Source of the DNA: Akkermansia sp.
GTDB taxonomy: Bacteria > Verrucomicrobiota > Verrucomicrobiia > Verrucomicrobiales > Akkermansiaceae
DNA: 64,000 bases
Assembly (NCBI GenBank): GCA_030535875.1
Contig: JAUNRC010000002.1
Coordinates: forward strand, 1-64,000
Direction: 5' to 3'
Each line of letters opens with the position of its first letter. The first letter of the stretch is position 1. The notes beneath the pieces are model-generated. The model searched no databases. It was not told where the DNA came from and worked only from the letters and a program-made list of their open reading frames with translations. Positions 1-64,000 of this stretch are shown one piece after another. The position numbers were made by a program, and so were the translations under genes.

Positions 1-248
1 TAGAGGCTCGTTATCGTGCCTCTATGGGATGGCAATGATTTACAATTTACAATTTATTAAGTTCGGCACCTTTGGTGCAGGAGTTAGCGCTTAGCTTACG
101 CCACCGTTTACGCCCCTCACCCCTGCTGCGCAGGGGCTTCTTCACGGCGGGTGCAAGCCCGCTCTTCACCATAAAGTGTTGATTTACAATTTACGATTTT
201 TCAAAATTGTAAATTGTACATGGTAAATTGTAAATCTCATATTTCGGT
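1..248. other. Non-coding block of short hairpins and A/T-rich repeats
   Basis: No gene is visible in this stretch. It holds several small perfect hairpins: GCACC/GGTGC (66-70 and 74-78), CCCCTGC/GCAGGGG with a three-base loop (120-126 and 130-136) and GCGGG/CCCGC (147-151 and 158-162). These are bracketed by copies of the A/T-rich word GATTTACAATTTAC. The block lies directly upstream of a degenerate transposase gene, so it may be remnant or insertion-prone DNA. That link is inference from position only. Confidence 0.6.
37..236. repeat. Three copies of a 14-base word, two direct and one inverted
   Basis: GATTTACAATTTAC occurs at 37-50 and again at 181-194. Its exact reverse complement GTAAATTGTAAATC lies at 223-236. 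A related AAAATTGTAAATTGTA tract lies at 203-218. The 181-194/223-236 pair could form a 14-base-pair stem. The arrangement resembles a small intergenic repeat or the end of a non-autonomous element. No target-site duplication could be seen, because the left part may extend beyond the window. Confidence 0.6.
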
Positions 249-254
249 TTGCAC

Positions 255-283
255 TTGACAAAAAGCGCTTTTAATAGTAGTGT
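255..283 (+). promoter_or_regulatory. Likely promoter of the IS66-like gene
   Basis: TTGACA at 255-260 and TAGTGT at 278-283 are separated by 17 bases. The -35 overlaps an upstream in-frame TTG codon at 249. This makes the ATG at 309, 25 bases past the -10, the probable start. Confidence 0.5.
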
Positions 284-308
284 AGGGTGCGTGCAAGAGA
301 GTGTACAG

Positions 309-1268
309 ATGAGCCTTCCTTTTGAGGCGGATGATGTTGTGGCGTTGCAGGAGGCTCGGGAGGAAGCGTTGCAGGAGGCTCAGATGGCTCGGGTGGCTCG
401 TCGCTCTCGTATGGTGAAGCGGAGTCGGCGCGAGCGGGTTGAGGAACAAGCTTGTCGGTTGGATGAAGGTTTGAAATTGATAAGTGGATTGCAGCGTGCC
501 TGTAAGTTGGTGCCGCCGGAGGTACAGAAAAAGCCGCTGGAGTTCGATGAATTGCCGACGGATGAGTTGCGTGATGTGAGTGAACGCTTGGAGTTCGACG
601 GGAATTGTTTCAGCAAGACTCGTTATATTCACCCTTGCTATGTGAAGAAGGGGGAAGAGGAGGGTGCTTATACAGTCACTTGCCGTTTGCCTGTGTGTAC
701 GATGGGCAATTCCGCCATAGGCGATTCGTTGCCGGTTTATTCTGTTTGTAATAAGTTCTGTGAGCGCTTACCGCTGTACAGGCAGTTGAAGTTCTTCAGT
801 GACCGCGGTTTGGTGGGGGTGGATGAGCAGATGCTCAGTCGTTGGATGGAGCGCACGGCTGCTGTGTTGCAACCGCTCTATGAGGCATTTTATCAGCAGT
901 TATTGTTGAGTGAGGATTTGCAGGTGTATGAGGTGCCGACGGGGGATATTCGTGACAAGCGCCCCATCGGTCACATGTGCGCGACGCGTAGCGCTCAGAG
1001 TGGGCAGGTTCATTATCGCTGGCGAGAGGAGCTCTCGGTCGTGGTGCCTGAGCGCGGTGTGGCGTTGGCGGAGCCGCCTGTTGCGCGTGAGTTATTTGTG
1101 TCGGCTCCGGGTGAGGGGGCTCTTTCCGCGCTTTTTTATACCTTTATGGATGAGTGCGGGCGCTGCGACTGTGATTTTGCTGAATGGCTGTTGACGACTC
1201 TCCGTGCGCTCCCCGGTTATCGAGGGGATGTGCTTGCATTGCTTCCTGTGAGCGGGGGTATTGTTTAA
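309..1268 (+). CDS. Degenerate IS66-family transposase lacking the DDE core
   Basis: The 319-residue product keeps two recognisable parts of an IS66 TnpC-type transposase. One is the central stretch before the catalytic domain (PLYRQ, then a conserved SRW helix). The other is the C-terminal end (DFAEWLLTTLRALPGYRGDVLALLP), normally the tail after the DDE domain. Family members are usually about 450-550 residues. Where the first catalytic Asp is expected (a D-D-T-P type motif) this protein reads VYEVPT, and most of the DDE region between is missing. Transposition activity is therefore unlikely. The frame is open throughout, so it could be a decaying element or a retained DNA-binding remnant. 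Its stop codon overlaps that of pncC on the other strand. Confidence 0.7.
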   Translation: MSLPFEADDVVALQEAREEALQEAQMARVARRSRMVKRSRRERVEEQACRLDEGLKLISGLQRACKLVPPEVQKKPLEFDELPTDELRDVSERLEFDGNCFSKTRYIHPCYVKKGEEEGAYTVTCRLPVCTMGNSAIGDSLPVYSVCNKFCERLPLYRQLKFFSDRGLVGVDEQMLSRWMERTAAVLQPLYEAFYQQLLLSEDLQVYEVPTGDIRDKRPIGHMCATRSAQSGQVHYRWREELSVVVPERGVALAEPPVARELFVSAPGEGALSALFYTFMDECGRCDCDFAEWLLTTLRALPGYRGDVLALLPVSGGIV

Positions 1269-1768
1269 TTGTCAGCCTGTGCAACTGTGGCGATGAGGCT
1301 GAGAGCCTTAGCTACGACAAGGTTGCGAAGTTCGTTACGGGGTACTCCCGGGTAGAAGAGGGTTTCGGTATGAGTGGGGCGAGCGGCACCTCGACGGGCA
1401 ATGGCGAGGCATACTGTGCCGACAGGCGGTTCGCCCTCGGCTGCGGTCGGTCCGGCATTCCCCGAGACGGCAACGGCGATATCGGCTCCGGCCTTTCGCA
1501 TGGCACCTTCGGCCATGGCTGATACGACGGGCTCACTGACGACCCCATGTTCTTCGATGAGGGTAGGTTGAAGTCCCAGTTCCCGTTCTTTTGCCTCGTT
1601 ACAGTACGTTACCCAGCCGTAGCGAAAGGTTTGTGAGGCTCCGGGCACTCCTGTGATGGCTGCTGCGATGAGGCCGCCGGTGCAGCTTTCGGCCGTAGTG
1701 ACGGTAAGTTTGGCTGCTTGCAGATTTTTTACTGCGGCGAAGGCTGCGAGTTCGAGATGGGAGTTCAT
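1265..1768 (-). CDS. pncC: Nicotinamide-nucleotide amidase (CinA C-terminal family)
   Basis: The 167-residue protein is a stand-alone CinA C-terminal domain. It carries the diagnostic TAESCTGG motif near residue 26 and the later SGNAGPTAAEGEPPVGTV segment (family pattern SGxAGPxG...P.GtV). PncC-type enzymes deamidate nicotinamide mononucleotide to nicotinate mononucleotide in the pyridine nucleotide salvage cycle. The N-terminal molybdopterin-like domain of full CinA is absent, as in many bacteria. It is the last gene of a minus-strand run polA-ispF-pncC, 13 bases after ispF. The family assignment is firm; the in vivo activity is inferred. Confidence 0.88.
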   Translation of the reverse strand: MNSHLELAAFAAVKNLQAAKLTVTTAESCTGGLIAAAITGVPGASQTFRYGWVTYCNEAKERELGLQPTLIEEHGVVSEPVVSAMAEGAMRKAGADIAVAVSGNAGPTAAEGEPPVGTVCLAIARRGAARPTHTETLFYPGVPRNELRNLVVAKALSLIATVAQADN

Positions 1769-1781
1769 GTCAGGCGGATGA

Positions 1782-2267
1782 TTATTCAGGTAGTTGAATG
1801 GCTACGGTGGCGAAGGCTGCCATGCCTTCCTGGCGTCCGAGCGCTCCGAGTTTTTCGTTGGTGGTGGCTTTTACGCCCACGCGTCGGGGTACTACGCCGA
1901 GGATGGGGGCAAGGGTTTCTTTCATTTGTGTTACAAAGGGCATGATTTTCGGGGTCTCGGCGATGAGGGCGCAGTCGGCGTTTACGACCTTGCCGCCTTG
2001 GGCGTGCAGGAGTTCAACGGCCTTTTCCACAATCCGCAGGGAACAGATATTCAGGCAATTGTCATCGTTGGGCGGGAACCAGTAGCCGATGTCCGGCTCG
2101 CCGATGGCTCCGAGGATAGCATCTGCCAAGGCGTGACAAAGTACGTCGGCATCGCTATGACCGGCCAGACCTTTTGTCTCGTGTACTTTTACGCCGCCGA
2201 GCCACAGCGGACGCGGTTGTTCGGAAAAACGGTGAATATCATAGCCGAGTCCTACCAGAGTAATCAT
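1782..2267 (-). CDS. ispF: 2-C-methyl-D-erythritol 2,4-cyclodiphosphate synthase
   Basis: IspF converts CDP-methylerythritol 2-phosphate to the cyclodiphosphate in the MEP route to isoprenoids. The 161-residue length is typical. Visible motifs are the zinc-ligand segment GYDIHRF (Asp10 and His12), the HSDADVLCHALADAILGA helix with the third zinc ligand His45, and the late KATTNEKLG cytidine-binding loop. It lies 60 bases downstream of polA and just ahead of pncC. Two other isoprenoid genes, ispH and ispA, occur elsewhere in this window, so the MEP pathway is in use here. Confidence 0.96.
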   Translation of the reverse strand: MITLVGLGYDIHRFSEQPRPLWLGGVKVHETKGLAGHSDADVLCHALADAILGAIGEPDIGYWFPPNDDNCLNICSLRIVEKAVELLHAQGGKVVNADCALIAETPKIMPFVTQMKETLAPILGVVPRRVGVKATTNEKLGALGRQEGMAAFATVAIQLPE

Positions 2268-2327
2268 GTCGGTGCTTGTTGTTAAGTGTTTTATGGAATG
2301 TCGGGCGGCATGGGGAGCCTGTGAGGT

Positions 2328-5060
2328 TCAGTGTGCCTCCAGCCAGTTGGGGGCGTGATTGGCCTCCACTTCGAGCGGTACGCCATTGGGAAGCGGGAGG
2401 GCCGATTGCATGGTGGCGACAATTTGCGGGATGAGGTCGTGCTCGTCGCGGTGCAGGTCGAAGAGGAGTTCGTCGTGAATCTGCATGATGAGGCGGGTTT
2501 TGCGTCCTTGCAGGAGCCGGTGCACGCGCACCATGGCAATTTTGATCATGTCGGCGGCGCTGCCTTGGATGGGGGTGTTGATGGCGGTTCGCTCGGCTGC
2601 TGTGCGGAGGTTGAAGTTGTTTCCGGTGATATCGGGCAGGCTTCTGCGGCGACCGCAGAGCGTCTCGGCATAACCTCGTTCGCGAGCTATCTCTACGAGT
2701 TTGTCCATGTAGTTTTTTACGCCGGGGAATTGTGTGAAGTAGTTGTCAATGAGGGCGGCGGCTTCTCCTCTCGGGCAGTCCAATCGCTGGGAGAGCCCGA
2801 AGGCGGATATGCCGTAGATGATGCCGAAGTTGACGGTTTTCGCGGCACGTCGCATAGCGGAGGTGACATCTTCGCGCGGTACGCTATAGAGACGGGCTGC
2901 GGTTTCGGCATGGATATCGCGCCCTTCGATGAAGGCTGTTATCATGGCGGGGTCGGCGGAGAGTGCGGCCATGAGTCGGAGCTCGACCTGTGAGTAGTCG
3001 GCGGAGAGAATGCTGTACTCCTCGCTCCGGGCGATGAACGCGCGGCGAATGAGTTTGCCGGCATCGGAACGAACGGGGATATTTTGCAGGTTGGGGGTTT
3101 GAGAGGCCAGTCGCCCGGTGGCGGTGACCATCTGTTGCAGTGAGGAGTGAATGCGCCCGTCTACCGGTGAAATGTAGCGGGGCAGGGCATCGAGGTAGGT
3201 GCCTTTAAGCTTGCTGAGTTCGCGGTACTCCAGAATGTCCTGAACCAGCGGATAGGCGGGGGCGAGCTTGCGGAGGGTTTCTTCGTCCGTTACAAATTGT
3301 CCCCCTTTGGTCTTTTTGGGTTTTGCCAGCAGCTTGAGCTCTCCGAAGAGGAGGTCACCGAGTTGTTTGGGTGAGTTGAGATTGATGGGGCGACCAATCA
3401 TCTCGTCTATTCGGGTGTGAATGGCCTCAATTTTGTGCCCCAGCTCCTGAGAGGCAGTAAGAAGTTGTTCGGGCGCCACTCGCATGCCTTCCTGCTCGAT
3501 GTCAGCCAGCACGGGAACAAGGGGGAACTCGATGTCGTTCATGAGTGCGACTTGTCCTGCGGTTTCGAGTTGGGGGCGCAGTTCAAGAGCGAGTCTGAGG
3601 GTTACATCGGCATCTTCGGCGGCATAGTCGGTCAGTTCTTGTGCTGTGAGTGCGGCTGTGTTGCAGTCCTTGCCGGCGATGTCTGTCAGGCGAATGGTTT
3701 TGTAATGGAGCAGCGCTTCGGCCATGTCGTCCATGTTGTGGCGCAATTCCGGATAAAGGGCACAATGAGCCAGCATGACATCAAAGAACGGCCCTGAGAC
3801 CTGAGCCCCGGCTGCTTGCAGTACTCGCAGGTCAAACTTCAGATTGAGTCCTATTTTTTCAGCATTGCCGGCAAGTGCCGGTAGGAAAACATCGGGGCAT
3901 CGTCCATCGACCGTCGGTACGTAATATGCTTCGCCGGGGACAATGCTGAACGACATGCCCAACATGCGGTCCCGGAGCGGGTCCAAGCCTGTGGTCTCGG
4001 TGTCGAACGCCCAGCGTGGGGCTTGTTGCAGGGCTTGTGCAAGCTCGGCTTGTTCCTCCGGCGTGGCGATGAGTTTGTAGCTATGGGGGGTAGAGTTGAT
4101 GTCTGCGAGTGCGGGTGCTGCAGAGAAGAGGTCCAGTTGAGTGGGCTCATCGTTTGAGTGTGGGGGGGATGTGAACAAATCATCCGGTGCAGCCGCCCCG
4201 ATGCGTTTGTCCAGCCCTCGGAACTCCAGTTCGGCAAAGATGGCTCGCAGGGCGGGGATGTCGTAGCCGGCGCGAGCGCAATCGGTGATGGTGACAGGGA
4301 GCGGGGCATCTCTTCGGATGGTGGCCAAATCGTATGAGAGTCGCGCCTTGTCGGCATTTTCCTCAATTTTTTGGCGCAGCTTACCCTTGATGTCGGCAGT
4401 ATGCTCCAGCATGTTCTGTACGCTGCCGAACTGAGCGATGAGCTTGCGTGCTGTCACGGCGCCTACTCCCGGCACGCCGGGGATGTTATCGCTGGCATCT
4501 CCCATCAGCGCGAGAATGTCGATAATCTGAGCGGGGGTGGAGATGCCCCATTCCTCCAGAAACTCAGCCTGTCGGATAATTTCGAAATCTGCACCTTTTT
4601 TGCCCGGCTTGTGAAACGAGCAGGTGGGCGAGAGGAGCTGCCCGAGGTCTTTGTCGAGCGAAACCATGTAGGCGTGCATGTCTTCCCGCTCTTCAACCAG
4701 TCGGGTAAAGGTGCCGATGAGGTCGTCGGCCTCGTAGCCCGGCACCCGAACGACAGGTATGCGCATGGCTTCCAATATGCGGATAATCCAAGGGATGGAG
4801 TCGCGCAGTTCCTGGGGCATGGCCTGCCGGTTGGCTTTGTATTCCGGGAACTGTTCGTGACGGAAAGTGGGGCCTGAGGGGTCCAGACATGCAACGATGT
4901 GTGTGGGGGCTTCTTTTTCGATAAGCGAGAGCACCGTGTTGGTGAACCCGAACATGGCGGACGTGTTCAGCCCGGCCGAGGTGCGCATGGGGGCGTTGAT
5001 GAATGCGTAAAAGGCGCGGTACATCAGCGCCATGCCGTCCAGTATGTAGAGAGTCTCCAT
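2328..5060 (-). CDS. polA: DNA polymerase I
   Basis: The 910-residue protein has all three PolA domains: an N-terminal 5'-nuclease (about residues 1-290, with GYEADDLIGT and GDASDNIPGVPGVG), a 3'-5' exonuclease (about 330-510) and the polymerase (about 530-910). The proofreading domain looks intact, with DTETTGL and DYAAEDADVTL supplying the expected acidic residues. Polymerase motifs A (DYSQVELR), B (RRAAKTVNFGIIYG) and C (QIHDELL) are all present. PolA removes RNA primers and fills repair gaps. It opens a run with ispF and pncC. The promoter ends only 8 bases before the ATG, so the mRNA should be nearly leaderless. Confidence 0.97.
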   Translation of the reverse strand: METLYILDGMALMYRAFYAFINAPMRTSAGLNTSAMFGFTNTVLSLIEKEAPTHIVACLDPSGPTFRHEQFPEYKANRQAMPQELRDSIPWIIRILEAMRIPVVRVPGYEADDLIGTFTRLVEEREDMHAYMVSLDKDLGQLLSPTCSFHKPGKKGADFEIIRQAEFLEEWGISTPAQIIDILALMGDASDNIPGVPGVGAVTARKLIAQFGSVQNMLEHTADIKGKLRQKIEENADKARLSYDLATIRRDAPLPVTITDCARAGYDIPALRAIFAELEFRGLDKRIGAAAPDDLFTSPPHSNDEPTQLDLFSAAPALADINSTPHSYKLIATPEEQAELAQALQQAPRWAFDTETTGLDPLRDRMLGMSFSIVPGEAYYVPTVDGRCPDVFLPALAGNAEKIGLNLKFDLRVLQAAGAQVSGPFFDVMLAHCALYPELRHNMDDMAEALLHYKTIRLTDIAGKDCNTAALTAQELTDYAAEDADVTLRLALELRPQLETAGQVALMNDIEFPLVPVLADIEQEGMRVAPEQLLTASQELGHKIEAIHTRIDEMIGRPINLNSPKQLGDLLFGELKLLAKPKKTKGGQFVTDEETLRKLAPAYPLVQDILEYRELSKLKGTYLDALPRYISPVDGRIHSSLQQMVTATGRLASQTPNLQNIPVRSDAGKLIRRAFIARSEEYSILSADYSQVELRLMAALSADPAMITAFIEGRDIHAETAARLYSVPREDVTSAMRRAAKTVNFGIIYGISAFGLSQRLDCPRGEAAALIDNYFTQFPGVKNYMDKLVEIARERGYAETLCGRRRSLPDITGNNFNLRTAAERTAINTPIQGSAADMIKIAMVRVHRLLQGRKTRLIMQIHDELLFDLHRDEHDLIPQIVATMQSALPLPNGVPLEVEANHAPNWLEAH

Positions 5061-5068
5061 CGGGAGCT

Positions 5069-5098
5069 ATTCTACCATAGCATTCAGGCGGCTGTCAA
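5069..5098 (-). promoter_or_regulatory. polA promoter placed against the start codon
   Basis: Read on the minus strand, TTGACA (5093-5098) is followed after 18 bases by TAGAAT (5069-5074), with a TGG extended -10 in front. The -10 ends 8 bases before the polA ATG, so transcription should begin at or within a few bases of the start codon. Confidence 0.7.
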
Positions 5099-5114
5099 AT
5101 GACTTTCTCAGTGA

Positions 5115-5744
5115 TTATCGGCATGTTTTGTACAGGCCGCGCGCGAATCGCCAAAGCAGGCAGGTGAAGGCCGTGTAGAATGTAAGCTCAAAGAACTCTT
5201 CAATCAGGTTGTTGTGGAATACCCGTTCCGATATCTGTGCACAAAGCGCATTGATGATAAGTAAACTGCACTCCCACGCCGGAAAACGAACGCTCTTCAG
5301 CAGCTCCCATGTGTCGCGGTAGAGTTTTTTCCAAATGAAGACGGTGACCAACAGGGTGAGGTAAATCCCGACAAAAACATGGGCTAACCAACCATAGGGG
5401 ATGTCTTTCCACTTAGGGAACTTCTCCGGGTCGTCAGGGTCGGCAAAGAACCAAAGCGTACGTCCGTAGTTAATCTCGCGCAGGAAAAGGAATATCAGCA
5501 CGAAGCCGGCAAAGAGGAACAGGCGGCGATTGCTGGTGGCGCGGAAGGCAACGATGCAGCAAACTACGAGAATCGCAAGCTGGATGAACTCCGGCAGAGA
5601 ATTTTTGCCGCCATAGGATTCCGGCAGGAGACATCCGCTCACTATGCAGAGTTGCATGACTATCAGGATGATGAGCGCGAATATGTTGAAATCTCTGTCT
5701 GTGCGGTCGTTGAGAAAAGAGAGTGTGCTTTTGCAGATGTTCAT
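5115..5744 (-). CDS. Polytopic membrane protein of unknown function
   Basis: I do not recognise the family. The 209-residue product has about five or six hydrophobic segments. A conserved-looking FLREINYGRTLWFF block sits in the middle, and an ISERVFHNNLIEEFFELTFY segment rich in acidic and Asn residues lies near the C-terminus. The latter may be a functional site within the membrane. I chose ATG at 5744 because the longer open frame runs back through the promoter and into the divergent gene. An in-frame start at 5744 lies 25 bases after a good -10. It reads convergently into the polA promoter side and is probably transcribed alone. Confidence 0.7.
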   Translation of the reverse strand: MNICKSTLSFLNDRTDRDFNIFALIILIVMQLCIVSGCLLPESYGGKNSLPEFIQLAILVVCCIVAFRATSNRRLFLFAGFVLIFLFLREINYGRTLWFFADPDDPEKFPKWKDIPYGWLAHVFVGIYLTLLVTVFIWKKLYRDTWELLKSVRFPAWECSLLIINALCAQISERVFHNNLIEEFFELTFYTAFTCLLWRFARGLYKTCR

Positions 5745-5769
5745 GGTAAAGAGGCTCTTTCCGTCAGAC

Positions 5770-5798
5770 AGAATAGCATTTTTTTGTTTAAATGTAAA
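5770..5798 (-). promoter_or_regulatory. Promoter of the membrane protein gene
   Basis: On the minus strand TTTACA (5793-5798), a 17-base spacer and TATTCT (5770-5775) precede the ATG at 5744 by 25 bases. The surrounding DNA is A/T-rich. Confidence 0.6.
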
Positions 5799-5858
5799 AT
5801 GAAAAATACGGGAAAAATAGTGGGAAATTTCAGAAATATACTTCGGGTAAAAACTGAC

Positions 5859-5887
5859 TTGACAGAGGGTGGGGAATTTGCTAATAA
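5859..5887 (+). promoter_or_regulatory. Promoter of the transglutaminase-like operon
   Basis: TTGACA (5859-5864), a 17-base spacer and TAATAA (5882-5887) lie only 9 bases upstream of the ATG at 5897. The predicted transcript has at most a few leader bases. Confidence 0.7.
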
Positions 5888-5896
5888 AGAGGGGAG

Positions 5897-8560
5897 ATGA
5901 AGCCCAAATATGTTTTTCCCTTAATTGCCGTGGTTGGAGCGGCCGGCGGCTACTTGGCGGCACCCGGGTTGTTGCCTGTGCTGACAAGTGCCATTTACGG
6001 CGACCAGGTAGTTGAAAAGAAAACGCAGAAGCCCAGTACCCGTGAGCCTGAGAAAAAGACGGAAGAGCTTGTTCAACAAACTGTTGAAGAAGAGAAGAAA
6101 ACCTCCGGAGAGGAGTTTGACTGGTCTGATGAGCCCGATGACGGGCTTGATCGTTTTGCTGACGCGTACGATCCGAACTCATTTGCCGACGGCGAGGAAG
6201 AATCTTTTGTTGATGATGACCCCAATGGCGAAAATATTGAGCCGGAGCGCATCGTGAAGTTTCAACGTCGTGCTTCCGTTTCCGGCGGTGGTGAGCAGGA
6301 TATTAATGCTCCGGTAAAAGAGACTCCGTATATCGGTAAAATCAGTCCGGCTGTGTGGAAACAGCCTAAAATTCTGAAGAAGCGTTTGGGCGGTCGTCTT
6401 CGTTCGCGAATGAAGGGGACCTCACAGGAGAAGATTGAGGCCTTTCTCAAAGAGCCGGAGACACGCCTGATGTTGGCACAGTGGGAGTTGCTTCATCGCT
6501 GCAATCTGGATGACCTGACCAAGCTGATGAAGGATCGCAAGACCTGTGAGTCGTTGGCACCGCTATTGAATGACCTGAAGTGGTTGAGCGGGTTCGTCTA
6601 TGATGGTGAATTGAAGAATGCCGAAGTTGCGCTTGCTATGATTGCGCACTTCCGCCAGGTCGATCCGCACATGGATGACGATAACCTCGATGAGCTCAGT
6701 TCTCTGGAGGGTGGTTTGAAACGTCGTGTCGCCGGAGCCATTGCCACGCAGTTTACCCGTAACGGCTGGTATGGTGAGGACCGTGAATTGACGAAGGAAG
6801 AGCTGGAGAGCTTCAAGGACCTGGGTTATATTATGCCGAGCATGCCCGGAGCCAAGAAGAAAGGGAAGAACAAACAGGATATTTTCCGTGCCGCCCGCGA
6901 GCGTTATCTTTTCTTTGCCGAAAGTATCGACACCAACAGCCTGAACGGATATTTTGCTGAGCTTCCGACTTGGTTGCTGCACTATGCTTGCGGATGGAAG
7001 GGTGACAGTCCTTTCGGTACGGCATCGACCATGCGTTGGCTGCGCGATAACTGTTCCGCTCCGGCAAGAGCCTATACCGGTATGGCATATCAGGTGCCTT
7101 ATCTGCCCTTGAACATGTATGGTGATACTATCTTTTCACAATGGTATTACCAGCCCACAGCCCCGCTTTACCCCGGCAACTTTGCTAAGCAGACCCGTGA
7201 TATCGGTGCCGTGTGCGGTGGCTTGTCCCACTTCGGTACTTCGGCTGCCTGCGCGAATGGTGTGCCGGCCATCACTATGGGTGAGCCGGGACACTGCGCC
7301 TATGCGGTTTATTTTGATGGCGAGTGGCATGCTGCCAATTCGATTTCGGAAGATCGTCATCCGCATTGGAACTCGTGGGGTGAGACAACTTGGAGTGCTC
7401 TGCAAATGCAAACGGCTATGTACAAGCAGGGCGCCATTACGCGCGATGCTCAGATGGTTTGTACGTTGGCAACCTTGCTCTCCGAGTATCGCAATCCGAT
7501 TAACGCTCTTAAACTTTATGAGCTTTCGGTGCAGATGCAGCCGCTCTACCAGCCGGTGTGGGGCCATTACATGGATACTGCCGCGAAATATCTCGGTCGC
7601 CGTCCCCGCAAGTGGCTCGGCGTGAACCAGTTTGTATGCGATTCCATCACGCCGGGGCACCCTGAGATGTGCGCTAAGTTCCTTCAGGAACGCATATATC
7701 CGGCCATGTTGAAGGTCATGCGTTCACCCAAGCAGAAGTTGGCTGCCTTTGAGGCTTATTTCAAAAATCTTAAAATCAATGAAAAGGCTCAGTGGGACTT
7801 CCATCTGCTCCTTGATATGCAGTACCAGTCCCTTGGCAATGCCCGCACGCATAAGGAGGCTTTCATGCGTATATTGGTGGATAATGTGGCCAAGCATCCT
7901 GAGTTCTGCCAGATGATTGCCTGGGCTATTAAGACTGCCCATGCCGAGGGTAAGCCTTTCCATAAGAAGGTTGTGGCAATGATTACCAAGGCCGTGCAGG
8001 ATAACCCCGACTCGAAGGATTTGATGTCCTGTGGTGTCATTCGTGGTGCTGAGGAAACCGGTGATTTTGATTTGGCTAACCTCTGGAGTGCCGATTACTT
8101 GGATAGCGGTAAGAAAATGCCGGAGTTCGAGCCGGTTGGCGGTAACCTTGTTTCTGCCGGCGGTTTGGTTACCTTCAGTAAGTACCATGATGACCAGAGC
8201 TCAATAATTCATCATGCAGCCGGCCTGACGGAGAAGGGCGGTCAGATTTGTTCCTCCTTCGGTAAGCACCAGACGGTGACGGTGGAGCTGCCTAAGAAGT
8301 CGAGAATCGGCGGCATCGTTATCGTTCCGACCAATGGTTGCTCGCAGTACCGAGTGTGGCACATCGATATTTCTGCGGACGGCAAGACGTGGAAGCGACT
8401 CACTGCTCTTCCCGACAGTAAGAGTGAACCGTACATGCGAATTTGCATTAAGCGTAGCCATCCCACAGCAAAATTTATTCGCATCGACTCCGGTGAAGAT
8501 CAGCTCGTAGGTATTAACTTCAAAGCCATTCTCGTATATGATAACAAGAAAGTTAAGTAA
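5897..8560 (+). CDS. Exported transglutaminase-like protein with C-terminal discoidin-type domain
   Basis: The 887-residue protein starts with a membrane or signal segment (residues 1-22), followed by an acidic low-complexity stretch to about residue 115. The centre has the transglutaminase-like papain-fold pattern: AVCGG with Cys440, PGHCAYAVYFDGEWH with His466, and AANS with Asn481 in the third position. This suggests a cysteine-dependent amide-bond hydrolase or transferase. The last 150 residues look like an F5/8-type C (discoidin) beta-sandwich, often used to bind sugars or surfaces. The substrate is unknown. It shares an operon with the next gene, which starts inside its last 23 bases. 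An extracytoplasmic role is inferred from the N-terminal segment. Confidence 0.65.
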   Translation: MKPKYVFPLIAVVGAAGGYLAAPGLLPVLTSAIYGDQVVEKKTQKPSTREPEKKTEELVQQTVEEEKKTSGEEFDWSDEPDDGLDRFADAYDPNSFADGEEESFVDDDPNGENIEPERIVKFQRRASVSGGGEQDINAPVKETPYIGKISPAVWKQPKILKKRLGGRLRSRMKGTSQEKIEAFLKEPETRLMLAQWELLHRCNLDDLTKLMKDRKTCESLAPLLNDLKWLSGFVYDGELKNAEVALAMIAHFRQVDPHMDDDNLDELSSLEGGLKRRVAGAIATQFTRNGWYGEDRELTKEELESFKDLGYIMPSMPGAKKKGKNKQDIFRAARERYLFFAESIDTNSLNGYFAELPTWLLHYACGWKGDSPFGTASTMRWLRDNCSAPARAYTGMAYQVPYLPLNMYGDTIFSQWYYQPTAPLYPGNFAKQTRDIGAVCGGLSHFGTSAACANGVPAITMGEPGHCAYAVYFDGEWHAANSISEDRHPHWNSWGETTWSALQMQTAMYKQGAITRDAQMVCTLATLLSEYRNPINALKLYELSVQMQPLYQPVWGHYMDTAAKYLGRRPRKWLGVNQFVCDSITPGHPEMCAKFLQERIYPAMLKVMRSPKQKLAAFEAYFKNLKINEKAQWDFHLLLDMQYQSLGNARTHKEAFMRILVDNVAKHPEFCQMIAWAIKTAHAEGKPFHKKVVAMITKAVQDNPDSKDLMSCGVIRGAEETGDFDLANLWSADYLDSGKKMPEFEPVGGNLVSAGGLVTFSKYHDDQSSIIHHAAGLTEKGGQICSSFGKHQTVTVELPKKSRIGGIVIVPTNGCSQYRVWHIDISADGKTWKRLTALPDSKSEPYMRICIKRSHPTAKFIRIDSGEDQLVGINFKAILVYDNKKVK

Positions 8561-9578
8561 TTTTTTACTGATAGGTCTTTTGGTCGTGGCGGCCCATGTT
8601 CAGGGGGCCGTGCGCGCAAAGAGTTACGATGAGGCGCTGGAGAAGGCCGGTGATAGCGGAGTGATTGTCTATTGCTATGGCCCCGACTGGAACAAACCCA
8701 GTCTGAAGTTGCTGGATTCGTTCTGGAACACCCCTGCTGCCGAGGCCGCAGCCGGTAATGCGGTGATGTTGGCTGTGCCGTTTTATGAGCGGGACACGGC
8801 GAAGGGAGCGGACGAGGCTTCGTCTATACGCGGCCGCATGCCGGCTCCGCCCTTCAATGTATGTCCCACGATTATGTTGTTCGATAAGACCGGTCGTCGC
8901 GTGGCTTCGTTCCAAGGTGCTGATTACTTCGGTACGGATGAGGCCTGCACCGAGGCGCAGAATAACATGCGTAAGTACATTGAGGCCTTGAGAAAACAGC
9001 AGGAACTTCTTGGCAAGGCTGCCGGTTTGATAGGTCAGGAAAAGGCCAAGATTCTTCTCGAAGTGGCGGAATTACCGGTGGAGCGTCCGGCGGATTTTAT
9101 GGAGCAGTTGAAGTTGGCTGACCCTGCTGATAAGTTGGGTGGTATGCGCCGTCTGACGTTCCGTCCTCGCGAAGATTTGGTGTATAAGCTGATGGATACG
9201 ACGGATGGCTTCCTTAAACCTGATTTCGAAGCTGACTTTGACGAAATTAAGAAGGAGTGTGAGAAGATGTTTAAGGATGAAACTCTGCGTCCTGAAGACC
9301 GACAGGCTGCCTTCAGCATCTATATCGGTCAGGCTCGACGTGAGGGAATCCCCCCGAACCAGCTTAAGGGATTGATTAAGAAAGTTCACAAGTTGGCACC
9401 CGATACCACATACGGTAAAATTTCGCCGGCTTTGGCGGATGCCTGGGGTGCGCTGCGCAATAAGCTCAATTCTGATGAACGCAAGGCCGCTCGTGAGGCG
9501 AAGCGAGCCAAGGATAAGGAGAAAAAGGCAGCCAAGCGTGATAAGCGCCGTGCTGAGGAAACAATCGAGATTGATTGA
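8538..9578 (+). CDS. Exported thioredoxin-fold protein without a CxxC motif
   Basis: The 346-residue product has a clear signal peptide ending near residue 23 (VAAHVQGAV). It then has a thioredoxin-like domain whose fold cues are visible (VIVYCYGPDWNKPS, later PFNVCPTIMLFDKTGRRVASFQG). The redox CxxC position is replaced by PDWNKPS, so a disulfide exchange role is unlikely. The C-terminal 40 residues are a highly basic Lys/Arg/Ala helix. The gene overlaps the upstream transglutaminase-like gene by 23 bases, which implies coupled translation and a joint role outside the cytoplasm. It may act as a chaperone or binding partner, but the function is not known. Confidence 0.65.
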   Translation: MITRKLSNFLLIGLLVVAAHVQGAVRAKSYDEALEKAGDSGVIVYCYGPDWNKPSLKLLDSFWNTPAAEAAAGNAVMLAVPFYERDTAKGADEASSIRGRMPAPPFNVCPTIMLFDKTGRRVASFQGADYFGTDEACTEAQNNMRKYIEALRKQQELLGKAAGLIGQEKAKILLEVAELPVERPADFMEQLKLADPADKLGGMRRLTFRPREDLVYKLMDTTDGFLKPDFEADFDEIKKECEKMFKDETLRPEDRQAAFSIYIGQARREGIPPNQLKGLIKKVHKLAPDTTYGKISPALADAWGALRNKLNSDERKAAREAKRAKDKEKKAAKRDKRRAEETIEID

Positions 9579-9597
9579 TTAACAATCACGGAAAGAT

Positions 9598-9644
9598 AAA
9601 CATAACCTCTTCTGTCCCACGCGGGCGGAAGAGGTTATGTTTTT
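9598..9644. terminator. Bidirectional terminator
   Basis: A perfect 15-base-pair stem, AAACATAACCTCTTC (9598-9612) with its complement at 9628-9642, has a 15-base loop and A and T tracts on the two sides. It separates the operon ending at 9578 from the convergent L,D-transpeptidase gene. Confidence 0.85.
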
Positions 9645-9692
9645 CAAGCAAAAGATGTTATGTGCAGAGCCGACTGTTGATTGAAAGCGGTT

Positions 9693-10361
9693 TTAAGGTC
9701 GGTCAGAGTCGGAATCTTCGTAGGGAGCCTTGTGTTGTTCCGTATATTGCCAGCCCGGCAGGAGATGTTGCCAGAACTCGAAATGTTGATGAGAGACTTC
9801 TTCTTGCATGCGTTCCTCCGTCATGCGGAAGGGGTAGACTTGTACGGGAACTGATTTTACTCCTGCTCGGAAGGCCTCATTCACAAGGGTGTAGATTTCT
9901 TCGATGATAGGGTCGGTCATGGCAAAGCAGCCGATAGAGACATCGCTGCCGTGCACCATGATGTAGGAGCCGGTGCGCCCCAGTGAGCGGTCGTAGGCGT
10001 TTGGGTAGCCGATGTTGAAGGAGAGGTGGTACATGCTGCGCGGGTTCATGGCGCGCGGTAATACGCGGTAGAAACCCTCGGGTGCCTGTTCGTCGCCTTC
10101 CTTGGTCTTGGGTCCGAGCTCACCGCTCATGGCCGCAATCTCGTAGGTGTCGAACAGGCGCCACTTGCCGTCCGGCTCCTGCAACCAGAGCTCCAGTTCA
10201 TAATCTTCCTTGATAATTCTCAGGAATACCGGCTTGCCGAAGTGCTCCTTGAGCTCTGCCTCGACATGTTGTCGCGCTTCGGCCACACGGTCATTGCCGT
10301 GGCAGGGAGTACCGGTGAGGGGAAGAGCCATGAGCAGGAGCAGAGGGAGTAGGCGGCTCAT
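9693..10361 (-). CDS. L,D-transpeptidase family protein, YafK type
   Basis: The 222-residue exported protein has a signal peptide and a YkuD catalytic domain. The active-site motif is MVHGSDVSIGCFAMTD, with the catalytic His and Cys in HGxxxSxGC order. The segments LGPKTKEGDEQAPEGFYRV and HLSFNIGYPNAYDRSLGRTG match the YafK/DpaA branch rather than classical ErfK enzymes. In E. coli YafK is reported to cut the bond between the outer-membrane lipoprotein and peptidoglycan. Here the role is presumably envelope cross-link formation or removal. It overlaps the upstream membrane gene by four bases (ATGA), so the two are translated together. Confidence 0.88.
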   Translation of the reverse strand: MSRLLPLLLLMALPLTGTPCHGNDRVAEARQHVEAELKEHFGKPVFLRIIKEDYELELWLQEPDGKWRLFDTYEIAAMSGELGPKTKEGDEQAPEGFYRVLPRAMNPRSMYHLSFNIGYPNAYDRSLGRTGSYIMVHGSDVSIGCFAMTDPIIEEIYTLVNEAFRAGVKSVPVQVYPFRMTEERMQEEVSHQHFEFWQHLLPGWQYTEQHKAPYEDSDSDRP

Positions 10362-11035
10362 GACTGCGGCTCCGATTCTTCTTTCTTTTTACGTCGGGGC
10401 AGGTGCGGAATACAGGCTTCAAATAGTGCCATCAGACCGGCATATATCAGCAGGAATGCACCGGGCAGGGCGGCTGTAAGCCAAGGGCTGTTGCGGAATA
10501 CATCAGCCATTTGTGCCGGAGCAGGATCGGCCGTTCCGAGCCATGCCGTTACCATGAGGTTGCAAAGCATGGTGAGAACCAACCAGAGCAGGTAGCACAC
10601 TATAGCGGTAATAAATACCCGTACCTGATCTCGGGCGCACAGGCAGGCTGTGAACCAGAGGAGGGGCAGCAGCCAGTAAATGACGGGGAATTTCTCGCCG
10701 ATATCGGCAAAGCCCGCGGCCTGCAATTCCGTATATACAGGCGTGGTAACTGCTCCCTGAAGCCCGGCGGCTATCATGACCAGTTCACCCATCAGCAGCA
10801 TACTCAGCAGGCTGAATAAAATGTTCCATACCCCGCCCATCCATTTCATCACGGAGAGCTGAAGTGCGATGATGGCTCCCCACATCAGAACTTCACCGCC
10901 TGTCGGGCCGAGTTGGGTCAGATTTTCCCACAACTCTGCACTTGTCATCCCCTTGCCCCCATCTCGGCAGGCAAGCACCAGCCAGACAAACAGTACGATA
11001 CATATCACTTGGAAAATTGCCTTCGCAGCTCTCAT
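10358..11035 (-). CDS. Membrane protein coupled to a YafK-type enzyme
   Basis: This 225-residue protein has about six hydrophobic segments and a basic-acidic C-terminal tail (PRRKKKEESEPQS). I recognise no family. The start is set by the promoter: the -10 hexamer overlaps an upstream in-frame ATG at 11047, which cannot be in the mRNA. The ATG at 11035, ten bases past the -10, is therefore preferred. The four-base overlap with the L,D-transpeptidase gene downstream suggests a shared envelope function. Confidence 0.65.
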   Translation of the reverse strand: MRAAKAIFQVICIVLFVWLVLACRDGGKGMTSAELWENLTQLGPTGGEVLMWGAIIALQLSVMKWMGGVWNILFSLLSMLLMGELVMIAAGLQGAVTTPVYTELQAAGFADIGEKFPVIYWLLPLLWFTACLCARDQVRVFITAIVCYLLWLVLTMLCNLMVTAWLGTADPAPAQMADVFRNSPWLTAALPGAFLLIYAGLMALFEACIPHLPRRKKKEESEPQS

Positions 11036-11045
11036 AACGCCCGCC

Positions 11046-11075
11046 ATTTTAATTCATTTACCCCTCTTCCGTCAA
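11046..11075 (-). promoter_or_regulatory. Promoter that decides the start of the membrane gene
   Basis: On the minus strand, TTGACG (11070-11075) is followed by TAAAAT (11046-11051, spacer 18) or TTAAAA (11047-11052, spacer 17). Both overlap the ATG at 11047, leaving the ATG at 11035 as the first usable start. Confidence 0.6.
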
Positions 11076-11196
11076 GGTCAATGTTCACAAAATTGCATGA
11101 ATGGCGGGAGGACGACGATTTCGGGGGGGGCTTGTTATAGTTAAAAGTCAAAAAGAGGGACTGAATGTGCGGTATGTAACATGTTGCACAAAAGAG

Positions 11197-11225
11197 TTGC
11201 TAAATGGCTGTGGGCAGGTTATACT
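11197..11225 (+). promoter_or_regulatory. Promoter of the small membrane protein gene
   Basis: TTGCTA (11197-11202), a 17-base spacer and TATACT (11220-11225) lie inside what would be the N-terminus of a longer frame starting at 11181. The ATG at 11235 follows the -10 by 9 bases. Confidence 0.6.
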
Positions 11226-11234
11226 GGGGGCCTT

Positions 11235-11582
11235 ATGAGTGAGGAGCCGGAAGATTACAATGCGTTCGACAAGTGGGATGCCGTCGGTGCAGCCGCCATG
11301 CTGGGGCTTTTTCCGGCAGTTGTGCATTTTATTTTTTCTAAGCACGATATTCCCGGCACGTTGACATGGCTGGTGGTGCCTGTTGTGGCGGCTTTGGCTG
11401 TTTATTTGTCGGGATTTCTGTTTTCCGGAAAATCACTTGGGCGCATAGTGAACCTGGTTGGCCTTATCCTGACCCCCATTTTCCTGATAATTGCCTGTTT
11501 TTACTGGGCGGAGGCCATTGAGCGTGATTTCCCGAAGCGAGATGCGAATGAGCCGAAGCCTGAGCAACAGGCTAAGCCGTGA
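11235..11582 (+). CDS. Small membrane protein with three hydrophobic segments
   Basis: The 115-residue product has an acidic N-terminus (MSEEPEDYNAFDKWD), three hydrophobic stretches and a charged, Pro-rich tail. I do not recognise the family. The promoter at 11197-11225 excludes the longer reading that would begin at 11181. It ends one base before the convergent metallophosphoesterase gene, with no terminator between them. Confidence 0.55.
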   Translation: MSEEPEDYNAFDKWDAVGAAAMLGLFPAVVHFIFSKHDIPGTLTWLVVPVVAALAVYLSGFLFSGKSLGRIVNLVGLILTPIFLIIACFYWAEAIERDFPKRDANEPKPEQQAKP

Positions 11583-12437
11583 TTATTGCTCACCGATGGA
11601 GATGATATTTATCTCCGGCGGGCAGAAGAAGCGCATGTTCCATATACTCCCGACCCCGCGCGAGACGAAAACCTTGCGTCCGCCTTCAAAGTCGTAAAGT
11701 CCGGCCGGCATGGAGGAGCGGAAACTCAGGAATGTGCGGGTGAAGGGGATGCCGATTTGCCCGCCGTGGGTGTGCCCGGAGAGCATGACATCCCAATCGT
11801 ACTCGCGGAGCAGCCAGCGGCTTTCCGGGTCGTGAGAGAGGAGCAGAACCGGCAGAGGTTCTTCCCCGGCGGTTTTCATGCAGCGTTGAGGAGCCTCGTC
11901 ACCCTCGTTCCAATCGCCCAGACCAATCAGTCGCAAGGTCTTCCCTGAGGGCGTGGTCCAGTCGATAGCCCGGTTGCGCAGGAGGGGTACCCCGGCGGTG
12001 CTGAGCACACGTTCGACTTCATCCTGTTTTTCGTAGTCGTGATTGCCAAGTATGGCGAAGGTTGGGGCGATGGCTCGTAGGCGGCGGAACCCGTTGACAG
12101 CCCATCGCGTGCGCCGGAATCGATGCTCGGCGGTGACTAAATCCCCGCCGAAGATGATGAGGTCAGGTTTTTGTTGTTGTAATGTTTCGATGACAGCCTC
12201 GAACTGCGAGGGGGAATTGTGCAGGTCTGTCAGCAGCGCTATGCGCAGAGGCCCGACTCCGGGCAGAGCCTCTGCGGGTAAGCTCTGTATGTTGCACTCT
12301 AATTTATCGGCTTCCCATCCGCCGATGAGCTCTGCGCTGCATTTGCAAAGAAGTGCAGCCAGAACCAACGCAACGTAACGATATTTGTTGCGGATGATGT
12401 GGTCGGTTAGGCGGCGGATGAGATGCGGATTTTTCAT
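11583..12437 (-). CDS. Membrane-anchored metallophosphoesterase (YkuE/LpxG-like)
   Basis: The 284-residue protein has one N-terminal hydrophobic anchor (about 22-36) followed by a calcineurin-like phosphoesterase domain. The metal-binding motifs are complete: TDLH, GGDLV, GNHDYE, LLSHDPE and SGHTHGGQIG. Relatives include YkuE and the chlamydial LpxG, which hydrolyses UDP-diacylglucosamine in lipid A synthesis. Either a lipid A role or a general phosphodiesterase role would fit. It is the last gene of the aroB run, 20 bases after the second aminopeptidase gene. Confidence 0.82.
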   Translation of the reverse strand: MKNPHLIRRLTDHIIRNKYRYVALVLAALLCKCSAELIGGWEADKLECNIQSLPAEALPGVGPLRIALLTDLHNSPSQFEAVIETLQQQKPDLIIFGGDLVTAEHRFRRTRWAVNGFRRLRAIAPTFAILGNHDYEKQDEVERVLSTAGVPLLRNRAIDWTTPSGKTLRLIGLGDWNEGDEAPQRCMKTAGEEPLPVLLLSHDPESRWLLREYDWDVMLSGHTHGGQIGIPFTRTFLSFRSSMPAGLYDFEGGRKVFVSRGVGSIWNMRFFCPPEINIISIGEQ

Positions 12438-12457
12438 GAGCGATGGGGCAGGGGATA

Positions 12458-13564
12458 TTATTCCGCTGCGTTGAAGAGCGCCAGTTCCGGGTCGATGAAG
12501 ACACCATCCTTACGGATGAGCTTGTCATCAAAGTAGATTTCGCCGCCGCCGAACTCCGGCCGTTGAATGCAGACAAGGTCCCAGTGGATGGCCGATTCGT
12601 TGCCGTTGGGTGCCTCATCGTAGCATTGGCCGGGGGTAAGGTGGAAGGAGCCGGCAATCTTCTCGTCAAAGAGGATGTCGCGCATGGGCTTGAGCACGTG
12701 CGGGTTGACCCCGAGGGCGAACTCGCCGATGTATCGAGCTCCTTCATCGGTGTCGAGAATCTTGTTAAGCGCCTCATCATTTCCGTTGCAGTGAGCCTCG
12801 ACAATTTTTCCGTTCTCGAATCGGAATGTAACCCCATCGAAGGGGATACCATGGTAAATGGTGGGGGCGTTGTAGCTGATGGTGCCGTTGATGCTGTCGC
12901 GGATGGGGGCTGTGTAGACTTCACCGTCGGGAATGTTGCAGTCACCGGCGCAGACGATGGCCGGTACTCCCTTAATGCTGAACGTCAGGTCTGTGCCCGG
13001 ACCGACGATGTGTACTTTATCGGTGGCCTCCATCATGGCTTTGAGTTTTTGCATGCCTTCGCGCATGGCGGCGTAGTCGGCCAGACAGCAACGGAAGTAG
13101 AAGTCCTCAAAGTCTTCCGTGCTCATGCCGGCAGCCTGAGCCATGGCAGGGGTGGGCCATGCCAGTACCGTCCATTTGCGCTTGTTGACGGTGAAGTCGC
13201 TTGCGGCTTTCATGTGCTTGCTGACGAGCTTCATGCGCTCGGCGGGAACGTCCGCAGACTCGAAGCTGTTGTGGTCGGCATAAAAGACCACATTGACATC
13301 CATGTCCTGAGCGCGCTGCAGGCGGTAGCGGCCCTCCAGCTCGTATTGTTCCTCCGTGGCTCCCATTTGCAGTTCTTTATTGACGGCGGCATGGGTGATA
13401 TCAACGTGAGGTATGCCGCCGGCACGACGGACGGCGCGAATGAGCTCGACGACCATGGGGTCGGGGATGTCCAACATGCGAAGGTTGACTCGTTCACCGG
13501 GCTGCACGCGCACGGCGTAACCAGTCACCTGTTCTGCCAGTTGCTGATAACGGGGGTCTTTCAT
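12458..13564 (-). CDS. M29-family aminopeptidase, copy 1
   Basis: This 368-residue protein belongs to the thermophilic aminopeptidase family M29 (AmpS/AmpT type), cobalt- or zinc-dependent cytosolic enzymes that release N-terminal residues from peptides. Expected metal ligands are visible in NIPDGEVYTAP (Glu), GEFALGVN (Glu), AGSFHLTPG (His), SAIHWDLV (His) and FDDKLI (Asp). It is a close paralogue of the gene just upstream (13570-14679), separated by five bases, so the pair looks like a tandem duplication that has diverged mainly in the N-terminal half. Confidence 0.9.
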   Translation of the reverse strand: MKDPRYQQLAEQVTGYAVRVQPGERVNLRMLDIPDPMVVELIRAVRRAGGIPHVDITHAAVNKELQMGATEEQYELEGRYRLQRAQDMDVNVVFYADHNSFESADVPAERMKLVSKHMKAASDFTVNKRKWTVLAWPTPAMAQAAGMSTEDFEDFYFRCCLADYAAMREGMQKLKAMMEATDKVHIVGPGTDLTFSIKGVPAIVCAGDCNIPDGEVYTAPIRDSINGTISYNAPTIYHGIPFDGVTFRFENGKIVEAHCNGNDEALNKILDTDEGARYIGEFALGVNPHVLKPMRDILFDEKIAGSFHLTPGQCYDEAPNGNESAIHWDLVCIQRPEFGGGEIYFDDKLIRKDGVFIDPELALFNAAE

Positions 13565-13569
13565 GATAA

Positions 13570-14679
13570 TTAGTCCATGATGGGGTTGAGGATGGACAAT
13601 TCAGGGTCGGTGAAGATACCGTTCTTGCGGATGAGTTCGCCATCGAAGTAAATTTCGCCGCCGCCGTAGTCGGCACGTTGTATACAGACCATATCCCAGT
13701 GAACCTGAGAACGATTGCCGTTGTCGCAGTTCTCGTAGGCCTGACCGGGGGTGAAATGGAATGAGCCGCCAATCTTCTCATCGAAGAGAATGTCGCGCAT
13801 GGGCTTGAGAATGTAGGGGTTGACCCCCAGAGCGAACTCGCCTATGAAGCGGGCTCCCTCATCGGAGTCGAGTATCTTGTTGAGGGCGTCTTCGTTGCCG
13901 TTGCAATGAGCCTCGATAATCTTGCCGTCTTTGAAGGTCAGGCGGATGCCGTCGAAGGGGATACCTTGGAAAAGTGTGGGTGCCGTGTAGTGAATGGTAC
14001 CGTTCACGCTGTCTTTTATAGGAGCGGTGAAGACTTCGCCGTCGGGGATGTTCATTTCTCCGGCACAGGGGATGGCAGGCATGCCTTTGATGCTGAATGT
14101 CAGGTCGGTGCCGGGGCCGACAATGTGGACAACGTCGGTTTTCATCATGCGCTCAGCCAGTTTGTTCATGGCTTCGTGGAGCTTGTCATAATCGGCTAAG
14201 CAACAACGGAAGTAGAAGTCCTCAAAGGACTCCGTGCTCATGCCGGCTCCCTGTGCCATAGAGGGGGTGGGCCAGCGCAGTACACACCATTTGGTCTTGC
14301 AAACGCGGTGATTGTGTACGGGGCGCATGTGCTTCATGGCCAGTTTCATGGCTTCGGCGGGTACGGAGGAGTTCTCGAAGCTGTTGGCACCACCGCGAAT
14401 GGCGATGTAAGCGTCCATTCCCTGCATTTCGGCCAGTTCAAATCCGGCAATGCTCTCGTACTGAGCATCGGTGGCACCGGCGAGCATTTCGCGGGTTACT
14501 CGGCTGTGGCGCAGGTTGATGTGGGGATTGCCGCCGGCCTCGCGCACGGCACGGATGAGTGCGATGGCAATTTCATCGGGGGCATCGATGATTTCCAGCA
14601 GGACGTGCTCGCCGGGTTGCACGCGGCAGGAATGGGATATCAGGCTCTTTGCGAGCTGTGTTGTTCGGGGATCGGTCAT
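13570..14679 (-). CDS. M29-family aminopeptidase, copy 2
   Basis: The 369-residue paralogue carries the same M29 ligand set (NIPDGEVFTAP, GEFALGVN, GSFHFTPG, SQVHWDMV). I use the ATG at 14679 (MTDPRTTQ) because it matches the start and length of the neighbouring copy, and because the longer frame would overlap the end of aroB. It lies 44 bases after aroB. Two M29 enzymes side by side may differ in substrate range. The N-terminal halves show most substitutions. Confidence 0.9.
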   Translation of the reverse strand: MTDPRTTQLAKSLISHSCRVQPGEHVLLEIIDAPDEIAIALIRAVREAGGNPHINLRHSRVTREMLAGATDAQYESIAGFELAEMQGMDAYIAIRGGANSFENSSVPAEAMKLAMKHMRPVHNHRVCKTKWCVLRWPTPSMAQGAGMSTESFEDFYFRCCLADYDKLHEAMNKLAERMMKTDVVHIVGPGTDLTFSIKGMPAIPCAGEMNIPDGEVFTAPIKDSVNGTIHYTAPTLFQGIPFDGIRLTFKDGKIIEAHCNGNEDALNKILDSDEGARFIGEFALGVNPYILKPMRDILFDEKIGGSFHFTPGQAYENCDNGNRSQVHWDMVCIQRADYGGGEIYFDGELIRKNGIFTDPELSILNPIMD

Positions 14680-14723
14680 GTGAACGGATGGGGTTGTGTG
14701 TTGAAATCGGAATGAAGGGGCTA

Positions 14724-15833
14724 TCAGGGCTTGGTCGTGAGCCATTGCAGGGTTTCGGCCAAATCATCGGCCGTGACATCTTCGGAGAGTACCGGCTCGC
14801 TCAGGTCGCGCAGCAGAACAAAGCGTATGGTGCCGCCGCTGAATTTCTTGTCGCTTGCCGTGAACTTCAGAGCTCTCTCGGCTGTGACGTTTTCCGGCAG
14901 GGTGAGCGGGAGTTCCAGCGCTTTGAGCGTATCTATCACCTCGCGCTCGGCTGAGGTGCTCAGGTTGCAATATTTGCGGCTCAGGCGCAGAGCTCCCCGC
15001 AGCCCCAGGCTGACAACTTCGCCGTGCAGCAGTTCACCGTAGGGTACGCTGGCCTCGATGCCGTGCCCCAGGGTATGGCCGAGGTTGAGGAAGGCGCGCA
15101 CGCCGCAGGTTTCCTTCTCGTCTTCTTCAACGATGCGGGCTTTGATGGCGATATTGTCGGCGATGACGGAGGGCAGGCGCTCGATGGTGTTGAGGGTGAA
15201 GCCAAGGTCGATTTCTTGGGCCAGTTGGCGCAGGGTGCGAAGCATGGAAGGCTTGCGGATGGCAGCGTGCTTGACCATTTCAGCCATTCCTTCGCGCAGA
15301 ACTCGCGGGGAGAGCGAGAGCAGGGTGGTCGGGTCGGCTATCACGAGGGACGGTTGGTGGAAAGCGCCGATGAGGTTCTTGCCGGCGGCAATGTCAACGG
15401 CTGTCTTGCCGCCTACCGAGCTGTCAACCTGAGCCATGACGGTGGTGGGTATCTGGATGAAGGGTATGCCACGGTAGTAGACGGAGGCAACAAATCCGGC
15501 CAAATCTCCTACTACGCCGCCGCCCAGCGCTACTACAAAGCTGCTGCGGTCGTGACCCTCCGCAACCATTTCGTTGACAATCTGCTCGACCGTACTCAGA
15601 TTTTTGTTCTGTTCCCCGGCCTCGAAAACATGAAGGGAGGTGCAGTAGCCGGCATCTTCGAGGCTGTGAATGACTTTTTCTCCGTACAGGGGGTAGACGT
15701 TGCTGTCGCTGATAATGGCGGCTTTGCCGTGCAGGCGCAGGCGACCGGTGAGGTACCCCACGCTGTCCAGCGCATTGTTTTCAACATGGACGTTATAGGA
15801 GCGTGTACCGAGAGAAAGGTTGACTACTGGCAT
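14724..15833 (-). CDS. aroB: 3-dehydroquinate synthase
   Basis: AroB makes 3-dehydroquinate from DAHP, the second step of the shikimate pathway, using NAD and zinc. The 369-residue length is normal. The NAD-binding GGGVVGDLAGFVAS, the substrate loop QVDSSVGGKTAVD and the zinc ligands in REGMAEMVKHAAI, NLGHTLGHGIE and LLHGEVV are all present. It heads a minus-strand run with two aminopeptidases and a phosphoesterase. Its promoter has a consensus TATAAT ending six bases before the ATG, giving a leaderless message. Confidence 0.97.
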   Translation of the reverse strand: MPVVNLSLGTRSYNVHVENNALDSVGYLTGRLRLHGKAAIISDSNVYPLYGEKVIHSLEDAGYCTSLHVFEAGEQNKNLSTVEQIVNEMVAEGHDRSSFVVALGGGVVGDLAGFVASVYYRGIPFIQIPTTVMAQVDSSVGGKTAVDIAAGKNLIGAFHQPSLVIADPTTLLSLSPRVLREGMAEMVKHAAIRKPSMLRTLRQLAQEIDLGFTLNTIERLPSVIADNIAIKARIVEEDEKETCGVRAFLNLGHTLGHGIEASVPYGELLHGEVVSLGLRGALRLSRKYCNLSTSAEREVIDTLKALELPLTLPENVTAERALKFTASDKKFSGGTIRFVLLRDLSEPVLSEDVTADDLAETLQWLTTKP

Positions 15834-15839
15834 GCGCAG

Positions 15840-15868
15840 ATTATACGCACGCGCCCCTGCACACGCAA
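15840..15868 (-). promoter_or_regulatory. aroB promoter
   Basis: On the minus strand TTGCGT (15863-15868), a 17-base spacer and a consensus TATAAT (15840-15845) are followed by only six bases before the aroB ATG. The predicted +1 coincides with the start codon. Confidence 0.75.
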
Positions 15869-15928
15869 GGCTTTATTGTGTACGTCGCTTTTTGAATGGA
15901 GAAAAAGTTAAAAAAAGGAAACTATTTC

Positions 15929-15957
15929 TTGACGGGGGATATTCTGATTGATAGTAT
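15929..15957 (+). promoter_or_regulatory. Promoter of the DUF4261-like ankyrin gene
   Basis: TTGACG (15929-15934), a 17-base spacer and TAGTAT (15952-15957) end six bases before ATG 15964. A GTG directly after the -10 (15958) is upstream of the likely +1 and is unlikely to be the start. Confidence 0.7.
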
Positions 15958-15963
15958 GTGGTC

Positions 15964-17415
15964 ATGGATATTTCGCTGTTTTCGGATGAGCTGGTGAAGA
16001 TTGGTTTGGGGCTTGTGGTCGTGGTGTTGTTTTATGTGTGGAAGTACATTGGGGTGAATCGCCGTATTATGAAGGCTATCGATGCGGGAGATGCTGCTCA
16101 GATGCGGACGTTGCTCAATAAGAATAGGGACTTTGTGAATGAAGATAAGGATGAGTTACTCAGCAGCTATTTGACTTATGCCATTATAGGCGGACAGATG
16201 GAGTGTGTGAAGGCTCTGCTGGAGCTCGGAGATGGTGCTCAGTTGCAGAAAAAAGGAGTGGAGTCCGAGGAGGCATCTGTGCTGAATTTTTGTGTGGAGC
16301 ATGCTTCGGCTGAGATGTTGCGCCTCTTGTTGGCCGCAGGGATGAAAGCTGAAGTGGAGCCTGAGTCGCCATGGATGGCCTGTTGTCTGCATGGGAAAGT
16401 GGAACATGCGCGGGTGCTGGCAGCAGCCGGAGAGGATGGTGTGACGGATGAGCAGCGTGCGGCTGCTCCTGGGCAAACGCCGTTACATGCCGTGGCTTAC
16501 GGCTGGTTTTACAATCCTGAGGAGTCCGCCGCCATGGTGCGTTATTTGTTGCAGGAGTACGGCGCGGATGTGAATGTCTGCACCATAGCCGGTCATACGG
16601 CGCTGGACTTAGCGTACGACGAGACTCATGTCGGGTATGAAAGAAATGATGAGCTTCGCCGCTTGTTGACGGAGGCCGGCGGTAAGCGTGGCCGGAGTTT
16701 GAGGGTGCCGAAGCCGGTCTATGTGGGGCGTGTGTTCGTGACCGGAAGTTTGCAGGCGCTGACGATTGAAGAGAGTTTGCAGGTCAAGGGCGTGAGCCTG
16801 TTGCGACATCAGGAAGCGTGGTCTGCCGATGAGCTGGAGGCTGCCTTGTCGAAGTACCCGTTGAAGGACTCTGCCAAGCAGCAACTGCTTACACATTCCG
16901 CTTATGTTGAGGTGAGGGCAGAGGGGGCAGACGGAGAGGACCCCGTGGCAGTAGCGGAACGGGCTCTGAGCGTTTTGCGGATATTGGAGACTATGCCCGG
17001 CGTGGTCGGCGTGCAGTTTCAATCATTTATTTCATCGAATTTTAAGGGAGAAGGCGAGGAGCTTTGTCCTTATAACCTGATAGGTGTGGCTCTGGGACGT
17101 ACGGATGATGATGATTACCTGCTGGCAACTCGCGGAATGATGGATTACGGACTTCCTGAGGTGGAGATTGAGGTGCCGGCTGATTTATACGAGGGTAAGA
17201 AGGTTTCGCCCTTTGAGGCTTTGGGCGATGTATTGATACAGATTATGAAAGGTTGTTCCGCGATTGAGCCGGGGCACACGATGACTTTGTGCGGAAAATA
17301 TTTTTCTTATGCGGAGTGGGAGCGCTTGCTTTGTACCGGGGAGGAGGGATTGCGAGTTGTTATGACAGAGGATGGTGCACCGGAGCAATTTCTTAAACCG
17401 ATGGAGAAATTGTGA
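15964..17415 (+). CDS. Membrane-anchored ankyrin protein with DUF4261-like C-terminus
   Basis: The 483-residue protein has one N-terminal transmembrane helix (about residues 10-29). Ankyrin repeats follow in the region about 35-230, including TPLHAVAYGW and a consensus-like GADVNVCTIAGHTALDLAYD. The C-terminal 220 residues resemble DUF4261. There the pattern of paired hydrophobic strands, an ETMPGVVGVQF segment and YGLPEVEIEVP recur, and no catalytic residues are known. The fusion suggests a protein-binding scaffold facing one side of the membrane. Topology is uncertain. A second ankyrin gene follows 46 bases downstream with its own promoter. Confidence 0.65.
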   Translation: MDISLFSDELVKIGLGLVVVVLFYVWKYIGVNRRIMKAIDAGDAAQMRTLLNKNRDFVNEDKDELLSSYLTYAIIGGQMECVKALLELGDGAQLQKKGVESEEASVLNFCVEHASAEMLRLLLAAGMKAEVEPESPWMACCLHGKVEHARVLAAAGEDGVTDEQRAAAPGQTPLHAVAYGWFYNPEESAAMVRYLLQEYGADVNVCTIAGHTALDLAYDETHVGYERNDELRRLLTEAGGKRGRSLRVPKPVYVGRVFVTGSLQALTIEESLQVKGVSLLRHQEAWSADELEAALSKYPLKDSAKQQLLTHSAYVEVRAEGADGEDPVAVAERALSVLRILETMPGVVGVQFQSFISSNFKGEGEELCPYNLIGVALGRTDDDDYLLATRGMMDYGLPEVEIEVPADLYEGKKVSPFEALGDVLIQIMKGCSAIEPGHTMTLCGKYFSYAEWERLLCTGEEGLRVVMTEDGAPEQFLKPMEKL

Positions 17416-17422
17416 TTTTTGC

Positions 17423-17451
17423 TCGACAGAGGGTGTGGGCTCTGCTATATA
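17423..17451 (+). promoter_or_regulatory. Promoter of the second ankyrin gene
   Basis: TCGACA (17423-17428), a 17-base spacer and TATATA (17446-17451) precede ATG 17462 by ten bases. This promoter excludes upstream in-frame starts near 17372, which overlap the previous gene. Confidence 0.55.
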
Positions 17452-17461
17452 TGAGAGCAGG

Positions 17462-18253
17462 ATGAAGGACTATTGTAACCCTCTGTTATTGTTGATTATT
17501 GTTGTGTTGCTGGCGTGTCGGGTGAGCGGCGTGGGTGAGGCCGATTCTTTGGACATGTGGGTACTGGTGTTGTGTACGACTGCATTTGTGGTCAATGCCG
17601 CACTGTCGGTGGCTCGGTCGGTCACTCAGCGGAAATCCGTCATGAATGTGGTGTGGAGCGTGGTGTACCTCATGGTGGGGAGCTGTGCTTGGGTGATGAG
17701 CGGGCAGCAGAGCCCGGAGGACGATGTCGAGTATGCCGCATTGCTCCAATGGGAAGAGGTGTACCGTAATGGGGGCAATCCTTTTGCGGCCGACGAAAAC
17801 GGTGATTGCCTGTTGAGTGTGGCGGCTTCGCTGGGGAAAACTCCTTTAGTAAAGGAACTGTTGGCTACGGGTAAGGCTCCGACGGAGAGCTTGGGAGAGG
17901 CGGCTCGCCGTGCGGCCGAGAATGGTCGATGTGCCGTGTTGGAAGTGATATTGCCGACAGGTCTGGATGTTAATCGCCCGGTGGGAAGTACGACTTTGCT
18001 GTGTGCAGCCGCTCAAAACGGACGCAAGGAGGCTTGTGAGCTGTTGCTGCTGCATGGGGCGGATGTGAATATGACGGACGAGGATGGGACGACTCCGCTC
18101 ATTCATGCTGTCATTGCCGATGCTGCGCCTGTGGTGGCGCTGTTGGTGCGCTCCGGTGCGGATGTGGCCCGGACGGATGCCGACGGCCGTTCTGCCGCCA
18201 GTTATAGTCGCAGCGCTGAGGTGGATGCCGCTCTTATTCCTCCGGCTCCGTAA
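17462..18253 (+). CDS. Ankyrin-repeat membrane protein
   Basis: The 263-residue product begins with three hydrophobic segments in the first 85 residues (signal-like LLLLIIVVLLACR, then two more) and continues with four or so ankyrin repeats. The last repeats are near consensus (GADVNMTDEDGTTPLIHAV, then GADVARTDADGRSAASY). It is presumably anchored in the inner membrane with a soluble ankyrin domain. Partners are unknown. The start follows a promoter whose -10 ends ten bases upstream. It converges on the lipoprotein gene at 18264 with a ten-base gap that holds part of a six-base-pair hairpin. Confidence 0.65.
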   Translation: MKDYCNPLLLLIIVVLLACRVSGVGEADSLDMWVLVLCTTAFVVNAALSVARSVTQRKSVMNVVWSVVYLMVGSCAWVMSGQQSPEDDVEYAALLQWEEVYRNGGNPFAADENGDCLLSVAASLGKTPLVKELLATGKAPTESLGEAARRAAENGRCAVLEVILPTGLDVNRPVGSTTLLCAAAQNGRKEACELLLLHGADVNMTDEDGTTPLIHAVIADAAPVVALLVRSGADVARTDADGRSAASYSRSAEVDAALIPPAP

Positions 18254-18263
18254 GAGCCGAGGC

Positions 18264-19055
18264 TTATTGGTAGGTTGCGCAGCGGTTGAGCCAGCCGGCG
18301 AGCCAGCGTTGTTCACCGCGGGCAGCGGGAGAGTTTGCCACGCGGCGGCGCATGACGGTAGCTGCAGCACGGGAGAACTCTGCCGTCGCTGCTCGTCCTG
18401 TCGGCTCACCATTCATTTCTTCCAGTACTTGTAACAGTCCCCAACCTTGCCCGTTGTAGCGCTCCGTTGATTTCAGACCCTCACCTTTGAAGTTCACGTA
18501 ATCAACCAGACAGTACAGCCCCTGTGTGGTGGCAGCCAGAGCATTGTAGCGCGCCTGAACGGCTTGCGGGTCGTTCGCTGCTCTCATCATGCGGGGCAGG
18601 GCTGCGCGGGAGCGCAGGATGATGAACTTTGTTTGCAGGCTGACGTGGCCGGCCAGCCACTTACGCATGGCATCGGCCTTCCCGCTGCGGTCGGCTGTAA
18701 AGGCCGCTTTGTTTGCCCAAGGTGCGGGACCCTTGAAATAAGCCGGTACAGTTACGCCTTGTGATTGTGCGTAGCGCACGAACTTGGGAAAACTCTCGTC
18801 AAAGGGAGCTGTGCAGCCCGCCGGGTACCAGATGAAGTGGCCTATGCCCAGAGAGGGGAAATCTTCGCCCTTATTCCAACTGACCAGCCCCTGCACGCTG
18901 CCGGCACACTCGTTCTGCCAGATTTTTTTGCCCAGTCCCTGCAGGTCTATATGGTTGAAGTTTGTTGCATGCATGCGGGGGTGGCGCGGGGTGGGTTGGG
19001 CCGCGCAGGCTGTCAGCAACAGAAGCGGTATAATCAGTAAAATCAGGCGTTTCAT
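18264..19055 (-). CDS. Conserved lipoprotein of unknown function
   Basis: The 263-residue protein has a lipoprotein signal (MKRLILLIIPLLLLTAC, lipobox LTAC). The mature part carries segments I associate with a conserved but uncharacterised bacterial family: KIWQNECAGSVQGLVSWN, LGIGHFIWYP, DYVNFKGEGL and ERYNGQGWGLLQVLEEM. The conserved Glu, Trp and Asn residues hint at carbohydrate or peptidoglycan binding, but I cannot name an activity. The start at 19055 is fixed by a promoter whose -10 ends seven bases upstream. The longer frame would start inside the promoter. Confidence 0.7.
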   Translation of the reverse strand: MKRLILLIIPLLLLTACAAQPTPRHPRMHATNFNHIDLQGLGKKIWQNECAGSVQGLVSWNKGEDFPSLGIGHFIWYPAGCTAPFDESFPKFVRYAQSQGVTVPAYFKGPAPWANKAAFTADRSGKADAMRKWLAGHVSLQTKFIILRSRAALPRMMRAANDPQAVQARYNALAATTQGLYCLVDYVNFKGEGLKSTERYNGQGWGLLQVLEEMNGEPTGRAATAEFSRAAATVMRRRVANSPAARGEQRWLAGWLNRCATYQ

Positions 19056-19062
19056 GTCCGTG

Positions 19063-19091
19063 ATTTTACCTTGCATGCTCAGCCCTGTAAA
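19063..19091 (-). promoter_or_regulatory. Promoter of the conserved lipoprotein gene
   Basis: On the minus strand TTTACA (19086-19091), a 17-base spacer and TAAAAT (19063-19068) end seven bases before the ATG at 19055. Confidence 0.65.
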
Positions 19092-19143
19092 GGTGGAATT
19101 ATGTTCGCTTATCATAAAAAACCAAAAAAAACTGACTTTGTTC

Positions 19144-19172
19144 TTGACAATGGGGGGATGATGTGATAACTT
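19144..19172 (+). promoter_or_regulatory. rpsP promoter with GC-rich discriminator
   Basis: TTGACA (19144-19149), a 17-base spacer and TAACTT (19167-19172) are followed by GGCGTCCCGCC. The resulting leader is about 75 bases, unlike the leaderless genes nearby. A GC-rich discriminator is typical of growth-rate or ppGpp-controlled promoters in other bacteria. Confidence 0.6.
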
Positions 19173-19252
19173 GGCGTCCCGCCTTGCCGCCGTGAATCAG
19201 GTAAGTCAGTCATGCCGCGGCTCGGGGAACAACCAATCTCATTCATTTTACT

Positions 19253-19498
19253 ATGGTAGCAATCCGTCTCAACCGTCAGGGGTCCAAGGACCGTCCTTAC
19301 TACAAAATCGTTGTCGTTGACAGCCGCGCTCGCCGTGATGGCGACTTCATTGAACAGGTGGGTACCTACAACCCCATGGCCGAGGGTGAGAACTACACCC
19401 TGGATCTGGAGAAGGTTGAAAAGTGGATCTCTAATGGCGCCCAGCCTTCCGAGACTGTGGCCTCGATGATCAAGAAGGCTCGTGCCGCCAAGGCCTAA
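19253..19498 (+). CDS. rpsP: Small-subunit ribosomal protein bS16
   Basis: The 81-residue protein has the bS16 signature ([40 protein letters not shown]) and normal length. In many bacteria rpsP is followed by rimM, trmD and rplS. Here it stands alone, ended by a strong terminator 40 bases downstream, with an 80-base stretch between the -10 and the start codon. Autoregulation through that leader is possible but not shown. Confidence 0.97.
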
Positions 19499-19538
19499 GC
19501 CGTCCCCACACCAAAGATTTTCCTTGGTTGTTTCTGGT

Positions 19539-19578
19539 AGGGGCTATCGTGTTGCATGCACGGTAGCCCCTCCTTTTT
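19539..19578 (+). terminator. rpsP terminator
   Basis: AGGGGCTATCGTG (19539-19551) pairs with CACGGTAGCCCCT (19559-19571) over 13 pairs including one U-G, with a seven-base loop. A T tract follows at 19574-19578. Confidence 0.85.
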
Positions 19579-19715
19579 GCTTTTCCGGGCAGAGTACGAG
19601 GGTGGAATTGGGTAGGAATGATGCCTGAGGATGTGGAATGAGGGATTTTGTTTGTGTTATTAAAATGTTATTTATTTCAGAAATATAAAAAGTTTGTGTT
19701 ATATAAGAAAAGGTC

Positions 19716-19743
19716 TTGACAAATGAAGCATGCTTCATAAAAT
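19716..19743 (+). promoter_or_regulatory. Promoter with MarR-type palindromic operator in its spacer
   Basis: TTGACA (19716-19721) and TAAAAT (19738-19743) are 16 bases apart. The spacer is filled by the perfect 16-base palindrome ATGAAGCATGCTTCAT (19723-19738). A dimeric repressor bound here would block RNA polymerase directly. The same half-sites recur at 20093-20110 before marR. Confidence 0.75.
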
Positions 19744-19757
19744 ACCTGTCAGACAGT

Positions 19758-20015
19758 ATGCAAAAAGAGAGATATATAACCCGTTACGGGCAGGAAAAAG
19801 GGCAGGGCTACACCTTTCGGGGGTGGCGGCTTTGCATCACACGAGAAGGTGAGCGATTTGTGCGGTACTTTTCGGATTTGAAAGCCGGTGGCGCAGAGAA
19901 AGGGCTGGAACAGGCGGTCCGGATGCGTGATGAAATGATGCGCGAACTTGCGGGGGACGGAGCGGATTACAAGGAGATTTTTAATCGTTATCGACGCTTG
20001 GGAAATGAGTGTTAG
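19758..20015 (+). CDS. Small AP2-like DNA-binding protein
   Basis: The 85-residue product resembles an AP2/integrase-arm DNA-binding domain. It has a three-strand region with GYTFRGWRLCITREGERFVRYFSD, then a helix EKGLEQAVRMRDEMMREL, matching the usual strand-strand-strand-helix layout (G-W on strand 1 and A-x-x-x-R in the helix). No catalytic domain is attached. The ATG at 19758 is used because the upstream TTG lies inside the -35. It is controlled by the palindrome shared with the marR promoter, so it probably belongs to the same regulon. It may be an accessory regulator or a stress-linked small protein. Function is inferred only. Confidence 0.5.
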   Translation: MQKERYITRYGQEKGQGYTFRGWRLCITREGERFVRYFSDLKAGGAEKGLEQAVRMRDEMMRELAGDGADYKEIFNRYRRLGNEC

Positions 20016-20053
20016 GATGAGGCCTGAAGTCACAAAAAGTTTGCTGAAAAGTC

Positions 20054-20110
20054 TTGACTTTCGAGGGTGGGATGATATACTCCTCTGTGTGATATGAAGC
20101 GTGCTTCATA
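20054..20110 (+). promoter_or_regulatory. marR-efflux operon promoter and downstream operator
   Basis: TTGACT (20054-20059) and TATACT (20076-20081) are 16 bases apart. The 18-base inverted repeat TATGAAGCGTGCTTCATA (20093-20110) begins just after the expected +1. It shares both half-sites with the palindrome at 19723-19738. Its position suits a roadblock-type autoregulatory operator for the MarR protein encoded next. Confidence 0.8.
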
Positions 20111-20132
20111 ACGGTTATAACCCTCTGAGAAA

Positions 20133-20555
20133 ATGAATAATAGGCAAGCCATCTCGTTTCTGATGAAGTTGATAGCGGACCGCGTATCGACGCTTTTTTC
20201 CTTGCGCGCGGAAGTGCCTGTCACGGCGGCGCAGGGGCGTCTGCTGATGTACTTGGAGGCGCGGGGCGGCGGTCCTGTATCGCAGAGAGATATTGAGCAG
20301 TACCTGAATGTGTCGCATACGACGGCGAAGGGCTTGTTGCAGCGCTTGGAAGAGAAGGGTTTTGTGCGAACGGCTTTTGATGATAGTGATGGCCGAGTGA
20401 AAAACGCGTACATAACGGAAAGGGCACGTGAAAGCCGCGACGCGCTTTCTCAACATATAGATTCCATCACGGCACAGATGATGGATGGAATGAGCGAGGC
20501 GGAAGAACAACAACTGTTTGACTTGTTGCGCCGAGTGTACAGAAACATTAAATGA
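20133..20555 (+). CDS. MarR-family transcriptional regulator of the efflux operon
   Basis: The 140-residue protein is a winged-helix MarR-type dimer. Residues about 30-100 give the DNA-binding region (PVTAAQGRLLMYLE, VSQRDIEQYLNVSHTTAKGLLQRLEEKGFV, then a wing DDSDGRVKNAYIT with the conserved D-x-R-x-K pattern). Terminal helices for dimerisation flank it. It is the first gene of an operon with the three RND efflux genes, 24 bases before the adaptor gene. It most likely represses its own promoter and that of the AP2-like gene through the shared palindrome, and is released by a small ligand. Confidence 0.9.
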   Translation: MNNRQAISFLMKLIADRVSTLFSLRAEVPVTAAQGRLLMYLEARGGGPVSQRDIEQYLNVSHTTAKGLLQRLEEKGFVRTAFDDSDGRVKNAYITERARESRDALSQHIDSITAQMMDGMSEAEEQQLFDLLRRVYRNIK

Positions 20556-20579
20556 CAATTTTTATACTGATTTAACTTA

Positions 20580-22013
20580 ATGAAAGCGAAACAGATAGTA
20601 ATGATGGCCCTGAGCGGGGTGGTTGTAACCGGACTGACCGGTTGTGGTGATAGTGAGGATGGAAAGCCCGGTTTTTTTGCCCGAGTTTACATTGACTTTT
20701 TAGGGGGCGAGAAGCCGCAGCAAAAGCAGGGCATGCCCCCCTTGAAGGTGAGTGTGATGAAGCTGCAACAGCAGGACGTGCCGGTATACTCCACATGGTT
20801 CGGTCAGTTGCGCGGTACGGAGCAGGCTGACATTAAGCCGGAGGTCAGCGGTAAGATTGTACAGAAGGTTTATATCGATGGTTCTCCCTGCGAAAAAGGA
20901 GAGGTGCTTTTCCGCATTGATGATGTGACCTACAAGGCCGCAGTTGATATGGCTGCTGCCAATCTCGAGGCAGCCAAGGCCGCTGTGCTTCAGGCTGAGG
21001 TGGTCGATGCGCAGGCCGAGCAGGACCTTGCTCGCTTTAGCGAACTGGTGAAGAGCGGCTCTGTCTCCGACAAGACCTTCCGCGATGCCGAGCATGCCAA
21101 GAAGCGTGCCGTCGCTGCACTGGCTGCCGCCCATGCTCAGGTGAAGCAGGCTCAGGCTGCACTGGCGAACGCTCAGGTTAATTTGGATCGCTGCACCATC
21201 CGTGCTCCCTTCGACGGCTATGCTTCGGCCTCGACTGTCAGCGTAGGTGACCATGTGGCGCCGGGTGCCATCACGCTTACTCGCATGAGTGCGATTGACC
21301 CCATTCGTGTGGACTTTGTGGTGACCGGCAAGCATGTGTTGGATATCGTCACTCAGACGAACTTCCGTGCCGGGGAGAACATGGATGCTCCTTTCACGGA
21401 GTTTGACGTTATTCTTGAAGATGGCTCTCTCTATGGTGAGAAGGGCGTTGTAAAGACCATGGACAGTGAGGTGAACACCTCTACCGGCACCGTGAACTTC
21501 ATCGGTGAAATTCCTAACAACGAGTTGCGACTGCGCTCCGGTGCCTCCGTTCAGGTACGTGCTAAGGTCAGTGAGGTGAAAGATGCTTTCCTTGTTCCCA
21601 AGGGCGCAATTCTTTCGACCATGAACCACCGTTTCATTTATGTGGTGGGCCCGGACAACCAGCCTTATGGCATAGATGTTATCCTAGGGCGTGAGATTGA
21701 GCTTGAAATGCCCAGCGGTGACGGCACAGCCGTCATGCCCATGCAGGTGGTAACGGCTCGTCCGATTGCCGGTGAGAACGATGAAATGCTCGACTTGCCC
21801 GCTATCCTGAAGAACATCGGATATGATAATCCTTTGGAGGCTCCCGTCATTGTAGAGGGTGGTCAGATGGCTCAGATTTATGCCAATATCAATATCGGCA
21901 TGAAGAAGGCCGGTGCCCCTGCCGGGTTCGCCGTGATTGCTCCCAATCCGGCTCCGTATGATTACCGAAAACCCCTTTCCACCACTCCCTCGGTAACAGC
22001 TAAGTCCGAGTAA
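20580..22013 (+). CDS. RND efflux periplasmic adaptor lipoprotein (AcrA/MexA-type)
   Basis: The 477-residue membrane fusion protein has a lipoprotein signal (GLTGC, cleavage before Cys22), a biotinyl-lipoyl-like domain (GTEQADIKPEVSGKIVQKVY, later RAPFDGYASA), a long alpha-hairpin rich in Ala and Gln (about 115-205) and beta-barrel domains (PIRVDFVV, LRLRSGASVQVRAKV). It bridges the inner-membrane pump and the outer-membrane channel. The C-terminal tail is extended, about 80 residues longer than in E. coli AcrA. It is the second gene of the MarR-controlled operon. Confidence 0.93.
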   Translation: MKAKQIVMMALSGVVVTGLTGCGDSEDGKPGFFARVYIDFLGGEKPQQKQGMPPLKVSVMKLQQQDVPVYSTWFGQLRGTEQADIKPEVSGKIVQKVYIDGSPCEKGEVLFRIDDVTYKAAVDMAAANLEAAKAAVLQAEVVDAQAEQDLARFSELVKSGSVSDKTFRDAEHAKKRAVAALAAAHAQVKQAQAALANAQVNLDRCTIRAPFDGYASASTVSVGDHVAPGAITLTRMSAIDPIRVDFVVTGKHVLDIVTQTNFRAGENMDAPFTEFDVILEDGSLYGEKGVVKTMDSEVNTSTGTVNFIGEIPNNELRLRSGASVQVRAKVSEVKDAFLVPKGAILSTMNHRFIYVVGPDNQPYGIDVILGREIELEMPSGDGTAVMPMQVVTARPIAGENDEMLDLPAILKNIGYDNPLEAPVIVEGGQMAQIYANINIGMKKAGAPAGFAVIAPNPAPYDYRKPLSTTPSVTAKSE

Positions 22014-22050
22014 CCTCTTGTCATTGACTGATATTCAGTAAGGATTACAC

Positions 22051-25000
22051 ATGAGTGCATATTTCATCAAACATCCGGTCATCGCTACGGTTATCGCCGT
22101 GCTGACTACCATGCTGGGTGTGGTCTGTATGGTCAATCTCCCTGTGGAGCAGTACCCTGAGATTACCCCCCGCACCATTAACCTCACAGCCGTCTACCCC
22201 GGTGCCGATGCTCAGGCCGTAGCCGACTCCGTCGGTACTCCCATCGAGCGCCAGATGAACGGCGTGAACCACATGGACTACATGACTTCGGTCTCGTCCA
22301 ATAACGGTGTGTACAACCTGCAGGTGGTGTTCGAACCCGGTTCCGATACCGATTTGGACCAGGTGCTCACCAACATGCGTTACGGTCAGGCCCAGTCTCA
22401 GGTGCCTACGGAGGTGCTTAATTCCGGCATTACCATTCGCCAGCAGCCGGGCTTGCCCCTCATGCTCTATTCGCTGACGTCCCCGGATGGGTCTTACGAT
22501 TCCGTTGACCTTGCGAACTACGCTCAGGTGAAGTTGTTGGACGAAATTAAGCGAGTACCCGGTGTGGGCGAGGTGACTGTCTACGGTGCCGGTCGTTATG
22601 CCATCCGTATATGGCTCAACACGGTGAAGATGTCCCATTTCGGCATTTCTCTTAACGAAGTGCAGGGTGCCATCCGTTTGCAGAACGTGACCAACCCCGG
22701 CGGTAAGGTCGGTGCCGACCCTGTTCCGGCCGGTCAGGAGACTACTGTGACTATTCGTACCGAGGGCCGACTTTCCACGCCTGAGCAGTTTGAGCAGATT
22801 ATTGTGCGCCAGAAAGGCGATGAAGTTGTTTATCTGAAAGATATTGCCACCATCGAGCTTGGTTCCGCGGACTATTCCGTTACCGGTCGTCTCAATCGTA
22901 AGCCTGCTGCCAGTGTGGTGATTTTCCAGTCTCCCGGTTCCAATGCCATCGACACCGTTGACCGCGTGAGCGCCCTGCTGGCAAGTAAAGCCTTGCCTCC
23001 CGGTATCGAGGGTAGCGTATCGCTCGACACGACGACATCGGTGCGTTACTCCATTGAGGAGATTAAGCAGACTTTCATCGAGGCTATCGTGCTGGTGGCT
23101 CTGGTGGTGTTCCTTTTCCTGCAAAGCTGGCGTGCGACGGTTATTCCCTTGATTGCCGTGCCGGTATCGCTTATTTCCACCTTCTGCGTGTTCCCGCTCT
23201 TGGGCTTTACGCTCAACACTATCTCTCTGCTGGGTATGGTGCTGGCTATTGGTCTGGTGGTGGACGATGCCATCGTGGTGGTGGAAGCTGTTCAGCACCA
23301 TATTGAGAAGGGGCTTAATCCGCGCATGGCTGCCTTTGCTGCCATGCAGGAGGTGAGCGGTCCCGTTATTGCCATTGCTTTGGTGCTGGCTGCCGTATTC
23401 CTTCCATCGCTCATGCTGGAGGGTATCACCGGTACGCTCTTTAAGCAGTTCGCCATCACCATTGCTATCTCGATGCTCATATCGGCCTTCAATGCTCTTA
23501 CTCTTTCGCCGGCACTTTGTGCTCTGATGCTTAAGAGCAAGGAGGAGGAGAATACCGAGCCGAAGAACATCCTGCGCCGCATCGTGTTCAAATTGAATCA
23601 TGGTCTGGCCAAGCCCTTCTTCCGCGTGTTCAACAAGTCTTATGATTGCACGGCCGGTGTGTATACACGTATTTGTGGCGGACTTGCCCGCAAGTTGGTC
23701 ATTTCCATGCCCATCCTGCTGTTACTCTGGGCAGCCATTGCCCCGGTGAGCAGCAAGGTACCCGGAGCCTTCCTGCCGGATGAGGACCAGGGCTTCCTGT
23801 TGGCTGCTCTGGTGATGAAGCCAGAGAACTCTCTGCAACGCTCCATGTCGGAGGCTATGAAGTTTGAGAATGCTCTTGCCGGTCCGGCGGATAACCCCGA
23901 CCCCGCTATTAAGAACCTGACTTCCGTGGTCGGCATCAATATCCTTAACATGGTGCAGACCCCCGGTGCTGCTATCGCTTTCGTTCAGCTTAAGGACTGG
24001 AGTGAGCGTGCGGAATCCGCCGAGCAGGTGCAGAAGCGTCTGACCGCTCGCTGCGCTATGGCCGGACTTGACGGTATTTCTATGGTTCTTATCCCGCCGG
24101 CCATTCCCGGTGTAGGTACGGCTAACGGTGTGACAATGGTTATCACGGACCTTGAAGGTCAGGGCGTAGATTTCCTTTACGGTCAGGTTAAGAAGTTTAA
24201 TGAACTGGCGGCTGCCCGTCCTGAAGTGGCGATGTGCCGTGATATGATGATGGCGGACGTGCCCCAGAAGTACCTCACGCTGGATCGTGCCAAGTGCCAG
24301 AAGTATGGTGTGAGCATAGGCGATGCCTACGGCGTGCTGGCTTCTTACTATGGCTCGTCCTTCGTGAACTTCTTCAATGCCTTCGGCCAGCAGTGGCAGG
24401 TGTTCATGCAGGCTCGCGGTGCTGACCGCAAGAACCTCGACCAGATGAACGGCTTCTTTGTTATCAATAAGAAGGGAGAGCGCGTGCCGCTCGACTCCAT
24501 TGTGAGCATCAGCGATATCGCCGATACGGAGTTCGTGATGCACCACAACGGCTACAATGCCGCTAAACTGAATGTCATGCCCAAGCCCGGTTACTCCACT
24601 CAGCAGTTGATGGAGGCTCTGGAAGAGGTGTTCGAGCAGAATATGGACAAGACGAAAGTCGGTATGGACTATCAGGATATGTCCTTCCAGGAGAATAAGG
24701 TGCGCAATAGTACCGGCCTGGGAACAATCTTCCTGATGTCAGGTTTCTTTGCCTTCCTCATTCTCGTGGCTCTTTATGAGAAGTGGACCTTGCCCATATC
24801 GGTGTTCATGACCGTGCCTATCGCCGTGCTCGGTGCCTACGTCGGACTTTATGTCTGGAACCTTGACCTGACCTTGTATGCTCAGGTGGGTCTGATTATG
24901 CTCGTAGGTCTGGCGGCCAAGAATGCCATTCTCATCGTTGAGTTTGCCAATCTGGAAATGGAACGAGGGAAGGGATTGATGGAGGCTACGCTGACGGCTG

Positions 25001-25290
25001 CACGTCTGCGACTGCGCCCCATTATCATGACCTCTCTGGCATTCATTCTGGGCTGTATTCCTTTGGTGCTCTCCAGCGGCTCCGGTGCTCTGGCCCGCAA
25101 CGCTATCGGTGTGGTGGTGGTTGCCGGTATGACGGTGGCTACGCTGGTGGGTGTGTTCCTTATTCCCTGTTCTTATGTGTTCATCATGCGTCTCTTCCGC
25201 ATTCGTTTCGAGAAGAAGACCCTCTCGGCGGATCCGGATGAGGAGGGTGCTCGCCGCTACCTCGTTGAGCATTCTGATGATGAAGCTTGA
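22051..25290 (+). CDS. RND efflux inner-membrane transporter (AcrB/HAE1 type)
   Basis: The 1079-residue proton-driven pump has the expected twelve-helix RND layout. It begins with MSAYFIKHPVIATVIAVL, the Asp-Asp pair of the proton relay is in GLVVDDAIVVVE, and the matching Lys is in GLAAKNAILIVEFA. The periplasmic docking and porter loops are of normal size. It should export hydrophobic or amphiphilic drugs. The drug range cannot be read from sequence. It lies between its adaptor and outer-membrane partner genes, with short gaps of 37 and 35 bases. Confidence 0.96.
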   Translation: MSAYFIKHPVIATVIAVLTTMLGVVCMVNLPVEQYPEITPRTINLTAVYPGADAQAVADSVGTPIERQMNGVNHMDYMTSVSSNNGVYNLQVVFEPGSDTDLDQVLTNMRYGQAQSQVPTEVLNSGITIRQQPGLPLMLYSLTSPDGSYDSVDLANYAQVKLLDEIKRVPGVGEVTVYGAGRYAIRIWLNTVKMSHFGISLNEVQGAIRLQNVTNPGGKVGADPVPAGQETTVTIRTEGRLSTPEQFEQIIVRQKGDEVVYLKDIATIELGSADYSVTGRLNRKPAASVVIFQSPGSNAIDTVDRVSALLASKALPPGIEGSVSLDTTTSVRYSIEEIKQTFIEAIVLVALVVFLFLQSWRATVIPLIAVPVSLISTFCVFPLLGFTLNTISLLGMVLAIGLVVDDAIVVVEAVQHHIEKGLNPRMAAFAAMQEVSGPVIAIALVLAAVFLPSLMLEGITGTLFKQFAITIAISMLISAFNALTLSPALCALMLKSKEEENTEPKNILRRIVFKLNHGLAKPFFRVFNKSYDCTAGVYTRICGGLARKLVISMPILLLLWAAIAPVSSKVPGAFLPDEDQGFLLAALVMKPENSLQRSMSEAMKFENALAGPADNPDPAIKNLTSVVGINILNMVQTPGAAIAFVQLKDWSERAESAEQVQKRLTARCAMAGLDGISMVLIPPAIPGVGTANGVTMVITDLEGQGVDFLYGQVKKFNELAAARPEVAMCRDMMMADVPQKYLTLDRAKCQKYGVSIGDAYGVLASYYGSSFVNFFNAFGQQWQVFMQARGADRKNLDQMNGFFVINKKGERVPLDSIVSISDIADTEFVMHHNGYNAAKLNVMPKPGYSTQQLMEALEEVFEQNMDKTKVGMDYQDMSFQENKVRNSTGLGTIFLMSGFFAFLILVALYEKWTLPISVFMTVPIAVLGAYVGLYVWNLDLTLYAQVGLIMLVGLAAKNAILIVEFANLEMERGKGLMEATLTAARLRLRPIIMTSLAFILGCIPLVLSSGSGALARNAIGVVVVAGMTVATLVGVFLIPCSYVFIMRLFRIRFEKKTLSADPDEEGARRYLVEHSDDEA

Positions 25291-25325
25291 CATTTTCTCT
25301 ATAATTCTTAATATATAATCATCAT

Positions 25326-26708
25326 ATGAAACAAAGCGCATTACTGTTCCTTGCCGGTGCGGTGGTTGTGACCACAGCCTGTACGCTCGGCCCGAACTGG
25401 GAGAAACCTCAGATGGAAGTACCCGCCGTGTTCCGCGGTGCCGGAATGGGTGAAGGCAACATGGCCGACTTGCCTTGGCAGTCTGTCATGAAGGATAAAA
25501 ATCTTCAGGCTCTGCTGAATGATGTCTTTACGGCAAATCGCAGCCTTCAGGCCTTGCAGCACAATGTCGAGGCTGCTCGCCAGTACATTACCATTGCACG
25601 TTCTCCGCTCTTCCCCAGTCTGGGTTATATGGGGTCGGTGAATAAGGGGGTGAATACTTCCGGTGGTACAGCTATTGTCGATACCGGTGGTGCTTCCACC
25701 AAGTCCGGCATGGCCGGTGTAACCGCAAGTTGGGAGCTTGACCTCTGGGGTAAGACTCGCCGCGCGGCTGAGAGTGCCGAGGCCTCCGCTGAGGAAGCTC
25801 AGGAGCAGTTGAACAATCTCCGCGTGTCGCTCATGCGTCAGGCCGCTACCGGATATTTACAGCTTATCATGCTTGATGAGCAGCTTCGCATTACTCGTGA
25901 GAGCGTGGAATCTTATCGCGATACGTTGAAGCTCTTCAATGACCAGTTTAAGGAAGGCGTGGTAGACGGCTTGCAGGTTGCCAGTGCTGAGGCTGCACTT
26001 GCCTCCGCCGAGGCCGAGGCTCCTGCTCTGGAAATGCAGATTGCTGAGTTGGAGAACTCTCTGAGCATGCTTGCCGGTCGCGCACCGGGGCATATCGCTC
26101 GTAGCGGTAGCCTGCGTTCCTATATGAATGCCTCTAAGGTGGCAGCCGGCATACCGGCCGATGTGCTTGCCCGTCGTCCTGATATTCGCGCCAAGGAGCA
26201 GGCTCTGCGCGCTGCCAATGCTGAAGTCGGTGTGGCTATTGCCAGTTATTTCCCCACCATCAGCCTGACCGGTGCCGGTGGCTATGCTTTCCCCGGATTG
26301 GATGATGCGGTGGATGGTTGGGGCATTGGTGCCAGTCTGACAGGCCCGCTTTTCCAAGGTCATCGTCTGACGGCCAATGAGGCTGCTAAGAAAGAGGAAT
26401 TCCTTGCAGCAAAGGCTGATTATGAGCAAGCTGTGTTGGCTGCTCTTTCGGAGGTTTCGACCACGCTGACTCAGCGTAAGAAACTCCGTGCTGTTATCAG
26501 CCGTCAGGAGGCCGCTGTCGCAGCCTACGAGCAGTCTGTTTCTCTTGCCAAGCAGCGCTATAAGGAGGGTTATTCCGCTTACTTTGAGGTGTTGGATAAT
26601 CAGTTGCGACTCTTCCCCATGCAGAAGCAGCTTGCCTCCTATCGCTTCCAGTATGCTGCCTGCATACCCACTCTTTACACTCAGCTCGGTGGCGGATGGA
26701 AGGAGTGA
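25326..26708 (+). CDS. Outer-membrane efflux lipoprotein (NodT/OprM type)
   Basis: The 460-residue protein is a TolC-like channel with a lipoprotein signal (VVVTTAC) followed by LGPNWEKPQMEVPAVF, typical of the NodT family. Two repeated coiled-coil regions are visible (ANRSLQALQHNVEAARQY and QRYKEGYSAYFEVLDNQ are landmarks). The sequence ADVLARRPDIRAKEQALRAANAEVGVAIA is the usual family signature, given here in part as PADVLARRPDIRAKEQ. It completes the tripartite pump and ends in a strong terminator. Confidence 0.94.
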   Translation: MKQSALLFLAGAVVVTTACTLGPNWEKPQMEVPAVFRGAGMGEGNMADLPWQSVMKDKNLQALLNDVFTANRSLQALQHNVEAARQYITIARSPLFPSLGYMGSVNKGVNTSGGTAIVDTGGASTKSGMAGVTASWELDLWGKTRRAAESAEASAEEAQEQLNNLRVSLMRQAATGYLQLIMLDEQLRITRESVESYRDTLKLFNDQFKEGVVDGLQVASAEAALASAEAEAPALEMQIAELENSLSMLAGRAPGHIARSGSLRSYMNASKVAAGIPADVLARRPDIRAKEQALRAANAEVGVAIASYFPTISLTGAGGYAFPGLDDAVDGWGIGASLTGPLFQGHRLTANEAAKKEEFLAAKADYEQAVLAALSEVSTTLTQRKKLRAVISRQEAAVAAYEQSVSLAKQRYKEGYSAYFEVLDNQLRLFPMQKQLASYRFQYAACIPTLYTQLGGGWKE

Positions 26709-26733
26709 TTGTCATTTTATCCGTTACAAACAA

Positions 26734-26761
26734 AGGGGCGAGGTCGTAAGACCTCGCCCCT
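26734..26761. terminator. Terminator after the efflux operon
   Basis: AGGGGCGAGGTC (26734-26745) pairs perfectly with GACCTCGCCCCT (26750-26761) over 12 base pairs. The GTAA loop fits the GNRA tetraloop class. It also stands downstream of the convergent nrdB gene. Confidence 0.85.
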
Positions 26762-26807
26762 GTTGCGTTCTTGAAATCCCTGAGAGATGTCTTGAAAAAA
26801 TGAGCTT

Positions 26808-27851
26808 TCAGAGGTCATCAACAAGAGCCGTACTCTTGGCGTAGGCAGTGCTGCGAGCCTCGAAAAAGTCAGTTTTAATCATGTTAGCATTGCTGAACTG
26901 ACTTATCCAACTGCACTCGCTCGGCTCCTTGTCATGCCCTTCGTAAATGGGCTCGAACCCGAGGTTGCGGCATCGCAGATTGGCCAGATAACGGATGTAG
27001 GCCGTTATCATGGAGCGTGACAGTCCCGGGATGTCGTCGCCGATGACGTAACAGCCCCACGCTATTTCCTGCTCGGCTCCTTCACGAATCATGGCTCGGT
27101 ATTCTTCCGTCAGTTCCGGTGTGAAGAGCTCGGGCTGTTCCTGTTGGAGCTCACGAATGATGTTGCTGAAGAGCCAGAGGTGGGTATTCTCATCACGATT
27201 AATGTAGCGGATTTCCTGAGCGGAGCCGGTCATTTTGTTGTTGCGACCGAGGTTGTAGAAGAACATAAAGCCGCTGTAAAAGTAAATGCCCTCTAAGATG
27301 TAGTTGGCGATGAGGGTACGGGCGAATGCCTGCGGGGTGCGATTTTGCTGGAAATCGTTGTAGAGATTGCCGATGAAAGTGTTGCGGCGCAGGAGGTGCT
27401 CATCTGTTCGCCATTGGTAGAGAACTTCGTTGCGCTGTTGCGGCTCGCAGATGGTATCGAGCATGTAGCTGTAACTCTGGCTGTGGACGGCCTCTTGAAA
27501 GGCCTGTATGCACAGACAGAGGTTCACTTCATTGGCGGTTACATACTCGCCGACGGAGGGGAGATTGGCGGTCTGGATGCTGTCGAGGAACACGAGAAAG
27601 GAGAGAATTTTGTCGTATGCCCGGCGTTCTTGAGGGCTGAGACGGGGGTAGTCCTTTACGTCAGCGGCGAGGTTGATTTCCTCGGGAATCCAGAAATTGT
27701 TCATGGCCTGTCTGTACCACCTGCTGACCCATGCGTACTTCATATTGTTGAAGTCGTTGAGGTTGGTGGTATTGCCGCCGATGATGCGGCGCTCACTGAT
27801 ATCGGTATCGCCCTGAGGGTTGAACAGGGGCTTGCGGATTAACTGCTGCAT
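26808..27851 (-). CDS. nrdB: Ribonucleotide reductase class Ia, beta subunit
   Basis: The 347-residue radical-generating subunit has the diiron ligands in FLDSIQ, FQEAVHSQSY and RDENTHLW. The tyrosyl-radical Tyr is present four residues after the first His (HSQSY). It works with NrdA to make deoxyribonucleotides. I use ATG 27851, whose frame begins MQQLIRKPLF. The longer upstream frame lies entirely within nrdA. The start overlaps the end of nrdA by 13 bases, implying translational coupling. Confidence 0.95.
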   Translation of the reverse strand: MQQLIRKPLFNPQGDTDISERRIIGGNTTNLNDFNNMKYAWVSRWYRQAMNNFWIPEEINLAADVKDYPRLSPQERRAYDKILSFLVFLDSIQTANLPSVGEYVTANEVNLCLCIQAFQEAVHSQSYSYMLDTICEPQQRNEVLYQWRTDEHLLRRNTFIGNLYNDFQQNRTPQAFARTLIANYILEGIYFYSGFMFFYNLGRNNKMTGSAQEIRYINRDENTHLWLFSNIIRELQQEQPELFTPELTEEYRAMIREGAEQEIAWGCYVIGDDIPGLSRSMITAYIRYLANLRCRNLGFEPIYEGHDKEPSECSWISQFSNANMIKTDFFEARSTAYAKSTALVDDL

Positions 27852-30355
27852 GATTCGCATTCTTCTATTTCGAGGCTTTTGGAACGGATGTAGTACACGG
27901 TTTTGACCCCGCTTTCCCAAGCGAGTATGTAGAGGTTGAGAACTTGTCGAAGGGTGTAGTCGTTGGTGATGTAAAGGTTCATGCTCTGAGCTTGGTCGAT
28001 GTGGCGCTGGCGTATGCCGGCGGCGCGTACGGACCATTGTTGGTCAATATGGTGAGCGCTCTTGTAGAACCAGAGGGTACTCAGGGAGAGGTCGGGTGCC
28101 ACGCGAGGCATGAGGCCGCTCTTTTTTTCTTCGAGGAAAAAGAGTTTCATGACAGGGTCGATGCCGGCGGTGGTGCCGGCAATGGTGCCGGTGCTGCTGG
28201 TAGGAGCCACGGCAAGCAACCAAGCATTGCGCAGACCGTGGGTGGCGACTCGTTGCTGCAATGCCGTCCATTGAGGTGAGGTGTAATTGCGGCGGCGGAA
28301 GTACTCGCCGCTTTGCCATTCGCTGCCCTCAAAATGGGAGTATGCGCCTTTTTGTTCGGCTATTTCGCAACTGGCGGAGATGGCGGCATGATTGATTTGC
28401 TCAAAAAGAGAGTCTGCCAGCGCAAGGTGTTCCTCGCTTTCCCATCGTACGCCCCGTTTAGCCAACATGTGATGGTAGCCGCTCACCCCCAGGCCGATGG
28501 GGCGATAGCTGCGGTTGGTGATTGCGGCGTACGGCAGGGGGTAGAAGTTCAAATCGATGACGTTATCGAGAGCCCGAACGGCACTGCGCGTGATGTCGGT
28601 CAGCTCGGTCGGATGAGTTGTGTCGATTCGGCCGAGTGACAGGCTGGCGAGGTTGCACACAACGAAGTCGCCCGGTCGGGTCGTGGTAACAACCACGGTT
28701 TCGCCATCGACGCTTTTCACTTCCTGCTGCATACTTTCGATGGCACTCATGTTCTGAGCGATTTCCGTGCAGAGATTGCTGCAATAGATGGTGCCCGCGT
28801 GCTTGTTCGGGTTGGCGCGGTTCACAAGGTCGCGATTGAAGGCAAAGGGCGTGCCGGTTTCGACGGCGCTCTTGAGGATAAGCCGCACGATGTCTTTAAT
28901 GGGCAGGCTACGCTTGTGCAGACGCGGGTCGGCCACGCAGGAGAGGTAGCGCTCCTCCCATTCTCTGCCCCAGTAATCTTCCAGAGAATAGCCCTTTACG
29001 CAGCGGATTTCGTGCGGGCACATCAGGTGCCACATGCCGTTGATATTGTCGCGTGCCTGTTGCCAGAAATAGTCAGGGTAGCAGAGCGCTGGGAAAACGT
29101 CGTGGGCCTTGAGACGGTCGTCGCCGTTGTTGGTACGCAGGGCGAGGAACTCCGGTAAATCGCGGTGCCAGACATCCAGATAGACGGCCACTGCTCCTTG
29201 CCGTACTCCGAGTTGGTCGACAGCCACGGCGGTATCGTTCGCAAGTTTAATCCAACGGATGACCCCACCCGCTGCTCCGGGAAAGCCTCTGATGGCGCTA
29301 CCTGCTGCGCGCACTTTGCCGAAATAAAGTCCCATGCCGCCGCCGTACTTGCTCACCTGAGCAAAGTTGTCGATGCTGCGGTAAATGCCCTCCAGACTGT
29401 CCGGTACGGTGTCGATAAAGCAGGAGGAAAGCTGGTGGAAAGGCTTGCGCGCATTCGCCAGAGTGGGGGTGGCCATGGTGACTTTGAGGGTGCTGAGCAT
29501 GTCGTAAAAGCGCTTCACCCATTCGCTGCGGTTGATTTTCTCATTCATTGCCAGGTGCATGGCAATACCGAGGAACATTTCCTGCGGAGTCTCCGCTACT
29601 TCTCCGTTGCGTGTGCGGATGAGGTAGCGGCCAATGAGCATTTCCAGCCCTGAGTAATTAAAGAGTTTGTCGCGCTCGGGGGCAAGGAATTGTTCAAAGC
29701 TCGTCACTTCTTCCCGACTGTATGCGGTGATGATGTACTCACCGTACAGCCCTTCTTGTGTGAAGTGCTGAAGTTTGTCGTACAAGCCTTTGAGCCCTTG
29801 TGCCTTTGCGTAGTTTCTCGCAGCCTCGTGGAAACTGAGCAGACGCAAACGTGCGGCTATCATTTCCCATTGCGGAGCATCGCGCCCGGTCAGCTCGGCG
29901 GCGCAGAGCGTGAGCAATTTGAGCGCTTTCTCTCTTGGCATGCCTTCATGGTATTGACTTTCAAAGCGGGCTGTCAGTTGCGAGAGAGGGTAAAGCTCGT
30001 TGTCAAAATCCTGTTGCAGTTCTTTCAGTACCCCATCCAGCGCCGGATCATGGTTCAGTTTACTCAGGAGGGCCGTCCTTGCTGCTCGGAGGCGTCGGTG
30101 TTCATTGCGGTATAGGATGAAGCTGCGAGCCGCTTCGAAATAGCCGCCTACCATTAAGCTCTCTTCCACCAAGTCCTGGATATCTTCAACGGCTATTGCC
30201 TGCGCCTGTCTCGGTAGCTTTTGCTCGACTTTTTCAGTAAGTGCCGCTTCGGCGGGTACTTCCTGTCCCACACTTTCAAAAGCCAGTCGGATAACCCTCT
30301 CGATTTTGTCCCGTTTGTAGGCCTCTTCCTGTCCGTTGCGCTTGCGTATGTTCAT
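27839..30355 (-). CDS. nrdA: Ribonucleotide reductase class Ia, alpha subunit
   Basis: The 838-residue catalytic subunit starts with an ATP-cone (residues 3-90, KRNGQEEAYKRDKIERVI), the dATP/ATP sensing domain. The active-site Cys pair sits in QLSSCFID and VVCNLASLSL. The radical Cys with its Asn and Glu is in YCSNLCTEIA. The C-terminal swinging thiols are in IEECESCSS. It reduces ribonucleoside diphosphates. nrdA precedes nrdB, the normal order. The promoter region includes a partial match to the NrdR box. Confidence 0.96.
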   Translation of the reverse strand: MNIRKRNGQEEAYKRDKIERVIRLAFESVGQEVPAEAALTEKVEQKLPRQAQAIAVEDIQDLVEESLMVGGYFEAARSFILYRNEHRRLRAARTALLSKLNHDPALDGVLKELQQDFDNELYPLSQLTARFESQYHEGMPREKALKLLTLCAAELTGRDAPQWEMIAARLRLLSFHEAARNYAKAQGLKGLYDKLQHFTQEGLYGEYIITAYSREEVTSFEQFLAPERDKLFNYSGLEMLIGRYLIRTRNGEVAETPQEMFLGIAMHLAMNEKINRSEWVKRFYDMLSTLKVTMATPTLANARKPFHQLSSCFIDTVPDSLEGIYRSIDNFAQVSKYGGGMGLYFGKVRAAGSAIRGFPGAAGGVIRWIKLANDTAVAVDQLGVRQGAVAVYLDVWHRDLPEFLALRTNNGDDRLKAHDVFPALCYPDYFWQQARDNINGMWHLMCPHEIRCVKGYSLEDYWGREWEERYLSCVADPRLHKRSLPIKDIVRLILKSAVETGTPFAFNRDLVNRANPNKHAGTIYCSNLCTEIAQNMSAIESMQQEVKSVDGETVVVTTTRPGDFVVCNLASLSLGRIDTTHPTELTDITRSAVRALDNVIDLNFYPLPYAAITNRSYRPIGLGVSGYHHMLAKRGVRWESEEHLALADSLFEQINHAAISASCEIAEQKGAYSHFEGSEWQSGEYFRRRNYTSPQWTALQQRVATHGLRNAWLLAVAPTSSTGTIAGTTAGIDPVMKLFFLEEKKSGLMPRVAPDLSLSTLWFYKSAHHIDQQWSVRAAGIRQRHIDQAQSMNLYITNDYTLRQVLNLYILAWESGVKTVYYIRSKSLEIEECESCSS

Positions 30356-30364
30356 ATCCTGCTA

Positions 30365-30380
30365 TTCCTATATGTGGTGT
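30365..30380 (-). promoter_or_regulatory. Possible NrdR-like box in the nrdA leader
   Basis: The 16-base sequence TTCCTATATGTGGTGT (plus-strand reading) matches the NrdR consensus ACACWATATATWGTGT at 11 of 16 positions and lies between the nrdA -10 and start codon. A second, weaker element (GCGTAATATAGCACCA, plus strand) lies about 20 bases away. NrdR sites usually come in pairs, but the match is imperfect. Confidence 0.3.
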
Positions 30381-30390
30381 ACGTTTGCGT

Positions 30391-30418
30391 AATATAGCAC
30401 CATATCTGCCGATGTCAA
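30391..30418 (-). promoter_or_regulatory. nrdAB promoter
   Basis: On the minus strand TTGACA (30413-30418), a 16-base spacer and TATATT (30391-30396) lie 35 bases before the nrdA ATG. The upstream DNA is strongly A/T-rich. Confidence 0.65.
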
Positions 30419-30557
30419 TTATAAAATTAGAAAAATTCTAAAATAATTCCTTTGCTCAGGGAAGAAGGGGCGCAAAAGTGGGTGCGGAATGGACGGGAAA
30501 GAGCTTAGGCGCGGGACATTCCATAATAAAAAGCCATAAATATGACTGAAAGGGTGC

Positions 30558-30587
30558 TTGTAAGGGGGAGGGGAGTCCGAGTATACT
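30558..30587 (+). promoter_or_regulatory. Promoter of the zinc-ribbon gene
   Basis: TTGTAA (30558-30563), an 18-base spacer and TATACT (30582-30587) end seven bases before ATG 30595, giving a leaderless message. Confidence 0.65.
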
Positions 30588-30594
30588 GAGGTAC

Positions 30595-30837
30595 ATGAGG
30601 ACAGACCTTCGTGAAGTAGCTCGAACAGTGGCCAATGATCCGACGAGTTATAAGTTATGCGCCGTTTGTGGTGCGATAGTAGATCGCGAGGCGGTGTCGT
30701 GCCCGGATTGTTATGCGTACCGATTCGATACGGACTCCTCGCATGTGGAGGATGCCGCGCTGGATTTGGCGGTTAAGCCCCGCCGGGCGGTGAGTCATTT
30801 TGACCTCATGCCGGAGAGCTGCGAGGAGTCGGAATAA
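30595..30837 (+). CDS. Small zinc-ribbon protein
   Basis: The 80-residue protein has one clear zinc ribbon, CAVC then ten residues then CPDC (residues 22-37), with an acidic C-terminal tail. No other domain is present. Small ribbons of this kind can bind nucleic acid or act as protein adaptors. I cannot assign a role. It has its own leaderless-type promoter and lies between the divergent nrdA gene and the convergent MenD-like gene, 19 bases from the end of the latter. Confidence 0.65.
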   Translation: MRTDLREVARTVANDPTSYKLCAVCGAIVDREAVSCPDCYAYRFDTDSSHVEDAALDLAVKPRRAVSHFDLMPESCEESE

Positions 30838-30856
30838 GATTGATTGAAGGCCTGAT

Positions 30857-32425
30857 TTAAGCGCGTCGATTGAGGGCGGCGTTGAAAGCAGCCGTCTGTT
30901 CCTGATCGGGGATGATGTCGAGCAGGGCAAAGGTGTTGTAATCAAGCGAGTCGAGGATTTCGAAATCCGCCTCGCAATGGATGGCGTAGTACTCTGCGCC
31001 CCACAGGCGTGCAACTTCTCTCAGGTCGTAGACCGGAGGTTGAACGAGCAGGCGGTGGAGCTCGTTGTCCATACCCGGGGTGAAAGCCCGGCCTGCACCA
31101 TCATTGTTCAGTACGGCGACAATTCGTTTGCCGGGCGGTAACTGGGGCAGCATGCTGGCGGCGCAGCAATCGCGCAGCAGGGCAAGGTCGCCGGTCAGGC
31201 AGCAGGCGTAGTCGGCGTCGATGCTGTTTGCCAGGAAAGCCGAAACGGTGCCGTCCGAGCCGCCGGAGCCGCTGTTGGCGCGTACGTAGTGGGTGGGAAC
31301 GTGAGTTTGTGCGTAATTGTTCCAGAGCCTCATGGTTGTGGTGGAACCCAGGAAGAGCACATCGGCTATTCCGGCCTGATTAGAGAAATAACGTACCATG
31401 GCGGCCTCGCTTTCGGGGTAGGAAAGCAGGAGCTCCTCCACTCTGCCTGCATGGCGGCGGCTGCGCTGCATGAGCGACATGGTGTCGCCGATGTGAGGGA
31501 CATCACCGAGTGCTTTCATGACCTGTTCCGGTTCGCCTTCAATGACCGTACTCTTGCGGCACAGGCCGGAGAAGCCTGTGCGAGTGACGGAGAATACTTC
31601 CGTGCCGGGCATATCTTCGAGCGCTCGCCAGAAGGCGCAGGTGGGGACATCACCTATGCGCAGAACATAGCGCGGAGCATAATCGGGCAGGATGTGGTCC
31701 GCTCCGCGCAGCATGAGCGAGGAGAGCTCTTCGCGCAATCCGCTGGCGGCATCGGCCACAACGGGTACTCGCAGGGTGCGGGCCAGCCAGATGGCCGGCT
31801 CCTGTTCGGATGGATCGAGCCCGCCGATGACGAGTACCAGCCCTTCAACGGCGCGGAAGCGTAACATCTGCGAAAGGGCTACGAGCGACGAGCGGAAGGG
31901 GGGCGGTGACGGCGGCTCTGCGACTTCCAGTCCGGTGAAATCGCCTCCGGTGCGGGCGCTGTCATTCAGCCGGACGTTGAGGTGAATGGGGAAACCTTCG
32001 GCGCAGCCGGCAGTCAGGTCCGGTAGGTCCGAAACGGAGCAGGGCAGCTCAATTTCAATGGTCGGCGCATAGATGCCGAACAGCCCTTCCGTCTCGATAT
32101 GACCGGGAGCGCCGGAGCCGCCGGCGTTTTCCCGATTTTCAACGGTGATGACGATGAGGGGGCGGCGCTGATAGTAAGCCTCGACCACTGCCGGAGCCAG
32201 AGCGGTTGCAGAGGCACCGTTGCCGGCGACCACGGCAACCGGACGGGCCGTTGCCTGCATGCGTCCCAGCGCGAAGTAGGCGGCTGTGCGCTCATCTGCC
32301 TGGCTCCATCTGTGAACTACGGGGCATTGTGCCAGTGTGGTGAGCAAGGGGGCATTCAATTCACCGGGGCAGCAAATCCATTCTGCCACGCCGGCGGTTG
32401 CACAGCATGAGATGAGGCTTTTCAT
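30857..32425 (-). CDS. MenD-like thiamine diphosphate enzyme with altered substrate pocket
   Basis: The 522-residue protein has the domain plan of MenD (SEPHCHC synthase). The catalytic-Glu region DERTAAYFALG is intact, and so is a ThDP/metal-binding motif GDL-x25-NN near residue 415. Two substrate-contact segments differ from E. coli MenD: APGSRSTPL is replaced by CPGELNAPL, and YSNRGASGIDG by RANSGSGGSDG. The Arg residues in those positions (Arg33 and Arg395 in E. coli numbering) are therefore lost. It may be a diverged MenD or a ThDP enzyme for another 2-oxo acid. No other men gene is near. It is the last gene of a run with a SanA-like protein and a mutarotase. Confidence 0.65.
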   Translation of the reverse strand: MKSLISCCATAGVAEWICCPGELNAPLLTTLAQCPVVHRWSQADERTAAYFALGRMQATARPVAVVAGNGASATALAPAVVEAYYQRRPLIVITVENRENAGGSGAPGHIETEGLFGIYAPTIEIELPCSVSDLPDLTAGCAEGFPIHLNVRLNDSARTGGDFTGLEVAEPPSPPPFRSSLVALSQMLRFRAVEGLVLVIGGLDPSEQEPAIWLARTLRVPVVADAASGLREELSSLMLRGADHILPDYAPRYVLRIGDVPTCAFWRALEDMPGTEVFSVTRTGFSGLCRKSTVIEGEPEQVMKALGDVPHIGDTMSLMQRSRRHAGRVEELLLSYPESEAAMVRYFSNQAGIADVLFLGSTTTMRLWNNYAQTHVPTHYVRANSGSGGSDGTVSAFLANSIDADYACCLTGDLALLRDCCAASMLPQLPPGKRIVAVLNNDGAGRAFTPGMDNELHRLLVQPPVYDLREVARLWGAEYYAIHCEADFEILDSLDYNTFALLDIIPDQEQTAAFNAALNRRA

Positions 32426-32436
32426 AGTGACGTGAT

Positions 32437-33117
32437 TCAGTACGGCAGGGGTTCTTGTTTGCCCAGATGATGGGGAGTGCGGTCGGAGATGAAGTCGTAG
32501 ACCATCGCAACGCGGGCTGCACGTTCACGCAGGTAGGCCCTCATGCGGGCACTGCGGGTAATGGCAAATTGCGGGGCATTGAGCCCTTCGGCATCGATTC
32601 CCAGATGACGGGCAATAGCTACTGCTCGTTCGGCATGGCTCTCCTGACTGACGATGATGAGGCGGTCGGCTCCGAATATTTTTTTTGCTCGGGCTACGGA
32701 GTCGTATGTGCAGATGCCGGCGAAATCGCACACGATGCGCTCAGCCGGTACACCCATTTCGATGAGGGTTCGCTTCATATCGCGCGGCTCATTGTAACTC
32801 ATGGAGCGATTGTCGCCCGAGACGATAAGACAGCGCACCCGTCCGCTTTTCCAAAGAGCTGCTGCGGCTTCCATTCTTTTGATAAAGAAATAGTTGCGGT
32901 GCCCTCGGCGTATGTACTTGGAGCACCCCAGTACCAGCCCGACGGAATCGGGGCGGCATTCATCGGGCGTATCGTGGCATTTGCCGCCGCTCAGGGCCAT
33001 GGTCCAGCCCTCAGCTATGCCCTGACAGAGCAGACCGCACACAAACAGCCCGCACATCACCCACAGGAGGCGCAGTAAGTGCTTTCGGAGTCGGGGATGG
33101 CCGGCTGGGAGCTTCAT
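32437..33117 (-). CDS. SanA-like DUF218 membrane protein
   Basis: The 226-residue protein has one N-terminal transmembrane segment (about 13-34). A DUF218 domain with the SanA pattern follows: VGLVLGCSKYIRRGHRN, then VSGDNRS, YNEPRDMKRTLIEMGVP, CDFAGICTYDSV, and IVSQESHAERAVAIA. SanA in E. coli affects envelope permeability and vancomycin sensitivity. The biochemical activity is not established. It lies 10 bases after the mutarotase gene and 11 bases before the MenD-like gene, so the three are probably one transcript. Confidence 0.85.
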   Translation of the reverse strand: MKLPAGHPRLRKHLLRLLWVMCGLFVCGLLCQGIAEGWTMALSGGKCHDTPDECRPDSVGLVLGCSKYIRRGHRNYFFIKRMEAAAALWKSGRVRCLIVSGDNRSMSYNEPRDMKRTLIEMGVPAERIVCDFAGICTYDSVARAKKIFGADRLIIVSQESHAERAVAIARHLGIDAEGLNAPQFAITRSARMRAYLRERAARVAMVYDFISDRTPHHLGKQEPLPY

Positions 33118-33127
33118 CGGAGTGGGA

Positions 33128-33976
33128 TTAGGAGATGGAAATTACCTGAATGCGGGTGGTCATGGTGTGGGTCTCTCCGCAGCGCAGCATGATATTTTCG
33201 GCCGGTACGGCCGTCGTCTCGACCGCGAGGAATCCTCGTGCGGCTTCCGCTCCGAGGTCATTCATGCCGGCAGCCAGTTCGGCGCCGGGGTTCCAGACGA
33301 CGGCGGAACCGGAACCGGCGCGGCAGATGCGGATGCTGCGCTCCCAAGCCGGGTCGTGAATGGTGATTTCCTGTTCTTCGGCGACGGGGTGGTAAATGCG
33401 GTCGATGTGACCGGCGGGGATGAGGGGGTCTTCGCAGTGGGGTACGGCATCGGCGGCGAACTCGGTGAAGTCGCATTCCTCCAGTCCGGTAATGGCTACT
33501 TGCTCGTAATCACTTACGGCAAAGTAGGTGTGCATGGCGGCGGAGAAGGGCATGGTGCGCTGTACATCCAGAGTGAGCAGGGTAATCATGAGCTCCTTGC
33601 CCAGTTCGATGATGACGGCTCCGCTGGGCATGAGTTCTTTTTCCGGCGGCAGAGCCAGGACAATCTTGACCGTGCCGTCCTCGAGTTCTTCGGTCGAGGC
33701 GTGCTGCCAGGTGGAAATGCGGGCAACTCCGTGCGAGGGCAGGGTGGCATCTTCCGTATTTTTACCGAACCAAGGCCAGCACAGAGGAATGCCGCCGCGC
33801 AGGGCTTTGCCCTGTTGGAATACCGCCTGCGGACTCATGAAAATGACGGGCATGTGACCGGTGGGGGTCCATTGCAGAACTTGTGCACCGTAGAGAGAAA
33901 TCTCGGCTTTGCACAGTTCCGTGCTCACTCGCAGGATGGGGAAATCGCGTCCGTAGGGGTATTCCGTGGTAATCAT
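33128..33976 (-). CDS. D-hexose-6-phosphate mutarotase family protein (YeaD-like)
   Basis: The 282-residue protein is an aldose 1-epimerase-type beta-sandwich of the YeaD branch. Landmarks are GAQVLQWTPTGHMPVIFMSP, RGGIPLCWPWFG, PSHGVAR (catalytic His), MHTYFAVSDY (second His) and WNPGAELAAGMNDLG. It interconverts the anomers of a hexose 6-phosphate. I use ATG 33976, as the long upstream frame has no promoter or domain support. A promoter with TCGACA (34024-34029) and TACCAT (34001-34006) is 24 bases upstream. Confidence 0.9.
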   Translation of the reverse strand: MITTEYPYGRDFPILRVSTELCKAEISLYGAQVLQWTPTGHMPVIFMSPQAVFQQGKALRGGIPLCWPWFGKNTEDATLPSHGVARISTWQHASTEELEDGTVKIVLALPPEKELMPSGAVIIELGKELMITLLTLDVQRTMPFSAAMHTYFAVSDYEQVAITGLEECDFTEFAADAVPHCEDPLIPAGHIDRIYHPVAEEQEITIHDPAWERSIRICRAGSGSAVVWNPGAELAAGMNDLGAEAARGFLAVETTAVPAENIMLRCGETHTMTTRIQVISIS

Positions 33977-34000
33977 GGTAAACTGATTTGATGTGTCGTT

Positions 34001-34029
34001 ATGGTAGCAGATTGAATCTTGCTTGTCGA
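34001..34029 (-). promoter_or_regulatory. Promoter of the mutarotase operon
   Basis: On the minus strand TCGACA (34024-34029), a 17-base spacer and TACCAT (34001-34006). The hexamers are moderate, so this is a less certain call. It lies within the gap between the TetR and mutarotase genes. Confidence 0.45.
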
Positions 34030-34059
34030 GTAAACAATGGCGCGATGTCAGGGCTGCCG

Positions 34060-34686
34060 TCAGTCTTGTCTTCCTGTGTAGGTTCGCAGGAGGGCTACGG
34101 TGTCCGCCGCTAATCGACGAATGGCCGGTTCTTTGCCGTGAATGGCGGGCAATCCCCACAGCGTGAAGTCATTGTGCGCAACGATGTTGAAGTACATGCC
34201 GCGCAGGCAGGTCAGGCACCACAGCCAATCGGCCCGTTGCATGTTCGGAAAATGGGCTCGCACGGCTTCCTGCCATTCTTCCTGTGCGTAGGAGTAGTGC
34301 GATTCGTACACATCGCGCGTCAGTTCCGGGGATTCGTAGCCCATTTTGTTGAGGAAACAGAGAACTTCCTCACCGCCGGCAACGGTGGAGTCTTGCCAGC
34401 GGGTGATGGGGGCTGCGAGCCAGGAGTAGATGAGCTCTTCCACATCGCCGCCGGGGAGGCTTTCTCTCAGAGCTTCCAGACATACGGCGTTGTATTGCTC
34501 GGAGATGTAGGCAAGCGTGTCGCGGTAGAGGTCGGCTTTGTTGCCGAAGTGATATCGGATGAGGCCGATGTTGACGTTTGCCTCGTTGGCAATTTCACGC
34601 ATGGCTGCACCATCGAAGCCCAGACGGGTGAACTGGGCAATGGCGGCGCGCATAATTTGCGCCTTGGTGGAGTCGGATTTACTCAT
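34060..34686 (-). CDS. TetR-family transcriptional regulator
   Basis: The 208-residue protein has a typical TetR N-terminal helix-turn-helix (KAQIMRAAIAQFTRLGFDGAAMREIANEANVNIGLIRYHFGNKADLYRD in outline, residues 8-56) and a ligand-binding C-terminal domain with no assignable specificity. The ATG at 34686 lies within the last eight bases of the upstream SHD1 lipoprotein gene, so it is co-transcribed. It has no divergent target next to it. Targets may be its own operon, but no palindrome was found to support that. Confidence 0.85.
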   Translation of the reverse strand: MSKSDSTKAQIMRAAIAQFTRLGFDGAAMREIANEANVNIGLIRYHFGNKADLYRDTLAYISEQYNAVCLEALRESLPGGDVEELIYSWLAAPITRWQDSTVAGGEEVLCFLNKMGYESPELTRDVYESHYSYAQEEWQEAVRAHFPNMQRADWLWCLTCLRGMYFNIVAHNDFTLWGLPAIHGKEPAIRRLAADTVALLRTYTGRQD

Positions 34687-35635
34687 GGGCGTGCTCGGCT
34701 CCGGGCTTGTTGTTGTCGGCAATGTTGTCGAGGTAGTTGACATCTTCATCGCAGAAGACTGCCAGTCGGGTGCGCGACACGCGTCCGCCGGGTTCGCGGA
34801 GGTAGACGGCTTCTTTCTCTTCATCGTAGCGTTGGAGCTTGGCAAAGAGTTTGACCCCCTTGCGCGAAGTCCAGTCGCGGTACCCTTTTTCCCTCAGATT
34901 ATCCTTGTATTCTTTGTAGCTTTTTTCAGCACTTTCGACCCCGTCGATGATGGTTCGCTCCACTTCGCCGATAAATCCGCTGTAACCATCGATGGTGGCG
35001 GTGATTTTTCCGCGAGGGCAGATGATGACGATGCCGGGTATGCGGCTCAGTCCATACCTGCGGGCAAGATTGTTGATGGAGGATGGGCTGTAACGACTGT
35101 TGCCGGCGGAGGTTTCGTCCATGCCGGCTCCGCTGTCAAGTTTCACCCGGACTACTCGGTCTTTGCACCAAACGTCAAATTTGGCGGTTTCGAGTAGTTG
35201 ATTGCCGACGGTCTTGCTCTTGGGGCTTGTGACGGAGTTGTGGAACCAGATAATGAGCGGGTGGCCTTCCCGACGAGCCAGTTTGATGCCGCGGCCCAGA
35301 TTGTCCAGCCAGCCGTTACCTTGTCGGCGGTTTTCGAAAGCAGCGGTCAGCCCCGGGATGTCGGCATGAGGGTTGTCGGGGTCGGTCCAGATGAGCTCGC
35401 CCTCGGCACCGTTGTCTATATTTTTAAGCTCTTCTTCGGTCGTGACTTTCATGGTTTCGGCTCCCAGACCGCCTCCGCCCGGCAGGAGCGGGTTGGCGGA
35501 GAAGCCTGCCAGTTCGCTGCCGGTTTCGGATGTGAGCGGATTGTCCGGGCGCTCTTCAATCTCCTCACGAGTTGTACAGGCTGCGAGGAACAGACCGCAG
35601 GCAATGACTGTAAGACGTAGGGGCAGTTCGGTCAT
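34679..35635 (-). CDS. Lipoprotein with thioredoxin-like and SHD1 domains
   Basis: The 318-residue protein has a lipoprotein signal (CGLFLAAC), a thioredoxin-like middle (HPLIIWFHNSVTSPKSK, then FDVWCKDRVVRVKLDS, YGLSRIPGIVIICPRGK) lacking CxxC, and a C-terminal SHD1-type beta-barrel (YRDWTSRKGVKLFAKLQRYDEE). SHD1 domains are frequent in Planctomycetes and Verrucomicrobia secreted proteins and appear to be binding modules. The start is ATG 35635, which gives the proper lipoprotein signal. It sits between mazG and the TetR gene. Confidence 0.7.
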   Translation of the reverse strand: MTELPLRLTVIACGLFLAACTTREEIEERPDNPLTSETGSELAGFSANPLLPGGGGLGAETMKVTTEEELKNIDNGAEGELIWTDPDNPHADIPGLTAAFENRRQGNGWLDNLGRGIKLARREGHPLIIWFHNSVTSPKSKTVGNQLLETAKFDVWCKDRVVRVKLDSGAGMDETSAGNSRYSPSSINNLARRYGLSRIPGIVIICPRGKITATIDGYSGFIGEVERTIIDGVESAEKSYKEYKDNLREKGYRDWTSRKGVKLFAKLQRYDEEKEAVYLREPGGRVSRTRLAVFCDEDVNYLDNIADNNKPGAEHAHE

Positions 35636-35667
35636 GACGTATATCCGAGGGCGGGAATGAGGTCGGG

Positions 35668-36486
35668 TCAGTGCAGGGTCGCTTTGGCTTGTTGCCAAGC
35701 GTTCTCCATCTGTTCGGCTGTGGCCTCTTCGAGTGTGAGTCCTTGCTCGCGGAGGATGCGTTCCAGCAGGTTGAAACGCTTTTCAAACTTGCGGTTAGCG
35801 GCATCGAGTGCGACCTCCGGGTCGATTTTTCGGCGACGACAGAGGTTGACGGTGGTGAAGAGAAGATCTCCGAGTTCTTCTTCCACTCGCGGGTCGTTAT
35901 CGGGCAGGGGGAGTGTGTCGGCCACCTCGGCTGTTTCTTCCCGAATTTTTTCAATTACACCGGCGTGGTCGGGCCAATCAAAGCCTACTTTGGCAACTTT
36001 TTTGGTGATCTTGAAGGCCTTGAGCATGGCGGGCAACCCCTTGCCGCAATTTTGCAGGTAGGGCTTGTCCTCGATGGATTGCTCGCGGCGTTTGATGGCA
36101 TCCCACTGGGTGAGCACGCCTTCGCTGGTGCTGACATCGGATGTGCCGAAAACATGGGGGTGACGGCGTACCATTTTGTCGCTTAAATCGCAGGCAACAT
36201 CCGCGAGGGTGAAGCCGGCTTCGCTGTTCTCAGCCGCCAGTTCCGCATGGAAGAGGACTTGCAGCAGCACGTCGCCCAGCTCTTCGCGCAGGTGCGCCCA
36301 ATCCTTAGCTTTGATGGCATCGATGCACTCGTAGGATTCCTCAATGAGATTGGGAATAAGACTTTCGTGGGTTTGCTCCGCATCCCAGGGGCAACCGCCC
36401 GGAGCTCGCAGTCGGTGCATGACGGCAATCGCTCGCTCGAGTTGCCGCTCCGGCTCGCGGCAGTTAATCATTTCGTTGTCGGTCAT
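35668..36486 (-). CDS. mazG: Nucleoside triphosphate pyrophosphohydrolase
   Basis: MazG hydrolyses NTPs to NMPs and PPi and clears aberrant nucleotides. The 272-residue protein has two MazG domains: GGCPWDAEQTHESLIPNLIEESYE and LREELGDVLLQVLFHA in the first, and EETAEV then VEEELGDLLFTTVN in the second. The EExxE and ExxD metal-binding motifs are therefore visible in both. It overlaps the small gene upstream by four bases (ATGA), so the two are coupled. Confidence 0.95.
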   Translation of the reverse strand: MTDNEMINCREPERQLERAIAVMHRLRAPGGCPWDAEQTHESLIPNLIEESYECIDAIKAKDWAHLREELGDVLLQVLFHAELAAENSEAGFTLADVACDLSDKMVRRHPHVFGTSDVSTSEGVLTQWDAIKRREQSIEDKPYLQNCGKGLPAMLKAFKITKKVAKVGFDWPDHAGVIEKIREETAEVADTLPLPDNDPRVEEELGDLLFTTVNLCRRRKIDPEVALDAANRKFEKRFNLLERILREQGLTLEEATAEQMENAWQQAKATLH

Positions 36487-36776
36487 TTCTTGCGCTGGTC
36501 ACGACGTTCATTGGTGGCCTTGCCGGCCAGGATGTCATCGATGTGCTCGATGAGGCTCCACGATACACGGCGGCGCTGGTACTTACGCCAGAGGAGTTCG
36601 CGCAGGGTCTGCCAGATTTCTTCGGTGAACTCAGCCGGCTCCGGCTCGACTTCATCTTTCATGGCTCGACCGACTTTCGGGGTGCAGGTGAGCTGCCACC
36701 ATCCGCCGAAGTGGCGGGCCTCGTAGACGACCTTGTTGCCGTCGGCATCCTTGTCTTTCCAGGAAAAGCTTTCCAT
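36483..36776 (-). CDS. Small conserved-looking protein upstream of mazG
   Basis: The 97-residue product is soluble, with a strand-rich first half (KVVYEARHFGGWWQLTCTP) and a charged helical second half (EEIWQTLRELLWRKYQRRRVSW). I recognise no family. It overlaps mazG by four bases and follows the secreted-protein gene by 27 bases, so it is translated with mazG. It may be an accessory to nucleotide metabolism or unrelated. Confidence 0.6.
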   Translation of the reverse strand: MESFSWKDKDADGNKVVYEARHFGGWWQLTCTPKVGRAMKDEVEPEPAEFTEEIWQTLRELLWRKYQRRRVSWSLIEHIDDILAGKATNERRDQRKK

Positions 36777-36803
36777 AAATCTGTTTGGTTCGGGGTGCGA
36801 ATA

Positions 36804-37331
36804 TCAGCGGCGATTGCCGTTAGCCCTCAGCGAGCGGTGAGCCTTCGAGACATCTTCGGTGAGGGTAGGGGCGAGGTTGTGGGCGGGGCCGCTTGTGTTG
36901 AGTGAAATGATGAGCGGCTTGGCTCGGTTGCCGCCGGCATCGTAGCGGTAGATGACTCGCTGCACGAGTTTGTTGTCGGGGTGGGAGAACATGCGCTCTT
37001 CAATCAGTCGGGCGCGGCTGTCGTAACCATAGGCTACTTTGTAGATGGGTTTACGCTCGCTGTTGTAAATGACGCATGCTACCAACTGACCGAACTCACC
37101 CTCTGTATAGTCGTTAATGGCGGCCAGTCGGCCGCTGGCCGTGTAGGTGGCACAGCGCATGCCGCGCCAGCCCATTTGTCGCTTGTACACGGCTCGTGAG
37201 CCGTCAGGATGGCGCATCACGCGTACCAAATCGCGGTCTTCGTTTATCAGATCGGGGCTTTGCGCCGGGCTCTGCATGGAAAGTAGCAGACATGCACACA
37301 GGAGCAGCCACCTGAAGGGGGTCGTGTTCAT
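36804..37331 (-). CDS. Exported protein of unknown function
   Basis: The 175-residue protein has a signal peptide (LLLCACLLLSMQSPAQS) and short Tyr/Gly/Arg-rich strand repeats (YTASGRLAAI, YNSERKPIYK, YDSRARLIEE, YRYDAGGNR) that resemble RHS or YD-type beta repeats. No catalytic motif is visible. It is the first gene of a five-gene minus-strand run ending in the TetR gene. The promoter -10 ends six bases before the ATG, giving a leaderless mRNA. Confidence 0.65.
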   Translation of the reverse strand: MNTTPFRWLLLCACLLLSMQSPAQSPDLINEDRDLVRVMRHPDGSRAVYKRQMGWRGMRCATYTASGRLAAINDYTEGEFGQLVACVIYNSERKPIYKVAYGYDSRARLIEERMFSHPDNKLVQRVIYRYDAGGNRAKPLIISLNTSGPAHNLAPTLTEDVSKAHRSLRANGNRR

Positions 37332-37337
37332 GCCTGT

Positions 37338-37366
37338 ATTCTACTATCATGCCCTTGTGATTGCAA
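37338..37366 (-). promoter_or_regulatory. Promoter of the mazG gene group
   Basis: On the minus strand TTGCAA (37361-37366), a 17-base spacer and TAGAAT (37338-37343) end six bases before ATG 37331. It is divergent from the ispH promoter, whose -35 lies 32 bases away. Confidence 0.65.
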
Positions 37367-37397
37367 GTGCTAAGTATGGCGTACCCGGCCATTTTTC

Positions 37398-37426
37398 TTG
37401 ACACTTGCCGTGCGTAAAGGCACAAT
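37398..37426 (+). promoter_or_regulatory. ispH promoter
   Basis: TTGACA (37398-37403), a 17-base spacer and CACAAT (37421-37426) end six bases before ATG 37433. A GGAG sequence lies in those six bases, but would fall at or upstream of the expected +1. Confidence 0.6.
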
Positions 37427-37432
37427 GGAGCC

Positions 37433-38632
37433 ATGACTAGCAAAAAGACCATCAATGTGCGACGCCCTGAGGTGATGGCGCGCGTGCGCGAAAAGGTGCA
37501 GCAGTACCAAAGTGAGCTGGTGGAGTCCATTCGGGCGAATGGAGATGTGCTGCGCCTGCCCTCGCTGGAGTTGCACTTGGCATCGGCCTTCGGTTTTTGC
37601 GATGGTGTGAAACGAGCCATCGAAATTGCATACGCGACGTGCAGCATGTTTGAAGGGCGTCGCATCTGGCTGATTGGGGAGATTATCCACAATCCCGTGG
37701 TCAATGCCGACTTGGATGTCATGGGCTTGCGCCACTTGCCCTGGGATTTGAAGTCTCCTTTATATGATGAATTGAAAACTGATGATGTGGTGATTATGCC
37801 GGCTTTCGGGGGGTCGGTAGCCATGCGTCGTTTGCTCGATGAAAAGGGGGTGAATCTTGTGGATTCGACCTGTGGGAATGTTATCCGTGTGTGGCAAAAG
37901 GTTCGCAATTATGCTCGCATGGGGATTACCAGCGTGATTCACGGTAAAGCTAAGCACGAGGAGAGTCAGGCAACAGCCTCGCATTCTCAGGGGGATGATG
38001 GTAAAGGGAATTATATTGTGATTTTTAATGAGGACGATGCCCGATTGCTCTGCGATTATATCTTGGGGCGAGGCGACAAAGCAGCGTTTATGGCTCATTT
38101 TGCAAGTAGTTGTTCGGAGGGCTTTGACCCTGATATTCATTTGGCAGAGATGGGGATGGCTAACCAGACGACTATGTTGAAGAGCGAGACGGCACGCATT
38201 CAGTCTATGTTGCGGGCGGCGGTGACGGAGCGAGACGGCGATGACAGCCGCTTTCATGCTTTCGATACCATTTGCGGCGCTACTCAGGATCGTCAGAATG
38301 CACTTTTTGAGCTGCTTGATAAGCCGCTTGAGGCGATGTTTATTATCGGTGGGTACAATAGTTCCAATACTACTCACTTGGCTCATATTGCGGCGCGTAA
38401 GATGCCGGTGTTTTTCGTTGAGTCGGCTGATTGTCTGTTGAGTCTCAGTCGCATTCGTGCTTTCAATCTTAAGGAAAAGAAGGAGGTGGAGATGGCTCTT
38501 CCCGCAGAGGCTCTTCAGCGAGAGCGTCCGTGGCGCATTGGTGTGACAGCCGGAGCCTCCTGCCCGGCTAATGTGATTGAGCAGGTTATTCGCCGCTTAG
38601 CTGAGCTGCGAGGTGATTCGTTGCCTGTATAA
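37433..38632 (+). CDS. ispH: 4-hydroxy-3-methylbut-2-enyl diphosphate reductase
   Basis: IspH makes IPP and DMAPP in the last MEP step with a [4Fe-4S] cluster. The 399-residue form is the longer, cyanobacteria/plant-like type with an extra N-terminal region of about 40 residues. The cluster cysteines are in AFGFCDGV (Cys56), DSTCGNV and DTICGATQDRQ. HGKAKHEES, GMANQTTM, GGYNSSNTTH and GVTAGASCP are further active-site motifs. It is transcribed alone with a leaderless-type promoter. Confidence 0.95.
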   Translation: MTSKKTINVRRPEVMARVREKVQQYQSELVESIRANGDVLRLPSLELHLASAFGFCDGVKRAIEIAYATCSMFEGRRIWLIGEIIHNPVVNADLDVMGLRHLPWDLKSPLYDELKTDDVVIMPAFGGSVAMRRLLDEKGVNLVDSTCGNVIRVWQKVRNYARMGITSVIHGKAKHEESQATASHSQGDDGKGNYIVIFNEDDARLLCDYILGRGDKAAFMAHFASSCSEGFDPDIHLAEMGMANQTTMLKSETARIQSMLRAAVTERDGDDSRFHAFDTICGATQDRQNALFELLDKPLEAMFIIGGYNSSNTTHLAHIAARKMPVFFVESADCLLSLSRIRAFNLKEKKEVEMALPAEALQRERPWRIGVTAGASCPANVIEQVIRRLAELRGDSLPV

Positions 38633-38685
38633 TGCGACGGCCTCTTCGTAACTACGTTATTTTCGTAGACTGTTTTTCGGTAATA

Positions 38686-38716
38686 AAAAGGCGCTCAGAG
38701 CATGGCTCTGAGCGCT
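38686..38716. terminator. Terminator between ispH and the pseudopilin gene
   Basis: GCGCTCAGAGC (38691-38701) pairs with GCTCTGAGCGC (38705-38715) over 11 base pairs with a three-base loop. The A tract on its left makes it a good minus-strand terminator for the pseudopilin gene. It may also stop ispH transcripts. Confidence 0.75.
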
Positions 38717-38744
38717 GATTTGATAATTGAAGTTATCGGGAGCT

Positions 38745-39500
38745 TTACAGGTCGGGAGTGACGATGATGTAGTCAGGCGAGGTATCGCGACCCTTCTTGG
38801 TCTCGGGGAAGGGAGTGTAATCTTTATCGAACACGCTCTTGGTGTCGTCCTCGGCGTGCTCGGTAAGCTTCTCCTTAAGGTCGGTGACGGAGCCGTCGGT
38901 CTTTACCATGAAAGCGTGAGCGTAGAAAAGATCACGATTGAACATGAGCTTGTCGCCGGTGTAGGGAGTCATGGTGGAGGGCACGCAACTGAATGCCAGC
39001 GGGGTGCTGGTGCCGGCTACGGAGCGGCGACCGGGAGCATCGTCGGGGTTGCTGCTCTCCTTGCGGAGCACGTAAGCGAAGGCATTCTCACCCTTGGTAA
39101 GAGCCTGACCGTTGGCGAACTTGCCATCGGGTTCCTTCGTGCCGCCGTGCTTAGCAAAGAAAGTGCTCTCGGTGGGGTTGCCCTTGTAGAAAAGTTGGCG
39201 GAAGTAGCAGTTGGCCTTGTCGCCCTTAAGTTCGCCGAAGTTGTACTCGGAGTTGCGCTCATCCTCGAGCAGGGCATCAGCCGTGGCATCGCAGGGATAT
39301 GCGCCGTTCTCCTGATTGAAAGTCAGCAGGAGCTTCTGAATCTGACCCAGATTTTGGCTTGCCTGCTGGCGGTCACCATCGTTCATGTGCTCCATAATGG
39401 GGCCGTAACCTACGGCTGCAAGCGAGGCAAGGATGGCGATAACCACCATAAGCTCAATCAGGGTGAAACCCTTCTTCTGTCGGTTAAGTTGAATTTTCAT
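38745..39500 (-). CDS. Type II secretion/type IV pilin-like protein
   Basis: The 251-residue protein has a classic prepilin N-terminus, KKG followed by FTLIELMVVIAILASLAA, with cleavage expected after the Gly and methylation of the Phe. The Glu at position +5 is present. The large, polar C-terminal domain lacks the DUF1559 signature common in Planctomycetes. It could be a pseudopilin of a secretion system or a minor pilin. No assembly genes are in the window. The start is ATG 39500, 26 bases after a good promoter. Confidence 0.85.
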   Translation of the reverse strand: MKIQLNRQKKGFTLIELMVVIAILASLAAVGYGPIMEHMNDGDRQQASQNLGQIQKLLLTFNQENGAYPCDATADALLEDERNSEYNFGELKGDKANCYFRQLFYKGNPTESTFFAKHGGTKEPDGKFANGQALTKGENAFAYVLRKESSNPDDAPGRRSVAGTSTPLAFSCVPSTMTPYTGDKLMFNRDLFYAHAFMVKTDGSVTDLKEKLTEHAEDDTKSVFDKDYTPFPETKKGRDTSPDYIIVTPDL

Positions 39501-39526
39501 GCTATATGCGTTGTGTTGACTTCTTA

Positions 39527-39555
39527 TGTATAGCACGATTCGCGGCAGGATGCAA
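39527..39555 (-). promoter_or_regulatory. Promoter of the pseudopilin gene
   Basis: On the minus strand TTGCAT (39550-39555), a 17-base spacer and TATACA (39527-39532) lie 26 bases before ATG 39500. Confidence 0.6.
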
Positions 39556-39596
39556 GTCGCAAATGCAAAATTGAGCAAAAATCGGTTAAAAGCCGT

Positions 39597-40733
39597 TTAG
39601 ACTCTGTTCAGATAGGCCGTAATCTCGGCTGCGTAGAGCTCAGGCTCCAGCAGGAAGGAGTCGTGCCCCTTGCCGGAACGTATGCACTTGTACTCCGCAT
39701 GAACGCCGTTTTTCTTCAGTCTGCGGTGGAATTGGGAGATGCCACGCGGCGTGAAACAGCAGTCCGTATTGATAGAGAAGAGCATGAAGGGGATACCATG
39801 CTCGGCGTAGCGGCGGAAGGTTTCGTCAATGCTGCAACCGGTCAGAGCTTCGAGGTCAAAGCCGGTCCACATGTTGATGATGCGGATGTAGGAGTTGGCA
39901 TCGAACCGTTTGGCAAATTTAGTACCCTGATGGAGCATGTAGCTCTCGGTGCTGCGGGTGGGTGTGTACCATGTCAGCAGCCCCTTGCGGTCGGGGGAGC
40001 AGCCTTTGCGGGCTCGCTTTTCAAGTCCGCGCTGGTAGACGAAGTGCTTGTGGCAGATAATTCGGGCCAAGGCTACACCCCGCAGGGGCGGGTCGTTGAG
40101 AGGGTAGCGCCCTTCGCGATATTTTTCATCCATTTCAATGGCACAGAACTGTTCAAAGCCGCTCAGTTTGTGTTCAATGGGGGGCTTGCAGTCTGCTCCG
40201 ATGATAATCACGCTGCGTACTCTCTCCGGGTAGAGATTGGTGAAAGCCAGCGAGAGCATACCTCCTACGCTGGGGCCGACCAGAGCGAACTTGCGAATGC
40301 CCCAATGGTCGAAAAGTTTGATTTGTGCACGGGCCTGGTCGTTGGCGTTGACCATGGGGAAGCGGCTGCCCCACGGCTCACCGTCAGGGGCAATGGAGGC
40401 CGGGCCGCTGGAGCCGTAGCAGCTCCCGAGGAAGTTCACGCACACGATGAAGTACTTATCGGTGTCAAGTGGTTTGCCGGGGCCTATCATGCGGTCCCAC
40501 CAGCCTTCATAGTACTCCGGCTGCCAAAAGGTGCCGGCCTCCGGCACATTATCGTTGTAGCCGTGGGCGTGGTGGCTACCCGTCAGCGCATGGAACAACA
40601 GGATGGCGTTGCCCTTGTCAGGTGCCAAGGTGCCGTAAGTTTCGTAAGCAAGCTGAAGGTTCGGCAGCGTTTCTCCGCTGTCGAAGGTAAAGTCACCTAT
40701 GGGGAAAATCTGAGTGCGAACCGTGTTGGTCAT
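39597..40733 (-). CDS. metX: Homoserine O-acetyltransferase
   Basis: MetX acetylates homoserine for methionine synthesis by direct sulfhydrylation. The 378-residue alpha/beta hydrolase has the catalytic Ser in GPSVGGM (family pattern G-x-S-M/V-G-G), Asp in INTDCCF and His in GKGHDSFL. NFLGSCYGSSGP and PFMLFSINTD are family landmarks. The homologous succinyltransferase is possible, since the specificity residues cannot be judged by eye. The gene follows the rpmJ terminator and appears to stand alone. Confidence 0.92.
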   Translation of the reverse strand: MTNTVRTQIFPIGDFTFDSGETLPNLQLAYETYGTLAPDKGNAILLFHALTGSHHAHGYNDNVPEAGTFWQPEYYEGWWDRMIGPGKPLDTDKYFIVCVNFLGSCYGSSGPASIAPDGEPWGSRFPMVNANDQARAQIKLFDHWGIRKFALVGPSVGGMLSLAFTNLYPERVRSVIIIGADCKPPIEHKLSGFEQFCAIEMDEKYREGRYPLNDPPLRGVALARIICHKHFVYQRGLEKRARKGCSPDRKGLLTWYTPTRSTESYMLHQGTKFAKRFDANSYIRIINMWTGFDLEALTGCSIDETFRRYAEHGIPFMLFSINTDCCFTPRGISQFHRRLKKNGVHAEYKCIRSGKGHDSFLLEPELYAAEITAYLNRV

Positions 40734-40766
40734 GGCATGGAATGGATGAACGGGAGTTCTGGGAAC

Positions 40767-40810
40767 AAAAAAAGGACCGGGGTTTGTTTGTACTCCGGTC
40801 TCCTTTTTTC
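40767..40810. terminator. Terminator between rpmJ and metX
   Basis: ACCGGGGT (40776-40783) pairs with ACTCCGGT (40792-40799) over eight pairs including one U-G. It is flanked by seven A's on the left and six T's on the right, so it can serve the minus-strand rpmJ transcript. Confidence 0.75.
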
Positions 40811-40835
40811 GTGTGTGCGGATTTCCCGCGCTGGG

Positions 40836-41000
40836 TTACTTAACACCCTTCTTGCTCAGGCGCGTGCCGGCAGTCGTGCCCTGACGAGCCTTGAACTTGG
40901 GGTTGCTCTTGCAGATGACGTAGAGCGTACCCTTGCGCTTCACAATCTGGCAATCAGCGTGGCGGCGCTTCATAGAGGCGAGTGAGGAAAGAACTTTCAT
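40836..41000 (-). CDS. rpmJ: Large-subunit ribosomal protein bL36, zinc-free type
   Basis: The 54-residue product begins [14 protein letters not shown] and continues [19 protein letters not shown] then [11 protein letters not shown]. This matches the longer type B bL36, which lacks the zinc-binding C-x2-C-x12-C-x4-H pattern of type A. In many bacteria this form substitutes when zinc is low. A zinc-type copy could exist elsewhere in the genome. A promoter with consensus TATAAT (41065-41070) gives a leader of about 60 bases. Confidence 0.95.
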
Positions 41001-41064
41001 GATCTCTGTAATGTTAGTGTGTTAATAAGATTTTCGGCCGCGAAGCATTTGCGTCGGGACGCGC

Positions 41065-41092
41065 ATTATACTCGTTTGTGGCCATTTGTAAA
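41065..41092 (-). promoter_or_regulatory. rpmJ promoter with GC-rich discriminator
   Basis: On the minus strand TTTACA (41087-41092), a 16-base spacer and consensus TATAAT (41065-41070) are followed by GCGCGTCCCGACGC. The leader of about 60 bases shares the word GCGTCCCG with the rpsP leader. Confidence 0.7.
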
Positions 41093-41176
41093 GACAAATT
41101 TTATATTTCATGACTTTTTTTTGTGCATGTAGGTAATGAAAGTGAGGGAAAACATGAGCGGCAGCCGTGTTTTTGC

Positions 41177-41205
41177 TTGTCGGGGCTTATCTATTGATAT
41201 AGACT
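41177..41205 (+). promoter_or_regulatory. Promoter of the small lipoprotein gene
   Basis: TTGTCG (41177-41182), a 17-base spacer and TAGACT (41200-41205) end six bases before ATG 41212. This favours the lipoprotein frame over the overlapping frame 41136-41363. Confidence 0.6.
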
Positions 41206-41211
41206 GTCTGC

Positions 41212-41457
41212 ATGAGAATACGCCCTTCGGAGAAGAAATCGTGCCCTCTTTATCCTGCGATAATTGCGGCTGTCGGAACTGTGCTCACCGGTTGCGACCG
41301 ACAGGGAGTACCCGGGGATGTGCCGTCAGATGTCGGTCGTACGGAACAGGCGCCGGTCGGTGAGGCTCAGGCAGAAAAGCCGCAGGCTCAGGAGAATCCG
41401 CAGGTGCAGCCGCTGAAATTGGGCGGTGAGGTCTTATGTGCTCCCGAAGAGGAGTGA
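41212..41457 (+). CDS. Small lipoprotein
   Basis: The 81-residue product has a lipoprotein signal (YPAIIAAVGTVLTGC, lipobox LTGC, Cys28) and a short Gln/Glu/Pro-rich mature part without recognisable domain. Such small lipoproteins are often envelope spacers. A leaderless-type promoter directly in front supports it as a real gene. It has no close neighbour on the same strand. Confidence 0.6.
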   Translation: MRIRPSEKKSCPLYPAIIAAVGTVLTGCDRQGVPGDVPSDVGRTEQAPVGEAQAEKPQAQENPQVQPLKLGGEVLCAPEEE

Positions 41458-41524
41458 GCATCTTTTTGCGCAGATAGTGCTTTTTTTTGACGGGCGGGCT
41501 GAAGAGCGCGTCCGGGTGCGCTCA

Positions 41525-41980
41525 TCACTGTACGGCTTGGAGAATCATAAAGAAGAGCGGTAGCAACGCTGCGAAGGGCAGGAGGGCAAGGAGGTAGAGG
41601 AAGCTCCGGTAGCTCAGGCTTGGGTCGATTTGTTTCAGGATGGCTCCGCAGGGCAGGATGCAAACTAACCATGGCAGGCTGAACATCAATCCCAGTAGCG
41701 GTGTGGTCTGCCACCAAATGACGCAGAGCAGCGTGGGGACTGATTGTAAAAGCAGGTAGTTGCGAAGATTTGTTGTAAGGGAGCAGATAATCCACAGCGA
41801 TACGGGCATGAGCAGCGTGCATAAGCCCGCATAGAGCAGGAACGGAAATAAGAGCAGGTGCAGGACTGCGTGCAGGACTAACCATACTCCGCAGGTGATG
41901 AGAAATCTCTTACGCCATTTAGATCCGAGGCTGACCATGTCAGACGGTATGTCTGCTGTGCTTTCGGCGCGAGTAGACAT
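41525..41980 (-). CDS. Membrane protein with about four hydrophobic segments
   Basis: The 151-residue protein has a polar N-terminal 22 residues and then four hydrophobic segments (FLITCGVWLVLHAVL, LCTLLMPVSLWIIC, GLMFSLPWLVCILPC, FLYLLALLPFAALLP as anchors). I recognise no family. It is the last gene of a four-gene minus-strand group with ankyrin and Sel1 proteins, 41 bases after its neighbour. The layout of short helices resembles several uncharacterised bacterial families. Confidence 0.6.
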   Translation of the reverse strand: MSTRAESTADIPSDMVSLGSKWRKRFLITCGVWLVLHAVLHLLLFPFLLYAGLCTLLMPVSLWIICSLTTNLRNYLLLQSVPTLLCVIWWQTTPLLGLMFSLPWLVCILPCGAILKQIDPSLSYRSFLYLLALLPFAALLPLFFMILQAVQ

Positions 41981-42021
41981 GTTATGTGAAGGCGTGTTGA
42001 GGATTTGCTCAATCCGTAGTT

Positions 42022-43194
42022 TCAGCGGGTTGTTGCTGCCTGACGGAGTAGGGTGCGTATGGCTTTAGCGTTCGGTCCGCCCACGCAGTCATCGACATCG
42101 GCTCCCTTGGCGGTTTTCGCGTGGAGGTTTGCTCCGTGGTTGATTAGCCATTGCACAATTTCAACGTGGCTGAGGCCGCAGGCATTGTGTAGAGCGGTTG
42201 TGCCGTTGGCGTTGGGGATGATGGTGTCGACCGGGGCTCCCTCCATAATTTGCGGCAGGATGGTAAGCAGTCGCTTTTGGTACAGTCGCTCTACGGCTGT
42301 CTTGTAGGTTTTGTGCTTGAGTTCCTGTACCAGCTCTTCCAATCCGTCGTCGGCTCGGGGTGTAGACGGCGTGCTGATGTGTTTGTTTCCGGTCGGTGTA
42401 TCGCTTAGCCGAAAGCGTACTCCTCGGGCTATCCAAGTGGTGCCGGCTTCCTCTCGGGTGACGTAGGCGGTACCGGTGTCGGATGTGGCGAAGTCCAGTG
42501 TAATCTCAGCGTTGAGTTTGTCCTTGTTGATGTAAATGCAGGCCCCGCAAGCGATGGGTTCGTATGTGACGGTCGCGCCACGGAGGGAGGAGGCGGTATC
42601 ATCATCGGAGATGGTGAAGCTGTTGTCCGACTGCGGAAATCGGATGACGAGCGGGGCGGCCTTGCATTCCTGCCATGAGGGCTCATCGGTGGAGTCTACG
42701 TTATGACGGCAGTCGAACGCTCCGCTGAAATCCAGTTCCAGCGTTTTTCCTGCCGGGGATTGCGGCACTATATCGCCTACCGGGTCACCCATGCGGCAGA
42801 TGCTTGCTTGCTCGCTCGGGTTATCCTCCAATCGGAAGGTAAGGTGGAAGTAGTCGGCATTGTTCCACCGCATGTGGGCTATACCGGCGGTCTCGGTGAG
42901 GAAGTTCATGCGGATGGTGGCTTTGTCCTTTTTGCCGCTGACATGCAGGATTGCCTTGCCGGCAGCGGCATCGGGAGCATAGCTGATGTTGCAACTGCGG
43001 TTTTCGCCGTGTACGGTGTAGTTGTTGGGCTGACCGGGGATTGTCTTGCCGAAATGGATGAGCAAGGGGGTGAACTTCCAGGAGGGGGAATAGCTGAACT
43101 GAATTTGTTTGCCTTTCAGTTCGTCCGGGATTGCCGGTGCTGCCGTTGTTGTGGCGGCTGTGAGCAGTAAGGAAAATAGAAGTAGTTGCCGCAT
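42022..43194 (-). CDS. Exported protein with C-terminal ankyrin repeats
   Basis: The 390-residue protein has a signal peptide (LLLFSLLLTAATTTAAP). A long beta-rich region follows, with two similar halves (FSYSPSWKFTPL-type and VTYEPIACGAC-type strands, each ending in a FxLxD/RFRLSD motif). The last 90 residues carry two ankyrin repeats (NANGTTALHNACGLSHVEIVQW, cited in part, and GANLHAKTAKGADVDD). The beta-rich part may be an internal duplication. The function is unknown. Confidence 0.6.
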   Translation of the reverse strand: MRQLLLFSLLLTAATTTAAPAIPDELKGKQIQFSYSPSWKFTPLLIHFGKTIPGQPNNYTVHGENRSCNISYAPDAAAGKAILHVSGKKDKATIRMNFLTETAGIAHMRWNNADYFHLTFRLEDNPSEQASICRMGDPVGDIVPQSPAGKTLELDFSGAFDCRHNVDSTDEPSWQECKAAPLVIRFPQSDNSFTISDDDTASSLRGATVTYEPIACGACIYINKDKLNAEITLDFATSDTGTAYVTREEAGTTWIARGVRFRLSDTPTGNKHISTPSTPRADDGLEELVQELKHKTYKTAVERLYQKRLLTILPQIMEGAPVDTIIPNANGTTALHNACGLSHVEIVQWLINHGANLHAKTAKGADVDDCVGGPNAKAIRTLLRQAATTR

Positions 43195-43230
43195 GGCCGG
43201 AAAGAGATGTCGTTGAAGAAGTTAGGTGTT

Positions 43231-43458
43231 TTATTCGATGCTTACATCAATGTTTCTTGCGGTGGAGTAATCCACATTTTCTTTGCCTTCCATGTAGAGC
43301 AGGACATCGGGGTCGGCGCTGCGCTCCGCCTTCAGGAAGGTGGCCAGTCGGGGCAGGTCATCGATGTTGGCGTGCATGTCATTGATGCCGAGAATGTTGA
43401 CTTGCGCGGCAATGGCGCTGCCCAAGGCGGCCAGAAGAGAAATGAACGGAGCTTTCAT
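43231..43458 (-). CDS. Exported fragment of a 5'-nucleotidase-type metallophosphatase
   Basis: The 75-residue product has a signal peptide (SLLAALGSAIAAQ) followed by NILGINDMHANIDDLPRLA, the first metal-binding segment of UshA/NT5-type phosphatases (D-x-H with Asn-Asp-Met-His). The frame ends soon after, where the second metal motif is normally G-D-N. Here it reads GKEN, and the rest of the roughly 500-residue enzyme is absent. It is probably a remnant gene. A small exported protein of new use is the alternative. It sits between two ankyrin-containing genes. Confidence 0.55.
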   Translation of the reverse strand: MKAPFISLLAALGSAIAAQVNILGINDMHANIDDLPRLATFLKAERSADPDVLLYMEGKENVDYSTARNIDVSIE

Positions 43459-43499
43459 CGTCGGAAGGTAAGTCGGGTGCGTGTGAATCGGAAAATATG

Positions 43500-44384
43500 T
43501 TATAATGAGGGGGCAATGGAGATGTTGTCAGGAATGGGATTTTCTTTTAGGAACTCGGTGGCATCTTCGTTTCCCTGCTTTTGAGCAGCAATGATGAGAG
43601 CGTAGGCCCGCGATTCGTTTTGTTGCATACCGCGGCCATAGAGCATGCGCAGGCCGAGGTTAAACTGTGCTTGGGAATGTCCCTTTGCCGCAGCTTGTTC
43701 CAACCAAGCGATTTTTTCGAGCTCGTCAACGTCGGCACCCTGTTCGTCCTTGCACCATTGGCTCATGTAGGTGGAATGCAGGCCGGTATCGTCGTTGTAA
43801 TATCCGGCAACTTCCGCCATGGCTGCAACATCTCCGTTGACGGCCTTTTTCCAAGCTGCGAGAGCTTCCGCGCTCGTGAGTTCCTGAGGTTTAGCCTGAC
43901 GGAGCAGGGCTTTCAGTTGCGGGTGATTGGTAAGTTGAGCAGGGGTGCGCCCTTTGTTGTCTTTGATATCCGCCTTGGCTCCGAAGGCCAGCAGACGCAG
44001 AGCCATGCGGTAGTCATTGGCCTGTGCCGCACGGTGCAGGGGGGTGAGCTTGCCTGTGCGTTCGGCCGGGTTCGGGGTAACTCCGATGAGCAGAATCCGG
44101 TGAACGAGTCGGGCGTTGCAATCGGGAAGTTCCTGCATGCAATATTCCAATAGGCTGTTGCCGCGGGCATCTCTCCATGAGGGATTGCCGGTGCTTTGTA
44201 TTTTTGTCAGATAATTGTACAGGTTTGGCCATTGCGGATGCCCATAATAACGATGGGACAATTCAGCGCTGAGCTCAACAATATCGGATGACAATTTGTC
44301 AGTGGGTGCGGCGAGGCTTACTGAGCAGGTAAGAGCCACGGCCGGTATGCAGAGGGTATGGAGAATGGAGGTGTAGGAAGACAT
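43500..44384 (-). CDS. Exported protein with ankyrin and Sel1-like repeats
   Basis: The 294-residue protein has a signal peptide (ALTCSVSLAAP), ankyrin repeats around residues 95-165 (TGKLTPLHRAAQANDYRMA and GAKADIKDNKGRTPAQL, cited in part) and Sel1-like repeats after about residue 180 (WKKAVNGDVAAMAEVAGYYN, then WLEQAAAKGHSQAQFNLG). Both repeat types bind proteins or peptides. Such combination proteins often act as scaffolds in the periplasm. It leads the four-gene group 41525-44384. I see no well-formed promoter directly upstream. Confidence 0.65.
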   Translation of the reverse strand: MSSYTSILHTLCIPAVALTCSVSLAAPTDKLSSDIVELSAELSHRYYGHPQWPNLYNYLTKIQSTGNPSWRDARGNSLLEYCMQELPDCNARLVHRILLIGVTPNPAERTGKLTPLHRAAQANDYRMALRLLAFGAKADIKDNKGRTPAQLTNHPQLKALLRQAKPQELTSAEALAAWKKAVNGDVAAMAEVAGYYNDDTGLHSTYMSQWCKDEQGADVDELEKIAWLEQAAAKGHSQAQFNLGLRMLYGRGMQQNESRAYALIIAAQKQGNEDATEFLKENPIPDNISIAPSL

Positions 44385-44678
44385 GGTAATTGGTGTGTGT
44401 TGGAAGAATTTTATTTTTTTGCTAACAAAAAGAAGACTGCGAAACTATGGGTGAGAGATTGAGCTTTATGGTACTCTATTCTATGCAACAGAGTATATTC
44501 CTCCTTAGGCCTGAAGTCAAAGTAAAAAGGAGAAACTGACTTATTTATTGCGGGGGAGCGGATAGGTTAAGGCTTGAATATCGTCTGAAATGGGGGCTTT
44601 GTTTGAAGGGAATGGTTCGGGGGGGGAGATGTTACACGGGGGCTATGTTCATTGGCGACGGGTAGTAAAAAAAGAAGA
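44385..44678. other. Gene-free spacer between divergent genes
   Basis: This stretch of about 290 bases carries no supported gene. It is A/T-rich near 44385-44460. It contains a weak 6-base-pair hairpin (TACTCT/AGAGTA near 44472-44495) and purine-rich runs. A promoter for the plus-strand gene at 44733 follows immediately. I see no convincing promoter for the minus-strand gene at 44384. Confidence 0.5.
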
Positions 44679-44707
44679 TTGACTTGGCGTGTGAAATGTG
44701 CTAGTCT
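44679..44707 (+). promoter_or_regulatory. Promoter of the secreted-protein group
   Basis: TTGACT (44679-44684), a 17-base spacer and TAGTCT (44702-44707) lie 25 bases before ATG 44733. Confidence 0.6.
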
Positions 44708-44732
44708 CGCGGAGAACCCAACGTGAGATTTT

Positions 44733-45317
44733 ATGATGTTCCGTATTCGCCCTGTTTTGGTTTTGATGACAGCCGTTATGGCTCTGACGGCTCCTGTGTG
44801 TGCAGATGATGAGGACGATAAGTCACCCGCTCAGACTCGAGCTGAGGAGCGCAAGAATCGCGCGGCTGAACGAAAGGCTCTCAAAGAAGCTGAGAAGCAG
44901 GCCAAGGCTGATTTGAAAGAAGCTAAGAAGAAGGGTGATAAGGCGGCTATTGAGAAGGCTGAGGCTGCCCTTCGCGAAATTGAGGAAACCAAGAAAGGCG
45001 AGGCTATTGACTCTCCTAAGTTGGATAAGGAGTTCGATGCGCTGAAGCAGGCTATGTCCATTTTGGCGGAGGTGAATGATGAGAACAGCGCCTCTAAGGC
45101 TGCTAAGAAGATTTGTTCTATTTTTGCTACGGTGGCTCCGCCTATTGATATGAGCATGTCCGAGATGGAAAAGTGGGCTGAGGAGCAGAATAAGGTCAGT
45201 GCTCAGATGGAGCGCCTGCGAAAGATGCCGTTCTTCGAGCAGTCCGGTTTGCAGGAGGCATGGACCAATGTATCCGACCCGTTCTCTCGCAAGAGAGCAC
45301 AGCGTGCCAAGAAATGA
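44733..45317 (+). CDS. Exported Lys/Glu/Ala-rich coiled-coil protein
   Basis: The 194-residue product has a signal peptide (LMTAVMALTAPVCA) and then a long charged helix (about 35-100) dominated by Ala, Lys and Glu, predicted to be a coiled coil. A second region ends in a basic C-terminal tail. No enzyme motif is visible. It may bind envelope components or other proteins. The next gene starts with its stop codon overlap (ATGA), so the two are coupled. An alternative start is the second Met two codons later. Confidence 0.6.
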   Translation: MMFRIRPVLVLMTAVMALTAPVCADDEDDKSPAQTRAEERKNRAAERKALKEAEKQAKADLKEAKKKGDKAAIEKAEAALREIEETKKGEAIDSPKLDKEFDALKQAMSILAEVNDENSASKAAKKICSIFATVAPPIDMSMSEMEKWAEEQNKVSAQMERLRKMPFFEQSGLQEAWTNVSDPFSRKRAQRAKK

Positions 45318-45796
45318 GAACCTTTGCTTTGTGGATGTTCTGTTGGGGGGCTGCCCCTGCGCTGTTTGCCGGGCAGGGGGATAGCCTTACGCTGGATCCG
45401 ACGGAAATGGAGCGCATGAAGCAGGCTGTTTTCGGGGGAGGTGTGGCAAATGTGGCTGAAGAGGTGGCGGTTATGTCGGTAGAGGAGCAATCGCAGGAAC
45501 AGCGTTGGCGCCGTGCTATGGCTGCTGCCGGAACAGAGATGATGCCCGTGCTGCTGTTGGCCTTGTTGCAGGAGCTTAATCCTCGGGCCGATATGGGACG
45601 CTGTGCTGCGGACTATGCCGCTGCTCTTCAATTACACCGATTGGCTGCTGCCGGGAATGCCGAGGCTTGTACTCAGTTGGCCGTGGGACTGCGCACGGGG
45701 GTGCTGCCTTCGGGCTTATTGATTATGCGTAGCGGAGTTCTGGCTGATGAGATGACTCGTCGGGCTCTTATGTTTCATCCTGTTCAAACACATTGA
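45314..45796 (+). CDS. Exported Ala-rich protein coupled to the coiled-coil gene
   Basis: The 160-residue product has a signal-like N-terminus (MRTFALWMFCWGAAPALFAGQG) and a helical, Ala- and Glu-rich body with no recognised family. It has features of a small tetratricopeptide- or Sel1-like helix array (AALQLHRLAAAGNAEACTQLA), which is only a suggestion. It starts within the stop codon of the previous gene and is followed five bases later by the thioredoxin-fold gene, so all three are probably one unit. Confidence 0.55.
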   Translation: MRTFALWMFCWGAAPALFAGQGDSLTLDPTEMERMKQAVFGGGVANVAEEVAVMSVEEQSQEQRWRRAMAAAGTEMMPVLLLALLQELNPRADMGRCAADYAAALQLHRLAAAGNAEACTQLAVGLRTGVLPSGLLIMRSGVLADEMTRRALMFHPVQTH

Positions 45797-45801
45797 GAAT
45801 T

Positions 45802-46422
45802 ATGAGTATCAGATTGTTTATTGCACTGATGTGTGGTGTGATGTGCCTGTGGGTGCCCGAAGTGGCTGCGCAGGACGATGACGGCTTTTTTTCTGAGAAA
45901 CCGATTTCTGGGGTTAAAAAGAAAAAAGTACGCAAGGAGAAGAAAACCGTTGCCGCTGTGCCCAAGGCTCTGCGTAAGTTGAAGCGCGTGAGTGGCAAGG
46001 TCAATACGAAGGCAGTGCTGTATGTTTATCTCGAATCCGCCAGTTGGTGCCTCCCCTGCAAAAAAATCATGCCGGATGTTGTAAAATTGTACAAGAAGAT
46101 GAGGAAAGACGGCCGCGTGGAAATCGTGCTCATCGGGCATGACCAAACCCCCGAAGGTGTGGCTGCTTATATTAAGGGGTATAAGAGCAGGATGCCGGCT
46201 TTTTTCAGTGGGGATAAGAATATTGACAAACTGCCCGGATATTCCAGAGCGGGCGGCATCCCTCATGCTACCGTCGTGGCGGCGGATGGTACTGTGGTGA
46301 CCTCCGGTTATCCCACTTCCATTTTGCCATCATGGGAGAAGATGGCAGATAAGGCGGAGGAAGAGGCCAAGGCAGCGGAGGAGGCCGCCGAAGAGGCCGC
46401 TGCTGATGAGGACGATATCTGA
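45802..46422 (+). CDS. Exported thioredoxin-fold protein with CLPC motif
   Basis: The 206-residue protein has a signal peptide (GVMCLWVPEVAAQ), a basic linker, and a thioredoxin domain with an SWCLPCKKIMPDV active site (CxxC with Leu-Pro). The cis-Pro-like GGIPHATVV region is also present. The C-terminus is a long acidic Glu/Ala helix, possibly for partner binding. It is probably a periplasmic thiol-disulfide protein. The start at ATG 45802 is preferred over the earlier TTG, which lies inside the previous stop codon. Confidence 0.7.
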   Translation: MSIRLFIALMCGVMCLWVPEVAAQDDDGFFSEKPISGVKKKKVRKEKKTVAAVPKALRKLKRVSGKVNTKAVLYVYLESASWCLPCKKIMPDVVKLYKKMRKDGRVEIVLIGHDQTPEGVAAYIKGYKSRMPAFFSGDKNIDKLPGYSRAGGIPHATVVAADGTVVTSGYPTSILPSWEKMADKAEEEAKAAEEAAEEAAADEDDI

Positions 46423-46453
46423 ACCTATCGTTCTCGCTGTTTGCACACACTTT

Positions 46454-47836
46454 ATGGACCTGTTCACTCCGCATGGCTGCAATGATTTTCCTCGGCATGA
46501 GAAAGCCGAGGTGGGCATGCCCTTGGCTGCCCGCATGCGACCGGAGAGTTTGGCCGAAGTGGCCGGGCAGCAGCATTTGTTGGCTCCCGGTAAGTTGTTG
46601 CGCAGGGCTATCGAGACGGACCGTTTTTCATCACTGATATTTTACGGGCCTCCCGGAGTGGGCAAGACTACGCTGGCCTACGTTATTGCTCGTCAGACCA
46701 GTGCCTATTTCGTTAAGCTCAACGGAGTGGAGTCGAATGTAAGCGACATTCGTGAGAAAATTGCCGAGGCAAAGGCTCGTCAGACCTTGCATGGTCAGCG
46801 TACTATCCTTTTCGTGGATGAGTTGCACCGTTTTAACAAGGCGCAGCAGGATGTACTGTTGCCGCATTTGGAGCGCGGGACTGTACGCTTTATCGGCGCA
46901 ACAACGGAAAATCCTTACTTCGCCATCAATTCGGCCATGCTCTCGCGCTCGCAGATTTTCCCGTTGGAGCCGGTGCCGGATGTCGATATTGTCGCCTTAT
47001 TGCGTCGCGCACTCAGTGAACCGGAGCGAGGGCTGGGTTATATGCGGCTCGATGTCGCGGATGATGCCTTGGCCCACCTTGCGTTGAAGGCCGATGGCGA
47101 TGTGCGCAAGGCTCTTACGGCACTTGAGGTCGCTGTGCTTTCCACCCCCGTTGCTGAGGATGGTGTGGTGCATGTGGACTTGGCCGTGGCAGAGGAGTCC
47201 ATTCAGAAGAAAGCCATTAAGTATGACCGCGCCGGAGACGGGCACTACGATACTATTTCCGCTTTTATCAAATCCATGCGCGGCAGCGACCCCGATGCCG
47301 CTCTTTATTGGCTTGCATTCATGCTCAATGCCGGTGAGGATATCCGTTTTATCGCTCGTCGCATTGTCATTTGTGCCAGTGAGGATGTCGGTCTGGCGGA
47401 TTCGAATGCCCTGCGTGTGGCTATGGCTGCTGCTCAGGCTGCGGAGATGTTAGGTATGCCCGAGGCTCGCATACCTTTGGCTCATGCTGCGGTCTATGTC
47501 GCAACTGCTCCTAAGAGCAATGCGGCCTATGCCGGTATCAATGCTGCCTTGCAGGATGTTCGTGAGGGGAAGACTCTCGCCGTGCCGGACCATCTCGCTA
47601 CCCCCACACGCAAGAAACTTGCCCGCTTGCGCGGGGTGTCGGAGGAGGCGACGGATTATAAATACGCCCATGACTTCGGTGATGAGCATTATGTGCCGCA
47701 GGCCTACCTGCCTGAAGGGCGCGTGTACTATCACCCCACGACGAATGGTATGGAACTGCGCATCACCGAGCGCATGGCATACCTGCGCTCACTTCGGGAA
47801 CAATCGGGCGATGGTAAAGAAAACGGCGGGGCGTGA
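46454..47836 (+). CDS. rarA: Replication-associated recombination ATPase RarA (MgsA)
   Basis: The 460-residue AAA+ ATPase acts at stalled replication forks. The start MDLFTP and the PLAARMRPESL segment match the family. Walker A is GPPGVGKTTLAY, Walker B ILFVDELHRF, sensor 1 FIGATTENP and the arginine finger region MLSRSQIF. C-terminal family parts (SAFIKSMRGSDPDAALYWLA, cited in outline, then FIARRIVICASEDVG) are present. It lies 31 bases downstream of the thioredoxin-fold gene. Confidence 0.95.
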   Translation: MDLFTPHGCNDFPRHEKAEVGMPLAARMRPESLAEVAGQQHLLAPGKLLRRAIETDRFSSLIFYGPPGVGKTTLAYVIARQTSAYFVKLNGVESNVSDIREKIAEAKARQTLHGQRTILFVDELHRFNKAQQDVLLPHLERGTVRFIGATTENPYFAINSAMLSRSQIFPLEPVPDVDIVALLRRALSEPERGLGYMRLDVADDALAHLALKADGDVRKALTALEVAVLSTPVAEDGVVHVDLAVAEESIQKKAIKYDRAGDGHYDTISAFIKSMRGSDPDAALYWLAFMLNAGEDIRFIARRIVICASEDVGLADSNALRVAMAAAQAAEMLGMPEARIPLAHAAVYVATAPKSNAAYAGINAALQDVREGKTLAVPDHLATPTRKKLARLRGVSEEATDYKYAHDFGDEHYVPQAYLPEGRVYYHPTTNGMELRITERMAYLRSLREQSGDGKENGGA

Positions 47837-47848
47837 TAACCCGCCGTT
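47820..47848. terminator. Terminator overlapping the end of rarA
   Basis: AAACGGCGGG (47820-47829) pairs with CCCGCCGTTT (47839-47848) across ten base pairs with a nine-base loop that includes the rarA stop codon. The T-rich side is modest on both strands. Confidence 0.6.
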
Positions 47849-47875
47849 TCTGTTGAGAGTTTGTGATTACCGTGC

Positions 47876-48403
47876 TCAGGCGCGGATGATGTAATCCTCG
47901 CGGCGGGGCTTGGGCTCATGTGTGCCGCCTTCGGCAGGATAACCGAGTATGCAGATGGCTAAGCCTTCGTACTTGTCGGCTACTCCCCATTTTTTCATGA
48001 GAGTGCGACCTTCTTCCGTGTCGAACATCTGCTTGCCGCGGTTAATCCAGCAGGAACCCAGACCAACGGCGTGTGCAGCGAGCATGAGAGTACCCATTAT
48101 CAGGGCGCTGTCATCGCGACCGGTTGGGACGGTGGTATCGGTAAAGACCAGAACGGCGGTCGGAGCGCCGTACATGGGGTCTTTGTCCGGCCCCCAGCCC
48201 ATGAAGCTGCCGTTGAGGATAGAGAGCTGACGCAGGGTGGCGGCATCCTGCACCACAACGAGCTGTGGGGTCTGCATGCCCTTGCCGGTGGGGGTCCAAG
48301 TGGCAGCCTCGAGAACGGCGTTAAGCTGCTCGTCGCTGATTTGTTCCGGAAGATATTTGCGACAACTGCGGCGCGTGCGGATGTCGGTGAGCGTTGCGTT
48401 CAT
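47876..48403 (-). CDS. Nitroreductase-family flavoprotein
   Basis: The 175-residue protein has the nitroreductase signature: RRSCRKYLPEQISDEQL, then WTPTGKGMQTPQLVVVQ, later GLGSCWINRG and CILGYPAEGG. These enzymes are FMN-dependent, NAD(P)H-using reductases, often dimers. The natural substrate cannot be assigned. The ATG at 48403 gives the correct family start. It follows the thioredoxin-fold gene by five bases, so the two are co-transcribed. Confidence 0.9.
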   Translation of the reverse strand: MNATLTDIRTRRSCRKYLPEQISDEQLNAVLEAATWTPTGKGMQTPQLVVVQDAATLRQLSILNGSFMGWGPDKDPMYGAPTAVLVFTDTTVPTGRDDSALIMGTLMLAAHAVGLGSCWINRGKQMFDTEEGRTLMKKWGVADKYEGLAICILGYPAEGGTHEPKPRREDYIIRA

Positions 48404-48408
48404 GGCGC

Positions 48409-48990
48409 TTATTTCTGTTCTGCGTTGATAATTTGTGCTTTCCATTCAACAAAGCGCAGTCCGTGACCGCGATAGATGAGATTGCCGGCGGCATCTACCA
48501 CTATGATGTGCGGTATGCCGCGGATATCCGTCGGGCAGCCGGGCAGTTGCGCTGCCTCTGCCGAGCCGTACATCACGCCCGCAAAGGGCATCTTGTATTG
48601 CTCCATGTATTTGCGGGCGTCATCGGGGGTGCGGTCGCAGGAGAGGAAAATGATGTCGAGGCTGTCATCTGCAATCATGTTCGGATATTCAGCGAGTAGA
48701 GCCGGCATCACGCGACGGCAGGGACCGCACCATTTTGCCGAGGCAAGGTACATGTAATAGCGAGCTGTGACCGATGGCTTTTTGTTCGTCAGGAATGCCG
48801 TCTTTTCAATGGCAAGAGCCATAGGCGAGGGAGCAGCCGGTTTTGCCGGTTCGGGGGTGGCTGCAGGCTGTTCGGCGGCGGGTTTCTGCGTGGCTGCCTG
48901 TTCTGTCGGCGCTGTTTCCGTTGTCGGCTCCTGAGCTGTTGCCGTAAGGGAGCCGAGCATCACGGCAAGAAAAAAGTTTTGCATTCTCAT
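48409..48990 (-). CDS. Exported thioredoxin-fold protein with CGPC motif
   Basis: The 193-residue protein has a signal peptide, a Pro/Ala/Thr-rich linker (about 20-60) and a thioredoxin domain with ASAKWCGPCRRVMP. The segment RGIPHIIVVDAAGN contains the cis-Pro. A classic WCGPC motif makes thiol reductase or oxidase activity likely. The ATG at 48990 is chosen because the -10 hexamer overlaps the earlier in-frame GTG. It precedes the nitroreductase gene by five bases. Confidence 0.8.
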   Translation of the reverse strand: MRMQNFFLAVMLGSLTATAQEPTTETAPTEQAATQKPAAEQPAATPEPAKPAAPSPMALAIEKTAFLTNKKPSVTARYYMYLASAKWCGPCRRVMPALLAEYPNMIADDSLDIIFLSCDRTPDDARKYMEQYKMPFAGVMYGSAEAAQLPGCPTDIRGIPHIIVVDAAGNLIYRGHGLRFVEWKAQIINAEQK

Positions 48991-49000
48991 ATCGCCTTTC

Positions 49001-49029
49001 ACACTAGCAGAATTGCGGGTTTATGTCAA
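49001..49029 (-). promoter_or_regulatory. Promoter deciding the start of the CGPC thioredoxin gene
   Basis: On the minus strand TTGACA (49024-49029), a 17-base spacer and TAGTGT (49001-49006) end ten bases before ATG 48990. The upstream in-frame GTG at 49002 is inside the -10 and cannot be used. Confidence 0.65.
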
Positions 49030-49065
49030 TCTGAAAACGCTTGGGGGGAGCTCGGAGCGAAAAAT

Positions 49066-49099
49066 TTGGCTGGAAATGCGGTAGGAAATATGGTAAAAT
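49066..49099 (+). promoter_or_regulatory. ilvD promoter with extended -10
   Basis: TAAAAT (49094-49099) preceded by TGG fits an extended -10 and ends nine bases before ATG 49109. TTGGCT (49066-49071) could pair as the -35 with TATGGT (49089-49094). The exact combination is uncertain. Confidence 0.5.
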
Positions 49100-49108
49100 A
49101 CGCGCGTT

Positions 49109-50776
49109 ATGTTATCTGACCGTACCAAAGCCGGCATAGAACGAGCCCCCCATCGCAGTCTGATGCGTGCAACGGGGATGACTGATGAGGATATCAGAAA
49201 GCCCTTCATCGCCATTTGCAATTCCTTTAATGAAGTGATTCCCGGTCACGTTCATCTCAATAAAGTGGCTGAACTGATTAAGGAAGAAGTCCGCAAGGCC
49301 GGTGGTACCCCTATTGAGTTCAATCTCATCGGTGTGTGCGATGGTATAGCTATGGCTCATCAGGGGATGAAGTTCTCGCTGGCCAGCCGCGAGTTGATTG
49401 CTGACAGCGTGGAGACGATGCTCTCCGCTCATGCGTTTGACGCCTGCATCTGCATACCCAACTGCGACAAGATTGTGCCCGGCATGGTGATGGGTGCTCT
49501 GCGCTGCAACATTCCCACGATTTTCTGCTCCGGCGGTCCCATGGCAGTGGGTAAGGGACGCAATGGTGAAGATCTGGACCTTAACAGCGTGTTTGAGGCT
49601 GTGGCCGCCTGTACTGCCGGTAAAATTACGGAAGAAGATTTGCACTATGTGGAGTGCCATGCCTGCCCCGGTGCCGGCTCCTGCTCCGGTATGTTCACGG
49701 CGAATTCCATGAATTGCCTGTGTGAAGTGCTGGGACTTGCGCTGCCCGGCAATGGTACTTTGCTGGCTCTTTCCGAGGAGCGTAAGGAAATGTGGCGAGC
49801 TGCCGCCCGTCGCGCAGTGGAGATGGCGCTGCAAGGCGGACCGTTGCCCCGCGACCTTATCACCGAGGCTGCCATCGACAATGCATTCACTTGCGATATG
49901 GCTATGGGCGGTTCCTCCAATACGGTGCTGCACACTCTGGCCTTTGCTGCTGAGGCAGGGTTGGATTATGACCTGCGTCGCATCGATGAAATTTCCCGTC
50001 GTACCCCCAACATTTGTAAAGTGGCTCCCAGCAGCCGTTTCCACATGCACGATGTGCTGCGCGCCGGCGGCATCATGACGGTACTGGCCGAGATTAATAA
50101 GATTCCCGGTGCTTTGAATACGGATGTGCCTACCGTGAGCGGCAAGACCCTCGGTGAGCAGATGGAAGGTCTTTCCACGCAGGACCCTGTGGTGATTCGT
50201 ACCATTGATAATGCTTATTCCAAGGATGGCGGTCTGGCCGTTCTGTTCGGCAATTTGGCGGAGCAGGGCGGCATTGTGAAGAAAGCCGGTGTGCTGCCGG
50301 AGATGATGGTTCATCGCGGGCCGGCGGTGATTTTTGAGAGTCAGGAGGCAGCTTGTGCCGGTATTCTGGCTGATAAGGTGAAGCCCGGTGATGTGGTTGT
50401 CATCCGCAACGAAGGTCCCAAGGGCGGTCCCGGTATGCAGGAGATGCTTGCTCCCACCAGCTACATCATGGGTAAGGGGCTCGGTAATTGCGTGGCTCTT
50501 ATTACGGACGGTCGATTCTCCGGCGCAACGCACGGTGCCTGCATCGGTCACGTTTCGCCCGAGGCGGCGGAAGGCGGGCTCATCGGCCTGCTGAAAGACG
50601 GTGACATCATTTCCATCGATATTCCCAATCGCAGCCTGACGGCTGAGCTGAGTGAGGAAGAGATTGCAGCCCGTCGCGCCGATTGGAAGCCCACCATGCA
50701 GGAGATTTCCGGTAAGTGGCTCAAGCGCTACCGCAAGTTGGCAACCAATGCCAGCCGGGGCGCTGTGCTTCAATAA
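49109..50776 (+). CDS. ilvD: Dihydroxy-acid dehydratase
   Basis: IlvD is the penultimate enzyme in valine and isoleucine synthesis and carries an iron-sulfur cluster. The 555-residue protein has the cluster Cys in [21 protein letters not shown] and [19 protein letters not shown], and the later [21 protein letters not shown] segment (shown in part). The length is normal. The promoter -10 ends nine bases before the ATG. It is followed by a transporter gene and a DUF805-ankyrin gene in the same direction. Confidence 0.97.
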
Positions 50777-50804
50777 AGAAAACACACCCCACAACACATA
50801 AACT

Positions 50805-52298
50805 ATGAGCGAAGAAAACAACCAGCTGGCCCCCAAGGTCAACCCGATTGTGAAATACTTCTCAGAGTTCAAAGTGCTGCGCGAGTGCGGCAAGGACTTC
50901 TGGTTGACCAACTTTATTCAATTCTTTGACGGTCTGTCGTATTTCACCCTGATTATTGTGTTTACGCTGTTCCTGAAGGACTACTGCGGATTCCGCGATG
51001 CGGATGCACCCTTCTGGGTCGGTATGTACACGCTGTTCCTGTCCCTGTTCGTATTTGCCGTCGGTACCATTTGTGATATCATCGGCCTTAAGCGCACATA
51101 TCTCATCGGCTTCTCTCTGCTCATCGGCGGGCGAATTATCATGGCGCTCGGCTCGGACTTCGGTACGCAGGTACTCTGCATGTCGCAGGACAGCTCGCGA
51201 TTCTTTGTAATCGCCGGTATCGGTATACTTTCTTTCGGTACGGCATTCATGAGCCCGTGTATTTCGACATCTATTCGTCGTTTTACCACCTTGCGTGCGC
51301 GCCCGACCGGCTTCAACTTCTACTACCTGTTCATGAACATCGGTGCCTTGCTTGCCGGTTTCGCGGTGGTGGATCCCATTCGTAATCATTTTGAGGGTGT
51401 GGACGGCCTGTTCTGGGTAATTAACTTCGGTACGGCCTGCAACCTGATTGCTTTCATTTTTACCCGCTTCATTGACGAAAATCACTACGCTGTGCCGGAG
51501 GAGCGTATTGCAAAGAAAGAGGCTGCTCAGCGTCGCCCCTTGCAGCTTATCGGTGAGGTGGCTCGTGAGCGTGCGTTCCAGAAGCTCATTGTATTCCTTG
51601 TGCTGACATTGGGCGTGCGCCTCGTGTTCACTCTGCAATTCCTCGTCATGCCTCAGTACTACATCCGAACCATCGGTGAGGATTTCTCTCTGGGTATGAT
51701 TAACTCGTTCAATCCTTTCATTATCATTACGGGCTTGATTCTTATCATCCCGGTTCTGAATCGTTTCTCCACGGTTAAGCTGATGATTTCCGGTATGTCG
51801 ATTTCCGCGGCCTCGATGGTGCTCCTGGCCATCCCGCCGGAGTGGTATTTCATCCTGCCGGGTATCGAGACAATCGGTCAGGCTTATTTCTTTGCCGTAG
51901 CAGCTCAGATTATCATCTTTGCAGCCGGTGAGCTCTTGTTCAGTCCGCGATTCTCCGAATATGTGGCACGCGTGGCGCCCAAGGACAAAGTGGCCTCGTA
52001 CATGTCGCTTTCAGCGCTGCCCATGTTCATCGCCAAGCCGATTAACGGCGTGGTGGGCGGCCTGCTTGTGTCGTACTTCTGTTACGATGGTATTGCTGCC
52101 AAGATGGATTCCGGTCACATTGACTTCTGGCATTCTCCGGAGCTGATGTGGACCATTTACCTTATCATGGCGGTTATCTCGCCGCTGGCTATCATTCTGA
52201 CGAAGGATAGTTTCGTGTCCGACCATCCCGAGGAAGATGCCGCTGAAAAGGCCGATGAGGCTGAGACTGAGGAAGAAACCGTAACTCAGAATGCCTAA
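50805..52298 (+). CDS. Major-facilitator transporter, POT-like
   Basis: The 497-residue protein has about twelve hydrophobic segments. The segment RARPTGFNFYYLFMNIGALLAGF (landmark part FNFYYLFMNIGALL) resembles the F-Y-x-x-x-N-x-G motif of proton-coupled oligopeptide (POT) transporters. Other MFS motifs (GTICDIIGLKRTYLIG, akin to the motif A D-x-x-G-x-R) are present. An acidic C-terminal tail is added. Substrate is unknown. Location 28 bases after ilvD suggests co-transcription, which need not mean a branched-chain function. Confidence 0.7.
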   Translation: MSEENNQLAPKVNPIVKYFSEFKVLRECGKDFWLTNFIQFFDGLSYFTLIIVFTLFLKDYCGFRDADAPFWVGMYTLFLSLFVFAVGTICDIIGLKRTYLIGFSLLIGGRIIMALGSDFGTQVLCMSQDSSRFFVIAGIGILSFGTAFMSPCISTSIRRFTTLRARPTGFNFYYLFMNIGALLAGFAVVDPIRNHFEGVDGLFWVINFGTACNLIAFIFTRFIDENHYAVPEERIAKKEAAQRRPLQLIGEVARERAFQKLIVFLVLTLGVRLVFTLQFLVMPQYYIRTIGEDFSLGMINSFNPFIIITGLILIIPVLNRFSTVKLMISGMSISAASMVLLAIPPEWYFILPGIETIGQAYFFAVAAQIIIFAAGELLFSPRFSEYVARVAPKDKVASYMSLSALPMFIAKPINGVVGGLLVSYFCYDGIAAKMDSGHIDFWHSPELMWTIYLIMAVISPLAIILTKDSFVSDHPEEDAAEKADEAETEEETVTQNA

Positions 52299-52320
52299 CC
52301 CCTAGAAAATCTCATTTACC

Positions 52321-53979
52321 ATGTCTGATACAAATATCAACGCCGGGCGTGAGACACGCGCAAAGTTCTGGCCTGTGTTCCTGCCTTACCTGTTGCTGAT
52401 GGCGCTGCTTGTTGCGGTGTCGATAAGCCAAATGGGGTACCTTTCTCTGCCCTTTATGATAGCAGGGCTGCTGGCTCTGCCTGTTTACCTGATAATTATC
52501 AGAGGGCGCGCTATTCGTCGTCTGCATGACGTCGGTGTGAGCGCTTTCTTCTACTGGATGCTCATCGTCGTCGAACTTCTCTTCCTGTGTTGCTGGGGGG
52601 GGACGTTGGCTATGACTCTCAGCGGAACTTCTCCGCATTGGCTTGCGATGGTGAATGCCGTGCTGCTCTATGGTTTCGGCATTGTGCTGCATGTGGCGCT
52701 GCTGGTGTTCTTCCTGCTGCCCTCGCAGTCTGGCACCAACGATTACGGCGAGAACCCCGCATATCCCGGCGTGCCGTTTACCGGCACTTCTTGGGGTGGT
52801 ATTATCGAAGATATGCTTAAACTCCTCTTGGTCATGGGCTCGCTGGGCTTCCTCTGCAACCTGGCCATGAAGCCTTTTGAGCAGACCTCTGTGACCGACT
52901 CGCTCGTCTCCCTCATCCGTAAAGGCGCTTTGGAGACGAATAAGAAGACCGGTGAGGAAATTGATAACGTCTACCTGCGTGAGCTGGCTGCCGGTGTGAA
53001 TATGGTGCAGACTGAGCGTCAGAACGGTGAGGATGTTGTTGATTTTGTGAACACTCCGGATGCCACGGGCCGTACCCCGCTTATGTGGTCGGTATATGCC
53101 AACTTCAATAACCCGGAGGATGCCCTCAGGCGCGACCTTGCCCGTCTGTATTATGTGCAGAACCTGCTTTCGCAGCCCGGTATCAATGTGCAAGCTAAAG
53201 ATAAGGATGGTTTTAGCGCCATGCACTGGGCTGCATGGAGTGGCATGCCCTATTGCACACTGTTGCTGGCTGAGGCCGGTCTGGATATCAATGCTCAGGA
53301 GAAAAATGGTTATACGCCGCTCATGCTGGCCGCCATGCGTGGTAACAGCGAGGTGGTGCGTATGCTGCTTTCGCTCGGAGCTGTCGCTGACGTGAAGAAT
53401 GCTGACGGTCTGACGGCCGCTGAGCTTGTTAAGAATGGTGAGGGCGCTTATAATAAGCGCGATACCTTCATCTTTAAGCTCATCTTCTCGGCTGAGCGTG
53501 AGAAGGCCTATAAGGATACGTTGGCTCTGCTGAGCAATCCGCCCGCTCCTCGCAGTCTGCCTGAGCTGAGTGATGATATGGCTCGTATGAGTGGTGAGGC
53601 TCGTGCCGAGCGCCTGGGCTCTGCCATTCTGGATGTTGACAAGGAGAGCGGCCTGACCATCCTCCTGCAGACGGTGTTGGGCGCGGCTCAGGCTGAGAAC
53701 ACGCAGGCATACGACGAGGCTATTCATTACTTCGTGCTGGGGCAGTTGAAGGCGATTGACGTGCAGAAAGCCAAGCGCGAGAAGGATGGTACTCCCGTTA
53801 CCGTATCGCCCTTGGAGATTAAGGATAAGGATGGTCGCAATGCGCTTGATATTGCCCTGCAGTTCGGCTTGAGCAAGACGGCCGCTCACTTGAGCACAGT
53901 CATGCAGCCTACCGCTCCTGCTCCTGATAGTGCTCCGGCTCAGGCGGATACTCCCGAACTGCCCACACCTGCGCTCTGA
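52321..53979 (+). CDS. DUF805-like membrane domain fused to ankyrin repeats
   Basis: The 552-residue protein has about four or five transmembrane segments with the DUF805 landmarks RGRAIRRLHDVG and GTNDYGENPAYP (residues about 60-160). Ankyrin repeats follow in the C-terminal soluble half (DATGRTPLMWSVYANF, KDKDGFSAMHWAAWSG, EKNGYTPLMLAAMRG, then KDKDGRNALDIALQFG). The tail is Pro/Ala-rich. I know no function for DUF805. The fusion suggests a membrane scaffold with a binding face. It follows the MFS gene by 22 bases. Confidence 0.7.
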   Translation: MSDTNINAGRETRAKFWPVFLPYLLLMALLVAVSISQMGYLSLPFMIAGLLALPVYLIIIRGRAIRRLHDVGVSAFFYWMLIVVELLFLCCWGGTLAMTLSGTSPHWLAMVNAVLLYGFGIVLHVALLVFFLLPSQSGTNDYGENPAYPGVPFTGTSWGGIIEDMLKLLLVMGSLGFLCNLAMKPFEQTSVTDSLVSLIRKGALETNKKTGEEIDNVYLRELAAGVNMVQTERQNGEDVVDFVNTPDATGRTPLMWSVYANFNNPEDALRRDLARLYYVQNLLSQPGINVQAKDKDGFSAMHWAAWSGMPYCTLLLAEAGLDINAQEKNGYTPLMLAAMRGNSEVVRMLLSLGAVADVKNADGLTAAELVKNGEGAYNKRDTFIFKLIFSAEREKAYKDTLALLSNPPAPRSLPELSDDMARMSGEARAERLGSAILDVDKESGLTILLQTVLGAAQAENTQAYDEAIHYFVLGQLKAIDVQKAKREKDGTPVTVSPLEIKDKDGRNALDIALQFGLSKTAAHLSTVMQPTAPAPDSAPAQADTPELPTPAL

Positions 53980-54013
53980 TAGCAGACGGTGATTTAGTCC
54001 GTTGATATAGTTT

Positions 54014-54044
54014 GCCACCCGCTTTCGTTGTGAAGGCGGGTGGC
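54014..54044 (+). terminator. Terminator after the DUF805-ankyrin gene
   Basis: GCCACCCGC (54014-54022) pairs with GCGGGTGGC (54036-54044). An inner extension of four pairs makes a 13-pair stem, followed by GTGTTTTG. Confidence 0.8.
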
Positions 54045-54111
54045 GTGTTTTGTACAAAAAAGGACGAGGCGCAAAAGGTCGCGTTTTTTTCGGCTGTTCC
54101 GTTAGCTGTTG

Positions 54112-55887
54112 TTAAGCATGCGGAAATTGAAAGTCCTTGCCGCAGTAGCGGTCCAGAATGCGGCGGGGAATTTGCGGAATATCTACCAGAACAAGGCAAT
54201 CGAGCGTACCGCCGAAATCATTGTCGATGCCGAATGATAACATCTTGCCACCCAGTCGCAGGTACTGGCGCAGCAGAACGGGTATGCTCTTGTTGTCGGG
54301 TTCCAAATCGGCCACCAGACCGGTGAGAAGTCGCAATTCAGTAATGGCCGAGGGAACAAGTCGGGCATCTTCGCTCAGCAGCTCGGCTGAGGTCGGCGGG
54401 AAGAGTGCCGTTGCCTCACCCGTCAGTTCCGGGTGCATGCAGTGGGCTTGCAGGTAGGCAAGAATAAGACCGCGCGAGGCCGGGGTATATTCCCCCGATA
54501 TGCTGACGGTTCCGTACAGATAACGGTACTCAGGGTGCTTGCGAACGAAGTGGCCGATTCCCATCCAGAGAGTATCGAGCGAGGCGGGGTGGCGCTGGTA
54601 GGGCTTACAGATGAAAGCTCTGCCCATTTCCAGCCCTTGTTCCAATATACTGAGCAGGCGCTTGCTCAGGCGGAAGAATGCGGCGTTGTAGATGCCTTTG
54701 ATGCCCTGTTGTTGCAGGAGTTTGTCGGTGCGTCCCATGCGGTAGGCTCCTGCCAAGCGGTGCTCGGCGGCGTCCCACATGATGAGGTGGGTGTAGGTAA
54801 GGTCGAAGTTGTCCAAATCGCAGCTCAGGCCGGAGCCTTCACCGACGGCTCGGAATGTGTGCTCGCGCTGAATGCCGATTTCGCGTAGCAGGTGGGGAAT
54901 TTGCGCTGCCTCGGCGGCGTAGACTTCCAGCCCTGCCGGAGTGCGCACGCACAGGGCTTCTTCGGGCAGGGCATCAATTTCCGCTTGCAGAACATCTGCG
55001 GCTGCGCTTTCCTCAATGGGTTTCATGTTGCGGGGCGCTGCTCCTTCCGGTGCTGTTGATTGAGGGTAGCGTTGCAACATCGTGCACAGGCGGAGATAAT
55101 CGGAGAGAGAGTCGTCGTTTGCGGTCATGGTAATAGTGGCCGGACTGATGGCTTTGCCCAGTTTAATGGTGTGGCGCATGCGGCCGTCACGCAAAATTTC
55201 CCGGGCGAGGAAGTTGGAACGTATGCCTTTGTTGAGCAGGGAGATGATTTGGAAGAAGATGCCTGAGCGACCGGAGATGTGCATGGGCACGACCGTTGCT
55301 CCTGTCTTGCGGATGATGGCAGAGATGTTGGTTTGCCAAGGGTCGTCAATGACCCTCCTGTCGCGGTGAGAATAGGTGGCGGCTGAGCCGCTCGGAAATA
55401 CCAGTATGCAATGACCGTCCTTGAGCCGGCGCAGGATTTCACGCATGCCGGCCATGTTGGCTCGCTTGGCGGCGTCTCCGCCGTATACATCCACCATGAT
55501 TTCGTACGGTACCATCCCTCGCACACATTGCAGAAACTCATTGACGACAATGTGGATGTCGCTGCGCACTTTCATGGCAATGTCACCGAACATCAGTCCG
55601 TCGGACATGCCGTGGGGGTGATTGCTGACAATGACACAGGGCCCCTCTTTCGGGATGTTCTCCAAGCCTGTGAGGTCGTAGTTCAGATTAAGGTACTTGC
55701 AGGCCAGTTTGAAAAAGTTATCCGTGCAGCCCTTTTCCCAATCTTCTTCGATATGGTCGTGAGCAACATTGAGAGCATGGAGCCCCAGATGTTTTTCACC
55801 CAGAAGGATGAGCCAATCCGGTAGCTTGTCGCCGCCCTTTATCAGCCTGGAAAGATCCGTTATTTTCTTTCGTTTTCTTATGCTCAC
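54112..55887 (-). CDS. Two-domain acyltransferase resembling OlsF
   Basis: The 591-residue protein joins two domains. The first (about 1-270) is a PlsC-type acyltransferase with the NHPHGMSDG block and the FPSGSAATYS segment. The second (about 290-560) is a GNAT-like acyltransferase of the hemolysin/OlsB group (RTPAGLEVYAAEA, CDLDNFDLTYTHLIMWD, AGAYRMGR, GRAFICKPYQR). This order matches OlsF, which makes ornithine lipid by N-acylation of ornithine and O-acylation of lyso-ornithine lipid. The head group could also be another amino acid. The start is GTG 55887, 26 bases after the promoter. Confidence 0.65.
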   Translation of the reverse strand: MSIRKRKKITDLSRLIKGGDKLPDWLILLGEKHLGLHALNVAHDHIEEDWEKGCTDNFFKLACKYLNLNYDLTGLENIPKEGPCVIVSNHPHGMSDGLMFGDIAMKVRSDIHIVVNEFLQCVRGMVPYEIMVDVYGGDAAKRANMAGMREILRRLKDGHCILVFPSGSAATYSHRDRRVIDDPWQTNISAIIRKTGATVVPMHISGRSGIFFQIISLLNKGIRSNFLAREILRDGRMRHTIKLGKAISPATITMTANDDSLSDYLRLCTMLQRYPQSTAPEGAAPRNMKPIEESAAADVLQAEIDALPEEALCVRTPAGLEVYAAEAAQIPHLLREIGIQREHTFRAVGEGSGLSCDLDNFDLTYTHLIMWDAAEHRLAGAYRMGRTDKLLQQQGIKGIYNAAFFRLSKRLLSILEQGLEMGRAFICKPYQRHPASLDTLWMGIGHFVRKHPEYRYLYGTVSISGEYTPASRGLILAYLQAHCMHPELTGEATALFPPTSAELLSEDARLVPSAITELRLLTGLVADLEPDNKSIPVLLRQYLRLGGKMLSFGIDNDFGGTLDCLVLVDIPQIPRRILDRYCGKDFQFPHA

Positions 55888-55913
55888 AATGTCAATGAGT
55901 ACGTTGCTTCTTT

Positions 55914-55942
55914 ACTCTAGCATATTTTGTACACGGAGTCAA
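55914..55942 (-). promoter_or_regulatory. Promoter of the OlsF-like gene
   Basis: On the minus strand TTGACT (55937-55942), a 17-base spacer and TAGAGT (55914-55919) lie 26 bases before GTG 55887, within the gap from pdxA. Confidence 0.55.
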
Positions 55943-55953
55943 TGGAGAAGCGT

Positions 55954-56841
55954 TTACAGGATAACATTTTCTTGATGACGGGCGCTGTTGACTGCCACCT
56001 CAAAGGCTCGCAAGGTGCTGGCAGGATTGGCCAAGCCTTTGCCGGCAATGTCGAAGGCCGTGCCATGATCGGGGCTTACCCGTAAGCGGGGCAGACCGAT
56101 AGTGGCATTCACCGCATTGTCGAAATCCAGAACTTTGAGCGGTATGAGAGCTTGGTCATGGTAGGGAGCTACTACACCGTCATAGTGCCCTTGAGCCGTC
56201 TCGCGGTAAACGCAGTCCGGCACGCATGGACCATCGAAGCGGGCTTTCGGACAAAGTTTTTGCAGTCGGGGCAGCGCCGGAGCGATGATGGTGCTCTCTT
56301 CATGTCCGAAAGCTCCTCCTTCACCATTGTGAGGATTGAGTCCGGCCAGCGCAATTTTCGGGGTGTCTTTACCGGTTCTTTGCAGGAAATCGGCCAGTAA
56401 TAGCCCTACACGCACCACTTCATCCGTGCGAAGAAGTTCGGGAACATCTGAGAGTGCTACATGGGTGGTGCAAAGGGCTACGGTGAGGTGCTGCCCGGTC
56501 AGGCACATGGCAAAGTTGCTGACTCCCAGTCTGTCTGCAAAGAACTCTGTTTGTCCGGGGTAGGCAAATCCCAGTCGGTGCAGGGCTTCTTTGCAGATGG
56601 GGGCTGTCACAACGGCATCGATGGTACCGTTTTTCAGTGCTTGGGCTGCCAGTTCCAGATGGCGTAGCGCCGCTTGTGCGGTTTGTTCGGTGGGGCAACC
56701 GGGTGTGCAGTCAATTTCCTCGCCGATGAGGTGATATTCCGCACCGATCGGTGCCTGCTGCAGAGCCGCACGGATGACTTCAGGGCCTATACCGGCCTGA
56801 TCTCCCAATGTGTAACCGATGATAGGATGTGTGGCACTCAT
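55954..56841 (-). CDS. pdxA: 4-hydroxythreonine-4-phosphate dehydrogenase
   Basis: PdxA oxidises 4-phosphohydroxy-L-threonine in the DXP-dependent route to pyridoxal phosphate. The 295-residue protein is slightly short but complete, with GDQAGIGPEV, TAPICKEAL, YPGQTEFFA, GLNPHNGEGGAFG and the metal-binding YHDQALIPLK. The segment SPDHGTAFDIAGKG completes the set. It lies three bases after the small membrane protein gene, so the two form an operon. Confidence 0.95.
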   Translation of the reverse strand: MSATHPIIGYTLGDQAGIGPEVIRAALQQAPIGAEYHLIGEEIDCTPGCPTEQTAQAALRHLELAAQALKNGTIDAVVTAPICKEALHRLGFAYPGQTEFFADRLGVSNFAMCLTGQHLTVALCTTHVALSDVPELLRTDEVVRVGLLLADFLQRTGKDTPKIALAGLNPHNGEGGAFGHEESTIIAPALPRLQKLCPKARFDGPCVPDCVYRETAQGHYDGVVAPYHDQALIPLKVLDFDNAVNATIGLPRLRVSPDHGTAFDIAGKGLANPASTLRAFEVAVNSARHQENVIL

Positions 56842-56844
56842 GGC

Positions 56845-57087
56845 TCAGACCTCTTCGGGGGCATCGTCATCCATCATATCCGGAAGCGCGGCCGGTGTGA
56901 CAATGGACTTGGGCTTTTCTTTTTTAACCGGGGGACGGTAGGAGCGGTTCGTGTTGATGTACTCGGTGTTGACGTCGCGCTGTTCAAATTGCAGTTCACC
57001 ATTGACAGACGCATGATATATCACCGTCAGCACGATGGCTGACAGTGTGGGTAACAGCAATAAACTACCCAGAAACGTCGTCTTCAC
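56845..57087 (-). CDS. Small single-pass membrane protein upstream of pdxA
   Basis: The 80-residue product starts with GTG (57087) and has one hydrophobic segment (LGSLLLLPTLSAIVLTVIY) and then a polar, Pro/Lys-rich C-terminal region ending in an acidic tail. No family is recognised. The start is set by the promoter: the -10 ends seven bases before the GTG, and the longer frame from 57138 begins upstream of it. It precedes pdxA by only three bases. Confidence 0.55.
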   Translation of the reverse strand: MKTTFLGSLLLLPTLSAIVLTVIYHASVNGELQFEQRDVNTEYINTNRSYRPPVKKEKPKSIVTPAALPDMMDDDAPEEV

Positions 57088-57094
57088 GCCACTT

Positions 57095-57122
57095 ATTCTA
57101 CATATTTCGTGCCTTATTTCAA
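57095..57122 (-). promoter_or_regulatory. Promoter of the pdxA operon with GTG start
   Basis: On the minus strand TTGAAA (57117-57122), a 16-base spacer and TAGAAT (57095-57100) end seven bases before a GTG at 57087. Confidence 0.6.
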
Positions 57123-57136
57123 GCCCCAAATAAGCC

Positions 57137-57167
57137 ATAAAAAACAGACCTCTTCCGAGGTCTGTTT
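57137..57167. terminator. Terminator of the DUF2147 gene
   Basis: AAACAGACCTC (57142-57152) pairs perfectly with GAGGTCTGTTT (57157-57167), loop TTCC. The A tract to the left gives the minus-strand transcript a T run, so it ends the DUF2147 message. Confidence 0.85.
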
Positions 57168-57193
57168 CTACTCACTATGCCATTGCGGACAGA

Positions 57194-57649
57194 TTAGTCC
57201 ACTTTGGGAATTTTCGGGGTCGGTGCGGTATTGCCGTTAGGCTTGAAGCTCGTGTTCTTCTTCCATGTCTGGGTACGGAAGAAGATGCCCAGCTTGCCGC
57301 GCATTTTCAACGTGTCGCCTTCGCGCCACATCTCACAACGATAGACCTTGCCCTTTTCGGGATCGAGCACCTTTCCGCCGCTATAAGTGTCGTCATCCTT
57401 TTCCAGTCCCCAGATGATGTCCAGACCAAGGGTCTTGGGCGAGCCGGGAATCTTGGCTACGGCATCCTTATTCTTCAGCAGTTGTACTACACGTCCGTAT
57501 ACCTTGCCTTGGTACTTGTAGACCTGTACCACGCTCTTGGCCTCGTTCGTGTCGTCGTCGATTGTCGTCCAGTAGCCCGTTACGTCTGCAAGTGCCTGCG
57601 ACATCATCGTTACGGCTGCTGTCAGCATGATTGCGATGAACTTTTTCAT
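57194..57649 (-). CDS. Exported DUF2147-family protein
   Basis: The 151-residue protein has a signal peptide and the DUF2147 pattern: GYWTTIDDDTNEAKSVVQVY, YGRVVQLLKNKDA, GSPKTLGLDIIWGLEKDDD (in outline), GGKVLDPEKGKVYRCEM, and GDTLKMRGKLGIFFRTQTW. This is a lipocalin-like barrel of unknown function. It is transcribed alone, between a terminator and a promoter region (TTGAGC at 57696-57701, TAGTAA at 57672-57677), divergent from the porin gene. Confidence 0.9.
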   Translation of the reverse strand: MKKFIAIMLTAAVTMMSQALADVTGYWTTIDDDTNEAKSVVQVYKYQGKVYGRVVQLLKNKDAVAKIPGSPKTLGLDIIWGLEKDDDTYSGGKVLDPEKGKVYRCEMWREGDTLKMRGKLGIFFRTQTWKKNTSFKPNGNTAPTPKIPKVD

Positions 57650-57749
57650 GTTATTTCTTGTGTTGTTTCGGTTACTAATCTCAAAGCTAGAGTTAGCTCA
57701 AGGATTAACGTACCACAACTTATCGTATAAGTCAAGCAATTTATTTTAC

Positions 57750-57778
57750 TGTACAGGTACGGAATGTTATGATAGAAT
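57750..57778 (+). promoter_or_regulatory. Porin gene promoter
   Basis: TGTACA (57750-57755), a 17-base spacer and TAGAAT (57773-57778) with a TGA extended -10 lie 24 bases before ATG 57803. Confidence 0.55.
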
Positions 57779-57802
57779 GCGTGCAAACAACTGAAATAAC
57801 TG

Positions 57803-59002
57803 ATGAAAAACGCGATTTATACTCTCTTGGTCATGGCCGGACTTGTTGCGGCACCTGTGGCAACTGCTGCGTATGAACCTGCACCCGGACACGTTGTGTA
57901 CGAGGGGAATATGTTTGCTCCCGGCGAGAATGGCCCGGAGTTTAAGAAGCAACTGAATGAAAAGACCGGCACGCAGTTTATTTTTGATTTGGTATATGGC
58001 TACTGGGCTCTGGATAATGGTATGCCCGGTTATACGAAAGATACGAACATTGCCATACTTTACACCATACTCAATCAGCGCCTGTTCCGCGATGATGTGA
58101 ACGGCGGCACATGGTTGCGTGTGGATTTGGCCGGTTCCTGGGGGCTGGATAATCAGTCAGACGACCCTTCTTCCCTGTATGTCGGGGGCATGGGGATGTG
58201 CTCCGGTTTGCACACGGACGTGCTCGATGCGCACGATGCCGCTCTGCTGGAAGTCTCGGTTAAGCAATTCTTTGCCCGCAAGCGTGCGATGGTGGCAGCC
58301 GGTATGATTAAGCTCAACAACTATTTTGACCGAGTGAGTCATGCCCGCTTTACCAATGATAATTTCGAGAGCTCGGGTGTGTTGCCGCTGCCGTACAACA
58401 ATCTGGCTCTTGTCGGGCAGTATGAGCTCAATCGTGACAACTGGGTGACGGCCGCCATTACCCGCATGGGGGTGCGCTGGGGAATGAACCCCTTCAATGC
58501 CGATCATGCGAATGGTTACGCCGTTGTGGGTGAGTGGGGACATCTTTTCCATGAGGGGAAGGGTAAGGTGCGCATCAGCCCTTTCTTCTGCAGTCAGGAT
58601 GGTTTGGGCAAGGATGGTCGCATGCATGACCGCAATGCCGTGGGGATTTTCGGTAGCGTGGAGTATCAACTCAACGATTTCGTGAGAGTGTATGGTCGCG
58701 CCGGCTGGGCCTCGGGTGATTACCTGCGCTGCACGGCCGAGGCCTCTGTCGGTGCCACGATTAATCTCATTCCTTCCCGTCCGAACGATTACCTCGGTGT
58801 GGGTATCGGTTTCTTTAAGGGTGCGGAGTCCGGAGCCAATGCTCTCGTGAATGAATTTGAAAAGATTGTGGAGCTTATGTACCGTTACCAGATAAATGAT
58901 TATCTGTACACCTCCGTCTATTACCACATGATTATGGATGCTGCCTACCGCGATAAGGATTTCGCCGCGGCAACCGGTTTGCAGGTGGGAATCTGCTTCT
59001 GA
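57803..59002 (+). CDS. OprB-like carbohydrate porin
   Basis: The 399-residue protein has a signal peptide (LVMAGLVAAPVATAAY), alternating amphipathic strands throughout, and a C-terminal strand ending in Phe (GLQVGICF), typical of outer-membrane beta-barrels. Features of the OprB family are FARKRAMVAAGMIKLNNYFDRV (motif part), GAGxGxG-type strand turns and the late YLGVGIGFFKGAE. It likely admits sugars. Substrate is not determined. It ends in a strong bidirectional terminator. Confidence 0.8.
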   Translation: MKNAIYTLLVMAGLVAAPVATAAYEPAPGHVVYEGNMFAPGENGPEFKKQLNEKTGTQFIFDLVYGYWALDNGMPGYTKDTNIAILYTILNQRLFRDDVNGGTWLRVDLAGSWGLDNQSDDPSSLYVGGMGMCSGLHTDVLDAHDAALLEVSVKQFFARKRAMVAAGMIKLNNYFDRVSHARFTNDNFESSGVLPLPYNNLALVGQYELNRDNWVTAAITRMGVRWGMNPFNADHANGYAVVGEWGHLFHEGKGKVRISPFFCSQDGLGKDGRMHDRNAVGIFGSVEYQLNDFVRVYGRAGWASGDYLRCTAEASVGATINLIPSRPNDYLGVGIGFFKGAESGANALVNEFEKIVELMYRYQINDYLYTSVYYHMIMDAAYRDKDFAAATGLQVGICF

Positions 59003-59014
59003 TGAATTAAGAGT

Positions 59015-59051
59015 AAAAAAAAGCCGGAGAGATGACTCTCCGGCTTTTTTT
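59015..59051. terminator. Bidirectional terminator between porin and GNAT genes
   Basis: AAGCCGGAGAG (59021-59031) pairs with CTCTCCGGCTT (59036-59046), loop ATGA, with an A tract on the left and T tract on the right. Confidence 0.9.
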
Positions 59052-59076
59052 ATGGAGTGGACGGAATCGGAATTGC

Positions 59077-59607
59077 TCAGAGCGGGAGCTCGTAGAGGTC
59101 GAAGTTTGTGCAGACTGCTCCGGGGTAGTCCAGCTCGAAGCGACCGTGGAAGATGAAGCCCAGACGGGCATAAAATCTGCCGGCGGCGGGATTTGTATCG
59201 ATGACATCCAGTCGCACGCTTTTACAGCCTTTTTTTCGTGCGACATCGATGGCTTGCCGCACCATGGCCTTGCCGACACCCTGTCCCTGAACACGAGGGC
59301 TGACACCGAGAGTATGGATGGCCATTACCTCGTGAGGCTCACACTTTACCTGCCATTGAGCCTGAGCGTAGCCGGGGTTGTACTCGGCATTTAATATCAT
59401 GGCGGCAACGATGGATTGCTCTTGTTCTGTCACCCACAGTTCGCCGAGAGCTGCTTTGGTTTGCAAAAAGTCATCGGTGGGGTAACCGCCGCGGTGCCAT
59501 TGAGCATGAGAGCTTGAGAGGTCCATGGCATCTATGATTTCATCGTACAGGTTACGCAGGGCAGGTAGGTCACAGGGAGTGGAGCGGCGAAAGTTGAGTG
59601 TAGTCAT
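59077..59607 (-). CDS. GNAT-family N-acetyltransferase
   Basis: The 176-residue protein has the acetyl-CoA pyrophosphate loop SPRVQGQGVGKAM (R-x-x-G-x-G-x-A/G) and the following helix, with the late motif NPAAGRFYARLGFIFHG. Substrate is unknown. It is the last gene of a minus-strand run of six. Its convergent side is closed by a terminator. Confidence 0.9.
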   Translation of the reverse strand: MTTLNFRRSTPCDLPALRNLYDEIIDAMDLSSSHAQWHRGGYPTDDFLQTKAALGELWVTEQEQSIVAAMILNAEYNPGYAQAQWQVKCEPHEVMAIHTLGVSPRVQGQGVGKAMVRQAIDVARKKGCKSVRLDVIDTNPAAGRFYARLGFIFHGRFELDYPGAVCTNFDLYELPL

Positions 59608-59619
59608 GGGAATGGAGTA

Positions 59620-60183
59620 TCAGTGTGTTGAATTGGTTCCCTGTCTGTCGTGACGATGGCGGCTGATGAAGAGGAACGCATAGTGAAGCAGGTACCCGGG
59701 TAGGTAGAAGAAGAGTATGCCATTGATGCAGAGCAGGAAGATGAATACGCCGTATCCCCAGCCTAAGTGTGTCTCCGCTCCGCTGAGTCCGCATGCGGCG
59801 AGGGTCACTAAGAGCGGGAGGACCAGTCCGATAAGGCGGAGCAGCGTGCTGCTGCTTGTGCGTGATGGCAGGAGCAGAATCACAAAAATCGGTGCCTCGA
59901 ACATGGCGTATGTACCAAGGTCAATGAAGATGTAAATGTCGTTTAAAACGCCGGAAAAGCAGCAGCGCGTGGTGAATATCAGATTGCCCAGTAGAGTCAA
60001 CAGAGCCGTGACGGCTATAAATCTCTTGATGAAACGCTCGCGCGGGGCTACACAGGCGGCTAATGGCTCGAGTGGAGTGCGCTGTGCGGGCAAGACGGTG
60101 GCGGGTAACAAAGGTGCCGCGTAAGTGAAATCCGGTTTGCCCGGGATGTGCAATTTGCGAGTTGCAGGGCGCTGAGATTTCAT
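59620..60183 (-). CDS. Membrane protein after tatC
   Basis: The 187-residue protein has a polar N-terminal 50 residues and about four hydrophobic segments, then a His/Arg-rich tail. I recognise no family. It overlaps tatC by four bases (ATGA) and precedes the GNAT gene by 12 bases, so it is co-translated with tatC. Any link with Tat export is unproven. Confidence 0.6.
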   Translation of the reverse strand: MKSQRPATRKLHIPGKPDFTYAAPLLPATVLPAQRTPLEPLAACVAPRERFIKRFIAVTALLTLLGNLIFTTRCCFSGVLNDIYIFIDLGTYAMFEAPIFVILLLPSRTSSSTLLRLIGLVLPLLVTLAACGLSGAETHLGWGYGVFIFLLCINGILFFYLPGYLLHYAFLFISRHRHDRQGTNSTH

Positions 60184-61274
60184 GATGTGCGGCTTTTACG
60201 TTGTTCCAGCAGGGCAAAAATGATGCAGAGCTCGTAGAGGGCATACATCGGCAGCGCCATGATGAGCATGGTGGCAGGGTCCGGTGCCGGCGCCAGAAAA
60301 AGCGCTGCGCCGAAGCAGGCGATGAGCGCATAACCGCGCGTGATTTTCATGCGCTCGTAATTCAGTATGCCCAGTTTAATGAGCGGTATGACGATGACAG
60401 GCAGTTCAAAGACTGCTCCGAATACAAAAACCAACTTCGCAGCAAAGGTCAGGTAGTAGCCGATGCGCCAGTCGTTCTCTATCCCCATGTCGAGAGAGTA
60501 GGTGTAGAAGAAACTCAGCACGCGCGGCAGGACGGCAAAGTAGGCAAAGGCACTTCCGGCCAGAAAGAGTGCCACCCCGAAGCCTACGCTCTTGTAGAGC
60601 AGGCGTTTTTCATGCGCCAGAAGGCCGGGTACAATGAATTGCAGTAGGAAATAAAGCAGGAGCGGAAATGAGATAATCAGTCCGCAGAAGAAAGAGAGTT
60701 GCAGCGAGAGCATGAACGCCTCACCGGGACGGAATGCCCCCATGAGTTTGAGCGCCGCTCGGCCTTCTCCCTCTTTGAGTTCTGCTCCGTGAGCATGAAG
60801 TGCCAGTGCCAGACTGCGGAGCTCTTCGTCTGTTGTGCAGCTTTCTATATAGGGAACCTGAGCCTCATTTGGCAGGAGTGCGGCGGCATGAAGCAAGGGA
60901 ACGAGGTCGGCCAGCAGGCGCACGCGGGGGCTGAATTGCTCTTCCAGCAGCGCAGCAGCCGGGGCAGGTAGAGGTGCGCGTACGGCAGCCAGACTTTTGG
61001 CCTTTATCCAATCGCTCGGTTCCACCCCGTAGGGAAGTCGGCTGCGCTCGTGGTTTTCCCATACTTGCTCCACGGGGCGGCGCAGAACATCCATCATGGT
61101 GCCGGAGAAACCGAAGCAGAGAATCATGGCTGCCAGTAAGGTGAGGGCCATGCGGATGATGGTGCTGCGGAGAGCCTCCAAGTGGTCGATGAGGCTCATG
61201 TCACATTCGTCGTCGTCAGCATGGCGTGCCTGCTGGTGTTCCCGTACGCGGAAAAGTTGACGTAACCAGAACAT
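60180..61274 (-). CDS. tatC: TatC with an enlarged first periplasmic loop
   Basis: TatC is the twin-arginine signal receptor in the inner membrane. The core six-helix layout is clear (DHLEALRSTI, VPGLLAHEKRLL, FGAVFELPVIVI, then APDPATMLIMALPMYALYE). Two things are unusual. The protein is 364 residues against about 250 normally, because about 95-100 extra residues lie between the first transmembrane helix and the FRPGEAF segment. The Glu of the HLxELR motif (Glu15 in E. coli, a signal-peptide contact) reads Ala here (HLEALR). The Glu of the second signal-peptide site is kept (AHEKR). No tatA/B genes are in view. Confidence 0.85.
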   Translation of the reverse strand: MFWLRQLFRVREHQQARHADDDECDMSLIDHLEALRSTIIRMALTLLAAMILCFGFSGTMMDVLRRPVEQVWENHERSRLPYGVEPSDWIKAKSLAAVRAPLPAPAAALLEEQFSPRVRLLADLVPLLHAAALLPNEAQVPYIESCTTDEELRSLALALHAHGAELKEGEGRAALKLMGAFRPGEAFMLSLQLSFFCGLIISFPLLLYFLLQFIVPGLLAHEKRLLYKSVGFGVALFLAGSAFAYFAVLPRVLSFFYTYSLDMGIENDWRIGYYLTFAAKLVFVFGAVFELPVIVIPLIKLGILNYERMKITRGYALIACFGAALFLAPAPDPATMLIMALPMYALYELCIIFALLEQRKSRTS

Positions 61275-61283
61275 GATGAGCTT

Positions 61284-62300
61284 TTATTGATAGATGTCGA
61301 TTCCGAGTCTGGCTAAATCACCCAGAGAGATGGCGCAGGGGTCGGGTGCGACCCAGTGGCCGGGTTCGATTTCCACCGGCGTGAGGTCGAGCCCGTAGGT
61401 GGCCTCGAGGTAGGGGTGATTGATGCGGCGCCCGAATGCGCTGCCGGGCGGCGGGTCAATGGGGGAAGGCACGTCACCGGGGAGGACTGCGGAGGTGTTG
61501 ATATGGGTCGGATCGGGTAGGGGAATGGAAGAGATGAGGGCGCGGGTGTACGCGTGGCGCGGGTCGTGATAGATGAGGTCACTCTCGCCCATTTCAACAA
61601 TTTTACCCAAGTACATGACGGCAACTCTGTCTGACATGTGGCGCACTACGGACAAGTCATGCGAGATGAAGAGGTAGGCAAGGCGCAGTTCTTTTTGCAG
61701 ATCCAGCAGCAAATTGAGTACCTGTGATTGGACCGATACGTCGAGGGCGCTGACCGGCTCATCTAGAATGAGCAGACCGGGACGATGCGCCAAGGCTCGG
61801 GCGATTCCGATGCGCTGGCGCTGGCCGCCGGAGAACTCATGCGGGAACTTGTCGGCCGCCGTTCGCGGCAGACCCACGAGGTCGAGCAGGGTGTTGACTC
61901 GGTCGCGGCGGAACTGACGGTTGCCTGTGCCCTGTACTATGAGAGGCTCGGCTATGAGATGGCGCACATTCATGCGCGGATCGAGCGAGGCCGCCGGGTC
62001 TTGAAAAACCATTTGTACATGCCGCCGCATGTGCCCCAGTCGCCATTGAGCCCGGTGGGTGACATCGCGACCCAGTAGATTGATGCAGCCTGCCGTCGGC
62101 TCCAACAGGCGCACAATGCAGCGCCCGATGGTGCTCTTGCCGCAGCCGCTCTCACCCACCAGCCCCAGAGTTTCGCCCGGGGCAATGGTGAATGAAACGT
62201 CGTCTACGGCCTTGACGATGCCTTTCTTGCGGCTCAGTACTCCGTCACGCACCGGGAAGTGCATGCTCAGTCGTGAGACTTCGAGTACGTTGCGGGTCAT
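61284..62300 (-). CDS. Oligopeptide ABC transporter ATP-binding protein (OppF/DppF type)
   Basis: The 338-residue ATPase has Walker A (GESGCGKSTIG), Walker B (LLILDEPVSALDV), signature (FSGGQRQRIGIARAL) and H-loop (ISHDLSVV). The C-terminal OppF-type extension with the zone PLPDPTHINTS is present, though it lacks clear iron-sulfur cysteines. Other Opp subunits are not next to it, so the partner genes must be elsewhere or are lost. It lies between ispA and tatC with short gaps of 28 and 9 bases. Confidence 0.9.
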   Translation of the reverse strand: MTRNVLEVSRLSMHFPVRDGVLSRKKGIVKAVDDVSFTIAPGETLGLVGESGCGKSTIGRCIVRLLEPTAGCINLLGRDVTHRAQWRLGHMRRHVQMVFQDPAASLDPRMNVRHLIAEPLIVQGTGNRQFRRDRVNTLLDLVGLPRTAADKFPHEFSGGQRQRIGIARALAHRPGLLILDEPVSALDVSVQSQVLNLLLDLQKELRLAYLFISHDLSVVRHMSDRVAVMYLGKIVEMGESDLIYHDPRHAYTRALISSIPLPDPTHINTSAVLPGDVPSPIDPPPGSAFGRRINHPYLEATYGLDLTPVEIEPGHWVAPDPCAISLGDLARLGIDIYQ

Positions 62301-62328
62301 GGCAGAGAGCCCTTTTACAGAGCGTGGC

Positions 62329-63213
62329 TTAGTAATCGCGCTTCAGCAGGTAGTCGCTGATGGCAAGCAGAGCCTCGCGACGCTCCGCCGGCAAGATGTC
62401 CAGCGCAGCACGTCCGGCTTCCGTCAGTTCACGAGCCTCGGTTCGGGCGGCATCCATCCCCACCAGAGCGGGGTAAGTGGCTTTGGCGACTGCGGCATCT
62501 TTGCCGATGCTCTTGCCAAGTACCTCGGGGGTGGAGGTCACATCAAGAATGTCATCGATAATCTGGAAGGCAAGTCCCAGACAGCGACCGTAGGTGGTGA
62601 GGGCCTCGAGTTGCTCGGGGCTTGCTGCTGCTGCCATGGCTCCCAGTCGAACGGCGGCGGTGATAAGCGCGGTGGTCTTGCCGTTGTGGATAGCTCGCAG
62701 TTCATCAACCGTCAGACTGCGGCCTTCCCCTTCGAGGTCGAGTACCTGGCCGCCTACGAGGGTCAGACTGCCAGTTTGGTAAGCCAGTTCGGCGACGTAG
62801 TCCTTCACGCCGTAGCGCTCATTGGCCGGAACTGTAGCCAGCATGGAAAAGGCCTCGGTCAGCAGGGCATCGCCGGCAAGGATGGCTATGCCTTCACCGA
62901 ATACCTTGTGGTTGGTCGGGCGACCGCGGCGCAGGTCATCGTTGTCCATGCTGGGCAGGTCATCGTGGATGAGCGTGTAGGTGTGCAGCACTTCCAGCGC
63001 ACAGGCGGCATTGAGCGCGACCTGCTCATCGCCGCAGACGGCACGGGCTGCCTCCAGACAAAGCAGGGGGCGTATGCGCTTGCCGCCGGCAAACACGCTG
63101 TATCGCATGGCCTTATGCAGTGTGGTCGGCGCTACATCTTCGGCCGGCAGGAGTTCGTTGAGGCGAGCCTCCGTCAGAGTGACTCCGTTTTGAATGAGAG
63201 CTTTGATATCCAT
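62329..63213 (-). CDS. ispA: Farnesyl/geranyl diphosphate synthase family enzyme
   Basis: The 294-residue prenyltransferase makes chain-length products from IPP and DMAPP. The first Asp-rich motif is DDLPSMDND and the second DDILD, both intact. SVFAGGKRIRP and KTTALITAAV are family markers. The residues before the first motif (HTYTLIHDD) suggest a short product such as farnesyl diphosphate. It lies between asd and an ABC ATPase gene. Confidence 0.92.
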   Translation of the reverse strand: MDIKALIQNGVTLTEARLNELLPAEDVAPTTLHKAMRYSVFAGGKRIRPLLCLEAARAVCGDEQVALNAACALEVLHTYTLIHDDLPSMDNDDLRRGRPTNHKVFGEGIAILAGDALLTEAFSMLATVPANERYGVKDYVAELAYQTGSLTLVGGQVLDLEGEGRSLTVDELRAIHNGKTTALITAAVRLGAMAAAASPEQLEALTTYGRCLGLAFQIIDDILDVTSTPEVLGKSIGKDAAVAKATYPALVGMDAARTEARELTEAGRAALDILPAERREALLAISDYLLKRDY

Positions 63214-63240
63214 AGCGGGCGGAGAGAGTTGAGGCGATTT

Positions 63241-64000
63241 TTATTTGCCTTTGACCAGCAGCTCGGCAATTTGTACGGCGTTGAGTGCTGCACCCTTGCG
63301 TACCTGATCACCGACTACCCAGAGGTTGAGGGCGTTGTCGACGGCAAGGTCGGTACGGATGCGGCCTACATAGCAGGTGTCGCCGTTGGTGGAGTCGAGC
63401 GGGGTGGGCCACACTCCGGCTGCCGGGTCGTCCATCAGTTCCACACCGGGCATGCCGGCGTAGCATGCGCGGGCTCCTTCCACATCGACAGGGCGCTCGA
63501 ACTGAGCTACACAGGAAATGGAATGGCTGCGGTACACCGGCACGCGCACGCAGGTGCAGGTTACCTTCAGCTCGGGCAGGCTCATAATCTTGCGGCCTTC
63601 ATTGAGCATCTTGAGCTCTTCTTTGGTGTAGCCGGTATCGGTGAACTTGTCGATTTGCGGCAGAACGTTGAATGCAATCTGGCGGGGGTAGGTGGAAATT
63701 TCTACGGGGTGGCCGTTGGAAATGGCTCGCACTTGATTTTCCAGTTCAGTGATGCCGTGTTGACCGCTGCCGCTCACGGCCTGATAGCTGCTGGCAATGA
63801 TGGTCTTGAGACCGAACTTTTTGTGCAGCGGGAAGAGGGCCATCAGGGTGATGATGGTGGTGCAGTTCGGGTTGGCGATGATGTTGCGGGGGTGGTTGAA
63901 TGCAGCTTCGGGGTTAATTTCCGGGACGACGAGCGGCACATCTTCATCCTGGCGGAAGGCGCTGGAGTTGTCCACCACCACGCAGCCGGCGGCACCGGCG
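63241..64000 (-). CDS. asd: Aspartate-semialdehyde dehydrogenase, cut by the window edge
   Basis: The gene runs off the window at 64000, so its N-terminal part (about one quarter, including the NADP-binding loop) is missing. The visible part reads VVDNSSAFRQDEDVP, then the catalytic Cys in NPNCTTIITLMAL, SGSGQHGITELENQ and the conserved VPVYRSHSISC with the active-site His. The enzyme makes aspartate semialdehyde for lysine, threonine and methionine synthesis. It feeds homoserine to metX elsewhere in the window. Confidence 0.94.
   Translation of the reverse strand, partial: AGAAGCVVVDNSSAFRQDEDVPLVVPEINPEAAFNHPRNIIANPNCTTIITLMALFPLHKKFGLKTIIASSYQAVSGSGQHGITELENQVRAISNGHPVEISTYPRQIAFNVLPQIDKFTDTGYTKEELKMLNEGRKIMSLPELKVTCTCVRVPVYRSHSISCVAQFERPVDVEGARACYAGMPGVELMDDPAAGVWPTPLDSTNGDTCYVGRIRTDLAVDNALNLWVVGDQVRKGAALNAVQIAELLVKGK

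Follow-up and report, generated by a model that had tools for sequence, protein, structure and literature searches.

One palindromic operator at two promoters of a marR-efflux locus in Akkermansia and its probable reader

Why does the same palindrome recur at two adjacent promoters ahead of an efflux operon, and which protein is likely to read it? The question is raised by a 64,000-nucleotide stretch of an Akkermansia sp. genome (GenBank assembly GCA_030535875.1, contig JAUNRC010000002.1, positions 1 to 64,000 of the forward strand), hereafter the window, in which a short AP2-like gene, a marR-family gene and the genes of a tripartite RND pump follow one another (Table 1).

Two copies of one palindrome, each at a promoter

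The two copies are placed differently with respect to their promoters. Operator O1 fills the spacer of P1, the promoter of the AP2-like gene, and overlaps the -10 element by one base, its final T doubling as the opening T of TAAAAT. The 16-mer core of O2 begins 12 nt past the -10 element of P2, the promoter of the marR-efflux operon, at about +5 or +6 of the predicted transcript; the transcription starts of P1 and P2 are expected near 19750 and 20088. Both placements, O1 within the spacer and O2 just past the expected transcription start, had been proposed in a sequence-only reading of the window, and both proved exact to the base.

Table 1. Features of the marR-efflux locus (window coordinates)
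Feature	Coordinates	Strand	Description
Intrinsic-terminator-like hairpin	19539..19571	+	parts upstream small ORF (19253-19498) from P1
P1, promoter of AP2-like gene	19716..19743	+	TTGACA 19716-19721, 16 nt, TAAAAT 19738-19743; consensus scan, 11/12 matches
O1, operator	19723..19738	.	16-bp palindrome ATGAAGCATGCTTCAT; fills P1 spacer
AP2-like gene	19758..20015	+	85 aa; very short leader; orthologs align from ATG at 19758; AP2-type fold by model
P2, promoter of marR-efflux	20054..20081	+	TTGACT 20054-20059, 16 nt, TATACT 20076-20081
O2, operator	20093..20110	.	18-bp palindrome TATGAAGCGTGCTTCATA = TATGAAGC-GT-GCTTCATA; genus-wide before marR
marR-family regulator	20133..20555	+	140 aa; PF12802 E 7.3e-14, 52.1 bits vs cut-off 27; probable reader of O1 and O2
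RND periplasmic adaptor	20580..22013	+	TIGR01730 over cut-off
RND permease (AcrB family)	22051..25290	+	PF00873 E 3.8e-277
Outer-membrane efflux protein (NodT type)	25326..26708	+	PF02321; TIGR01845 over cut-off

O1 and O2 are the only places in the window that fit the operator word without mismatches, and they are also the only ones in the entire genome sequence (2,075,511 bases; 2.08 Mb) when one mismatch is allowed. By our own arithmetic, about 0.01 exact matches to the 14 fixed bases are expected per genome of such size, so that two sites within 371 bp are far beyond chance. Random occurrence of the word across the genome, which by the sequence-only reading would have spoken against the operator, is excluded by these two sites at one mismatch or fewer. 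At two mismatches, 14 further places were found in the same genome; all eight that were inspected lie inside long ORFs, and a larger regulon was rejected on these grounds. One intergenic operator word, with no clear target, was identified in another genome (L043). Rfam yielded two chance matches only, both below threshold, and in the collection of papers searched, none of relevance to an Akkermansia MarR operator was found.

Several other details of the P1 region were noted. A TTG at 19716 was considered as the start codon of the AP2-like ORF and rejected, because it falls in the -35 element and the orthologs begin at the ATG at 19758. In the window, this ATG lies 14 nt past the -10 element (19738-19760), with almost no mRNA leader apparent, and in L107, L108 and L109 the distance is only about 6 nt, which would make the mRNA leaderless. 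Slightly upstream of P1, at 19660-19700, the sequence is AT-rich and contains TGTTA...TAACA inverted repeats; such a stretch is also present in L013, L015, L102, L104 and L106, with AAATGTTAAAAATTTAACATTT in several relatives, and may serve as an UP element or as another operator. An upstream element TGTTAAAA-N-TTTTAACA was sought in the genome of the window and not found.

The site before marR across the genus

Orthologs of marR were detected in 60 of the 76 genus genomes at E 1e-20 or better and were supplemented with 15 near relatives from a second collection; overall, 45 distinct loci were compared. Metagenome assemblies of Akkermansia, for the most part from the guts of ruminants (sheep, goat, cattle, water buffalo and roe deer), are the closest named genomes in which the locus occurs. 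The efflux genes encoding the adaptor, the permease and the outer-membrane protein lie behind marR in the same direction, the adaptor gene being next after marR in 35 of 35 loci. By sequence and by fold, the nearest solved relatives of the MarR protein include MepR of S. aureus, for which structures with DNA are available, and the fold also matches SlyA, although the structure model is modest (pLDDT 79, TM about 0.5-0.6). A MarR-family regulator with a palindrome at its own promoter and efflux genes behind it would fit an autorepressor of an efflux operon of the ordinary kind.

The palindrome or a recognizable variant precedes marR in all 45 loci, in 44 of them at three mismatches or fewer; the exception, L023, has the diverged operator TAGGTAGCATACTTCCTA with four mismatches. 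The operators of L023, L129, L131 and L132, with three or four mismatches each, count against the explanation that we prefer, namely, that the adjacent MarR reads both sites. The half-sites GAAGC and GCTTC are conserved at an identity of 0.97-0.98, compared with the nearly random values of 0.40 in the promoter spacer and 0.42 in the leader, whereas the two bases at the center vary; an outer T...A pair brings the full site to 18 bp. In the 35 loci where distances were measured, O2 always lies 9-14 nt from the -10 element (12 nt in 21 loci), and the distance to the start of the marR match varies from 23 to 65 nt. Because the former distance is fixed and the latter varies, O2 is a promoter-anchored DNA site. 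Some variants are themselves symmetric, AGGAAGC..GCTTCCT in L103 and GTGAAGC..GCTTCAC in L017, as expected for a dimeric reader. Together, the comparisons are strong evidence that the conserved palindrome is a real DNA operator of the marR-efflux promoter.

Being self-complementary and lying where it would be transcribed, O2 might instead fold into a hairpin within the leader RNA of marR. This reading is largely excluded, and we give it hardly any credence: O1, which has the same sequence, is located between the -35 and -10 elements and is not transcribed from P1, and thus should act as DNA; the distance of O2 is kept to the -10 element and not to the start codon; and common variants such as GTGAAGC..GCTTCCT break an outer pair.

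In another lineage (L026 and L027), one promoter has two sites: a second operator copy precedes the one at marR by about 76 nt and lies upstream of the -35 element of the marR promoter. Some of the diverged marR loci (L023, L025, L026, L027, L129, L131 and L132) have an ATAC-centered operator, such as TATGTAGCATACTTCCTATA, and in those that were translated (L023 and L025-L027), SHAT replaces SHTT in the recognition-helix region of MarR. Co-evolution of the site and the protein is a possible explanation.

The genome contains four other places matching the MarR_2 profile PF12802, and the palindrome might be read by one of these MarR-like proteins or by a regulator of another family, with the adjacent MarR being only a target. 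We consider this very unlikely. The operator is tied to the marR locus in every genome examined, and occurrences of RTGAAGCNNGCTTCMY outside this locus are few among the 76 genus genomes, mostly with other centers such as CCGG. Furthermore, 12 of the 16 genomes without a marR ortholog have no RTGAAGCNNGCTTCMY, although some ortholog-bearing genomes, which have variants, also lack the exact word. Given that the operator and the gene travel together and that the word is missing from most ortholog-free genomes, the adjacent MarR is most likely the reader of both O1 and O2.

The site at the AP2-like promoter in one subclade

Of the 45 loci, 25 have the AP2-like gene immediately ahead of marR and in the same orientation, but O1 is far more restricted than O2. 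Within the subclade to which the window belongs, 14 loci bear the AP2-like gene, and 13 of them have O1 in the promoter spacer with one mismatch at most; the remaining one, L100, has lost the left half and kept the right. In other lineages, none of the 11 loci with an AP2-like gene has O1: these do have a TTGAC-type promoter, and every word in the 90 nt before the gene differs from the operator at five or more positions. Across the 13 loci, the block comprising the -35 element, the operator and the -10 element is conserved at 0.91, compared with 0.64 before it and 0.53 after it; for the half-sites alone, the value is 0.99 vs 0.53-0.64 in the flanks, and TTGACAA...operator...AAAAT is retained in the relatives. 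In a tree of 35 MarR sequences, the inner forks of which are weakly supported, the O1-bearing loci cluster, requiring 3 changes compared to 10.2 by shuffle. The simplest account is that O1 was gained within this subclade of ruminant Akkermansia and that a loss followed. Looping between O1 and O2 was considered and is not supported: the spacing among the relatives is 370, 371, 380, 387, 388, 389, 399 or 484 bp, with no common helical phase.

For the AP2-like protein of the window itself, Pfam gave no match. Among its orthologs, weak profile matches were obtained, in 1 of 13 to PF00847 (AP2) at E 0.027 and in two to Arm-DNA-bind_3 (best E 7e-4). The structure model (pLDDT 84) consists of a three-stranded sheet packed on a helix, with the elements E7-14, E18-29, E32-39 and H46-64 at pLDDT of about 90. 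Among the structures that match best are the AP2 domain of PfSIP2 in a DNA complex (Z 7.1, rmsd 2.1 over 61 residues) and chains of the Toxoplasma mitoribosome (Z up to 7.3), which we take to include AP2-derived proteins; the next different fold is at Z 4.3. The model thus suggests an AP2-type fold, with the proviso that homology is not proven by a Z of about 7.

Within the genus, the AP2-like genes belong to a small group of paralogs to which no named family corresponds, with up to seven matches per genome (G000-G024). The genome of the window has seven matches; the other paralogs there lack the operator, given that this genome contains just the two copies of the operator word.

A putative MarR circuit and its known counterparts

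MarR-family dimers bind palindromes of such kind, and O1 and O2 are very probably the sites of one such dimer, encoded after O2, which would repress P1 and P2 and be released by a ligand, with tighter repression at O1 than at O2. Without the ligand, the dimer on O2, past the -10 element of P2, would repress the RND efflux operon together with marR itself, an autoregulatory arrangement. In the ruminant subclade, the second copy in the P1 spacer would extend this repression to the AP2-like gene, and a pump substrate or a toxic compound would free the dimer, inducing both units. Repression at O1 should be tight because the dimer would sit between the -35 and -10 elements; repression at O2 would be leakier, so that some MarR repressor is always made. 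At about +5 to +21, O2 falls within the polymerase footprint and may therefore block polymerase binding, too. The proposed split, with O1 blocking binding and O2 blocking clearance, is unproven.

The earlier claim that MarR controls both units with different stringency stands in part. It is backed by the single operator type at two promoters, the genus-wide link between the operator and marR, and the precedent of MepR for stringency, but the site at the AP2-like promoter is confined to the subclade, and the "both units" may partly be one. Indeed, the window has nothing resembling a terminator in the interval from the AP2-like gene to marR, so that P1 could read through into the marR-efflux genes; the gap is only 117 nt, and the gene order is kept in 25 loci. 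It is quite possible, and compatible with the dual-site repression by MarR, that AP2-like, marR and the efflux genes make up one operon with two promoters in which part of the role of O2 is that of a roadblock to polymerases reading through from P1. However, the terminators were sought with a simple consensus scan, and two relatives show weak stem-plus-T sites, one of which overlaps the -35 element of P2.

Repression of both promoters by the adjacent MarR would make up a circuit that is of an ordinary kind and conserved across the genus; its unusual point is the AP2-fold gene as an extra target. A cascade resembling that of E. coli MarA, an AraC-type regulator, is a rather doubtful extension: here, the AP2-fold protein would be a small transcription factor that is kept off by MarR and, when induced, adjusts further genes, perhaps the pump, with the subclade having wired it in by gaining the spacer operator. 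The comparative footprint provides an efflux-pump repressor in Akkermansia with a well-footprinted operator and places an AP2-fold protein in a probable drug-response circuit. The locus also appears to be a clean natural example of the reach of a repressor growing by one site, the copy at marR being genus-wide and that at the neighboring promoter being limited to one subclade and decayed in L100.

Among the known systems, mepRA of S. aureus similarly combines a MarR-family autorepressor with an adjacent efflux gene and has operators at two promoters, one covering the -35 and -10 elements and one just past the -10 element (PMC3617543). There, repression by MepR is tight over the -35 and -10 elements of mepA and weak at the mepR start just past the -10 element (PMC3617543), and by this analogy, it is reasonable to expect two stringencies at O1 and O2. 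The systems differ in that the MepR motif is GTTAG, in contrast to GAAGC-N2-GCTTC here, and in that MepA is a MATE pump with the tight site, whereas here the tripartite RND pump shares the promoter of the repressor, with the start-site operator, and the AP2-like gene takes the spacer operator. With neither a GTTAG-type operator nor a MATE target, the regulator was rejected as a MepR ortholog. MarR of E. coli is an autorepressor with two binding sites in its own control region (PMC8614764). The Akkermansia regulator would resemble that of marRAB in being an autorepressor with two sites that controls the gene for another DNA-binding regulator, but in marRAB, both sites are in one promoter region, and the partner here is the AP2-like protein. 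A MarR-family repressor of an RND pump is found in MexR/mexAB-oprM of Pseudomonas as well, where the genes are arranged divergently and the motif is another one.
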